From contig DAIDHX010000154.1 of the NCBI GenBank assembly GCA_027451885.1, positions 1 through 42,946 of the forward strand: 42,946 nt of DNA, written 5' to 3'. The notes beneath the pieces were generated by a model, which was not told where the DNA came from, ran no database searches, and saw only the letters and a list, made by a program, of their open reading frames with translations. Positions 1-42,946 of this stretch are shown one piece after another (the first letter of the stretch is position 1; each line of letters opens with the position of its first letter). The stretch is from Planctomycetales bacterium. GTDB taxonomy: Bacteria; Planctomycetota; Planctomycetia; Isosphaerales; Isosphaeraceae. Both the position numbers and the translations under genes were made by a program.

Positions 1-142
1 ATCAAGTGCCAGCCGCCCGTGCAGCGGGTAGCGCTTGAGCGCGGCCGCCACGACCGCGAGCAGCACTGGAACAGTAAGCATGATCGCCCAATCAGCCCGT
101 TTACGCCAGAACCACATGAAGCCCGCCAGCGTGCAGAGCCCT
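1..142 (-). pseudogene. Truncated duplicate of the membrane glycosyltransferase gene (runs off window)
   Basis: These bases match 3132-3273 at 141 of 142 positions, inside the intact glycosyltransferase gene at 2925-4169. The single difference (130 versus 3261) falls in the third position of a Thr codon and is silent. Read on the minus strand, the copy encodes the same C-terminal membrane segment as residues 300-346 of the intact protein. Similarity stops abruptly at 142, so the 5' two thirds of the gene are missing on this side, while the 3' part continues out of the window. This is a broken paralogue or the end of a duplicated segment; which of the two cannot be decided without the sequence to the left. 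Confidence 0.8.
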
Positions 143-160
143 AGCATTACAACGACTGTC

Positions 161-184
161 CTTTACATATTCCTTTACATATTC
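161..184. repeat. 12-bp tandem repeat (ctttacatattc x2)
   Basis: Two perfect adjacent copies of a 12-bp AT-rich unit lie just beyond the edge of the duplicated glycosyltransferase fragment, within a short gene-free stretch (143-210). The AT content contrasts with the GC-rich surroundings. A loosely similar AT-rich stretch (attacaac followed by ctttcattta) occurs at 833-855 next to the transposase remnant. The two may mark old insertion junctions, but the similarity is too imperfect to call them repeats of each other. Confidence 0.5.
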
Positions 185-210
185 TTATTCTAGTCCCATC
201 CCTGACGTGG

Positions 211-633
211 TCAGGACAAAGCGTGGGTGAACGAGATGTGTCCGCTGAAGAGCCAGACGAACCAGCCGAACGTCCAGAGGGTGAGCCTCAGGGCCTGCTG
301 TCCCCGCCTGAACGGCAGCGGAACGACCTGGGCGATGAGGCCCAGCGCCAGCAGCGGGCCGCAGATCGCCGCGAGAAAGATCGAGAACTGCAGGCAGCAG
401 GACTGGCCGTTGCGGGCGATTGGCCCGATGAAGGGTCCGGTGATCGTCGCCAGCGTGGTTAGCGCCACCGGCCTCTGCCTGACGTCGCTGGGAGAGCCCG
501 AGCTGACCGCCAGATAGGTCAGTGCAGTGAAGGGCACGAGCAGGCCGACCAGGATGTACCAGCGAACCCGGGACGGGAGGATCTTCGATTCTCCGATATC
601 GTAGAAATCGGCGTCTGTGGCAGAGCTAGTCAT
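211..633 (-). CDS. Small integral membrane protein of unknown function
   Basis: A 140-residue protein if started at the ATG at 633; the frame stays open upstream to 735, but the extra 34 residues look non-coding. I do not recognise a family. After about 25 polar residues there are three to four hydrophobic stretches: around residues 25-43 (YILVGLLVPFTALTYLAV), around 60-74 (TTLATITGPFIGPIA), around 80-102 (LQFSIFLAAICGPLLALGLI) and the C-terminus (WTFGWFVWLFSGHISF). The last two are separated by a basic loop (PLPFRRGQQALR). It sits between two pieces of broken or duplicated DNA, so it may be accessory cargo. The start is uncertain because the Shine-Dalgarno (GGGACGGG) is only moderate. Confidence 0.6.
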   Translation of the reverse strand: MTSSATDADFYDIGESKILPSRVRWYILVGLLVPFTALTYLAVSSGSPSDVRQRPVALTTLATITGPFIGPIARNGQSCCLQFSIFLAAICGPLLALGLIAQVVPLPFRRGQQALRLTLWTFGWFVWLFSGHISFTHALS

Positions 634-852
634 GGCCCGTCCCATCCAAAGGCCCGAAAACAGATCGCCCGCAAGGCCACGGATCCAAATCATACAGGCG
701 GCCGTAACCGCTTCATTTCGACCCGTCGCAGGCATTCCGCCGCCGGGCGCGAACTTTACATAATACCCGGTCAGCGATCCTAGCGGCTACGAAACGACCA
801 AGCCAGGAGAGATCACCATGAACGCCGAACAGAGTATTACAACTACTTTCAT

Positions 853-1629
853 TTACTTATCTTGAGCGACCTTATCGGTCGCCAGGTGCTTGCGGAGGAC
901 GATCAGCCGATAGGGCCGATCGCAAGCCGTGGGTTGATAGCTGAACTCGGCGACCATCTCGCTCAGCGTGTGGATCGTCTCGAAGCCTCGTTCCTTGACG
1001 ATCCGCGGCTTGTGCCGATCAGGCCGTTGCCGGGGGACGGTCTTGATCGGAGCTTCGGGACGCTCCAGGAAACAGAAAGCCGACTCCGGCAACTGCCCGG
1101 CCAGTGCAACCAGATTGGGGTGAGCGTCGATGCCGAAGAGGAAGCGAATGTTACCGACGTCGTCCCAGCGATCAAGGTGTTCGGTCTGCGTGAACGCCGT
1201 ATCGCCCCGGAACAGGAACGAGCGGAAGCCGGCCCGCCGACACAAGGTCATCGCCTGCTCGAAGAAGCTGGCGGCCATCTCGTGCGACGGGCGGTTGCCG
1301 CTCCGGTTGAACACAAACAGCGGCTCCTGGGTGTTGGCCAGGGAGACCACCAGGGGGTGGTAGCCCCAGACGCCGTTGTAGGCCAGGTCGACGCCCTGTT
1401 TGCACGCGGCATCGGTTCCGACGATCGTGCCGTCGGCGTCAATGACCGCCTCGTTGAAAAACTCAGCGGGCTGCTGCTTCCAGACCCGGAGCCGGGCCTC
1501 GTTGATGGCATCCATCAGCTCCAGGACGTGGCCGTCACGGAACCGCCGGCAGAAGTCCCCCGCCGTGGTCGGATCGGGGATTCGCACGGCACCCAGGGCG
1601 TTGAGGTACACCTCATCGTTGCGACGCAA
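853..1629 (-). pseudogene. IS1380-family transposase, truncated at both ends
   Basis: An open frame of 258 residues with strong IS1380 transposase character: an RIPDPTTAGDFCRRF segment near the start, then EAVIDADGTIVGTD carrying the first catalytic Asp, and FLFRGDTAFTQTEHLDRW carrying the second. Family members are usually about 430-460 residues. Here roughly the first 100 residues are missing, and the frame ends soon after RLIVLRKHLATDK, before the region with the third catalytic acid and the conserved QENLIEQLK-like segment. It therefore cannot be an active transposase. No terminal inverted repeats or target duplications are visible. At its 5' end (about 1630) it abuts a methyltransferase fragment. 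The listed 5' end is the limit of the open frame, not a true start. Confidence 0.85.
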
Positions 1630-1634
1630 CTCGG

Positions 1635-1778
1635 GAGGAGCAGGCGAACAATCTCATCATCGAAGGCGACAACCTTCAGGTGATGGCGACGCTCTACCGC
1701 TACCCTGGCCAGATCGATTTCATCCTTGCCGATCCTCCTTACAACACCGGCAACGATTTTCGGTATAACGACCGCTAA
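1635..1778 (+). pseudogene. Fragment of a DNA (adenine-N6) methyltransferase, type III Mod-like
   Basis: Reading frame 1635-1778 encodes 47 residues, including NNLIIEGDNLQVMATL, then IDFILADPPYNTGNDFRYND, and then a TAA stop. ADPPYNTGNDF (bases about 1728-1760) is the class-beta N6-adenine methyltransferase motif IV region, and the preceding IEGDNL segment is the usual lead-in of type III Mod and related stand-alone methylases, which are several hundred residues long. Everything upstream is replaced by the transposase remnant at about 1630, and the frame stops immediately after the motif. This is a relic of a restriction-modification or orphan methylase gene and cannot be functional. Confidence 0.8.
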
Positions 1779-2924
1779 AGTTCGGAAGGTCCCGTGTCAT
1801 CACAAGAAACAAGAGGATAGGTCCTCATAGACATCGTCTGTCCCTTCTAATGGATGTGTCTTACTCATGCATGTGCCCTGCTAATGCATGCGGTATTATT
1901 GGCACTTTCCGCATCGTTGGTAGAAATCGCATCGCTCTCAAGAAAACCTGGCAATCTTTGATTCGAACACGGCCTGGAGAGCGCATGCTCAGAGTGTGAA
2001 AGTCTCCAACGCCCGAGCAACCCATCCTGGCATTCCACCCCAGGAAAGTTCACCTCTGTTGTTGCTTAGCTGATCTCACACTCGGCAGGTGCCTGGCGCA
2101 ATCCCGGCGTGGCGCAATCCGGCGGCGCCTGGCGCGCTCCCATCGTCGCCAACCGCCGCGATACCCTGATTTGCACCAGGCCCAACGAACAAGACAGGTT
2201 GACATCACACACATCCAGTTTACGAATCCATCGCTCATACTTCCTTTATCGATTGTGAGAGCCAAGCGGGCAGGAGCCCGCGACGACGGCGGCGGGTCGA
2301 CGTGTGATCGAGGTAAGGCCAACACGCCCCGGCGAAACGAACCCAAGCTCGGCAGAAACCGATGCCAAGACGCGGCTGCGAAACGAACCCAAGCTCGGCA
2401 GAAACCGATGCCAAGACGCGCCAGCGAAACGAACCCAAGCTCGGCAGAAACCGATGCCAAGACGCGACTGCGAAGCGAACCCAAGCTCGGCAGAAACCGA
2501 AACCGGGCTCGCCAGAAGTCGAAGCCATCAAGAGAGAAACGACAGGACAGACATCGCCGACGAAACGAACCCAACACGCGCCGGCGAAACGAACCCAAGC
2601 TCGGCAGAAACCGAAGCCAAGACGCGCCAACGAAACGAACCCAAGCTCGGCAGAAACCGAAGCCAAGACGCGACGGCGAAGCGAAGCCAAACGCGGTCGG
2701 CGGCACGAACCAAGGACTCGATGGGGGCATCACAGACCGCGGAATTCCTGAGGTCGCGGCGTCGCGGTCGGCGGAGGCGCCGCGGTGACGTTCTTTCACG
2801 ATTCGGCGGTTTGTATCAAAAAGTGCGGCTGGTGCTACGGCACGGCAAGGCAGAACTGAGCGTGGGACGTGGGAGGTGTGGCTGTTGCTCCTGGCGGCGA
2901 TCCTTCCGATTGAGGAAGCGGCCG
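1779..2924. other. Gene-free accessory stretch holding the 46-bp repeat array
   Basis: No credible gene is seen here. From 1779 to 2341 the composition is mixed and relatively AT-rich (several cat/atg-rich stretches at 1840-1900), unlike the flanking genes. The repeat array occupies 2342-2685. From 2686 to 2924 there is GC-rich sequence before the 3' end of the glycosyltransferase gene. Several frames stay open across the array on both strands, but they follow from its stop-free repeats rather than from coding constraint, because the 46-bp period shifts frame at every unit. Confidence 0.6.
2342..2685. repeat. 46-bp tandem repeat array (six recognisable units)
   Basis: Units beginning with cccaagctcggcagaaaccg start at 2342, 2388, 2434 and 2480, exactly 46 bp apart. 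After a degenerate interval of 114 bp two more start at 2594 and 2640, again 46 bp apart. Units vary mainly at an A/T site after the core (gatgcc versus gaagcc) and in the tail between agacgcg and cgaa(a/g)cgaa. Because 46 is not a multiple of three, this is a DNA-level repeat rather than a protein repeat. The core is not palindromic and no unique spacers separate units, so it is not CRISPR. Function unknown; it resembles stop-poor intergenic repeats I associate with planctomycete genomes. Confidence 0.85.
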
Positions 2925-4169
2925 CTAGCGTACGAAGCGGTTCTTGTGCAGGTCGCCGTGCATGTTAAAGCCCCGCGAACGGGGTGCGGTGGTTTCATAC
3001 GGACCGGCGAGGAACGGAAAGGCGAGTAAGACGCATGCGAGTACTCGAAACGCCCAGCGCGAGATGGGATGTTCGCCGCGACAGAGCCACTCGCAGCCCG
3101 CGAGCAGCACCAGGTAGCCGATTGGTACCAGATCAAGTGCCAGCCGCCCGTGCAGCGGGTAGCGCTTGAGCGCGGCCGCCACGACCGCGAGCAGCACTGG
3201 AACAGTAAGCATGATCGCCCAATCAGCCCGTTTACGCCAGAACCACATGAAGCCCGCCAGTGTGCAGAGCCCTGGTAAGATTACCCACTGCGCGGGTGCG
3301 AAAGGAGGTAACAAATAGAGAGGATTCACGAAAAGTTCGAGCACCACGCGCCAGGCTGTGCGCAGGCTGGCGTCCGGCCCCCACAGAGGCAAGAACGCGA
3401 AGTACCAGAAGATGTACATCGTGGTCGCCCTGGACAAGAGCGCGTGCGAGACCTTGTAGCTTGCGGCGAAGCTGGCCGCCCACCCTGCGCCTATGGCGGC
3501 CCAGAGCAAGGCGTCGTGAAACCGTCGCTGCACGAGGGTTCGCCAAAGGAGCGCAAGGCCGCAACCGGCGACGACGAACGCGGAGGGGAACGAGAACCAG
3601 GGCGCGAGTGCGAGACCGAGGGTGAAGCCAACCGTCGTTCTGACCGACAGCGGGCGATCGAGCCACTCGACCGTTGCATACAGGAGAGCGACCGAGATCG
3701 CGACGTCGACCGAGTAGGGCTTGAGCTCGGCCGAGTAATAGATCATATCGTCCGAGAACGCGAAAAGCGCGAGAGCGAGCAGTGCGGACCTGCGCGGCAG
3801 AATTGTCATCGCCAGCCGAGCGAACAGGCAAAGCGCGGAGAGCCCCGCCACGAGCGGCACCAATCGCAGAGCGAGTGTGCGTCCACCGAATCCGATGGCG
3901 AACAGGCGTTCGACGAACAGGAATCCGATCGGCGCGAGCTGGTCGCCCTCGAGCGGCCGGTCGTAATCGAACGGGGAGACGTCGACCAGGTTGCCCATGA
4001 GCCGCATTTCGTCGAGCCAGAGCTGTTTGTCCTGGCAGTAGACGAGGACGCGAAAGAACGCCCCGAGCGCGGTGAGAGTGACGACCGGGTTCGCGAGCGG
4101 GATCTTCCAGAGCGGGCTGAGATCGATCGATCGATTCCACAAGGGGCCGGCACGGTCTGCCGCTTCCAT
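2925..4169 (-). CDS. Membrane glycosyltransferase, GT39/PMT-like (ArnT-type fold)
   Basis: A 414-residue polytopic protein with about ten hydrophobic segments. The first loop after TM1 carries LWLDEMRLMGN with the Asp53-Glu54 pair, placed like the catalytic acid of GT-C enzymes (PMT, ArnT) that transfer sugars from a polyprenyl-phosphate donor on the outer face of the inner membrane. Substrate and acceptor cannot be read from the sequence. The start at 4169 has a GAGG Shine-Dalgarno about 10 bases upstream. The C-terminus ends in a short polar tail (HGDLHKNRFVR). The gene follows the TIM-barrel gene on the same strand by about 20 bases and could share its transcript. Part of its 3' half (3132-3273) is duplicated at the left edge of the window. 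Confidence 0.75.
   Translation of the reverse strand: MEAADRAGPLWNRSIDLSPLWKIPLANPVVTLTALGAFFRVLVYCQDKQLWLDEMRLMGNLVDVSPFDYDRPLEGDQLAPIGFLFVERLFAIGFGGRTLALRLVPLVAGLSALCLFARLAMTILPRRSALLALALFAFSDDMIYYSAELKPYSVDVAISVALLYATVEWLDRPLSVRTTVGFTLGLALAPWFSFPSAFVVAGCGLALLWRTLVQRRFHDALLWAAIGAGWAASFAASYKVSHALLSRATTMYIFWYFAFLPLWGPDASLRTAWRVVLELFVNPLYLLPPFAPAQWVILPGLCTLAGFMWFWRKRADWAIMLTVPVLLAVVAAALKRYPLHGRLALDLVPIGYLVLLAGCEWLCRGEHPISRWAFRVLACVLLAFPFLAGPYETTAPRSRGFNMHGDLHKNRFVR
3132..3273. repeat. Direct repeat, second copy of bases 1-142
   Basis: 141 of 142 bases match positions 1-142 in the same orientation, with a spacing of 3131 bp. This copy lies inside the intact glycosyltransferase gene; the left copy is in the truncated one. 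The right boundary (3273/3274) is sharp; the left boundary lies at or beyond the window edge. Confidence 0.95.
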
Positions 4170-4189
4170 GGCCGAGAACCTCGCTTCGA

Positions 4190-5104
4190 TCAGGCGCGCT
4201 CGCTCAGTTCCCGGGCCATCGTGTCGGCCTTGCGCACGGCCTGGAAGGCCATCGTGGGATCTTTTTTTGCGCTCAGCTCCATGCCAATGACGCCGCGGTA
4301 GCCCACATCGTGGATCGTTTTTAGCACGAAAGGATAGTTGATTTCTCCCGTGAAGGGCTCATGCCGGCCGGGATGGTCCGCCATCTGATAGTAACCGATC
4401 AGGTCGTGGTAGCGGCGGATATTGCCGGTCAGGTTGCCTTCACTGATTTGCTGGTGATAGATGTCAAAGAGCATCTTGACGTTGGGCGAGCCAACCGCGT
4501 TGAGCACGAATGCCGCCTGTTCCGAATGGACGATGAGCTGGCGCGGGTGGTCGACCAGAATGTTCAGGGGCTCGAGGATGATCGTCACGCCCGCGGCTGC
4601 CGCCTTGACTGCGCCTGCCTTCAGGCACTGGATCACAGCGCGGGTTTGCTCGTCGCGTGAATAACCCTGTTTCATCTCGCCCGCGACGACACAGATCTTC
4701 TTTACATTGAGCTGCTTCGCCGCGGTGATCGCGCCCTCGATCTCAGTCACGAACTCGTCTCTGCGCTCTGGCGAGGGGTCGGTGATCCCGTGCCCGAAGC
4801 CCCTGGCGGGCGACGCGGAGAACTGTGCGGTGGTCAGCCCCAGCTCCCGATTCAGCTCGGCAATCTTCGTGAGATCCTTGTTCGCCCAGGGCCAGAATTC
4901 ATAGTGCGTAAAGCCGGCTTCCTTGACCTTGCGGATGCGATCGAGATAGGGCAGGTTCGTCCAGGTCATCTCGATGTTCACGGCGTAGGTGAGCCAGGTC
5001 GATTGTGTCTCGGCGTGGGTGGCCGCGGCAAACCGCTGGCCGGGCAAGAGTGCTGATCCGGCCGCGATACCCACCGTGCTCAGAAACCTGCGCCGGCTTG
5101 CCAT
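4190..5104 (-). CDS. Tat-exported sugar isomerase/epimerase-like TIM-barrel protein (hydroxypyruvate isomerase family)
   Basis: A 304-residue protein from the ATG at 5104, which has GGGAGAG upstream; an in-frame extension to 5140 has less support. The N-terminus MASRRRFLSTVGIAAGSALLP is a twin-arginine signal peptide (SRRRFL followed by a hydrophobic stretch), common on planctomycete members of this family. The mature part is an AP-endonuclease-2-type xylose-isomerase-like barrel. Candidate metal and catalytic residues lie in IILEPLN, MLFDIYHQQ, YYQMADHPGRHEP and VIGMEL, in the order seen in hydroxypyruvate isomerases. The substrate is unproven; family members act on hydroxypyruvate, inositols or other ketoses. 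A short gap separates it from the glycosyltransferase gene downstream, and the next gene upstream (5183) is divergent. Confidence 0.8.
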   Translation of the reverse strand: MASRRRFLSTVGIAAGSALLPGQRFAAATHAETQSTWLTYAVNIEMTWTNLPYLDRIRKVKEAGFTHYEFWPWANKDLTKIAELNRELGLTTAQFSASPARGFGHGITDPSPERRDEFVTEIEGAITAAKQLNVKKICVVAGEMKQGYSRDEQTRAVIQCLKAGAVKAAAAGVTIILEPLNILVDHPRQLIVHSEQAAFVLNAVGSPNVKMLFDIYHQQISEGNLTGNIRRYHDLIGYYQMADHPGRHEPFTGEINYPFVLKTIHDVGYRGVIGMELSAKKDPTMAFQAVRKADTMARELSERA

Positions 5105-5182
5105 GGTGATTGCTCTCCCGCGAATGCTGAACCTCGGCAATGTGTTGACCCGCGGTTATCCTATCACAGCGGAGCTGCGCGT

Positions 5183-5899
5183 GTGATCGTCCCTCTCGCC
5201 GGCTTCGTGGACCCAATTCTAGGCAAGAGTGCAGGCATGCGAATCACCTGGTATGGCCATGCGGCGTTCCTGATCGAGACGGCTGGGCTGAGGATCATCC
5301 TCGACCCTTACCGCTCGCCCGATTCGGGCGGCTACGAGCCGATTGCCGAGCCCGCGGACCTGGTTATTGTGAGCCATGAGAACGACCGCTATCACAGTCA
5401 TCTGGGGCAGATCATTCCACCGTTTGAAGTGATGCGGGCGCTTGAGATGGAGCCTGGCGGGCGGGGATTCAAGGGGATTGAGGTCCATGCTGTCCGCGTG
5501 TTTGAAACGCCGGCCCGGTTATCCGAGGACGAGGTCACGATTGTGCACTTCCGCGCTGAGGGGCTGCATGTCGTGTTCCTTGGCGACCTGGGTCATGCGC
5601 TTGAGCCGGCGGAGCTGGAGCCCATCGCGGGGGCGGAGGTGGTGCTTGTGCCCGCGGGGGGACCGCCGACGATCGACTTTCCGCTGATTCCGCCCTTGCT
5701 TGACGCGATCGGGCCCCGCGTGGTCATTCCCATGCACTACAAAACGCCGAGGATCGACCTGGCCATCCAACCGCTTGAGCGCTTTCTCGAGTTCCTGCCG
5801 AACGACCCTGTCGAGCGCCCGGGGGCGTCCACCATCGAGCTGCGGCCGGCGGACTTGCCGGCGCGGCGTACGATCATTTCGCTCGAGCATTGCCGCTAG
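5183..5899 (+). CDS. Metallo-beta-lactamase-fold hydrolase (UPF0173-like) with atypical metal motif
   Basis: 238 residues from a GTG at 5183 with GGAG eight bases upstream; the conserved fold starts at an internal ATG (5237, MRITWYGHAAFLIE), which is the alternative start (220 residues). The pattern is that of small stand-alone MBL proteins: WYGHAAFLIET, a LDPYR strand, SHENDRYHSH where the HxHxDH metal motif normally lies, VFLGDLGH with the bridging Asp, and VVIPMHYKT with the late His. The first motif is degenerate: neither the second His nor the Asp-His pair is in the usual position. It may therefore bind one metal, or use neighbouring residues. Substrate unknown. It is divergent from the TIM-barrel gene and convergent with the ABC operon, whose last gene ends 15 bases away. 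Confidence 0.75.
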   Translation: MIVPLAGFVDPILGKSAGMRITWYGHAAFLIETAGLRIILDPYRSPDSGGYEPIAEPADLVIVSHENDRYHSHLGQIIPPFEVMRALEMEPGGRGFKGIEVHAVRVFETPARLSEDEVTIVHFRAEGLHVVFLGDLGHALEPAELEPIAGAEVVLVPAGGPPTIDFPLIPPLLDAIGPRVVIPMHYKTPRIDLAIQPLERFLEFLPNDPVERPGASTIELRPADLPARRTIISLEHCR

Positions 5900-5913
5900 G
5901 CGAGCGGGCTCTA

Positions 5914-7077
5914 TCAAAGTTCGCGGAGCGCGGAGATGACGTCGAGCCGAACCGCCCGAAGCGCGGGGAACATGCCGCCGAAGAGCCCCATTGCCAGCGT
6001 CATGGCGATCGCCACGCCGGCCACCAGCGGTCCGAACCGGAAGGAGACGCTCACCGAGGCGAAGTTGCTCAGATTGCTGGTCTCATAGGTAAGCGCATTG
6101 AGCGGGATTGTGGCCAGCAGCCCGAGCGCTCCCCCCATGAGGCACAGAATCAACGACTCGCCCATGAAGCTAATCAGGATATCAAACTGTGAAAATCCAA
6201 TCGCCCGCATGGTTCCGATCTCGCGCGTGCGGGCGCTGACGGCCGCGAACATGGTATTCGCCGCGGAGAACATGGCCCCCAGCGTGAGCAAGATGGCGAT
6301 CATGGTCCCGGCCGCCTTGAGAAACAGGCTCGAACGGCTCTGGCTTTCGAAGTAGACCGATTCTGGAATCGCCGCGAGTTTGAACCGGGGATCGTCGTTC
6401 AGGGTCTGCTGGAGCCGGTTGTAATCGGGGGAGGACGCAGCGCGAAGCTGCACGCACGAGACGCTGCCATCGCGCCCGGTGTTGTGCTCGAGATCCTTCA
6501 GATCGCACCAGACCTCGCTTTCCGCCGCGCTGCCGCCGGCGGTGAACAGGCCCACGACGCGGTATTGTTCCTTTTCGCCGAAGTAAAGCAGCCCGCCGAT
6601 CTCCGCGCCCCGGAACCGCCGCGACAGGCTCCGACTTACGATGCATTCCCCCTTGCCAAGTTCAAAATCACGCCCGGCCACGATCTTGAAATCCGGGCGC
6701 AGGCCGCGTGAGGCGGGCTGGACGCCCCGGATGATGATGTTGGTGGTCGAGCCGTCCGTGCGGGTCGCGATTGGAATGTTGAGCAGTTCCTTGGCTGCGA
6801 GCGCCTGGCCCGAGGCGTCGCGCGCGATCCCCGACAGATTCAGGATCTCGTCCGCCGTCGCCGTGATAAAGCCGCCCGTCGTTTCGCTCGAGGAGCCTTT
6901 GCGGAGGATGATCAGATCAAGCGGATCGCCCGAGACCTTGAGACTGTGCTCGAGCCCCTCGACCAGTCCGAAGAGAATGCACGACGACCAGACCACGAGG
7001 CCCGTGCCGAGCACGGTCATGAGCGTGGTTTTCCAGCGCACGCGGAGGTTGCGTACGTTATATTTCAGGGGGATCAT
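5914..7077 (-). CDS. ABC transporter permease, FtsX/MacB type (last gene of the operon)
   Basis: 387 residues. One N-terminal transmembrane segment (about 17-40) is followed by a large extracytoplasmic domain to about residue 255 and three C-terminal transmembrane segments (near 257-283, 300-330 and 350-372). This is the four-helix FtsX/MacB permease plan. The cytoplasmic coupling segment SARTREIGTMRAIGFSQFDI between the second and third helices is typical of the family, and a second EVxxLKA-like signature ends the protein (LRAVRLDVISALREL). It starts four bases after the stop of the preceding permease and has little Shine-Dalgarno of its own, which suggests translational coupling. It probably pairs with that permease around the ATPase. 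Confidence 0.85.
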   Translation of the reverse strand: MIPLKYNVRNLRVRWKTTLMTVLGTGLVVWSSCILFGLVEGLEHSLKVSGDPLDLIILRKGSSSETTGGFITATADEILNLSGIARDASGQALAAKELLNIPIATRTDGSTTNIIIRGVQPASRGLRPDFKIVAGRDFELGKGECIVSRSLSRRFRGAEIGGLLYFGEKEQYRVVGLFTAGGSAAESEVWCDLKDLEHNTGRDGSVSCVQLRAASSPDYNRLQQTLNDDPRFKLAAIPESVYFESQSRSSLFLKAAGTMIAILLTLGAMFSAANTMFAAVSARTREIGTMRAIGFSQFDILISFMGESLILCLMGGALGLLATIPLNALTYETSNLSNFASVSVSFRFGPLVAGVAIAMTLAMGLFGGMFPALRAVRLDVISALREL

Positions 7078-7081
7078 CGGT

Positions 7082-8272
7082 TTAGATGACCTTTCTCAGG
7101 CCGTCGATTACGGACGAATTGGCGGCCCGCACCGCCGGGTACAACCCGCTCACAAGCCCAATCCCAAGGGCAACGGCCATTCCAAGAAGGGCGATCGGCC
7201 AGGGCACGTAGAAGAACGGCAAGAACCCCGCGCTATAGCGCGAGAGATCGACCACGTCGCAGAACGCCTTGCATCCGAGCGCGCCGATCACTCCTCCCGC
7301 GCCCGAGACCAGCACCGACTCGGTGAGCACGAGTGCGAGAATGAGGCCGCGGCGAAATCCGATGGCCTTGAGCACAGCGACCTCGGTGGTGCGCTCGCGC
7401 ATGGCCATCGCCATTGCGTTCCCCGCGACGCAGAGCAGGGAAAACACCACGGCCAGGCCGATCGCCCGAATCATGCCCCGCAGATCCCCCAGCATTTCCG
7501 CGAACATCTTGCCAAACGCCTCCTCGGTTTGCGTGCGGGTGGGATACTCGCTGTTGCGGAACAGTTCGTCGACCCTGGCGCAAAGCCCGGCCATCGCCTG
7601 GCTGGAATTGCACTTGACGTAGATCATGCCCACGTTGCCGGCAAGGCGGTCCTCGCTCCCCTTGCCAAGCAAGGCGGTCGCGACCCGCTTGAGCTCCTCA
7701 TCAAGATACTTCCAGTGGAACAGGCACATCCGCAGGTCACGGTTGGTGGGCCCGTCGTAAATTCCCACGATCTTGAGATTGAGATCAACGGGATACAGGT
7801 CGCGTTTCAGCGGCATGGGATCGCCGAGCTTGAGCCTGCGCTCGTCGGCGAGCTTGCGGCCGATCACGCAACCGTCGCGGCTTTCCTTGAACGCGGCGAG
7901 CTGGTCGCTCGGGATTGTGAACTCGTCCAGGATCGTGAACACGGTATCGGCGTCGACACCGAACTGTGCGAACGGCAAGACCTCTTCCTGGTACTTGGCC
8001 CCGAGCCAGGAAAAGGGCGTTACGGCCACAACGCCGTCGAGGGCGCGGACCGGCTCGAGCGCCGTGACGGGGATGCGGCCGGCGAAGCCGTTGGCGTTCA
8101 AGGTGCAGACGCGGTTATAGACGCCGACGGAGCTCGTGACCTGGTCATTGACGGCGAAGAAGGCGAGCAACAGCAACATCAGGAAGAGACAGATCGCGGT
8201 CGAGGCGATTGTGAGCGTGGTGCGCACGGGGTTTCGCCGCGCGTTGCGGAGGATGTAATGCAAATACTTCAT
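7082..8272 (-). CDS. ABC transporter permease, FtsX/MacB type
   Basis: 396 residues with the same topology as its neighbour: TM1 near 18-42, an extracytoplasmic domain to about 270, and three C-terminal helices. The coupling-helix sequence [21 protein letters not shown] is the classic MacB/LolC signature. The ATG lies in an ATGA overlap with the stop of the ATPase gene (8269-8272), so the two are translationally coupled. Two different permeases with one ATPase suggest a heterodimeric membrane part, as in LolCDE or DevBCA-type systems. These act with a periplasmic adaptor to move lipids, lipoproteins, glycolipids or peptides from the inner membrane outward; the cargo is unknown here. Confidence 0.88.
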
Positions 8273-8991
8273 GAGGCGGACGCGGCGGAGACCCGCGCTC
8301 CCTGCAGGATGTCATCGACGAGCCGGCCCTTGTCGAGATGGAGGATACGGCTGGCGCGCTCGGCCGCGAGCGGGTCGTGCGTCACCATGACGATGGTCTT
8401 CTGGAACTCGCGGTTGAGCTGCTCGAGCAGCTCGAGAATCTCGGTCGCCGTGCCGCGATCAAGGTCCCCGGTTGGTTCGTCGGCCACAAGCAGGTAGGGG
8501 TCTGTCACGATCGCACGGGCGATGGCCACGCGCTGTTCCTGGCCGCCGGAGAGTTGGCGGGGGTAATGATGTTCGCGCCCCTCGAGCCCGACGATCTTAA
8601 GCGCAGTGGCCACGTTTTGCCGCCGGGTTCGCTTTGAGAGCTTGGTGAGCAAAAGCGGCAGCTCGACGTTCTCGAACGCGGTCAGCACCGGGATCAGATT
8701 GTAGGTCTGAAAGATGAAACCCACGTTGTCCGCACGCCAGCGGGTGATCTCGGATTCGGAGAGCAGGCCCAGATCCTGACCATGCACCAGCACCTCGCCG
8801 CTTGTCGCCCGATCGAGGCCGGCGATCAGGTTCAGGAGCGTGGTTTTGCCGGATCCTGACGGGCCCATGAGCGCCAGGAACTCGCCCTCGGGAACGGTGA
8901 GATCGAGGCCGACGAGCACCGGGATTGTGAACTCATCGCGGCGGTAGTCCTTGTCGACGCCGCGAAGCTGGATCGAGGGGATTCCTTGCAT
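8269..8991 (-). CDS. ABC transporter ATP-binding protein, MacB/LolD type
   Basis: 240 residues from the ATG at 8991, which has GAGGA about 9 bases upstream; a longer frame to 9018 lacks support. All nucleotide-binding motifs are intact: Walker [10 protein letters not shown], a Q-loop in [10 protein letters not shown], the ABC signature [14 protein letters not shown], Walker [13 protein letters not shown] and the switch His in VMVTHD. The EPTGDLD wording and the [20 protein letters not shown] stretch are typical of the MacB/LolD/FtsE group that partners with FtsX-like permeases. It lies between the adaptor gene (gap about 100 bases) and the first permease, with which it overlaps by four bases. 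Confidence 0.93.
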
Positions 8992-9097
8992 GAGCACTAT
9001 CCTCTGCATCGGGCTCAAGACTTGTGCTGCATGGGCCGCGGTAAAGCCAGCCCTGGCACGCGATGACCTTTCACGAGGAGCGAGCGAGTTGAGCGTC

Positions 9098-10396
9098 TTA
9101 GTCAGCGATCCGCACGAGCTCGTCGTCCTGGAACGACCCGCGGGGGTTGAGCACCAGCTTTTCGCCCGGCTCGAGACCCGAAGTCACCTGGGCGAGCGCC
9201 TCCTTGCCCGCGGCCGATTCGATCAGACGTTTGCGGATCCGATTCCCGCTTCCGACCACCCAGACAAACTCATTGCCGTTTTCGTTCACGATCGCCGAGC
9301 GGGGCGCGTAAACGTAGGCTTCGGTCGGGTCCGGCGAGCCGGAGGTGCGGGGCAGGAAGTTCACCTTCGCGGCCAGCTCGGGGAAGAGCTTGTCGTCGGG
9401 ATCGAGGATCTCGACCTTCACCTTGACGGTCCCTTGCGCGCGATCGGCGATCGGGATCAACTGCCGCACCCGGCCGCGGTAACGTTTGGCGGGCGCTGCG
9501 CGGACCGAGACTTCCGCGGGCTGGCCGATCTCGAGCCTCGAAAGCAGCCCCTCGGTGACGTAGGTCTCCACATCCATCCGCTTGAGATCAGCGATGGTCA
9601 CGCCCGCGCCCCGAGTCTGGGTGTTCGTCGAGGCGGTGGGGACGATGATCTCCCCTTCCTCGCCCAGCTTCTCGACGACCGTGCCATCGAAGGGAGCGAC
9701 GAGCGACATGGCGTCGATCTGGGCACGCGTTTCGGCCACGTGTCCCTTCATGAGCGCGACCGACGCCTCGAGCGCAGCCACCCGCGCGCGGGCTTTCTTG
9801 AAAGCCGCGTCGGCCTTTTCCGCCTCCTCAACCGTCGTGCTCTTTTGCTGGAAGAGCCGGGTCGCGCGGGCATTTTCCCGCGCTTTTTCCCACAGATCCG
9901 CCCGCGCCTCTTCGAGCTCGGCCTCGGTCTTCGCAGTCTCCGCCTGGCGCGACTCGAGCTCGGCGGAAAGGTCATTGTGCTCGATCGAGGCGAGCATGTC
10001 TCCCTTGCGGACCTTCATCCCTTCCTTGACATAAACACGCTCGACACGGCCAGCGATCTTGGGCCCCACCGTCGCCTGCGACTGCGAGCGCAGATAACCA
10101 TCGGCGGCGAACAGCTTGGCCGCCTCGCCCGTCGTCATGCGCTGGGCCAGGCCGACCGTGACCTCGGGCCGGGCCCGAACCTGCTCGTACTGGCGATAGC
10201 CCAGGTATCCCGCACCGCCGAGCAGCGAAAGCGGAATCAGCCACAAGATCCAGGAAAGCAAACGCAGCACCCCGCCGCCGGACCTGCGCACCGTGCGCTG
10301 CGCAGGCATACGCCGCGCTCCGCTCGTTGCCGGCTGCCCACGCCCAGGCCGTTCGATCCGGAGCGACGCAAGCTGCTCACGCAATTGGTTCGACAT
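9098..10396 (-). CDS. Periplasmic adaptor (membrane-fusion) protein, MacA/HlyD type
   Basis: 432 residues. A basic, proline-rich cytoplasmic N-terminus leads to one transmembrane anchor (about 43-66). Two half lipoyl motifs follow (about 110-140 with [18 protein letters not shown], and about 230-255 with [16 protein letters not shown]), flanking an alpha-helical hairpin of about 85 residues rich in Ala, Glu and Arg heptads. A beta-barrel domain and a membrane-proximal domain end the protein. This is the architecture of adaptors that join an inner-membrane ABC pump to outer-envelope parts. GAGGA lies five to six bases before the ATG. No outer-membrane TolC-like gene is in the window. Confidence 0.88.
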
Positions 10397-10530
10397 TCAA
10401 GTCCTCGACACAGCGATCGCCCCTGGTTCGGATGCCGAACCCTATTCGATCATCCCCGGCAAATATTCTTGAACTTCAGGAGATGCTGAGAATTCCGCAA
10501 GCGCTGGGCAACCCGGCCGCCGATTCTCGA

Positions 10531-11505
10531 TCACTTCTCAGGCGTGGCCACGGGCTCCGCGGACGGATCCTCTACCACAAGTGTATACGTCCGGCTACGC
10601 TGATTGAACGACTGGAACTTACCGCGATAGACGGAGACCTTGCCATTGTGCTTGACACGGACTTTCCACTGGGTCGGCTTGGGAATTCCCGCGAAACCGC
10701 CCCAGTAGACCACCCACCATTTATAAACGCCCGGAGGCCCCTGGCCTAGTACTCGGTCGCCGCCCGGTTCCTTGGATTCGACCATCCAGTAAATGTTTTC
10801 GGGACCGAATCCCTTCTGGTTGTCGACGTCGAGCTCGCCCCCCTGCTCGCCCTTGGGTGATTCCCAGTAGATTTCCTTGCCGCCTGGCTCGATGACGTGG
10901 AGATCGAGATCGGGGCCCTCGGCGTCCCAGATCAGAGTGAACTGGGGATCGCCCACCTTGACCCGCACGCCGCGGACAACCTCGCCTCCCTGGCCAAACA
11001 TCGCCTTGCCGAATCCATCGCCGTCACCCGCGCCTGGGTTGTTGTTTTCCATGCCGCCGCCAGCGCTCGGGCGTCGAGTCGCCGCGGGCCGCTTGACCTC
11101 GAGATCGAGCGGAGGCATCTCGATGGGAATCAGGTTGGGCGCGGCGTCGGCCGTCGCCTCGAGCAGCGCAGCCGGGGGGATTTCCAGCGGCGTGTTCAAC
11201 CCCCCCCTGAGCATGTCGCCGTCGTCCGTGCCGTTCAGCGACCCGGCCAACCGCGAATCGATGACCAGTTGCGACCGCACCATCGGCGAGAAATACCAAA
11301 GCGCAAGTCCAAGCAACAAAAGCCCATGCAGAAACAGAGACGCGGCCGCGCCCTGAATATTCTCACGCGTGAAGATGCGGATCGGCTCGACGGGATCGAG
11401 CAAGGGACGATACCACGCCCGCGGCGGCGGTCCCGCGGTGGGGATCCGCGCGGGTGCCGCGGCAGCCCCATCGGGATTGGATGTCACCGGGCTCGGCATC
11501 GCCAA
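10531..11505 (-). CDS. Envelope protein with single TM anchor and C-terminal DUF2135-like domain
   Basis: 324 residues. A Pro/Ala-rich cytoplasmic stretch (1-50) is followed by one transmembrane helix (about 52-72) and a linker of about 110 residues rich in Pro, Gly and Asn. The C-terminal beta domain (about 185-312) carries GPDLDLHVIEPGGKEIYW and LDVDNQKGFGPENIYW. The D-L-D-L-H-V and G-F-G-P-E-N-I motifs match the DUF2135/YfaP-type domain, which is probably calcium-binding and is often found beside von Willebrand-type or secreted proteins. The layout, short inside and long outside with a rigid linker, resembles a TonB-like periplasmic reach, but there is no TonB C-terminal domain. It is 134 bases upstream of the adaptor gene on the same strand and probably belongs to the same transcript. 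Function unknown. Confidence 0.7.
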   Translation of the reverse strand: MAMPSPVTSNPDGAAAAPARIPTAGPPPRAWYRPLLDPVEPIRIFTRENIQGAAASLFLHGLLLLGLALWYFSPMVRSQLVIDSRLAGSLNGTDDGDMLRGGLNTPLEIPPAALLEATADAAPNLIPIEMPPLDLEVKRPAATRRPSAGGGMENNNPGAGDGDGFGKAMFGQGGEVVRGVRVKVGDPQFTLIWDAEGPDLDLHVIEPGGKEIYWESPKGEQGGELDVDNQKGFGPENIYWMVESKEPGGDRVLGQGPPGVYKWWVVYWGGFAGIPKPTQWKVRVKHNGKVSVYRGKFQSFNQRSRTYTLVVEDPSAEPVATPEK

Positions 11506-11884
11506 TCATACCTCGAGCCAGCGAGCACTGGTAACGCGCGGACCGCATGCACCCGAAGGCGATGCTCCCCCAGCGCGCTCGTTTTCTACGAATCGAGATT
11601 ACCACAGCCGCGAACAACGGCGGAAGTTCTTTTCCAATGCCACCTTCTCAGCGCTGACTTCTGTCTTCATGGCACGGGAACCCGTGCCGCTTCGATCTCT
11701 CCCCGGGTTAGCCTCGGGCTCAACAGGGATCGGCCTGATGCGGCGATCCTGGCGGATCGAGGCGGCGCATGCGAAATCCCGTGGGGCCAGACGTGGGCAT
11801 CTCACTGCCCAGGCGGACGGGGTGTAGAATCGGTGCCAATGCTCGAAGCTCCTCGCAGAGCGTGATGCGATCGAGGAAAACGCT
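11506..11884. other. Divergent intergenic region between the envelope operon and the kinase gene
   Basis: 379 bases without a convincing gene; frames open here are scattered, overlapping and lack family features. The region must hold promoters for both the minus-strand DUF2135-ABC operon and the plus-strand kinase. A weak -10-like TAGAAT at 11825-11830 faces the kinase gene, but I could not find a good matching -35. The kinase Shine-Dalgarno (GAGGA) lies at its right end. Confidence 0.5.
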
Positions 11885-14572
11885 GTGCCAGAACCGTCAC
11901 GAGACGACATGAATCAGCCGTCGGGAAGCGATCCTTCCTCCGAGCCGACGATCGACCGCGCATCGCCAGCGGAGGCGGAGGCAACCGCACCTGCCGCGCC
12001 CGCTCCTGTTCAGACGGGGAGCTCGATCGGTCCGTACCGTGTGCTCGATCGCCTTGGCGAAGGGGGGATGGGTGTTGTTTACCTGGCCCAGCAGGAGACC
12101 CCTGTTCGCCGGCGTGTCGCGCTTAAGATCATCAAGCCAGGTATGGATAGCGAACAGGTGATCGCCCGCTTCGAGGCCGAACGGCAGGCGCTCGCGCTCA
12201 TGGATCATCCTCATATCGCCCGCGTTCTGGACTGCGGCGCGGATCCGAGCGGACGACCTTACTTCGTGATGGAGCTTGTGCGGGGTCTGCCGATCACGAC
12301 CTATTGCGATCAAAACAAGCTCGATACGCGCGAGCGGCTTGACCTTTTCGTGCCCGTTTGCCAGGCGATCCAGCATGCACATCAAAAGGGGATCATTCAC
12401 CGCGACGTCAAGCCCTCGAACATCCTGGTCACCGAATACGACGGCAAGCGCGTGGCCAAGGTGATCGACTTCGGCGTCGCCCGCGCGGTGGATCATCGCC
12501 TGACTGATCGTACTCTGTACACCCAGATGGGGGCCGTGGTGGGTACATTCGAGTACATGAGTCCGGAGCAGGCGGATCCGGCCGCGCGGGACGTCGATAC
12601 CCGGGCCGACGTGTATTCGCTGGGCGTCGTGCTCTACGAGCTACTCACAAGCAGCACGCCGCTGGATCGCGCCCGGCTCAGGAAATCAGCCTATGCCGAG
12701 ATCCTGAGACGCATTCGCGAGGAGGAGCCTCCCAGGCCGAGCACGCGGGTCACGCAATCGCGCGAGAACCTCGCAGCGATCTCGCAACAGCGGCGTACCG
12801 ATCCCGCGAGGCTGAGAAAGCTGCTCAGGGGCGATCTCGACTGGGTGGTCATGAAGGCGATCGAGAAGGACCGTTCACGGCGCTATGATTCGGCGGGGAG
12901 CCTGGCGAAGGAGCTGGAGCGCTATCTCGCCCAGGAGCCCGTGGAGGCAGGCCCGCCCACGGCGTCCTATCGCCTGCGCAAGCTGGCGGGCAAATATCGC
13001 ACAGCGCTCGTGACGGCGGCCGCGTTCGCGGCGATCCTGATCACGGGCTCGGTGCTGCTTGCGCTCCTGTCAGTTCGGGAGTATCACGCGCGGCAGCGGG
13101 CGACCGAACTGGCCACCGTGGCGGAACGCGCGCGCTACCGGGCCGAGAGAGCCGAACGCGAGGCCCGGCTCAAACAGGTGGAAAGCGATGCCGCCGCGGC
13201 CGATTCCCGCGCTGTGCTCGAGTTCTTCGAGAACCGCGTGCTCGCCGCCGCCCGGCCCAGGGAGCAGGACGGCGGCCTGGGCATCGAGACCACGATTCGC
13301 CAGGCCGTCGACGCCGCCGTGCCCCAGGTCGCCCGCTCGTTCGCCGACCGGCCGCTCGTCCAGGCCGCGATCCGCCGCGCCATCGGCATCACATATGAGC
13401 ATATCGGAGACTTACCAGCCGCGATCTCCCAGCTCGAGCAAAGTTTCGAGCTGCGCAGAGCCAGGCTCGGCCCGGATGATCCACTCACCCTGGAATCGAT
13501 GACCGACCTGGCGTATGTCCTCTCCGAGGGGGGCGATGCGAGTCGCGCAGTCGAACTGGCGCGCGAAGCGCTCAGCCGGCTCAGGGCGTCGCTGCGCGAG
13601 GATCACCCCCGAATCCCCGGCGCCCAGGATGTGCTGGCCACCGCGCTTGTCGCCGCCGGGAAATTTGCCGACTCCGTGCCCATCTTTGAATCCGCACTCG
13701 AACACTCCCGTTTGATCGCCGGCCTGAGCAGCCCGGAAACCATCTCGATCATGGGGAATCTCGCCAACGCACTTGAGCGCACAGGGCGGACAGACGAGGC
13801 AATCACCCTCCAGGAACAGACGCTCAAGCTCTCGCGCCAGGTGTTTGGATCAGGGCATCCCTCAACATTAACTGCAATCAACAATCTTTCCTGGTTTTAT
13901 CGGAACAAGGGCCGCTTTGCCGAATCTCTGCCGCTCGTCCAGGAGTCGCTCGCCCTGCGCACCGAGCGGCTAGGCCCAGAACATCCCCATACTCTTTTTT
14001 CCATGAACGACCTGGCGCTCGCCTACGCGGACGCGCGGCAATTCGACAGGGCGATTCCTCTCTTTGAGGAGGTTTTGAAGCTCCGCACCAGGGTTCATGG
14101 AGAGCGCCACCAGTACACGCTCTACACCATGAACGACCTGGGCGAGGCCTATCTTGCGAGCGGTCGGGGCGATCCTGCTCGCACGCTTCTGAAACGCGCG
14201 TACGCCGCCAGCCAGGAAGCGCTTGGGCCGGATCATCACGACACGCTGAATTGCGGGCGCAACCTCGCGCGCGCCCTGCTCGAGGTGGATCCGGTCGCGG
14301 CGGAGCAAACCATTCGCCCCATCTACGAAATCCGCCGCAAGAAGGCTCCTCGCTCCTGGCTCGTCTTCGACGCGGAGAGCCTGCTTGGCGCGAGCCTGGC
14401 GAGGCAGAAGCGATTGGCCGAGGCCAGGCCGCTGCTCCAGGAAGCCGCGCGCGAGCTGGAAGCCCAAAACAGCAAGATCGTTCCGCTCTACAAGAGCCGG
14501 ATCACAGAAGCCCAGGAACGATTGCGAGCCCTCAGCGCGGCTCAGGCAACCCGTGGCAATTCAGGTAAGTAA
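11885..14572 (+). CDS. Transmembrane serine/threonine protein kinase with C-terminal TPR repeats
   Basis: 895 residues from a GTG at 11885 preceded by GAGGA; an ATG at 11909 is the alternative. The Hanks-type kinase domain spans about 50-350. It has the Gly loop LGEGGMGVVY (57-66), the ATP-anchoring Lys81, catalytic HRDVKPSN (172-179), DFG (195-197) and SPEQ (226-229) in the activation segment, all intact. The insert before the last helices (VMKAIEKDRSRRYDS) is typical of planctomycete kinases. One transmembrane helix follows (about 373-396), then an Ala/Glu/Arg-rich juxtamembrane coiled coil. The outside part is a chain of about 42-residue TPRs (about 500-860), several with the LGPDHPxTL-type spacing of kinesin-light-chain repeats. 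Probably an envelope sensor or scaffold; targets unknown. Confidence 0.9.
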   Translation: MPEPSRDDMNQPSGSDPSSEPTIDRASPAEAEATAPAAPAPVQTGSSIGPYRVLDRLGEGGMGVVYLAQQETPVRRRVALKIIKPGMDSEQVIARFEAERQALALMDHPHIARVLDCGADPSGRPYFVMELVRGLPITTYCDQNKLDTRERLDLFVPVCQAIQHAHQKGIIHRDVKPSNILVTEYDGKRVAKVIDFGVARAVDHRLTDRTLYTQMGAVVGTFEYMSPEQADPAARDVDTRADVYSLGVVLYELLTSSTPLDRARLRKSAYAEILRRIREEEPPRPSTRVTQSRENLAAISQQRRTDPARLRKLLRGDLDWVVMKAIEKDRSRRYDSAGSLAKELERYLAQEPVEAGPPTASYRLRKLAGKYRTALVTAAAFAAILITGSVLLALLSVREYHARQRATELATVAERARYRAERAEREARLKQVESDAAAADSRAVLEFFENRVLAAARPREQDGGLGIETTIRQAVDAAVPQVARSFADRPLVQAAIRRAIGITYEHIGDLPAAISQLEQSFELRRARLGPDDPLTLESMTDLAYVLSEGGDASRAVELAREALSRLRASLREDHPRIPGAQDVLATALVAAGKFADSVPIFESALEHSRLIAGLSSPETISIMGNLANALERTGRTDEAITLQEQTLKLSRQVFGSGHPSTLTAINNLSWFYRNKGRFAESLPLVQESLALRTERLGPEHPHTLFSMNDLALAYADARQFDRAIPLFEEVLKLRTRVHGERHQYTLYTMNDLGEAYLASGRGDPARTLLKRAYAASQEALGPDHHDTLNCGRNLARALLEVDPVAAEQTIRPIYEIRRKKAPRSWLVFDAESLLGASLARQKRLAEARPLLQEAARELEAQNSKIVPLYKSRITEAQERLRALSAAQATRGNSGK

Positions 14573-14801
14573 GTTCCCTGATGAACCAGAACGCAGATGG
14601 CGCGACCCTTGCCGCAGCCTCCAAATGTCAACGATTCAAACACAGCGCGGTCGAGCATCACGTTCGCCCCTCGCCTTGCTTTGCCCCTTGTCCGTGTGGC
14701 CTCATCGCGTTTTGACCAAAGTGTCATGCACAATGGCCAGTCATATCTCATGTGTATGTACATCCATTGATGTAATTGTTTGTTATCTACATTGTTCTCT
14801 C
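14573..14801. other. Intergenic stretch with an AT-rich island
   Basis: No gene is supported between the kinase stop and the hairpin region. From about 14735 to 14800 the sequence is markedly AT-rich (repeated tgtatgtaca/ttgatgtaattg-like stretches) against a GC-rich background. This is compatible with a promoter/upstream region for the short transcript proposed at 14838 or with foreign DNA. I see no tRNA or transposon end in it. Confidence 0.5.
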
Positions 14802-14881
14802 TTGACCGCACGTCAGCCAGGCGTTAGGTTGAAGATAATGAACTGCTCGCGAGGGGCAGTTCGTAATCTCGGCTAAGGCGG
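14802..14881 (+). promoter_or_regulatory. Possible leader region: weak promoter, 12-codon leader ORF and hairpin
   Basis: TTGACC at 14802-14807 is followed 17 bases later by TAGGTT (14825-14830), a weak sigma70-like pair. An ATG at 14838 opens a 12-codon frame, MNCSRGAVRNLG, with its stop at 14874-14876. The start of that frame overlaps a hairpin with a perfect 7-bp stem (GAACTGC 14840-14846 and GCAGTTC 14856-14862), and an intrinsic terminator follows at once. Leader peptide, hairpin, terminator and then a gene pair is the layout of an attenuated leader. It could equally be an independent small RNA of about 80 nt. Seen: the sequence elements. Inferred: any regulatory role. Confidence 0.35.
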
Positions 14882-14918
14882 CCCCGGCGTGCGATCGAGT
14901 GCACGGTCGGGGTTTTTT
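14882..14918 (+). terminator. Intrinsic terminator upstream of the ASCH-baeRF pair
   Basis: The stem pairs CCCCG (14882-14886) with CGGGG (14908-14912) and CGTGC (14888-14892) with GCACG (14901-14905), with small internal mismatches, and is followed by six T (14913-14918). The T tract is on the plus strand, so it stops plus-strand transcripts. It is 310 bases after the kinase stop and 167 bases before the ASCH start, so it could end the kinase transcript or attenuate the downstream pair. Confidence 0.8.
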
Positions 14919-15084
14919 GTTGCGCTCACGTGCCATGAACGGGTGTGGCGGCTCCGTCACGCCGGGGCGGCTGTGTTCAGGGCCACGAGGCGCGGCTGGG
15001 CCGCCGGGGCGCAGGCAGTGGGTCGGCATTCGCGGCCACGGCGCCCCTGGTTCGGCGGCAAGCGTCTCGAGAGAGGAGTCGATC

Positions 15085-15420
15085 ATGCCTGGAAGACCAT
15101 TATCCATGCGCCCGGAGTGGGAAGACGCGGTGCGCGACGGCCGCAAGACGATCGACGCCCGGCTTGTGGCCGACGACATCGACGGCCTGAAGGTCGGTGA
15201 ATCGGTGCATTATCCGGGCGCCCGCCTGCGTGTGCGCAGAATCCGGTATTACGCCGGATTCGGCGACCTGCTGGCCTACGAGGACTGGCGCAGAATCGCA
15301 CCCGATGCGGCCAGCAGCGAGGAAGTGCGGCAGCGCCTGGAGCACGGCCACGAGGCGACGGTTCACGCCACCGGCGCCGTGGCCATTGAACTGGAGACGG
15401 CCAACGACGCAAGCCACTAG
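15085..15420 (+). CDS. Small ASCH-like domain protein
   Basis: 111 residues from the ATG at 15085, with GAGAGGAG seven bases upstream; the frame is open further upstream, but that part has no good start and odd composition. The fold looks like ASCH/PUA-related: RPEWEDAVRDGRKTIDARL near the N-terminus (the ASCH helix with the conserved Gly-Lys-Lys/Arg-type turn), KVGESVHYPGARLRVRRIRYYAGFGDLLAYEDW (beta strands and the helix that follows), and an Ala/Glu-rich C-terminus. ASCH domains are thought to bind RNA, and some hydrolyse modified nucleosides such as N4-acetylcytidine. The next gene, 66 bases on in the same direction, is an eRF1-like protein, which suggests an RNA or translation link. The family call is from pattern alone. 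Confidence 0.65.
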   Translation: MPGRPLSMRPEWEDAVRDGRKTIDARLVADDIDGLKVGESVHYPGARLRVRRIRYYAGFGDLLAYEDWRRIAPDAASSEEVRQRLEHGHEATVHATGAVAIELETANDASH

Positions 15421-15486
15421 CTGCCCTGCCGCGGTGATTCGCGAACCGCGATCACCACCTGTCGGGGCCTTGGGAGGAGCTTGAAA

Positions 15487-16635
15487 ATGCTCACTTACAC
15501 GCGAGACCATATTCAGATGTTGCTCGACCAGCCCCGCGGCATGGGGATGGTCGTGAGCTGCTATGCGAACACCTCGGTCGTGGAGGGTTTCGAATCCCAC
15601 TGGCTTCAGCCGCTGAAGGCGGAGGCCAGCAAGATCCGCCAGCACCTGGCCGAGGACCCGCGGGCCCTGGAGGAGTTCGAGCGCGACCTGGTCGCCATCC
15701 GCAATGCGCTCGGCTCGCAAGCGGCACGGCAGGCGCGTGGCATGGCTGTCTTCAGCGCCGCCGCGCGTGGCTTTTTCCTGGCGGTGCCCTCGGATTCACC
15801 ATTTGAGGATCGGCTCGTCGTCGACGAGGAGCCCTATGTGGTTCCCTTGCTCGAGGCGTACATTCGCGAGCGGGGCTACCTTGTCGTCGTCGCGGACACG
15901 CACCGCGCCCGCGTTTATGCGTCGGATGCCGGCGGATCGCGGCTGATCGACGAGCTGGAGGAAGCCGTCCCCAGCAAGACCAGAGCCGCCGGCGAGCGCT
16001 GGGGCAAGCAGCAGGCGACCATCGATCGTCACCGCAAGGACCATATTCTCCACTTCCACAAGGAGCTCGCGCAACGGCTGGACCAGGCCTGGGACGAAGC
16101 CGCTTACCAGGGGATCGTTCTGCTTGGCGAGCGTGAGGTGCTGGAGCATTTCCGCGGTTTGCTCGTGGATCGGCTTTCGCGAAGGGTCGTGCACGAAGCC
16201 CCGTTCGCGTGGACGGAAGCACAGGCCGAGATCGACGCCACGGTCCGCGGCGTGATCGAGACGGCGCGGGCAAGCGGGGACAAGCGCGTGCTCGACGAGC
16301 TTTCCCGCCGCCTGCACGAGGCCTGCGCTGTGGCCGCCGGCCCGCAGGAGGTGATCGAGGCCCTGCGCAACGGCCAGGTCTCGGAGCTGATCCTTGGCCC
16401 TGATCCGGGCGCGATCGCATCTCGCTGCACCAACTGCGACTCGCTCTTCGCCTTCGAACGGGATACCTGCCCCTTCTGCTCCGCTCCTTGCCGCAGGGGG
16501 AATCTCTGGCAGCAGATCCTCGACCTGGCGCTTGGCCATGGAGTCTGGGTGAATCTCGTCCGTGGCTCTCCTGAGCTGGAGCGTCACAGTGGCGTCGCGG
16601 CCTTGCTCGCCCGCAACGAGGCGCAGTGGGCGTGA
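15487..16635 (+). CDS. Bacterial eRF1-like protein (baeRF, probably family 10), zinc-ribbon containing
   Basis: 382 residues from the ATG at 15487, with GGAGG nine bases upstream; a TTG two codons earlier is the alternative. The N-terminal part (1-125) is followed by an eRF1 domain-2-like core (about 128-235) with YLVVVADTHRARVY and GIVLLGEREVLEHFRGLL. Between these, RWGKQQATIDRHRKDH (171-186) occupies the place of the peptidyl-release loop, with Gly173, Gln175 and Gln176 but no GGQ. The C-terminal L7Ae-like domain (about 285-382) has EVIEALRNGQVSELIL and a Cys4 zinc ribbon (C314, C317, C328, C331). The family is proposed to act on ribosomes in rescue or quality control; that role is inference from the fold. 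It is paired with the upstream ASCH gene. Confidence 0.8.
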   Translation: MLTYTRDHIQMLLDQPRGMGMVVSCYANTSVVEGFESHWLQPLKAEASKIRQHLAEDPRALEEFERDLVAIRNALGSQAARQARGMAVFSAAARGFFLAVPSDSPFEDRLVVDEEPYVVPLLEAYIRERGYLVVVADTHRARVYASDAGGSRLIDELEEAVPSKTRAAGERWGKQQATIDRHRKDHILHFHKELAQRLDQAWDEAAYQGIVLLGEREVLEHFRGLLVDRLSRRVVHEAPFAWTEAQAEIDATVRGVIETARASGDKRVLDELSRRLHEACAVAAGPQEVIEALRNGQVSELILGPDPGAIASRCTNCDSLFAFERDTCPFCSAPCRRGNLWQQILDLALGHGVWVNLVRGSPELERHSGVAALLARNEAQWA

Positions 16636-16991
16636 GAGCCGCACCCGATCCGAAAGCCGAGTTTCCCGTTCCTTGTTCTGCTTGCAGCCGGCTGGCGTGA
16701 TCCGCAGCGAGTCCGTTCCAAGCTGATCACGCCCGCTTGAACAGGAGGGTGTTCAACGCCCGGAATGGTTTTTTGGGGAATCCTGTCCGATCGCCGGGGC
16801 ATTTGACTATAACCAGTTCGATGCGAGATCCGAACGCGGCGGCGAGGAGCTTCATCTCCTCCGCCAGGTTCTCTGATCCGCGGACCGAACGCCCCGGCGA
16901 TCCTGGAGGCCTCGCACGCCAGTGCGAGACGGGATCGGGCCGAGCCCGGCCGCGCCGCGTCCTTGGACGCCCCGACCCCAGGAGATACCCC
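16636..16991. other. Intergenic region with a 5'-leader hairpin (16911-16928)
   Basis: 356 bases between the baeRF and HAF-repeat genes. The frame of the downstream gene stays open back to 16737, but the start at 16992 is the supported one. A perfect 7-bp hairpin, CTCGCAC (16911-16917) with GTGCGAG (16922-16928) and a 4-base loop, lies about 64 bases before the start codon and would be in the mRNA leader. A short GAACA/TGTTC stem followed by a T run near 16739-16776 could be a weak terminator for baeRF. No gene seen. Confidence 0.45.
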
Positions 16992-18080
16992 ATGTACAAG
17001 ACGATCCGCTCGACCCGCGGCCGCGACCTCAAGCCCACCGTCGATTCGCTCGAAGGCCGTGCCCTGCTCAATGCCGCCATGCCCAAGGTCGATTTCCACA
17101 AACACGCCGAGTTCCGGCATCATGCCGAGTTCCGGCATCATAAGCTTCCCCAGACCGGCGGCCCCACCATCACGGTCCTGGGCACGGCGCAGGCGGGAGG
17201 CTATACGTTCCTGAACTTCAACGGCCCGAACGCAGGCACGAGTGCCGGCGCAGGCTCCAATGACAACGGCATCGCGAACTCAGGCACGGTCGTTGGGTTT
17301 GATCTCGACAACGCGGGTGCATTCCACAACTTCACGGTCAATCCGCTCCACCCGAGGACCTTCCGTTCCCTGAACATCAACGGCTCGACCACCGCGCAGG
17401 CCTTCGGCGTGAACCGAGAGGGCGTGGTGGTGGGTACCGACGGCAACGGCAACGCCTTCACGCTTTCACGCGGCAAGGTGAACACGTTCATCCCGCTCGG
17501 CGGCTCATCCGCGGCGGCCTTCGGCATCAACGACCACGGCGAGATCGTCGGCCAGACGATGCTCAATCAGACGGCGCCCGGGTTCCTCCAGGTCAATTCG
17601 CACGAGACCATTCGCATCGACGCACCCTCCGGGCCTGACACGGTCAACGCCCAGGGTATTAACAACCGCGGCAGGATCGTCGGCTTCTACGTCGGAACCG
17701 ACGGCCAGGACCACGGCTTCGTGGCCAACCAAAAAGACGCGCGAAACGGGCAGCTCACCGGGACCGCGGTCGCCGACCCTGTCATTCCCAACGTCCCTGG
17801 CGAGCCCGGAGCGACCTTCGTGTTCTCGCAGATCCTGGCGGTCAATGACCGTGGCATCGCCGTCGGCTATTATGGCGACTCGACAGGCAGTCAGCATGGG
17901 TTCATCTATAACACCAACACCGGCCACTACACCTTCCTGGACGACCCCAGCCAGGCGTTCAGCAACGGTGTCGAGGTGACGCAGATCACCGGAATCACCG
18001 ACTCCGGCGAGATCACCGGGTTCTACTCGGACGCCAGCGGAGTCTTCCATTCGTTCGTGGCCACAACCCGCTGGAGGTAA
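16992..18080 (+). CDS. Secreted or surface HAF-repeat protein with planctomycete LEGRALL N-terminus
   Basis: 362 residues from the ATG at 16992, with AGGAGA seven bases upstream. The N-terminus (TRGRDLKPTVDSLEGRALLN) is the motif found at the start of many exported planctomycete proteins, where a VExLExRxLL-type segment takes the place of a normal signal peptide. A His-rich spacer follows with a perfect short duplication (HAEFRHHAEFRHH, residues 37-49). The rest is a series of about 45-55-residue repeats built on AFGINDHGEIVGQ, AQGINNRGRIVGFY, ILAVNDRGIAVGYY and ITGITDSGEITGFYSD. These are the HAF/extracellular repeat pattern that forms a beta-propeller-like structure. No catalytic motif is visible. 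It probably acts at the cell surface or outside the cell. Confidence 0.78.
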   Translation: MYKTIRSTRGRDLKPTVDSLEGRALLNAAMPKVDFHKHAEFRHHAEFRHHKLPQTGGPTITVLGTAQAGGYTFLNFNGPNAGTSAGAGSNDNGIANSGTVVGFDLDNAGAFHNFTVNPLHPRTFRSLNINGSTTAQAFGVNREGVVVGTDGNGNAFTLSRGKVNTFIPLGGSSAAAFGINDHGEIVGQTMLNQTAPGFLQVNSHETIRIDAPSGPDTVNAQGINNRGRIVGFYVGTDGQDHGFVANQKDARNGQLTGTAVADPVIPNVPGEPGATFVFSQILAVNDRGIAVGYYGDSTGSQHGFIYNTNTGHYTFLDDPSQAFSNGVEVTQITGITDSGEITGFYSDASGVFHSFVATTRWR

Positions 18081-18181
18081 GCCGTCTGGGGCGACCAACC
18101 TCGATCAATCGACAAACGCCGCGGCGACGGGGATCGGAACAGCCACGATCCTCGCGCCTGCGGCGAGCGTCGTTTTGCGTG

Positions 18182-18958
18182 TCACTTCTGGCCCGGCGCC
18201 CGCTCCCAGAGCCTTGCGAGCAGGCTGGCGACGCCAGGATCAAACGCCTCGAGATCCTTGCGTGTATAGGGCTCGAAGTCGTTGACGCCGAAATAGGCTT
18301 CGCTCGCCTCGGCAAAGAATTCCTGCGGGCTTGACAGGGCATAGGCACGATCCTGGCTCTTGCGTCCTTCCGAATCCTTGCGCTCGACGCGGTCGTACTT
18401 GCCGCTCGATTTGGCCTTTTCGTAAACGGCCTTGATCTGGGCATTTTCAAAACCAAGCACGCGGTCGTGATAGGCGTGAGCAAGTTCATGAAGCACAAAG
18501 ACCGGCATGCGGCGGCACTCGGCGGCGAAGATCCGCACGTTGGTGAACTCGACTCCCTTGGCCATTGCCGGGTTGCGATGATGCTCGCGGAGCCAGGCGG
18601 CGTTTGGATGATACTCCGCCCGGGGAATGATGCCGGGGTACTCTGGCGAAAACCAGAGCGTCACCTTGCGCAGCTCCTGGACCGCCGGCCTGGGAACGAC
18701 CTGGTCGATCTGCCTGAGCTGCCGTTCGAGCAGGACGAGGGCCTGATCGATCCGTTTGCGGTCGCTCTCGAGCAACGCTCGGTCGATCTTGACGTTCCAG
18801 CCGGCGACCGTGCGCGTGTCGTAAGCTGTGGCGGAGGGCTCTCCCGCACGGATCGCGGCCGCAAGAGTGAGCGCGGGGAGCACGCCGGCCCACCCCAGAG
18901 AATGGATCCGCAAAAGCGCTCTCCCGCGTGGGCGGAATCGAAAGAAGGTGTTCATCAT
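18182..18958 (-). CDS. Exported zincin-like metallopeptidase homologue (HExxH)
   Basis: About 258 residues from the ATG at 18958 (a TTG at 18967 and a second ATG at 18955 are also possible; none has a clear Shine-Dalgarno). The N-terminus is basic, then hydrophobic (GWAGVLPALTLAAAIRAGEPS), consistent with a Sec signal peptide. VLHELAHAYHD (His160, Glu161, His164 in the longest frame) is a zinc-protease HExxH motif. Downstream, QEFFAEASEAYFG supplies Glu residues that could be the third zinc ligand, as in gluzincins of the anthrax lethal-factor/Mlc-titration-factor type. The substrate is unknown. It is convergent with the HAF-repeat gene (101 bases apart), so the two are not co-transcribed. 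Confidence 0.72.
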   Translation of the reverse strand: MMNTFFRFRPRGRALLRIHSLGWAGVLPALTLAAAIRAGEPSATAYDTRTVAGWNVKIDRALLESDRKRIDQALVLLERQLRQIDQVVPRPAVQELRKVTLWFSPEYPGIIPRAEYHPNAAWLREHHRNPAMAKGVEFTNVRIFAAECRRMPVFVLHELAHAYHDRVLGFENAQIKAVYEKAKSSGKYDRVERKDSEGRKSQDRAYALSSPQEFFAEASEAYFGVNDFEPYTRKDLEAFDPGVASLLARLWERAPGQK

Positions 18959-19111
18959 CAGATTCAAGATACAGTCGCGGGGTGAATCGCGAGAAGGGGG
19001 CGGCGGGTCGCAATGGGTGTGAGGTTTCGGCTATGATTCAGGTCAAGCGTCGGAGGATACGGCGCCTGGTTTCGACGAAGGAACTGCCACCCTCTGGTTG
19101 GTCGAGGTCGT

Positions 19112-19894
19112 ATGGATTCCGATCACGTTCGCAGGTTGCTGGAATCAGTCCGAGACGGGCGTACGTCTCCCGAAGAGGCGACTCGGGCGCTCGCGATTCG
19201 CCCGTATGAGGAGGCGGGGGATTTCGCCAAGGTGGATCTGCACCGCTCCCTGCGCTGCGGGTTCCCCGAGGTGGTTTTTGGACAGGGGAAAACCGCTCCT
19301 CAGATCGAATCGATCCTACGTTCACTGATCGCTCATGGTCAGGGGGGGCTGGTCACCCGGCTCGACCCGCAGGCGGCGGAGCATCTGAAGCAGGCGTTCC
19401 CGCACGGCGAGCATAACGCCGTGGCGCGGACGTTCCGGCTCGCGCCTTCGCAGGACCCCGGCCCGAAGGTCGGGCGCGTGGTCGTGGTGACCGCCGGGAC
19501 GAGCGATTTGCCCGTGGCCGAGGAAGCGCGGGTCACCGCCGAATCCTGGAACTGCGAGGTCGATCTCGTTGCGGATGTCGGCGTCGCGGGCCTGCACCGG
19601 CTCCTCCACCAGATCCCCAAGCTCAAGCATGCGGACGCGGTCGTGGTGGTCGCGGGGATGGAAGGCGCGCTCCCTTCCGTTGTGGGCGGACTGGTCGACT
19701 GCCCGGTCATCGCCGTCCCCACCTCGATCGGCTATGGCGCCCATTTCCAGGGACTGGCCGCGCTCCTGGGGATGCTCAATAGCTGCTCGTCGAATGTCGT
19801 GGTCGTCAACATCGACGCCGGTTTCAACGGCGGCCACATGGCCAGCCTGATCGCCCGCCGCATGGGTCAGGCCAGGAATGCGGCCAGAGATTGA
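19112..19894 (+). CDS. larB: LarB, nicotinic acid adenine dinucleotide carboxylase/hydrolase-type protein
   Basis: 260 residues with the LarB plan: a helical N-terminal part with DLHRSLRCGFPEVVFGQGKT (42-61), then a PurE/AIR-carboxylase-like domain from about 120 with VVVTAGTSDLPVAEEA, GMEGALPSVVGGLV and VPTSIGYGA. MLNSC (Cys225) and VVNIDAGFNGG follow; the Cys is the residue that in LarB attacks the pyridinium ring. LarB carboxylates NaAD and cleaves it to give the first intermediate of the nickel-pincer nucleotide cofactor. The partners larC and larE are not in the window. GAGGT lies six bases before the ATG. The nnrD gene follows 58 bases later on the same strand. Confidence 0.9.
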   Translation: MDSDHVRRLLESVRDGRTSPEEATRALAIRPYEEAGDFAKVDLHRSLRCGFPEVVFGQGKTAPQIESILRSLIAHGQGGLVTRLDPQAAEHLKQAFPHGEHNAVARTFRLAPSQDPGPKVGRVVVVTAGTSDLPVAEEARVTAESWNCEVDLVADVGVAGLHRLLHQIPKLKHADAVVVVAGMEGALPSVVGGLVDCPVIAVPTSIGYGAHFQGLAALLGMLNSCSSNVVVVNIDAGFNGGHMASLIARRMGQARNAARD

Positions 19895-19952
19895 CAGGCC
19901 CGTTTGATCCACGGATTTTCTTGATCTCTCCTGCTGAAAGGACCTCCCGCGC

Positions 19953-20843
19953 GTGACCAGGTTGGAACGAGTGAGTGAAACGCCGCTACTGCCCAAACGT
20001 CCCGAAAACGCCCACAAGGGGATGTTCGGATCGGTCCTTGTGATCGCCGGCAGCCGCGGCATGGCGGGGGCCGCGGCCCTTGCAGGTGCAAGTGCGCTTC
20101 GCGCAGGCGCGGGGAAGGTCAAAATCGCCTCACCCCTCGAAGTCCAGCCGACCGTCGCCAGCTTCGAGCCCTCCTACATGACCTATCCCCTGCCGAACGA
20201 TACGCTCGGCCTCGTCGATTTCGAGAACTCCAGGCCGATCCTGGAAAACCTGGTCGCCCAGGCCGATGTGATCGCCGTGGGACCTGGTCTCGGGGTGTCC
20301 GACGCAATTCGCCGTCTGGTCGCGTATTTGATCAAGCAGGCTAACCGCCCCCTGGTGATCGATGCGGATGGCCTGAACGCGCTTGTCGGCCAACTCGATC
20401 TGCTCGCCGCGGCCGGTTCGCCTGTGATCCTGACGCCGCATCCTGGAGAATTCGGGCGACTCACGGGCAAACCTGCGCCCCAGGGTAGCGACGACCGCGT
20501 TGCCAGCGCGGGGGAACTCGCGCACCGTTTCGAACGTCTGGTCGTGGTGCTGAAGGGTGCGGGAACCGTGATCACAGACGGGCGCCGCTACCACGTCAAC
20601 CGCACCGGCAATCCAGGCATGGCAACCGCCGGATCTGGCGATGTGCTCACGGGAATCACCGCCGCGTTTGTCGCGCAACACCTCGAGCCCTTCGGCGCAG
20701 CGCTTCTCGCCGCGCACATCCACGGCCTGGCGGGCGACATCGCACGCGATGATCACGGCGAGCTCGGCATGATCGCCGGAGACATCGTCGACGCCCTGCC
20801 CGATGCGCTTCGCCATGCCGTTGAGGATGACGAGCTCGCCTGA
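19953..20843 (+). CDS. nnrD: ADP/ATP-dependent NAD(P)H-hydrate dehydratase (NnrD/CARKD-type)
   Basis: 296 residues from a GTG with AAGGA about 12 bases upstream. It has the ribokinase-like fold of the C-terminal half of YjeF: KGMFGSVLVIAGSRGMAGAAALAG near the start, VGPGLG, VIDADGLNAL, ILTPHPGEFGRL, and NPGMATAGSGDVLTG with the catalytic Asp. The reaction is repair of damaged hydrated NAD(P)H using ADP or ATP. There is no N-terminal epimerase (NnrE) domain; many bacteria fuse the two, so the epimerase must be encoded elsewhere. It is 58 bases after larB, and the link is that both act on pyridine dinucleotides. Confidence 0.9.
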   Translation: MTRLERVSETPLLPKRPENAHKGMFGSVLVIAGSRGMAGAAALAGASALRAGAGKVKIASPLEVQPTVASFEPSYMTYPLPNDTLGLVDFENSRPILENLVAQADVIAVGPGLGVSDAIRRLVAYLIKQANRPLVIDADGLNALVGQLDLLAAAGSPVILTPHPGEFGRLTGKPAPQGSDDRVASAGELAHRFERLVVVLKGAGTVITDGRRYHVNRTGNPGMATAGSGDVLTGITAAFVAQHLEPFGAALLAAHIHGLAGDIARDDHGELGMIAGDIVDALPDALRHAVEDDELA

Positions 20844-21042
20844 CCCGCTTCGACTTCCCAGCACGCCATCCACGCAAGATCCGCCGGGCCGCCTGTTTGG
20901 CGAATCCCGGCCACTGCTCTTTGCCCTTCGAAGGCCGTCGCGTAAGATGAGTTTGTGAGTTCGCTCGAGTCGCGCGCTGAAACGGCCATTCGAAGGGAAA
21001 AGTCGCCGCGATTCGCCCCAGAGCCCGCGAAGGAGGTCGGAG

Positions 21043-21555
21043 TTGCCAGCTCCAGATAATCCGTCGTCGCCTGCGCCCGCATGGACGTATCGCATGGAGG
21101 TCTCGCCAACCGGTCAGGGCGCACCTGGAACGGTTGCCAACCCCAACGATCCGATCCTCCTGCTCCACTTGCTCGCGAATCTTCAGAGCCAGACGCTGGA
21201 GAACCAGCGCCAGATGCTCGAGATGCAGCGCCAGCAACTTGAGATCTCGCGCGAGCTGCTCCAGGTGAATCGCGAACAGCGATCACGGCAGATTGCCGAG
21301 CTCGAGAAGTGGCAGAACGGCCACGAGCCAATCCTTGATCTCTGCAAGGAGACCCTGGGTAAGCTCGAACAGGTCCACGCCGCGCTCATGCGCGACCTGG
21401 CTCACTATGTCGACGAATACCACGAGAATCTGCTCGACGGAGATTTTTCGCTGAGCGATTTCGTCGACCGGTTTGGCCCGCGGCTCGCGCATCTGAACAC
21501 GATGCTCGCGGTTTTGCGTCCGCTCGCCGCGGCCAATCGCAAGACGGAAGGGTAG
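21043..21555 (+). CDS. Conserved-looking coiled-coil protein of unknown function
   Basis: 170 residues from a TTG at 21043 with AAGGAGG about 8 bases upstream, a strong Shine-Dalgarno that decides this start. The N-terminal 40 residues are Pro/Ser-rich. From about 42 to 95 the sequence is a Gln/Leu/Glu-rich heptad coiled coil (LLHLLANLQSQTLENQRQML and onwards), followed by a helical domain (LEQVHAALMRDLAHYVDEYHENLLDGDFSLSDFVDRFG). There is no signal peptide or membrane helix, so it is probably cytoplasmic and oligomeric. I do not recognise the family. It stands alone, about 200 bases after nnrD, convergent with the RRM gene. Confidence 0.65.
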   Translation: MPAPDNPSSPAPAWTYRMEVSPTGQGAPGTVANPNDPILLLHLLANLQSQTLENQRQMLEMQRQQLEISRELLQVNREQRSRQIAELEKWQNGHEPILDLCKETLGKLEQVHAALMRDLAHYVDEYHENLLDGDFSLSDFVDRFGPRLAHLNTMLAVLRPLAAANRKTEG

Positions 21556-21609
21556 ACACCGTCTCAATCGGACCGCATGGGCCAGGTCTCGTGGGGCGCC
21601 GGCCCGCGA

Positions 21610-21724
21610 GTTTGACCCGCTGATGTACGGTCAAACCCCGCTCGTAGTGAGCGGCGCTGCGATCGTGGCACCACAGGCAATGCGCGCACAGCAACCCGAC
21701 GGAATCGGTTGGAATTCCGTCGGG
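21610..21724. other. Three consecutive perfect hairpins between convergent genes
   Basis: Within 115 bases there are three inverted repeats. The first is GTTTGACC (21610-21617) with GGTCAAAC (21629-21636). The second is CCGCTC (21638-21643) with GAGCGG (21649-21654). The third is an 11-bp stem CCCGACGGAAT (21695-21705) with ATTCCGTCGGG (21714-21724) around an 8-base loop. None is followed by a T tract on either strand. They lie in the 286-base gap between the coiled-coil gene (plus) and the RRM gene (minus), so they would be in either 3' UTR. A bidirectional terminator is the simplest reading; a structured RNA or protein-binding 3' UTR is possible. Confidence 0.6.
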
Positions 21725-21841
21725 ATCAGCGGATTCATGCTTCCCAACGACGAGACGGCGAACCGTTCTTGCCGTTACAGTGAGACACCACGAACGTGAT
21801 GATTCGGCAAGACCGTATTGTCGTCAAGCGTGGACGGGATC

Positions 21842-22210
21842 TCAGTAGCGACGGGTATCGTAGCCGCGACCGCCACGGCCGCCGCCGCCACCGCCGGCAC
21901 CCATGCCGCCGCCGCCACCGCGCCAGCCGCCGCCACCGCCGCCACCGCCGCCAGGACGGGGCTCACGAGGACGAGCCTCGTTCACGGTCAGGCGCCGGCC
22001 TTCATGTTCGTGGTCGTGAAGCGCGTCGATGGCCGCACGCGCTTCGGCCTCGTTGCTCATTTCAACGAAGCCGAATCCCTTGCTCCTGCCCGTGTCGCGG
22101 TCGGAGATCACCTCCGCGCTCTGCACGCTGCCGTACTGCGAGAACAACGATTCCAGGTCGGAGCTGCTCACCCGGTAAGCGAGGTTTCCGACATACAGTT
22201 TCTTACCCAC
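21842..22210 (-). CDS. RNA-binding protein with one RRM and a Gly-rich tail
   Basis: 122 residues from a GTG at 22210 with AGGAG eight bases upstream. A single RRM fills residues 3-80: RNP2 LYVGNL (5-10), RNP1 KGFGFVEM (44-51), with the usual aromatic Phe residues that stack on RNA bases. The C-terminal 37 residues are a Gly-rich run with Arg/Trp (RGG-like) ending YDTRRY. This is the compact bacterial Rbp type known from cyanobacteria and planctomycetes and often cold-induced. A sigma70-like promoter with a leader of about 155 nt lies upstream. The Gly-rich tail makes shadow open frames on the other strand. Confidence 0.9.
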   Translation of the reverse strand: MGKKLYVGNLAYRVSSSDLESLFSQYGSVQSAEVISDRDTGRSKGFGFVEMSNEAEARAAIDALHDHEHEGRRLTVNEARPREPRPGGGGGGGGGWRGGGGGMGAGGGGGGRGGRGYDTRRY

Positions 22211-22373
22211 CTATCTATCTCCTGGACCTGAGTGTCGCGATCCGATTTTTCGAGGCCGGATCGTGTCCGAACGGCCGCACTGTCGGCCAAGTGGGTGGAA
22301 AGGCGAGAGAGGCAAGCGAACAGATTCCGAAGGGATCCCCGACACGCACTCGTTCGGTTTCCAACCATCGGAA

Positions 22374-22402
22374 AGTATAAGCAAGATCTGGCGTGTCCGC
22401 AA
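22374..22402 (-). promoter_or_regulatory. Sigma70-like promoter for the RRM gene
   Basis: On the minus strand, TTGCGG (22402-22397) is followed after 17 bases by TATACT (22379-22374), a good -10 with a fair -35. Transcription would start near 22367, leaving a 5' leader of about 155 nt before the GTG at 22210; long leaders are common for cold-regulated RNA-binding protein genes. The rest of the 318-base gap up to the DUF697 gene at 22529 shows no gene. Confidence 0.5.
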
Positions 22403-22528
22403 AGAGCGAAATCCGTGAATTCTTCCGCTTTTTTTCGGTTCCCGCCGACATTTGGGCCGGGCGAACCGGGTTTCCGGCACGGTCGGAAGAGTTGTCAAGC
22501 TCGTGGGGTGGTGAATTCGCGGAGGGAA

Positions 22529-23458
22529 TCAGACGGTTTCGGGCTGACGTTTGGGTGCGAGCCAGGGGCGCGGCATTTTGAGTTTGAGCTCGGTCCAGAC
22601 GGCCTCGCGCACCCGGGCGCCGCTTTCGCGGACGATGAGCCCCAGGAGCCGAGCGGCCTGGGCGGTCGCGGCCTTCCGCGCCTTGCCACGAGGCACGGCC
22701 ACCAGCGAGCGGCACGAATCGCGGGCGATCATGCCCACCCGGAGCGTCAAGAACGCATTCGCACTGCCGGAAAGGATTGAATTCACCAGGATCGTGGTGA
22801 AAACCTGCATGCCAGGGATCGCACCGCCAACCGCGCCCAGCGAGCCCGCGGCGAGCGGCTGGATCATCTGGTGCAGCTCGAGATCGTCGAGCTCGCCGGC
22901 CAGAAAGGCCGTGGCAGTCACGTTGGCGTAGAGATGGACCATCTCACGTAGCGACGGCCTTTGATAGTAGAGGTGGGCGATCTTCCAGATCATCCGCGAC
23001 TGGGCCGCGAGCACCAGAATCGCGTCCAGCCGGCCGCTTTGCGAAACCGCCGTCGACAGAAAGACCGTGGTCGCAACCCGCTTGATCTCGTCTTCAACCT
23101 GGCGGTCCAGCACAGCGAGCTCGCTCTCGATCGAGCCACGATCGACCAGGCCATTCACCCTGGGTTGCTCGACCCGGAGCCGTTCGGCCAGCTTGCGCAG
23201 GTGTTCGTCGAACTCAGGGCCCGAGTCAGCCGCGGGGGGCTCGAGCGGGCGCGGCATTCGCGCCAGCATCACCACCGGAACACCCAGAGTCACCCCGTAG
23301 AGCGAGATCAACCCCCACAGCGTCGCGGTCCCCAGCCACGGGTTCACTTCCCGAGCCAGGCCGACCACCTGCGCGGTCTGGTTGACCACGATCACCGCGA
23401 CGCTCGTTACCACAAGACCGCTCGCGAGCAGAGCCAACGTCCGCAGCGTGTTTTTCAT
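22529..23458 (-). CDS. DUF697/YcjF-like inner-membrane protein
   Basis: 309 residues. There are two N-terminal transmembrane helices (about 7-30 and 44-66), then a cytoplasmic stretch with FDEHLRKLAERLRVEQPRV. The DUF697-like part (about 125-260) contains TAVSQSGRLDAILVLAAQSRMIWKIAHLYYQRPSLREM, a hydrophobic GSLGAVGGAIPGMQVFTTILVNSILSGSANAFLTLRVG segment and a basic C-terminus (CRSLVAVPRGKARKAATAQAARLL). The S-P/Q-x-G-x-x-D-A and Y-Y-x-R-P-S patterns match the YcjF/DUF697 family, whose role is unclear; some partner with GTPases such as YcjX. No such GTPase gene is near. It stands alone on the minus strand. Confidence 0.75.
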   Translation of the reverse strand: MKNTLRTLALLASGLVVTSVAVIVVNQTAQVVGLAREVNPWLGTATLWGLISLYGVTLGVPVVMLARMPRPLEPPAADSGPEFDEHLRKLAERLRVEQPRVNGLVDRGSIESELAVLDRQVEDEIKRVATTVFLSTAVSQSGRLDAILVLAAQSRMIWKIAHLYYQRPSLREMVHLYANVTATAFLAGELDDLELHQMIQPLAAGSLGAVGGAIPGMQVFTTILVNSILSGSANAFLTLRVGMIARDSCRSLVAVPRGKARKAATAQAARLLGLIVRESGARVREAVWTELKLKMPRPWLAPKRQPETV

Positions 23459-23757
23459 CGACCTCGCGCTCTTAGATCCAGCCGGGAATACGCGGGATGG
23501 TTTCCGTCTGCTCGGGAATTCGACCCACTCTCGAGATTATTCAGACGGAGCGAGGATTATCCCCGCCCGGCTTCGAACTCTCAAGAGCGAAGCACGCAGC
23601 GCGCTTCATGAAAGTCTCGCGCAACGGTCGTCTGCCACGTGTTGTATTTCAGGTCATTGAGCCCGCGCTGGGTCTACCCTAGAATCCAGGCCAGCAGGTT
23701 CGCCAGGTCCGCCCACAGGCTTGCCAGCCAATCGCCTCTCGACCGGAGCCAGATCCG

Positions 23758-25236
23758 ATGCCAGGTGTACTCCGCCTCTGGATTCTGTTGATCTCGGTCC
23801 TGGCGGGTCTGACCCTGGTTGACCTGCTGATCATGCTTTTCGTTCCGATCCTGGTGGGCGGAGGCAGCGTCGGCACCCCCTCGCGGATGCGCATTCTCGA
23901 GTTTCTTGTGCGCAAGCCGTCTTTGCTGGGTGAGTCGGGGCGTGTCCTGGCGCGATTCCACTTGCTGCGGATGCTCAGCCACGCTGGGCGGCACGCGGAG
24001 GCGCTCGCCCATGGCGAGAAGCTGCTCGCGCTTAAGCACTCGCCCCAGTTCGAGGCGGAAATTCGCCGCCACCTGGCCAATGCGCTGGAGGGCGTGGGAC
24101 GCGGCGACGAGAGCAACTGGCAGCGTGCGCAAGCCAGTCTACGGCTCGCGAATGTGCGCAGAACCGCGGCTCTGCATATCCAGTCTGGTCAGATCAAGGA
24201 CGCGCAGGGAGACAGGGCCGGCGCGGTCGCGGAATTCGAGGCAGCGCTCGAGGTCGCGAATCCCGCGGATCAGGAATCGCGGGCGATTGCACTTCTTGGG
24301 CTTTCGCTGGGCGAATTCAATCTGGGTAAGATCGCCGAATCCGCCGAACACGCCGCCGCCTCCGCTGAACTGAAGGCGAACGACCCAATCCATCAAAGCG
24401 CGCTCCGCCAGGCGAGCGCAGCCTACGCCACGCTCGGCGACATCGACCGATCGGAGCATTTCGACCGGCTGGCCTGCGACTTTGCCAGGAAAACCCGCAA
24501 TCAGAATGCGCTTGCAACCGCGCTTGCGCACCTGGCGGAGAACCTGCGCAAACGGGGACGTCTGCAAGAAGCCCAGGCAGCCATTGAAGAGGCGCTCAAG
24601 ATCGAGGACGTGCGCACCTGCCACACGATCCTTTATGAGATCCATCGCTCGGCGGGACGTTTTGAAGAGTCGCTCGCGGAGCTCAGCCGGGCTGCGAACA
24701 CCGGCGCGGTTGGGCTGCGCAAGGCCGAGGACAAGATGCAGGCGCTCTTCGACTTTGGCGCATCACGCATTCTGGTGGAGCTCGGCCGGATCGACGAGGC
24801 GGCGTGCCGGCTCGAGCGAGCGGCGGCGGTTCTTGCCGCCGATCCCAAGCTCCTGCTCTGGTGCCGTGCGGCCGCCGCCAGGATCGCCGCGCTCAAGGGA
24901 GACGCCGACCTCGCCCGCGCCCTGCTCCGCGAGGTCGTCACGGGCGCGGGGCGCTATTCCGGCGACCGCACAACCTTGCAAGTTTGCCATGCATTCCACG
25001 CGCGGACGTCACGCGTTCTCGGCGACTTCGACGAGGCCATCGCCGCCTGGCACGATTACCTGGAGCAGGACCCTTCGCCCGTGGACCAGCCGGGGGCGTA
25101 TTACAACCTGGGGGAATGCTATCTCGCGAAGGGGGACAGGGCCGCCGCTCGCGCGCAATTCCAGCGCGCGGTCGACCCTGGCATCGACTCCCACGAGGCC
25201 ATCCTCGCGCGCAAGCGGCTCGCCAGCGTCATCTAG
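23758..25236 (+). CDS. Membrane-anchored TPR-repeat protein
   Basis: 492 residues. A hydrophobic N-terminus (residues 4-34, LRLWILLISVLAGLTLVDLLIMLF) serves as an uncleaved anchor. The rest is a solenoid of about ten degenerate TPRs, for example HAGRHAEALAHGEKLLAL, AQGDRAGAVAEFEAALEVAN, RGRLQEAQAAIEEALKIE, LGDFDEAIAAWHDYLEQD and KGDRAAARAQFQRAVDPG. No enzymatic domain. TPR solenoids bind peptides or partner proteins; the partner is unknown. It is divergent from the DUF697 gene (299 bases between them) and convergent with argJ (79 bases). Confidence 0.8.
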   Translation: MPGVLRLWILLISVLAGLTLVDLLIMLFVPILVGGGSVGTPSRMRILEFLVRKPSLLGESGRVLARFHLLRMLSHAGRHAEALAHGEKLLALKHSPQFEAEIRRHLANALEGVGRGDESNWQRAQASLRLANVRRTAALHIQSGQIKDAQGDRAGAVAEFEAALEVANPADQESRAIALLGLSLGEFNLGKIAESAEHAAASAELKANDPIHQSALRQASAAYATLGDIDRSEHFDRLACDFARKTRNQNALATALAHLAENLRKRGRLQEAQAAIEEALKIEDVRTCHTILYEIHRSAGRFEESLAELSRAANTGAVGLRKAEDKMQALFDFGASRILVELGRIDEAACRLERAAAVLAADPKLLLWCRAAAARIAALKGDADLARALLREVVTGAGRYSGDRTTLQVCHAFHARTSRVLGDFDEAIAAWHDYLEQDPSPVDQPGAYYNLGECYLAKGDRAAARAQFQRAVDPGIDSHEAILARKRLASVI

Positions 25237-25315
25237 CCCGTCGCGGCCGGTCCCGCAGCGCTCAGAGCGGCTCCAGAACCCGTGAGCTTGTTCCTGGATA
25301 CTCCCTGTCATTCGC

Positions 25316-26512
25316 TCAGGTTGTGTAATCCGCGTTCAGGTGGATGTATTCCGCGGTGAGGTCGCACGTCCAGAACCGCGAAGAGGCCGACCCAAGCGTG
25401 AACTGGAGGACCAGATCCACCGGGCGCTGGGAACGAATCGAGGCCGAGAGCGCCTGCTCGTCGATGACGGCCGGCGTTCCCCTGTCGTAGACCACCACGC
25501 CGTTGATCGAAAGCGAAAGCTGCGACTCCTCGAACGGCACGCCAGCATATCCCGCGGCCGAGACGATCCGTCCCCAGTTTGGATCCGCGCCATGGATCGC
25601 GGTCTTCACGAGCGCGCTTTCGGCGACGGTGCGTGCGATCGCGCGGGCCTCGTCGCGGGTGCGGCAGCCCAGGACGTCGATCGTGACAAAGTGGGTCGAG
25701 CCCTCGCCGTCGTCGGCAATCGCCATCGCGAGCGCCTGGCACGCCTCCTGCACCAATTTGGCAAAGGTCTCGAGCTCCGCCCCCTCGAGCGGCTTGCCCT
25801 GGCCGCTGGCCAGCAGGAGCACGGTGTCGTTGGTGCTCGCGTGGCCCTCGACCGAGAGGCAGTTAAACGAGACATCGGTGGCGAACGCGAGAATCGATCG
25901 CAGGTCGTCCGGGCGCACGCAGGCGTCGGTAAGCAGGAAGCCGAGCATCGTGGCCATGCGCGGGCCGATCATCGCCGCGCCCTTGGCAATGCCCAGGAGC
26001 GTGACGTCCGCGGCCCCAATGGCCTTTCGAAGGTTCACGACCTTGGGCCGGGTGTCGGTTGTCATGATCGCGCGGGCGGCCGCTTCAAACGCGGCGGGAT
26101 CGCGCGAAAGCGCGGCGATCGCCGCGGTCGTGCCACGCTCGATCACGGGCATGGGAAGCAGGCGGCCGATCACGCCGGTGGAGGCCACAAGCACCTGCTC
26201 GGGCTTGCAGCCAAGGGTTTCAGCCGCGATCGCGGCGGTCCGTTTGGCGTCCGCGAGACCCTGTTCTCCCGTGGCCGCGTTGGCATTGCCGGAGTTGATC
26301 ACCACCCCCCGGCCATCCCCGCAAGGCGTCAGCGCGCGGCACCACTTCACGGGTGCGGCACAGACCTGGTTGGTGGTGTAAACACCCGCAACCGCGCAGG
26401 GAACATCGGCCGCCAGAACGGCCATGTCCGGTAGTCCGGAGGCCTTGATGCCCGCCGTCACCCCCGCCGCGCGGAAGCCAGCGGGTACAGACTTCACGAG
26501 TCCTTCGCTCAT
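25316..26512 (-). CDS. argJ: Glutamate N-acetyltransferase / amino-acid N-acetyltransferase ArgJ
   Basis: 398 residues from the ATG at 26512, with GGAGAG about ten bases upstream; a TTG at 26530 is less likely. ArgJ moves the acetyl group from N-acetylornithine to glutamate, and the bifunctional type also uses acetyl-CoA. The protein self-cleaves before the nucleophilic Thr: GIAKGAAMIGPRMATMLGF contains the KGxxMIxPxMATML cleavage site with Thr188. Upstream, ASTGVIGRLLP forms the oxyanion region, and GADPNWGRIV lies near the C-terminus. Full length for the family. It follows the SDR gene on the same strand by about 18 bases and so is probably co-transcribed with it, about 11 kb from the argBDF cluster. 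The ArgJ cycle would spare the argA and argE steps. Confidence 0.93.
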   Translation of the reverse strand: MSEGLVKSVPAGFRAAGVTAGIKASGLPDMAVLAADVPCAVAGVYTTNQVCAAPVKWCRALTPCGDGRGVVINSGNANAATGEQGLADAKRTAAIAAETLGCKPEQVLVASTGVIGRLLPMPVIERGTTAAIAALSRDPAAFEAAARAIMTTDTRPKVVNLRKAIGAADVTLLGIAKGAAMIGPRMATMLGFLLTDACVRPDDLRSILAFATDVSFNCLSVEGHASTNDTVLLLASGQGKPLEGAELETFAKLVQEACQALAMAIADDGEGSTHFVTIDVLGCRTRDEARAIARTVAESALVKTAIHGADPNWGRIVSAAGYAGVPFEESQLSLSINGVVVYDRGTPAVIDEQALSASIRSQRPVDLVLQFTLGSASSRFWTCDLTAEYIHLNADYTT

Positions 26513-26530
26513 GCTCGGTGATCTCTCCAA

Positions 26531-27304
26531 CTATCGAGCCGTGTAGCCGCCGTCAATGAACAAGGTCGCGCCGGTCATGAAGCTCGAGGCTTCCGAGGCC
26601 AGAAACACCGCCGCCGGGCCAAGCTCGAGCGGGTCGCCCCAGCGCGCGAGCGGAATATTCGACTGCATTTCCGCCCGGACCTGGGGGTCGTTCAAAAGGG
26701 CGGTGTTGATCTCGGTGGCAAAGGGGCCGGGGCAAAGCGCGTTGACGTTAATACCGTCCTTGGCCCATTCGAGCGCGAGCGTCCTGGTGAGCAAGGTCAG
26801 CCCCCCCTTGCTCGACGCATAAGGCGTGCGCCCGGGCAGGGAGATCTCGCCAAGCATGCTCGAGAGATTGATCACGCGGCCCCACTTGCGGCTCTTCATC
26901 GCGGGCGCAGCAGCGCGGCAGCAGAGCCACGGTCCCTTGAGATTGGTATCGATCACGGCGTCCCAGTCGCTCTCGGACAGGGATTCGATCGGTCCGCGAA
27001 TGTTGATCCCGGCGTTGTTGACCAGAATGTCGATCCGCCCGCTCCAGTCGAGAACCTTCGACATCAGATCCTCGACCTGGGTTCGCGAGGTGACCTCGAC
27101 GGCGAGCCCGATCGCGGGCTGCCCCGACTCGCTCGCGATGGCCGCGGCCGTTTCTTCCGCAGTCGCGCTCGACCGAGCCGTGATGGCCACGCGCGCTCCC
27201 GCCTGCGCCAGCGCAAGCGCGATCACACGCCCCAGCCCGCGCGAGCCCCCCGTGACAATCGCCGTTCGCCCATCAATCCGAAACCGCTCCAGCACATTTG
27301 CCAT
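26531..27304 (-). CDS. Short-chain dehydrogenase/reductase (classical SDR)
   Basis: 257 residues from an ATG with AAGGAGG about 11 bases upstream. It has the Rossmann motif TGGSRGLG (18-25), NNAG (96-99), the catalytic Ser near 149, Tyr162 and Lys166 (PYASSKGG), and the PGPFATEI loop, so it is a complete classical SDR. The Ala-Arg-Ser turn after the second strand (ITARSS) favours NADP(H). The C-terminal GATLFIDGGYTAR is typical of gluconate 5-dehydrogenase and 3-oxoacyl-ACP-reductase-like members. The substrate cannot be told. It lies directly upstream of argJ, without an obvious pathway link. Confidence 0.85.
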   Translation of the reverse strand: MANVLERFRIDGRTAIVTGGSRGLGRVIALALAQAGARVAITARSSATAEETAAAIASESGQPAIGLAVEVTSRTQVEDLMSKVLDWSGRIDILVNNAGINIRGPIESLSESDWDAVIDTNLKGPWLCCRAAAPAMKSRKWGRVINLSSMLGEISLPGRTPYASSKGGLTLLTRTLALEWAKDGINVNALCPGPFATEINTALLNDPQVRAEMQSNIPLARWGDPLELGPAAVFLASEASSFMTGATLFIDGGYTAR

Positions 27305-27766
27305 GGCGCACGCCGCCTCCTTCTGCCTCGACTCAGTTCGCCAACGCGATCGCTCGGTTCAGGTTATCCGCTCGGGAAGGTCCAGGGCTAGCGCGCGCCA
27401 GCGACGGCACCCACGCCATGCCATCGCCCTGTCCCTGGGCCGTGGAACCAGCTCAACCGCGCGGGTCGTTCCGGGGGCGCGGCGAGAACCAGTTCTGACG
27501 GTCATTCGCACAGCGCAGGTCCGTGAAGCTCGATCGAACTTGCCGAGAATACAGGCTGTTTAAGTGATTGACATAGGGCCTGGGAAAACCTTGCGTTCTG
27601 GGAAAATAGAACCGTTAGGAAATTTGGAGAAACTTCTTGAAGGAACTTCGCTTCGCCGGACGAAACCTAGGAGTGAGTTGGCGGTCTCGCGCCTTGGCGG
27701 AGCCATTCCAGCGCGAAGCACCGATCGAGCGCCTGAGTCGGTCCGGAGTGATTAGTGGAGCGACAG
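27305..27766. other. Divergent intergenic region upstream of the YTV gene
   Basis: 462 bases with no supported gene; frames open here belong to the antisense of the SDR gene or are chance. It must carry promoters for the SDR-argJ pair (minus) and the YTV gene (plus). TTGACA at 27568-27573 is a perfect -35 hexamer facing the YTV gene, but the -10 region 17-18 bases later (TTGCGT/TGCGTT) is poor, so an activator or another sigma factor may be used. A leader of about 170 nt would result. Confidence 0.45.
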
Positions 27767-30031
27767 ATGTTGAGATTACCGCGGTCGGTTGTGCTTTTGG
27801 CCCTGGGACTGGGCCTGAGCGTAGCCGCCCACCCGGCGCAGGGAGCGAGTTACGCGGGTGGAGCATCGTTTCGAGTTTGCCCCGTGCCCCAGGAGTGTGA
27901 TGGGCACATTCAGTATCAACTCCAGCGTCAGACGGTCATCCAGAATGTGCCGGAGACCGTTTATGACACCCAGGTTGTGCCGGTGGTGCGCACCGTAAGC
28001 GAAACGGTGATGCAGCCCCGGACCATCAATGTCACGCGGAACGTCGTGGATCATCTGGTGCGCGACGAGCCGTACACCATCCAGCAGCCGATTTACCGAA
28101 CCGTTCAACAGGAGGTGCGTTACAACGTCACGCGCCCCGTTGTGCGAACGGTCTGGAAGGACGTGGCGTACACGGTCAATCAGCCGGTCCGCGAGACGCA
28201 TCTCGAGAACCGGTCGTACACCGTCGAGCGCCCGGTGCGGGAGACCTCGTTCAAGACCTGCGCGTACACCGTGAACCGGCAAGTGCGCGAGACCTCGTAC
28301 AAGGACGTCTGCTACACGGTATGCCAGCCGGTGCAGGAAACCGTCTACAAAACGGTGCCCTACACGGTTTGCCGCCCGGTGCAGGAGACGTGCTACAAGA
28401 CGGTGGCATACACGGTTTGCCGGGCTGTTCAGCGCGTGAAGTCGCGCTGCGTGCCTTACACCGTGCAGGTGCCGGTCCAGTACACCGTCATGCAGTGCCA
28501 GGCGGAGACCGAGATGGTCCCCGTCCGACGCTGTGCCTACAAGCAGGTCGCTTACACGGTCTGCAAGCCGGTGTGCGAGACGGTCATGCAGGAGTGCCGG
28601 TACACGGTCCAGCGGCCGGTGACACGCACCGAGTATCGCACCTGCTCCTACAACGTCTGCCGCACCATCCGTGAGTCCGTGCTCAAGGAATGCCGTTACA
28701 CCGTTTGCAAACCTGTTCAAACGACAAGCTACAAGACGGTCTCGCGCACCTGCTACAAGACAGTCACCGAGACCGGCTGCCGCGAAGTCTGCGAGAAGGT
28801 CTGCACGCCCAGGACCGTGATGAAGCCCGTCACCCGCACCTGCTACGAGACCGTCGTGCAGAAGGTGTACGTGCCTGGCAAGTCGGTCTGCGTCAACGGC
28901 TGCCTCTACGAGTGCCCCGGCACCTGGTGCGAGAAGGTCGTCAAGTGCCCGCGCACGGTCACTGAAAACGTGGCCTGCACGGTCTACGAGACCGAGTACG
29001 TGCGCAAGCAGGTTCCGTTCACGGTCTGCAAGCAGGTGCCGTACACGGTCTGCGAGCAGGTGCCGGTGGTGACCTGCCAGATGGTGGCCGAGGAGTGCGT
29101 GCGCCAGGTCCCCGTCACGGTCTGCCGCCAGGTCGTCGAGACCCAGACCAGGCAGGTCCCCGTGACCGTTTGCGAATATGTCACCCAGGAATGCGTCAAG
29201 CAGGTTCCCGTGACGGTCCGCAAGACGGTCCAGGAAACCTGCTACAAGACGGTGCCGTACACGGTCTGCACCATGGAGCCCCGCACGGTGACCAAGCGGG
29301 TGCCCGTGTCGATGACCAGGTACTGCCCCCGGACCGCCTATCGCCGCGAGAACTACACGGTCACCGAGTACGACCCGGTGAAGTGCACGAAGCAGGTTCC
29401 TTATACCGTGACGCGGATGGTTCGCGAGACCGCGACCAGGCAGGTCCCCTGCACCGTGACACGGATGGTACCCAGAACGTGCACCAGGCGGGTGCCGATC
29501 GTCACCTGCCGCACCGTCCAGGATGTCTGCTACAAGCAGGTTCCCGTGACCACCTGCCGGATGGTGAGCGAGGTCTGCACCAGGCAGGTCCCCGTGACCA
29601 CTTGCCGGATGGTTCAGGTCCCCTGCGTGAAGCGGGTCTGCGAGAAGGTTTGCGAAACGGTGGTCGATCCGTGCGTGAAGTACGTGCCGGTGACAACCTG
29701 CGAGATGCGGACGATCCAGTGCGTGCGGAAGGTGCCTTACACGGTGTGCCGGCAGGTGGTCGAGCCCAAAACGATCTGCTGCCCCGTGACGGTGTGCCGC
29801 CAGGTGGTTGAGAACAAGACCATCTGCACGCCTCGGACCGTGTGCAAGCAGGTTCCGGTGGAGGTCTGCGTGAAGGTGCCCGTGGTTGTGCACTGCGAGC
29901 CGGTGGTGATGCCCTCGTCGCAGAGCGTGATGGCCTCGAGCCAGGCGCCCTTCACGACGGTTCCCCCCTGCGACCCGTGCGACGCCCGCTACCCGATCCT
30001 CGGCCGCAAGCACGCCAAATGGCTGCACTGA
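27767..30031 (+). CDS. Secreted Cys-rich YTV-repeat protein (planctomycete cell-envelope type)
   Basis: 754 residues from the ATG at 27767, with GGAG six bases upstream. A signal peptide (LPRSVVLLALGLGLSVAAHPAQGAS) would be cut after about residue 26. Almost all the rest is a repeat of about 16 residues, (Y/V)TVC(R/K)xVxETxYKxVP, with about 16 exact YTV triplets plus VTV, VTT and FTV variants, and about 60 Cys (8%). Stretches near 29530-29610 repeat almost exactly at DNA level with a 48-bp period, a sign of recent unit duplication. YTV domains are known from planctomycetes and are thought to make crosslinked, beta-rich envelope or wall material. A central insert (VCVNGCLYECPGTWCEK) breaks the repeats, and the C-terminus ends PPCDPCDARYP then a basic tail. 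A terminator follows. Confidence 0.88.
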   Translation: MLRLPRSVVLLALGLGLSVAAHPAQGASYAGGASFRVCPVPQECDGHIQYQLQRQTVIQNVPETVYDTQVVPVVRTVSETVMQPRTINVTRNVVDHLVRDEPYTIQQPIYRTVQQEVRYNVTRPVVRTVWKDVAYTVNQPVRETHLENRSYTVERPVRETSFKTCAYTVNRQVRETSYKDVCYTVCQPVQETVYKTVPYTVCRPVQETCYKTVAYTVCRAVQRVKSRCVPYTVQVPVQYTVMQCQAETEMVPVRRCAYKQVAYTVCKPVCETVMQECRYTVQRPVTRTEYRTCSYNVCRTIRESVLKECRYTVCKPVQTTSYKTVSRTCYKTVTETGCREVCEKVCTPRTVMKPVTRTCYETVVQKVYVPGKSVCVNGCLYECPGTWCEKVVKCPRTVTENVACTVYETEYVRKQVPFTVCKQVPYTVCEQVPVVTCQMVAEECVRQVPVTVCRQVVETQTRQVPVTVCEYVTQECVKQVPVTVRKTVQETCYKTVPYTVCTMEPRTVTKRVPVSMTRYCPRTAYRRENYTVTEYDPVKCTKQVPYTVTRMVRETATRQVPCTVTRMVPRTCTRRVPIVTCRTVQDVCYKQVPVTTCRMVSEVCTRQVPVTTCRMVQVPCVKRVCEKVCETVVDPCVKYVPVTTCEMRTIQCVRKVPYTVCRQVVEPKTICCPVTVCRQVVENKTICTPRTVCKQVPVEVCVKVPVVVHCEPVVMPSSQSVMASSQAPFTTVPPCDPCDARYPILGRKHAKWLH

Positions 30032-30068
30032 GCCAGACGGCCTCGCTCCACGACCGATCGAACGCCAG

Positions 30069-30103
30069 ACGCCCTCGAGTCACCCTCGGGGGCGTTTGTG
30101 TTT
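30069..30103 (+). terminator. Intrinsic terminator of the YTV gene
   Basis: An 11-bp stem ACGCCCTCGAG (30069-30079) pairs with CTCGGGGGCGT (30085-30095) with one G-T wobble, around a 5-base loop, followed by the T-rich TTGTGTTT. It is 38 bases after the YTV stop. Confidence 0.8.
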
Positions 30104-30127
30104 GATCCAGCTCACGAACGGCCGAGC

Positions 30128-30793
30128 TCACGCGTCCATTGATCCTGAAGCAATCAGCATCTGGAGTTTCGGCCGCAGCAGGCCGAACGCCCTGGCGCGG
30201 TGGCTGAGGTGATGCTTGACCAGGGTCGAAAGCTCGCCGAAGGTCCTGTGATATTCGCGAATGATGAAAAGTGGATCATAGCCGAACCCCCCTGCGCCAT
30301 GGATCGCGTGGGCGATTCGGCCGCGGCAGGCGGCCTCGACCTCGATCCGAGGCTGGCCGGTGGGATCGGCCAGGCAGAGGCAGCAGCGGAACCCAGCGCC
30401 TCGATCGGCGTCGGGAACATTCGCCAGGGCGTCGAGCAGCTTGCGATTATTGGCCGCGTCGTCGCACGGCTCGCCGGCGTAGCGAGCGGAAAGCACGCCG
30501 GGTGCGCCTCCGAGCGCATCGACCTCAAGCCCCGAATCGTCCGCGAGCACAAAGCGCCCCAGGCGCGCAGCCTGCTCACACGCCTTCTTGCGGGCGTTGC
30601 CCGCGAACGTGGGTGCGTCCTCGACCACGTCGATCGATTCAGGATACTCATCGAGCGCATGAATCAAGACGCGCGCGCTCAACGTCTGGAAGCCCGGCTG
30701 ACCCGTTACCAGCTCGGCCATCTCGTCCCGCTTCTTGCGATTTCGGGTACCAAGCACAATCACGATCGGCTGCGGATTTGTTTGTTGCGTCAT
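30128..30793 (-). CDS. rdgB: Non-canonical purine NTP pyrophosphatase (RdgB/HAM1)
   Basis: 221 residues from the ATG at 30793. The frame is open upstream to 31162, but that part overlaps the 3' end of the P-type ATPase gene and is not conserved-looking. Motifs are LGTRNRKKRDEM near the start (the family S/T-x-N-x-x-K phosphate loop), FAGNARKKA, VLADDSGLEVDALGGAPGVLSARYAG and GAGGFGYDPLF, all intact. The enzyme hydrolyses ITP, dITP and XTP to monophosphates and so keeps them out of DNA and RNA. The length is a little above the usual 190-205 because of a C-terminal extension. It lies 101 bases downstream of the ATPase gene on the same strand. Confidence 0.93.
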   Translation of the reverse strand: MTQQTNPQPIVIVLGTRNRKKRDEMAELVTGQPGFQTLSARVLIHALDEYPESIDVVEDAPTFAGNARKKACEQAARLGRFVLADDSGLEVDALGGAPGVLSARYAGEPCDDAANNRKLLDALANVPDADRGAGFRCCLCLADPTGQPRIEVEAACRGRIAHAIHGAGGFGYDPLFIIREYHRTFGELSTLVKHHLSHRARAFGLLRPKLQMLIASGSMDA

Positions 30794-30894
30794 CTTGCTC
30801 GAGCCAGGAAAAGCCAGTATCCCCACGCACCTTCCCACGCCTTCCGAGCTGACCATCTTGGTCGAGATCGGCAGCATCGGAAAGAGCAGAATCC

Positions 30895-33684
30895 TCAGCT
30901 CGCGGATGTGCTGGATGGGGCCTGGCGCCCGCGTGTGAACCGCGCGAATTTTGCAAGCTCCACGACGGTCACGGGCAGCAAGGCAAACGGCAAAATGTGC
31001 AGCCAGTCCGCTCCGGGCTGCGCTGGGATGTCGAACACGGGGTGAAGGAGCGGCAGAGTCGCCACCGTGAACTGTAACAAGGCGGAAGCCGTGATGGCCG
31101 CGAAGAGATAAGGATTGGTGAAAAGCCCCAGTTCGGGGAGTGTGAATCGCTGGCTGCGGCATGCGAACGAGAAGAAGAGCTGGGTCAGCGCGAGCGTGCA
31201 GAAGGCCGTGGTGCGTGCGCGATGAACATCGCCGGTTGTCCCATGGCTGTAAGCGAACGCGGCAACCCCCACAACACCCATGAGGGTGCCGTGGGCAAGC
31301 ATCCGCAGCCCTCCCTCGCGCGTGATGATCCGCTCGCGCGGCGGCCGCGGCGGCCTGCGCATGATGTCGCGCTCAGGCGGCTCCAGCCCAAGCGCAAGCG
31401 CAGGGAGCCCGTCGCTGACCAGATTGAGCCAAAGAAGCTGGATCGCCGTCAAAGGCGCAGGCCAACCGACCACCGCGGCGGCCAGCATGATCAGGATCTC
31501 GCTCACATTGCTGGCGAGCAGGTAATGAATACATTTTCGGATATTGTCATAAATACCTCGGCCTTCCGCGACCGCGCTCACGATGGACGTGAAATCGTCA
31601 TCGGTGAGCACCATGTCGGATGCCTCTTTCGTGACGTCGGTGCCGGTGACACCCATGGCGATGCCGATGTCGGCAGCCCTGACGGCGGGCGCATCGTTCA
31701 CGCCGTCTCCCGTCATGGCCACCACGTCCCCCCGCGCTTTCCAGGCACGCACGATCCGAAGCTTGTGCTCGGCCGAGACGCGGGCGTAGACCGAGACGCC
31801 GGCCACGATCGAGGCAAGCTGGGCGTCGTCGAGGGCGTCGATCTCATGGCCGGTGAGCACGCGGTCGAGTTCGCGTGCGATGCCGAGCTCCCGCGCGATC
31901 GCAAGCGCGGTGGCGGGATGGTCGCCCGTGATCATGACCGGCTTGATGCCCGCGTCGCGGCAGGTCTGGACCGCGGCCCCGACCTCGCCGCGAGGCGGAT
32001 CGATCATGCCCACGAGGCCCACGAACACGAGGTCGTGTTCCCGGCGCACGCTTTCGTGATGGCGCGAAGGATGGTGGCGATCGGCGAGCGCCAGCACCCG
32101 GAGCGCCCGGTGCGCCATGTCCGCGGCGGCGTGCAGAATCTCCTTGCGCCGTGCCGCCGTCAAAGCCTCGATCCGACCGTGCCGCCATTCTCGATTGCAA
32201 AGTCCCAGGATGACCTCCGGCGCGCCCTTGGTGTACATCGTCGCGGAATCATCCGCGCCACGAACCACCACCGACATCGCCTTCCGCTCCGAATCGAAAG
32301 GGATCTCGTGCAGGACGTGCTTCTCTCGCTCGTGAGCGTGCACCCTTGCCTTGCGAGCAGCGACCACAAGCGCGCCTTCGGTCGGATCGCCGACGACTTG
32401 CCAGCCCGCCTCACCGTCGGTGCGGGGAGAAAGCCGCGCCGAGCCGCACCACGCCGCGATCCGCATCGCACGCATCAGGTCCGGCCAGTCCTGCGGTTCA
32501 ACAGACTCCCCGAACCCACTCTGACCTTCCACGCGGCGATGATGGAACCCGCCGCTCGGCTCATAGCCCACGCCACTCACGTGAAAATGGGCGCTGCCAG
32601 TCACCACCTCACGGACCGTCATCTCGTTGCGCGTGAGCGTGCCGGTCTTGTCGGAACAGATCACCGTCACAGCCCCAAGCGTCTCCACGCTCGGCAGCTC
32701 GCGCACAAGCGCATTGCGCCGCACGAGCCGTTGCAGGCCAATGGCGAGCACAAGCGTCACCACGGCGGGCAGGCCCTCCGGCACCGCCGCAACCGCCAGG
32801 CTCACCGAAAGCAGAAACGATTCCAGCAAATCACCGCCGCGGAGCAACCGCAGCACAAGAATCACCGCCACGATGCCCAGAACGGTGCCCAGAAGCACTT
32901 TTCCGAGCTCGGCCAGCCGGCGCTGGAGCGGCGTTTGCGGCGCCTCCGTTTCCTCGAGAAGACCGGCGATCTTACCCAGCTCGGTGGCCATCCCGGTGGC
33001 CACAACCACCGCGTCGGCCTTACCGGCTGTGAGATTCGTACCAAGAAAAACCATGTTCCCGCGGTCTCCAACCGCCGACGCGCGATCGAGAACCGCGTGC
33101 GCATCCTTCGCGACCGAGGTTGATTCACCGGTGAGCGCGGATTCCTGTGCCAGAACCTCGTAGGAGTGGATGAGACGTGCATCGGCCGGAACACGGTCGC
33201 CTGCCTCGAGTGCGATTCGATCGCCGGGAACAAGCTCCCGCGCTGGGATCACCCGCAGACCGCCGCCGCGAAGTGCCTTCGCCACAGGCGCGGAAAGCCT
33301 CCGCAACGACGCAATCGCCCGCCTGGCCCGCTCTTCCTGAACAAATCCAAGCACGCCGTTCAGCAGCACAATCGCCAGGATCGCCAGTGTGTCGATCCAG
33401 TCGCCCAGGAATCCCGAGAGAATCGCGGCCGCAAGCAGGATGCCAATGACAGGCTCCAGAAATTGACGGGCGAATCGCCAAAAGCCTGGTGAAATTCGTG
33501 GCTCTGCAAGCTGATTCAGCCCGGCAGCCTTCTGACGCAACGCGACTTCGTCGTCACTGAGGCCCCGTCCCGGGTCGACCGCAAGACGATCAAGAACGTC
33601 TTCGATCGGAAGTGCATGCGGCGCAGCGAGTGCGAACGGCTCGCGAGGATCCACCGCGTCATTTGCCGGCGACTGTGAGGCCAT
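30895..33684 (-). CDS. P2-type cation-transporting ATPase (Ca2+-ATPase-like)
   Basis: 929 residues. An N-terminal cation-ATPase domain (about 22-75) is followed by transmembrane segments M1-M2 (about 76-115) and the actuator domain with TGES (185-188). M4 carries VPEGLPA (301-307), then come the phosphorylated Asp345 in SDKTGTLT, a nucleotide domain with KGAPE, the hinge MTGDGVNDAPA, and M5-M10. M6 reads LLWLNLVSDGLPALALGLEPPERDIM. PEGLPA together with NLVSDGLPALALG is the signature of P2A/P2B-type Ca2+ or Mn2+ pumps; a Na+/K+ specificity is less likely. It probably exports Ca2+ from the cytoplasm. It is divergent from the DNase II gene (251 bases apart) and precedes rdgB on the same strand. 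Confidence 0.9.
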   Translation of the reverse strand: MASQSPANDAVDPREPFALAAPHALPIEDVLDRLAVDPGRGLSDDEVALRQKAAGLNQLAEPRISPGFWRFARQFLEPVIGILLAAAILSGFLGDWIDTLAILAIVLLNGVLGFVQEERARRAIASLRRLSAPVAKALRGGGLRVIPARELVPGDRIALEAGDRVPADARLIHSYEVLAQESALTGESTSVAKDAHAVLDRASAVGDRGNMVFLGTNLTAGKADAVVVATGMATELGKIAGLLEETEAPQTPLQRRLAELGKVLLGTVLGIVAVILVLRLLRGGDLLESFLLSVSLAVAAVPEGLPAVVTLVLAIGLQRLVRRNALVRELPSVETLGAVTVICSDKTGTLTRNEMTVREVVTGSAHFHVSGVGYEPSGGFHHRRVEGQSGFGESVEPQDWPDLMRAMRIAAWCGSARLSPRTDGEAGWQVVGDPTEGALVVAARKARVHAHEREKHVLHEIPFDSERKAMSVVVRGADDSATMYTKGAPEVILGLCNREWRHGRIEALTAARRKEILHAAADMAHRALRVLALADRHHPSRHHESVRREHDLVFVGLVGMIDPPRGEVGAAVQTCRDAGIKPVMITGDHPATALAIARELGIARELDRVLTGHEIDALDDAQLASIVAGVSVYARVSAEHKLRIVRAWKARGDVVAMTGDGVNDAPAVRAADIGIAMGVTGTDVTKEASDMVLTDDDFTSIVSAVAEGRGIYDNIRKCIHYLLASNVSEILIMLAAAVVGWPAPLTAIQLLWLNLVSDGLPALALGLEPPERDIMRRPPRPPRERIITREGGLRMLAHGTLMGVVGVAAFAYSHGTTGDVHRARTTAFCTLALTQLFFSFACRSQRFTLPELGLFTNPYLFAAITASALLQFTVATLPLLHPVFDIPAQPGADWLHILPFALLPVTVVELAKFARFTRGRQAPSSTSAS

Positions 33685-33935
33685 CGCATGGTCCTCTCCC
33701 GCTCACCGAGCAGAAGACCTCGGCGACTCTCCCGCTCATTCTAGAAAACCAGGGCCCAAAACGCGACCAGGGCCAGGCCCCATACAGGCGGACCGGCCAC
33801 GGGGATCGCGGCTCGATCCAGGTGCCTCGCGGCCGTCGCCCCACCTTGAATTCGAATTCAACTACTCGAAAGCGCGTTATGGTCAAGGCAGCGGCGCACG
33901 ACGCATTTCCTTGCAATTCGAAAGCGAAGGTTACC

Positions 33936-35075
33936 ATGCCTTTATCCGCACTCGCTGACAACGGCCAGCCGATCGACTGGTGGTTCATGTACAAGGCGGC
34001 AGGCAAATCCGTGGCCAGCGGAACCGCGCTCGGCCTTGGAACCGAATACGTCTATTTTGATTCGAGCATGGCCGCGGCCGGGCGGCTCACGCTGTCCTCG
34101 CACCACGTGGACCGCGACGGCGCCTTGCCAAACACGCTCGCTCAGCTTTACGGCAAGACCGCGGCGGCGAACCCCAATCTCGGCTGGTACTTCTACAACG
34201 ACGAAAACCCCATCACCGGGAAAACCAACGGGTCGCGCGGCCATACAAAAGGCGTGCTCGCGTTCGATCTCGACTCCAGCACTGCGTTCTGGCTCATCCA
34301 GTCGACGCCCAGGTTCCCACCGAAAGGCGCGTACGCGTTCCCCAGAACCGGCGAGCCAAACGCACAGACGTTTCTCTGCATCACGCTCCAGGACGCCAGC
34401 GTCGCTCAGCAAATCGCCAGGCAGATGTATGCCGCCCAGCAGCCGAACGTCTACCTCGCATCGGGTATTCCCGCAAAGCTCCAGAACACGCCCGATGATC
34501 CCCGCGTGCTGCTCATCAAGGACCAGGTTGCCAGCGGCGGCACTCCGCTCTCCGCCGTGCTGCCGTTCCACTCAAAAGGCGGCACCAAGTTCCTGGCCAT
34601 GGCCAAGAACAAAACCTGGGGGCTCGACTTCTATAACGACCTCGTCGGCCCCGCGCTTCATGAGAATCTCGACGTGGAAACCTGGGAGCACGACCCCAAA
34701 CCGCCGTCGCTCGACAGCGACAAGATCCACACCGTGGTCGACATGAAGGGGATCAACCTCGCGCCGCTGGGAATCGATATTTCCTGGCCTGAGCCAGACG
34801 ACCACGCCAAGCTGGCGATCTCGGCCCGGTCGGAAGCGACCCATTTCGTCTGCGTGGGGGACATCAACTTCACGATCGCCCAGCGCAAGCGTGGAGGCGG
34901 CACCGTGGCGTTCCAGTGCGAGCCGTTATGGCAAAGCCTGTCGATGTGCCTGGTCGACGTGACGACCCATCTCAAACAGAACTCGCGGGCCGCCAGGCTC
35001 GCCGCCGCGCGCAAGGCCAGCACAAAACCAGCCAGGAAAACGAAGCGAGCCGACTCAAACCCGCAACGGGCTTGA
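33936..35075 (+). CDS. Deoxyribonuclease II family protein with both HxK motifs
   Basis: 379 residues from the ATG at 33936, with GAAGG six bases upstream; an in-frame ATG at 33879 would add 19 residues. It shows the DNase II pattern throughout: GQPIDWWFMYK at the start, SRGHTKGVLAFD (His103-Thr-Lys105), FWLIQSTPRFPP, TFLCITL, KTWGLDFYNDLVGPALHENLDVETW, DHAKLAISA (His290-Ala-Lys292), HFVCVGDINFTIAQRKRGGG and LWQSL. In animal DNase II the two HxK motifs form the divalent-metal-independent active site of a phospholipase-D-like pseudodimer, and both are present here. Animal enzymes are lysosomal with signal peptides; none is visible here. The C-terminal 30 residues are strongly basic (KPARKTKR). 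The role in the cell is unknown. Confidence 0.85.
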   Translation: MPLSALADNGQPIDWWFMYKAAGKSVASGTALGLGTEYVYFDSSMAAAGRLTLSSHHVDRDGALPNTLAQLYGKTAAANPNLGWYFYNDENPITGKTNGSRGHTKGVLAFDLDSSTAFWLIQSTPRFPPKGAYAFPRTGEPNAQTFLCITLQDASVAQQIARQMYAAQQPNVYLASGIPAKLQNTPDDPRVLLIKDQVASGGTPLSAVLPFHSKGGTKFLAMAKNKTWGLDFYNDLVGPALHENLDVETWEHDPKPPSLDSDKIHTVVDMKGINLAPLGIDISWPEPDDHAKLAISARSEATHFVCVGDINFTIAQRKRGGGTVAFQCEPLWQSLSMCLVDVTTHLKQNSRAARLAAARKASTKPARKTKRADSNPQRA

Positions 35076-35135
35076 GCCGGCTCAAGATCCCAGGCTCGTA
35101 AACGAGCAGGCACGCTTGCTCGGGCGAGTCCTCGA

Positions 35136-36299
35136 TTACTTGATGCCTTCCTTCATGGCATCGAGGTCGGTGAGCGCGATGGCCGGCACGATCATGGTGT
35201 CGAGGCCGCGGCTGTTCTTATCCGATTTGAGCATCGGGACCGCCATCTTGAGCAGTTGCTCGCGCACCAGACCCGCGTTGCGGTCGACGGCCGAGTTGAA
35301 CGAGCCGACATAGACGCGGCTCGAGGTGCGGTCGTGATAAACATAAACCGGTTGCCCGAGCTGCTGGAATTCCGGCTGCCTGGCGAGCTTGTCCGCCAGG
35401 CGCTCGGCATCGGTGGCGGCGGTGCGCAGCGGGCTCGTGCGCAGGTCGTGCTGATTGGGATTCTGATTCTCGGAACCATTGAAGATATAGGAGGTACGAC
35501 CAGAGAACTCCGCGACCTGCAAGCTGAAGCGGCCCGGGCAGTTGGCGATGCTCCGGTTCCCGCTGTTCATCTGGATCATGAGTCGGTCGCGGGTCTTGGG
35601 ATAGAGGTTCTGCGCGGCGACATAGGGATTGGTGGTCCGCAGCGCATAGGAGAGCCCCTTCCGCCACCAGTAGGGAGACGACATGCCTTTCAGGCACTTG
35701 GGATCCAGCGTTTTCACATATTTGAGCAGTTTTTCGGAGCCTGCCAGGGTCTTTTCGTTGCCCACGAGCACGGAGGCCTCGTCCATCGTGCGAATCTTTT
35801 CCGGCATGCGGATGTTGGTCTTCATGACCTCGCTGCCGGCCGTGGGGGGTGCGCCGCGAATCAGACTCTTGCCGGGATAGTCCTTGGTCCGCAGGATGAA
35901 GGCGGGGAGCCCAAAGTCGTTGCGCAGTTCCTTCACAAGCGCGAGGGCCATGCGCTCGGAGTCCGGCCCGCGGAAGGTTCGCGCCAGCACCATGAAGGGA
36001 CCCACATCCTTGGTGAGCAGGTAGGGCTCGATCGGCTCGTTGGGGAGTTCGATCGAAGGCGCCTTGAGATTGTCCGCGGGGGTCAGTTCCGGGCCGTTCT
36101 CGGCTTTGCGTACCTTGGGGTCCTTGGTGCGGCTGGCGCTATAGAACGGGTCGCGGGCGATGGCGCCCAGCGATGATCCCTGCCCCGCGCCGGCCGATCC
36201 CGCGCCGAGCCCCTGACCTGGAAATGGCGCCGGCGCCTGTCCCCACGCGGGCATGGTCGCGGCCAGGGAGAGTGCGGCCGCGGTCAACATCGCTTTCAT
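35136..36299 (-). CDS. Exported protein of unknown function (SPOR-like C-terminal part)
   Basis: 387 residues from the ATG at 36299, with AAGGA nearby upstream; the frame runs on to 36401 without support. The signal peptide KAMLTAAALSLAATMPAWGQ is cut near residue 20, and a Pro/Gly-rich linker follows. Two parts then have the feel of SPOR or sporulation-related repeats that read amino acid pairs against a strand: GPFMVLARTFRGPDSERMALALVKELRNDFGLPAFIL (about 98-135) and DAERLADKLARQPEFQQLGQPVYVYHDRTSSRVYVGSFN (about 300-345). Between them lies a Gly/Ser-poor region with YWWRKGLSYALRTTNPYVAAQNLYP. I do not recognise a named family. It is probably periplasmic. It is the next minus-strand gene after rph, 277 bases away. 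Confidence 0.65.
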   Translation of the reverse strand: MKAMLTAAALSLAATMPAWGQAPAPFPGQGLGAGSAGAGQGSSLGAIARDPFYSASRTKDPKVRKAENGPELTPADNLKAPSIELPNEPIEPYLLTKDVGPFMVLARTFRGPDSERMALALVKELRNDFGLPAFILRTKDYPGKSLIRGAPPTAGSEVMKTNIRMPEKIRTMDEASVLVGNEKTLAGSEKLLKYVKTLDPKCLKGMSSPYWWRKGLSYALRTTNPYVAAQNLYPKTRDRLMIQMNSGNRSIANCPGRFSLQVAEFSGRTSYIFNGSENQNPNQHDLRTSPLRTAATDAERLADKLARQPEFQQLGQPVYVYHDRTSSRVYVGSFNSAVDRNAGLVREQLLKMAVPMLKSDKNSRGLDTMIVPAIALTDLDAMKEGIK

Positions 36300-36576
36300 G
36301 GGAGATCCTTCTCCTGACGAAAAGGGGCGTGCCTCGATCAGGCAGGGCCCCACGCGAACCCCCGCATCCAACAGGGGCGGGACGGGTCGTTCCAAAAACA
36401 AGATCCACCGCCGGCGCAGGCGCGAACTCGCGCAAGAGAGGAACGCCGGCAGCTCAATGTTGGTCTGTTACCACATCGCGCAAATACTGCCAAGAGCGCT
36501 TCGACCGAAATCACTTCAATCCCGCCCACCACGCCCCTCGGCTCGGGGTGGAAGAACCGCGTCGAACGGCTGCGGT

Positions 36577-37278
36577 CTAGACGCGAAACGGCCAATCCTC
36601 GCCCAGAGCCTGGCGCTGGAGCGCTGTCAGGCGGTCGATGCCGGCGTCGGCCAGATCGAGCAGGGTGTCAAGCTGCCGGCGGCTGAACGTACCGCCTTCG
36701 CCCGTACCCTGGACCTCAACGAGCCCCCCCTTGCCCAGCCGGACGACGTTGAAGTCGACCTCGGCCCGGGAATCGTGCTCGTAATCAAGGTCGAGCACGC
36801 ACTCGCCCGCGACAACGCCCACGCTCACGGCGGCGAGGCTATCGTGGAGAATCTCTCCCACACGGTCGGGAAAGCGCGCGCGCACGGCGTCGACGACGGC
36901 AATGAACGCCGCCGTGATCGACGCGGTGCGGGTTCCGCCATCGGCGTTGAGCACGTCGGCATCGACGTGGATCGTGAACGGTCCGAGCGCCTGGCGGTCG
37001 ACAATCGCACGCAGGCCCCGGCCGATCAAACGCTGAATCTCCGTCGAGCGGCCGTCACCCCCGCGCCGGGCACGCGTGGGCGTGCTGCCAGGCAGCATCG
37101 CGTACTCGGCCGTGAGCCAGCCCACTCCCTTCCCCTCAAGGAACGGCGGCACGCTCTCGGCAAGCTGCGCCGTGCACAGCACCACCGTCTCTCCCGAGCG
37201 ATAAAGCACGCTGCCAGGGCTGTTCGGAAGCCAGCTCCGCTCGATCGAAACGGGGCGAAGCTCGGTGGGCGATTTCAA
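36577..37278 (-). CDS. rph: Ribonuclease PH (3' tRNA processing)
   Basis: 233 residues from a TTG at 37278. This start is chosen because TTGA overlaps the argF stop (TGA 37277-37275) and GGAG lies about 8 bases upstream. RNase PH trims tRNA 3' ends using phosphate. Motifs seen: [70 protein letters not shown] and [18 protein letters not shown], the last carrying the metal-binding acids. The N-terminus is short: the usual R-x-D-G-R segment before LRPV is missing and reads MKSPTE. Translational coupling to argF is the odd point, linking an arginine gene to tRNA maturation. Confidence 0.92.
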
Positions 37279-38213
37279 GGCCTGATCTCCCCCAGTGCAC
37301 GGTCCCCTTCGAGCAGCCACTCGAGGAGCGCCATCTGGAAATAGAGCCGGTTCGCAGCCTGTACCACGACCTGGCTCCGCGGGCCGTCAAGCACGCTCGA
37401 GGAAACTTCCTCCCCGCGCTTGGCGGGCAGGCAATGCAAAAAGATCGCGCCTGGCGAGGCCAGGCCGAGCAGCGCATCGTCAACCTGGTACTTCGCAAAG
37501 TGACTCTTGCGGTTCTCGGCCTCGTGTTCCTGACCCATGCTGGCCCAGACGTCGGTATACACCACGTCGGCCCCGGCGACCCCTTTTTTCGGGTCGTGCT
37601 CGATTCGGATCGGCGCATCCGGAAATCGCCCGGCCCTGCGCTCGAGAAAGTCGCTCGGGAAGGCGTACCTGGGCGGGCACGCAAGCACGAAGTTCACCCC
37701 CAGCATGGCAGACGCCACGGCCAGCGAGCGCGCCACGTTGTTGCCGTCGCCGACAAACGCGAGCGTCTTGCCCCGAACCTCACCCGTCAGCTCGAGAATC
37801 GTCATCATATCGGCCATGGCCTGGCACGGATGCGAGGCGTCCGAAAGCGCGTTGATCACAGGGATCTGCGCAGTCCTGGCCAGCTCCTCCACGGTTTTGT
37901 GCGAAAACGTCCGCACCGCAAGGATATCGACATACTGGCTGATGACGCGGGCGAAATCCGCGACGCTCTCGCGAACGCCCAGGCCGACCTCATCGCCGCG
38001 GAGAAAAATCGCCGAGCCGCCCAGCCGAGTGATCGCCGCCTCGAAGCTCACGCGGGTGCGCATCGAGGGCTTCTCAAACAGCAGGCCCAGACAGCGCCCC
38101 TTGAGGGACAGCGGCCGGCCCGAGCCCGCGGTCTTAACGGCAAGCGCGTGCTCAATCAACCGCCGTGCAATGGCGGGATCGAATTCAAAAAGATCGACAA
38201 AGTGGCGCGGCAT
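37275..38213 (-). CDS. argF: Ornithine carbamoyltransferase
   Basis: 312 residues, normal for the family. The enzyme makes citrulline from ornithine and carbamoyl phosphate. Carbamoyl-phosphate site SMRTR (50-54) and HPCQ (128-131); ornithine site DVWASMGQE (221-229) and HCLPAKRG (260-267). These specify OTCase over aspartate transcarbamoylase, and the SMG-loop wording favours ornithine over N-acetylornithine. It starts 16 bases after the argD stop and overlaps the rph start by four bases, so argB-argD-argF-rph is probably one transcript. Confidence 0.95.
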
Positions 38214-38229
38214 GGCTGGGGATATCGTC

Positions 38230-39453
38230 TCAGACAGGAGCGGACTCGAGAATTTCAGCGAGGATCGCGCAGCCGTGGTCGATCTCTCGATCCGTAATGG
38301 TCAGCGCGGGGAGCAGCCTGAGCACCGTCCCGTGCGTCGCATTTACCAGCAACCGCCGTTCCAGGCTCTGGGCCACCACAAACGAGGCATCGATCGCCAG
38401 CTCGACCCCAATCATCACGCCCGAGATCCGGATGTCCTGAATCAGGTCCGGGCGTTTGGCGCGGAGCTGCTCGAACCAGCCGCGGAATCGTTCGCCGATC
38501 GCACACGCGCGGTCCAGCAGGTTTTCGGCCTCGATGGTCTCAACGACCGCGAGCCCTGCGCGGCAGGCGATCGGGTTGCCGCCGAAGGTCGAGGCGTGCA
38601 TCCCAGGCTTGAGCGCGGCCGCGACTTCCGGCTTCGCCAGCAGCACGCCGGCCGCCACGCCCCCCGCAAGCGCCTTGGCGCAGGTAAGCACGTCGGGCTC
38701 GACGCCCTCGTGCTGGTAGGCAAACCAGCGCCCCGTGCGGCCCATGCCGGTCTGGACCTCATCGAGAATCAAAATCGCGCCACGCTCATCGCAAAGCTTG
38801 CGCAGTGCGCCAAGATAACCCGCCCGCGGGATGCGAATGCCTCCCTCACCCTGAATCGGCTCGACCAGAACCGCGGCCGTATGGTCGTCGATGGCATGCC
38901 GGGCGGCGTCCAGATCATCGAACGGAATGTACGAAAAGCCGGGGAGCATCGGCTCACAGCCAGCGTGATACTTGGGCTGCGCAGTCGCCGAAAGCGCAGC
39001 GTACGTGCGGCCGTGGAAGCTCCCTTCCATCGTCACGATCTTCGAACGCCCGTGCGGATTCCCGTGCAACCTGGCCAGCTTGATCGCGGCCTCGTTCGCC
39101 TCCGCGCCGCTATTGCAAAAAAACGCCTGACCGCAAAACGAACGCGTCGCAAGCGCCTCCGCAAAGTCCCCCTGCGGCCCCATGTACCAGGTGTTCGGCA
39201 CGTGGATCAGCTTGCCAACCTGGTCGCGCACGGCCTCGACCACCCGCGGCGGGCAATGCCCAAGCAGGTTGCAGCCCCAGCCAGGGAAAAAGTCGAGATA
39301 CTCATTCCCCTCGGCATCCCACACAAGAGATCCCTCGCCGTGATCAAGACACACGGGGAATCGCCTGTAATTGCCGATCACATAGCGCTCGAACCGCGCA
39401 ATCGTCTCAGCCGAGGATGCCGGTGGCGAAGCCTGCAAGGTCGTGGCGGGCAC
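38230..39453 (-). CDS. argD: Acetylornithine aminotransferase
   Basis: 407 residues from a GTG at 39453 with AAGGAG six bases upstream. It is a class III PLP aminotransferase: phosphate-binding NSGAEANEAAIKLAR (114-128), FHGRTYAALSATAQ, ILDEVQTGMGRTG with Asp231 that pairs with the pyridine nitrogen, and the PLP Lys260 in CAKALAGG. It converts N-acetylglutamate semialdehyde to N-acetylornithine; many ArgD also serve lysine synthesis (DapC). Between argB (gap 74) and argF (gap 16) on the same strand, which settles the role among similar class III enzymes. Confidence 0.93.
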   Translation of the reverse strand: MPATTLQASPPASSAETIARFERYVIGNYRRFPVCLDHGEGSLVWDAEGNEYLDFFPGWGCNLLGHCPPRVVEAVRDQVGKLIHVPNTWYMGPQGDFAEALATRSFCGQAFFCNSGAEANEAAIKLARLHGNPHGRSKIVTMEGSFHGRTYAALSATAQPKYHAGCEPMLPGFSYIPFDDLDAARHAIDDHTAAVLVEPIQGEGGIRIPRAGYLGALRKLCDERGAILILDEVQTGMGRTGRWFAYQHEGVEPDVLTCAKALAGGVAAGVLLAKPEVAAALKPGMHASTFGGNPIACRAGLAVVETIEAENLLDRACAIGERFRGWFEQLRAKRPDLIQDIRISGVMIGVELAIDASFVVAQSLERRLLVNATHGTVLRLLPALTITDREIDHGCAILAEILESAPV

Positions 39454-39527
39454 GCGTGTCTCCTTCTTGGAACAACCAAGCGCCCTACCTTCCGAGCGCT
39501 CCTGGAATCCGGGCTGTCGCGCAGGCC

Positions 39528-40469
39528 CTAAACGCGGGCCATCACGGTCCTGCGGGCGACGCCGCGCTCTTCTTCCTGACCGTCGTCGCGGGTGATCTCG
39601 GTCCCAATGCCGGTTTGTGTGAAAATCTCAAGAAGTAACGAATGACTCAGCCGGCCGTCGATGATGTGGGTCTTCTTGACACCCGCCTCAAGGCTCGCCA
39701 GACACGCCTCGACCTTCGGAATCATCCCCCGATCGATCACGCCCTGCGCGATCAGCTCCTGGCACGTGGCGGGATTGAGACCCCGGATCAGACTGCCAGG
39801 TTCGTTCCTGTCCCGCAGGATGCCCGGCGTGTCGGTAAGAAACACAAGCTTGTCGGCCTTGATCGCCTGGGCCACAGCCGCGGCCGCCGTGTCCGCGTTG
39901 ACATTCAGCAAACGCCCTTCCTCGTCCTGATCTTCCGCCAGCGAGGGAAGCACCGGCACCACACCGGCTAGACACAGATTCTCGATCGGTGTCGCGTCGA
40001 CCTCGTCAACCTCGCCCACACGACCCAGATCGATACGCTCCCCCGAAGGATCGTCGAGCCAGAGTTTCCGCCCGTAAAGGCACTGGTGCGTCTTGTGGTG
40101 CAGGCCCGAGGCGCGGCCCCCGAACTTGTTGATGTGACGCTCAATGTCGGCGTTGATTTCTTCAGCAAGCACCCGGGCCACGATCTCGAGCGTCGCCTCG
40201 TCGGTATAACGCCTGCCACGCACAAACCGCGCTTCCAGCCCGGCACGCTCCATCGCGGCCGTGATCGCCTTGCCCCCGCCGTGCACCAGAACCGGACGCA
40301 TGCCGACCGTCTGCATGAACACAACGTCGACAAGAAGCGCGCGAAGCGATTGCGGATCTTCCATGACCGATCCGCCTACCTTGATCACCGTGAACCGTCC
40401 GTGGAACTTCCTGATAAACCCAAGCGCCTCAATCAGAACGTCCGCCTTGCGGATGGCTTCTTCGTGCAC
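39528..40469 (-). CDS. argB: Acetylglutamate kinase
   Basis: 313 residues from a GTG at 40469; the frame extends to 40508, but that part would overlap the end of the acyltransferase gene. The amino-acid kinase fold shows VIKVGGSVM, RPVLVHGGGKAI (the substrate-binding Gly-rich loop), VNADTAAAAVAQAIKADKLVFLTDTPGIL, and GMIPKVEACLASLEAGVKKTHIIDGR. It phosphorylates N-acetylglutamate. The N-terminal helix ADVLIEALGFIRKF is the segment that mediates hexamer formation and arginine feedback in inhibitable enzymes, so feedback control is plausible. The protein is slightly longer than the usual 295-300 residues because of an acidic C-terminal tail (RDDGQEEERG). Confidence 0.94.
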   Translation of the reverse strand: MHEEAIRKADVLIEALGFIRKFHGRFTVIKVGGSVMEDPQSLRALLVDVVFMQTVGMRPVLVHGGGKAITAAMERAGLEARFVRGRRYTDEATLEIVARVLAEEINADIERHINKFGGRASGLHHKTHQCLYGRKLWLDDPSGERIDLGRVGEVDEVDATPIENLCLAGVVPVLPSLAEDQDEEGRLLNVNADTAAAAVAQAIKADKLVFLTDTPGILRDRNEPGSLIRGLNPATCQELIAQGVIDRGMIPKVEACLASLEAGVKKTHIIDGRLSHSLLLEIFTQTGIGTEITRDDGQEEERGVARRTVMARV

Positions 40470-40489
40470 CTCGTGTGACCCTCGCGGTT

Positions 40490-41734
40490 TCAGCGACCGG
40501 GAAACCAAAGCGATATTCTCACGTCGTCGCGGCCGGCTTGTAAAGGTCGCTTCTCCCCAGGGTCTGACGCGGGAGCGTATTCAAAGTAACGCTTGAGCCG
40601 AAGTATCGGTGATTCGAAGTACGTCCAGCTCAACCAGGCCGCTGCGCATGAGAGAACCGACACCAGCCCAAAACGTAGGCCCGCACCCACCACGCTGAAG
40701 CCGGAATCCGGGGCGATCCCAGGTGCGAAACGCGCTGAAAGCCAGCCCAAAAGCACGATCAGCGGGGGATGATACACATAGAGGCCGTAGCTATGCTTGC
40801 CCAGCCAGCGCAGGAACGGCCGCTCCAGCACGCGGGCGATCCGGGAGCGCTCGCCAGGCGCGACGGCGAGCACAATCAGGGCTGCAAACGGCACGGCCAG
40901 AAGCGGATACTTGATCACTTGCGGCCAGGCGGTCCGGCTGTCTCGCAACGCCGGCGTGAGGACCAGGGCCATGGCCACGGCCGCCGTACCCAGGGGGCCA
41001 AGCCAACGTAACCAGCCGCGAAGCCCGCCAGGTCCACGCTGGGCAAGCGCAAGAAAGGATCCCACCAGAAGCTGGTCCATCCGGCACGGGGTGACCATGA
41101 AGCTCGAAATCCCCCGCGACTCCACAATCCAGCGGCCACATGCCGCAAGCGCGATCCCCACCGCGCAGATTCGGAGCAGGGACTTGCGATCGAAAAACGC
41201 CACAACAAACGGCCACAGCAGATAGAACTGCTCCTCGATCGCCAGCGACCAAAAATGGCCGAGCAATCCCCCGCGCACGCCAGCCGTCATGGCGAAATTC
41301 GCCGAAAAGGTCCCAAGCGCGGTCCACGTGAGGTCGGTTCCACGGATTCCGGCAAGCCGCGGCAACACCTCAATGATCAGAAAGGCGAAGCCAAAATAAA
41401 GCGGAAATATCCGCAGCACCCGCCGCGCGTAGAAATTGCGGTAATACGAACGCGAACCCCGGGCATCGTACAAAATGCCGGTGATCAGAAAGCCGGAAAG
41501 CACAAAGAACAGGTCAACGCCCGTCTGGCCGAACCGAGTGAGTTGATAGCCCAGACGCGCAGCCAGTCCGCCAGGCGTGGGCTCAGCCTGGAAAACATGG
41601 AACACAAAGACCAGTAGCACCGCGAGACCGCGGATTCCGTCGAGGCCAGGCACATGCGGGTTGCCCCGGTTTGACGGTTCTTCCCCAGGCGAACCCGGAG
41701 CATCCTCATTCGAACCATCGGCCGTGCTCGTCAT
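40490..41734 (-). CDS. Membrane acyltransferase, family 3 (OafA/YrhL-like)
   Basis: 414 residues from an ATG with AAGGA eight bases upstream. After a polar N-terminus come about ten transmembrane helices. Signature motifs are GLDGIRGLAVLLVFVFHVF with the conserved His near 47, and GVDLFFVLSGFLITGIL. YARRVLRIFPLYFGF follows, and HFWSLAIEEQFYLLWP carries the conserved Ser-Ile/Leu-Glu-Gln. The family O-acetylates (or otherwise O-acylates) surface sugars, peptidoglycan or antibiotics; no SGNH domain is fused. The acceptor is unknown. It stops 20 bases before the argB start on the same strand and could be the head of the arginine transcript. Confidence 0.88.
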   Translation of the reverse strand: MTSTADGSNEDAPGSPGEEPSNRGNPHVPGLDGIRGLAVLLVFVFHVFQAEPTPGGLAARLGYQLTRFGQTGVDLFFVLSGFLITGILYDARGSRSYYRNFYARRVLRIFPLYFGFAFLIIEVLPRLAGIRGTDLTWTALGTFSANFAMTAGVRGGLLGHFWSLAIEEQFYLLWPFVVAFFDRKSLLRICAVGIALAACGRWIVESRGISSFMVTPCRMDQLLVGSFLALAQRGPGGLRGWLRWLGPLGTAAVAMALVLTPALRDSRTAWPQVIKYPLLAVPFAALIVLAVAPGERSRIARVLERPFLRWLGKHSYGLYVYHPPLIVLLGWLSARFAPGIAPDSGFSVVGAGLRFGLVSVLSCAAAWLSWTYFESPILRLKRYFEYAPASDPGEKRPLQAGRDDVRISLWFPGR

Positions 41735-42239
41735 GGTGCGATTCCTTTCGCCGGCCGACCCAGTCGGTTGTCGATCGCGTCAGCGCGGGGATCATAGACC
41801 TTCCTGGTCAATCGGGCAATGCGGATCGCCTCACAGCCGCTTGCAGCGGGACATCTCAGCGACCGCGTCCCTCGCGCCTTCCTCAAAAAAACGTCAAGCG
41901 GTGAACCTGACGATCCCGCGGCAACGTGCGGCCGCCAGGCGCTTGAGGAGGCCGTTTCGTGGCCAACTCGGGCGTCGAATCATCGAGCGATCCGCAACCG
42001 CGCCGCGCCAGTCCTCGACTCGACCTCTGCCGTCGTCTCTCCTGGGGGCTGCGCGTCGTTCCGCTACGGGTCCCCTGTCCTCCTGGGAGCTCCGACGCCA
42101 GATTCCAGCGGTTGCTTCACGCGGCTGTTGAAGAACGCACACGCCCGCCGGCATAATTCGTGTTCGCCCTGGCAAGCGACCAGGCGGTCGTTGTCGCAAA
42201 ACGCGAGGCGCCTGGCCAAAGCCGCGGGAGCAATTCCCC
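41735..42239. other. Intergenic region without a recognisable gene
   Basis: 505 bases between the acyltransferase (minus) and the zinc-ribbon gene (plus). Several overlapping frames are open on both strands, but none has a plausible start, family motif or coding-like composition compared with the others. It must hold promoters for both neighbours. The right end carries the GGGAG Shine-Dalgarno of the next gene. Confidence 0.5.
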
Positions 42240-42554
42240 ATGAAACCAAAGCGAAGACGGGAGACATTCGTCTGCCCACACTGCGGCGCAGAGGTTCCAC
42301 TCGGCGCGCTTTCGTGCAAGGAATGCGGCTCCGATGCCGAGACCGGCTGGGCGCAAGATGCGGATGTCTGGGAAGCAGGCATTCCCGCCGGATACGGATC
42401 CGATGACGACTTCGACTACGACGAGTTCGTGGCCCGAGAACTCCCAGAATCCGCCACCGTCTCCAGCGGCGCCATCCTCCGAAGGTGGGCCTGGCGGATC
42501 ACGGTCCTGTTCCTTTGCCTTGCTCTGTTGCGCTACCTCTGGCACCCCCTCTGA
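42240..42554 (+). CDS. Small zinc-ribbon protein with C-terminal membrane anchor
   Basis: 104 residues from an ATG with GGGAG about nine bases upstream. A basic start leads into a zinc ribbon with C12-x2-C15 (CPHCG) and C26-x2-C29 (CKECG). A strongly acidic middle (DDDFDYDEFVARELPES, about 55-71) follows, and one C-terminal transmembrane helix (about 84-100) ends only four residues before the stop. The layout is that of a tail-anchored protein with the ribbon in the cytoplasm. Such small proteins are common and unstudied; no function is assigned. Confidence 0.75.
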   Translation: MKPKRRRETFVCPHCGAEVPLGALSCKECGSDAETGWAQDADVWEAGIPAGYGSDDDFDYDEFVARELPESATVSSGAILRRWAWRITVLFLCLALLRYLWHPL

Positions 42555-42946
42555 ACGCGGCCTCCCATTCCGCGGGCATGGATCATGGGCGTGCCGTTTC
42601 ACACCGCGACGCCGCCTCGACGTCGATGAACGGATTCCCCGACCTCCCTCGCAACCCCCGCGCGACCACGCCCTTGCCGCTCGTAGGGTGACCGGCCGGG
42701 CGGAGGCAGTGAGGACGGACCAGGCACGAATTCACCCGCTCGTATGTACACCGTGCACGTTCCACGCGCGCTGCTGATACCCCCCTGCAATCCTTACAAC
42801 CCTTACCACTCTCCTGACCCGTCGCAGAAAGGCCCAGATCAAGCAACTTACCTCATTTAATATGGCAAGTTTGCGTTAAGTCTCTGTACGGGGAAACCGC
42901 GCGCGGTTGCGTAGACCGTGCGCGTTCTGCTCGTACAGAGGACGCA
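42555..42946. other. Gene-free right end of window
   Basis: 392 bases after the zinc-ribbon gene; no gene recognised. The last 160 bases become AT-rich around 42840-42880 (ttacctcatttaatatgg) and then carry an inverted repeat listed separately. A gene may start beyond the window. Confidence 0.5.
42882..42940. repeat. Inverted repeat with inner palindrome
   Basis: CTCTGTACG (42882-42890) and CGTACAGAG (42932-42940) are perfect 9-bp inverted copies. Between them, AACCGCGCGCGGTT (42895-42908) is a perfect 14-bp palindrome, and GCG/CGC pairs follow. As RNA it could fold into a closed multi-stem structure; as DNA it could be a protein site or a transposon end. Confidence 0.65.

Follow-up and report, generated by a model that had tools for sequence, protein, structure and literature searches.

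DNase II belongs to textbook lysosomal biology, and its occurrence in bacteria raises the question of how a cytosol tolerates a nonspecific, metal-independent nuclease, and for what purpose; the absence of a leader in bacterial copies, together with their DNA-binding-like tails, makes that question a sharp one. Here, we examine one such copy in a stretch of 42,946 nucleotides from a Planctomycetales bacterium (contig DAIDHX010000154.1), which we will call the window. An earlier note, made from the sequence, had recognized a DNase II homologue with a complete active site, no visible signal peptide, and a basic C-terminal tail, and had asked where the protein acts and how it was acquired.

The gene (Table 1) has an intact reading frame from ATG to TGA, a GC3 of 0.81, and host-like codon usage and base composition. 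DNase_II (PF03265) is the single Pfam family matched, at E = 7.1e-71 and 239.5 bits against a curated cut-off of 23 bits, with residues 7–341 covering positions 4–322 of the 326-position profile. Using phmmer against solved structures, the match is PDB 5i3e, the DNase II of Burkholderia thailandensis (E = 2.8e-65, residues 4 to 343). These two matches, far above chance, bear out the identity proposed earlier, and we regard membership in the DNase II family as practically certain. The same cannot be said of the surprise originally attached to a bacterial DNase II: the homologue stands, but the novelty does not, because the B. thailandensis structure is already solved and the window gene is a further member of a known bacterial family. 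That structure (5i3e/5unb) is reportedly the work of Varela-Ramirez et al. (2017, Nucleic Acids Res 45:6217). The B. thailandensis DNase II work is cited in PMC10783504 and PMC11430429. Downstream, a predicted terminator hairpin sits between convergent genes and overlaps the end of the DNase II ORF.

Table 1. Features of the DNase II gene and its neighbor in the window, and members of the UDG-fold family at other loci (locus handle before the coordinates).
Feature	Position	Strand	Remarks
DNase II homologue	33936..35075	+	379 aa, PLD-superfamily endonuclease; Pfam, 5i3e, AlphaFold2 model
Shine–Dalgarno-like GAAGG	33926..33930	+	5 nt upstream of ATG; by sequence
First HxK motif, His103-Thr-Lys105	34242..34250	+	H103/K105 invariant, 21 aligned rows
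Second HxK motif, His290-Ala-Lys292	34803..34811	+	H290/K292 invariant, 21 aligned rows
Basic low-confidence C-terminal tail	34941..35072	+	residues 336–379; 11 K/R, 2 D/E in last 44 aa
Hairpin with T-run, probable terminator	35046..35084	.	18-pair stem, - strand scan; consensus match only
Calcium-type P-type ATPase, divergent neighbor	30895..33684	-	TIGR01522, 714 bits, below the NCBIfam cut-off of 798
UDG-fold family beside DNase II	L047:6670-7932	-	unannotated
UDG-fold family, two copies	L082:850-1875, 13224-14606		unannotated
UDG-fold family	L012:4840-6201		unannotated
UDG-fold family	L050:4235-5560	-	unannotated
UDG-fold family	L061:8619-9869		unannotated
UDG-fold family	L010:3796-4899		unannotated
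UDG-fold N-terminal parts of fusions	L010:7468-10296, L011:8669-11272, L012:8624-11626

The residue numbers given earlier for the two HxK motifs proved exact, and all four residues are invariant across the 21 diverse rows of our alignment, as are N88, D89, E90, D289, D309, R319, and G321. An AlphaFold2 model built from 19 window and locus sequences reached a mean pLDDT of 80.9 and a pTM of 0.84. With this model, Foldseek ranked 5i3e/5unb first (E about 1e-26, probability 1.00), and VIA-align superposed it on 5i3e_B with Z = 34.9 over 307 residues at 3.1 Å and 38% identity. The runners-up were PLD4, PLD3, phospholipase D, and TDP1 (Z about 9–11), among Foldseek candidates only, so that the absence of other folds from this comparison is uninformative. 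The modeled protein thus shares the PLD-superfamily fold of the solved bacterial DNase II. The earlier reading hinged on the two HxK motifs coming together in a structure model, and the model agrees indirectly, with both motifs predicted to lie inside the core that aligns with the solved enzyme. The enzyme is complete and probably working. It resembles the B. thailandensis protein in fold, in identity (38–40%), in both HxK motifs, and in its leaderless start, but differs in its basic tail and in belonging to another subclade, the B. pyrrocinia copy serving as proxy.

Animal DNase II enters the secretory route via a signal peptide. The window protein shares the Pfam family, the two HxK motifs, and the core length with the animal lysosomal enzyme (as judged from an alignment of sequences other than animal ones), but it has no signal peptide and so falls outside the secreted or lysosomal DNases of the animal type. 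The highest 12-residue Kyte–Doolittle mean in the first 40 residues is 0.93, and the longest possible upstream extension reaches 0.72, with no hydrophobic segment; a signal peptide concealed by an alternative start codon is therefore ruled out, and the earlier observation holds with any start. We scanned 84,980 species genomes and obtained 97 relatives. The best 80, together with L002 (which seems to come from the same genome as L047) and L003 (from a B. pyrrocinia plasmid), make up 82 loci, 81 of them carrying the first conserved motif. In 78 of these 81, the nearest start codon lies 7–25 residues upstream of that motif, usually 12, and the other three (L010–L012) are fusion proteins. The solved B. 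thailandensis DNase II aligns from its own residue 1 (VIA-align). Since the relatives either start this close to the first motif or are fusions, leader absence is, judged from predicted starts, the rule across the bacterial family and no oddity of the planctomycete copy.

One site raised at the outset was the periplasm or a vesicle-like compartment, where the nuclease would digest taken-up DNA. Planctomycete membranes are invaginated and an acid optimum would suit an acidified compartment, but the export signal is absent for every choice of start codon; the proposed site is left unsupported, and we consider this explanation very improbable indeed. Because no export signal is present, the protein would be cytosolic.

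The basic tail described in the earlier note is confirmed by its composition (Table 1), and pLDDT falls to 45–57 over residues 341–379. Within the window's subclade, lysine/arginine-rich tails occur in L004–L006, L008, and L010–L012, reach a net charge of up to +54, and include histone H1-like KKAAPKK runs. They also arise separately in L014, L015, L026, L032, L034, and L042; elsewhere in the family the tail is either missing or a short conserved APPGHTR...LI..TH stretch, and the tails of several relatives are short, neutral, or mildly acidic. In the fusions of L010 and L012, which join a UDG-fold protein to DNase II, the tails are histone H1-like, lysine-rich, 149–161 residues long, and exceed a net charge of +50. 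From this composition, the tail probably holds the enzyme on DNA; it may also be a mere disordered end, which counts against tethering.

DNase II cleaves DNA without metal and with an acid optimum: one histidine attacks the phosphorus to give a phosphohistidine intermediate, and the other is the general acid. In the window protein, the two HxK motifs would build a single active site in which one histidine would make this attack, a phosphohistidine would form, and the other histidine would bring about release, so that cutting of DNA would need no metal and would be most efficient at acid pH. For DNase II, the reported range is pH 4.5–5.5, and divalent cations are not needed (PMC11430429). The protein would remain in the cytosol, or exit only through lysis, and its tail would keep it on DNA. 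Its likeliest job would be the destruction of DNA inside the cell, whether the cell's own DNA when it is dying or acidified or DNA that has invaded, and the enzyme would be held in check by its low activity at normal cytosolic pH. Beyond the family, fold, catalytic residues, missing leader, tail, and insertion, which the analysis shows, we infer activity, cytosolic location, acid gating, and job, and we give the statement as a whole about an even chance of being right. What speaks against it is the acid preference of DNase II, since acidification of the cytosol would be unusual.

An acid optimum suits the outside of the cell better than the cytosol, and one might instead picture a released or non-classically exported nuclease that leaves the cell through lysis or some unrecognized path and, in acidic habitats, breaks down DNA in the surroundings to obtain phosphate and nucleosides. 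The gene clusters around other copies, computed from the ORFs of the 82 loci (the best 80 of 97 relatives plus L002 and L003), fit such a scavenger in that 28 of 82 loci have a phospholipase-C-like (PLC-like) phosphoesterase (PF04185) no more than 10 kb away, usually as the immediate neighbor, and a metallophosphoesterase and an acid-phosphatase-like HAD are also found among the clustered phosphoesterases. These PLC-like partners, however, are as leaderless as the nuclease itself, which lacks a signal peptide in the window copy and in the 78 relatives counted above, the others being fusions. Nor were sheath genes of a contractile injection system (PF04984, PF05943) found in the genome, which is about 98% complete, so that a sheath gene could be missed; by this evidence the protein does not class as cargo of such a system, whether T6SS or phage-tail-like. 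Taken together, release is unlikely. Examples of PF04185 proteins without a signal peptide are L016:11320-12846, L073:11109-13352 (- strand), and L008:735-2270; the window's own genome has one weak PF04185 match (G000:C120), away from DNase II.

A second partner family, unmatched in Pfam and NCBIfam, is a neighbor of DNase II in ten loci and forms the N-terminal part of a fusion with it in L010, L011, and L012; 11 loci contain it overall. The model of this partner (pLDDT 76, pTM 0.83) meets family-4 uracil-DNA glycosylases at a Foldseek E of only 5e-3 and with a VIA Z of 12.9 (187/194 residues, 3.0 Å), and by-eye reading of the alignment finds AAPG and NHPS stretches that recall glycosylase motifs. 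The partner would therefore have a uracil-DNA-glycosylase (UDG) fold, and one should bear in mind that a fold alone shows no function. Of 49 genomes with DNase II, 12 contain the family; most of these 12 supplied the query or its neighbors, and L023, L025, and L036 are the three outside that set. Among 392 genomes of the phylum, it occurs in one, which is the other DNase II-bearing genome. The window's genome gave no match to the query (A2) that does match in G264, so the window copy does not belong to the DNase II/UDG-fold module of other bacteria.

Such partners bring to mind a DNA-repair or end-processing enzyme like TDP1, which would remove blocked ends or cut damaged sites with the tail as a DNA clamp. 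PLD3 and PLD4 are single-strand 5' exonucleases and TDP1 is an end-processing enzyme; with their PLD-superfamily fold and two HxK motifs, they are the next closest folds to the window protein (Z about 10), and other copies are fused to or lie beside the UDG-fold protein and also lie beside glutathione-metabolism genes. By sequence, though, these are separate families, and the full-length likeness is to the endonuclease DNase II and not to TDP1 (Z 34.9 vs. about 10); with no UDG-fold protein found in the window's genome, we judge a repair role distinctly unlikely. In L080–L083, DNase II lies in a run with glutathione synthetase, GCS2, an AIG2-like gamma-glutamyl cyclotransferase, a kinase-STAND-cyclase protein, and one or two UDG-fold members.

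By analogy, the leaderless PLC-like neighbors (28/82) and the UDG-fold partner (11 loci) suggest that other bacterial copies likewise act on substrates inside the cell. On a broader and more tentative view, which we hold to be on the unlikely side, bacterial DNase II would be no stray secreted enzyme; it would supply DNA cleavage to a cytosolic module for destruction or base excision that is passed from phylum to phylum. The module would consist of a leaderless DNase II whose tail resembles histones, a UDG-fold glycosylase-like protein, and a leaderless PLC-like enzyme, sometimes with kinase-STAND regulators alongside, and the window copy would be a solitary tail-tethered derivative. Because the window copy stands alone, what is inferred from the neighbors of other bacteria may not carry over to it. 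No description of family-wide leader absence with UDG-fold and PLC-like partners was found in the literature searched. The window gene by itself is a modest result, namely one more horizontally acquired gene whose place in a known bacterial family is well supported; the part worth following is the family-wide leader absence plus these partners, the recurrent pairing of which elsewhere renders the question of role testable.

Invading DNA was one of the targets considered above, and the gene could more specifically be an anti-phage effector, possibly of a yet undescribed system. It is rare, patchy, and horizontally moving, and elsewhere it adjoins signalling and nucleosidase-superfamily proteins. 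Large kinase-AAA/STAND-GAF-cyclase or GGDEF proteins lie near DNase II in Oceanospirillales-type and Algoriphagus-type loci, although the 27-locus total for this cluster overstates the link because the cluster is promiscuous; their kinase part resembles PD-T4-6 defence kinases in PADLOC, but the match is generic. L005 and L006, the closest clustered relatives of the window copy, share with L007 and B. pyrrocinia (L003) a run made up of a protein of roughly 950–980 aa, small unknowns, a metallophosphoesterase, and a ferritin-like protein; the large protein carries a nucleosidase-superfamily stretch that, in B. pyrrocinia, scores above the Pfam threshold. The L005 and L006 copies head this cluster. 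The window copy has neither these partners nor any sensor or other partner beside it, the 966-aa neighbor protein and PF12902 were not found in its genome, and the nuclease itself has no PADLOC family and so belongs to no known anti-phage system by those models. We therefore consider an anti-phage role improbable. Across Proteobacteria, Acidobacteria, and Bacteroidota, a conserved run of this composition, its nucleosidase-superfamily protein measuring about 970 aa, stands beside DNase II at L003:9131-15277 and in L005, L006, L007, and L066.

How, then, was the gene acquired? Of 45 genomes from the window's family, 1 carries DNase II, and of 392 genomes sampled from the phylum, 2 do; the gene family is rare, and its distribution over phyla is patchy. 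The closest relatives of the window copy are a Proteobacteria MAG (L004) and two Acidobacteria MAGs (L005, L006), with 68, 66, and 64% identity, respectively, and basic tails of their own. In a quick tree without eukaryotes, in which MAG labels can be wrong, these group with the window copy at an SH-aLRT of 97, and the Planctomycetota label requires at least four changes. Sequence kinship thus indicates that the gene is horizontally acquired and that, because the nearest kin at 64–68% are bacterial, the immediate donor was a bacterium and not an animal. Direct transfer from an animal as the immediate source was rejected on the same kinship, in a comparison without eukaryotic sequences; of the phylogeny proposed in the earlier note, it is the bacterial part that was run. 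Searches for carriers gave 0 matches in phage records, 0 in viral contigs, and one plasmid match (Burkholderia pyrrocinia, 40%).

The flanks point to where the gene went in. We examined four relatives, one of them from the same genus. In each, a single contig carries rdgB and the counterpart of the 35136-36401 gene, and neither the ATPase nor DNase II separates them; the spacing in the same-genus relative is about 245 bp. In the window, both the P-type ATPase and DNase II stand in that interval. This supports a local two-gene insertion. The flanking gene order matches that of family relatives, so a binning error is unlikely and a misbinned contig was rejected. The two genes may have arrived together, although no convincing direct repeats flank the insertion and the ATPase adjoins no other DNase II locus. 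A functional link between the two was dropped on the latter ground.

Two other genes of the window deserve mention. The 35136-36401 protein, which forms the flank of the insertion, has no Pfam match and is present in 41 of the 45 family genomes. At 27755-30031 lies a cysteine-rich, 758-aa YTV-repeat protein (PF07639, E = 5e-52), the position of which is conserved in family relatives.
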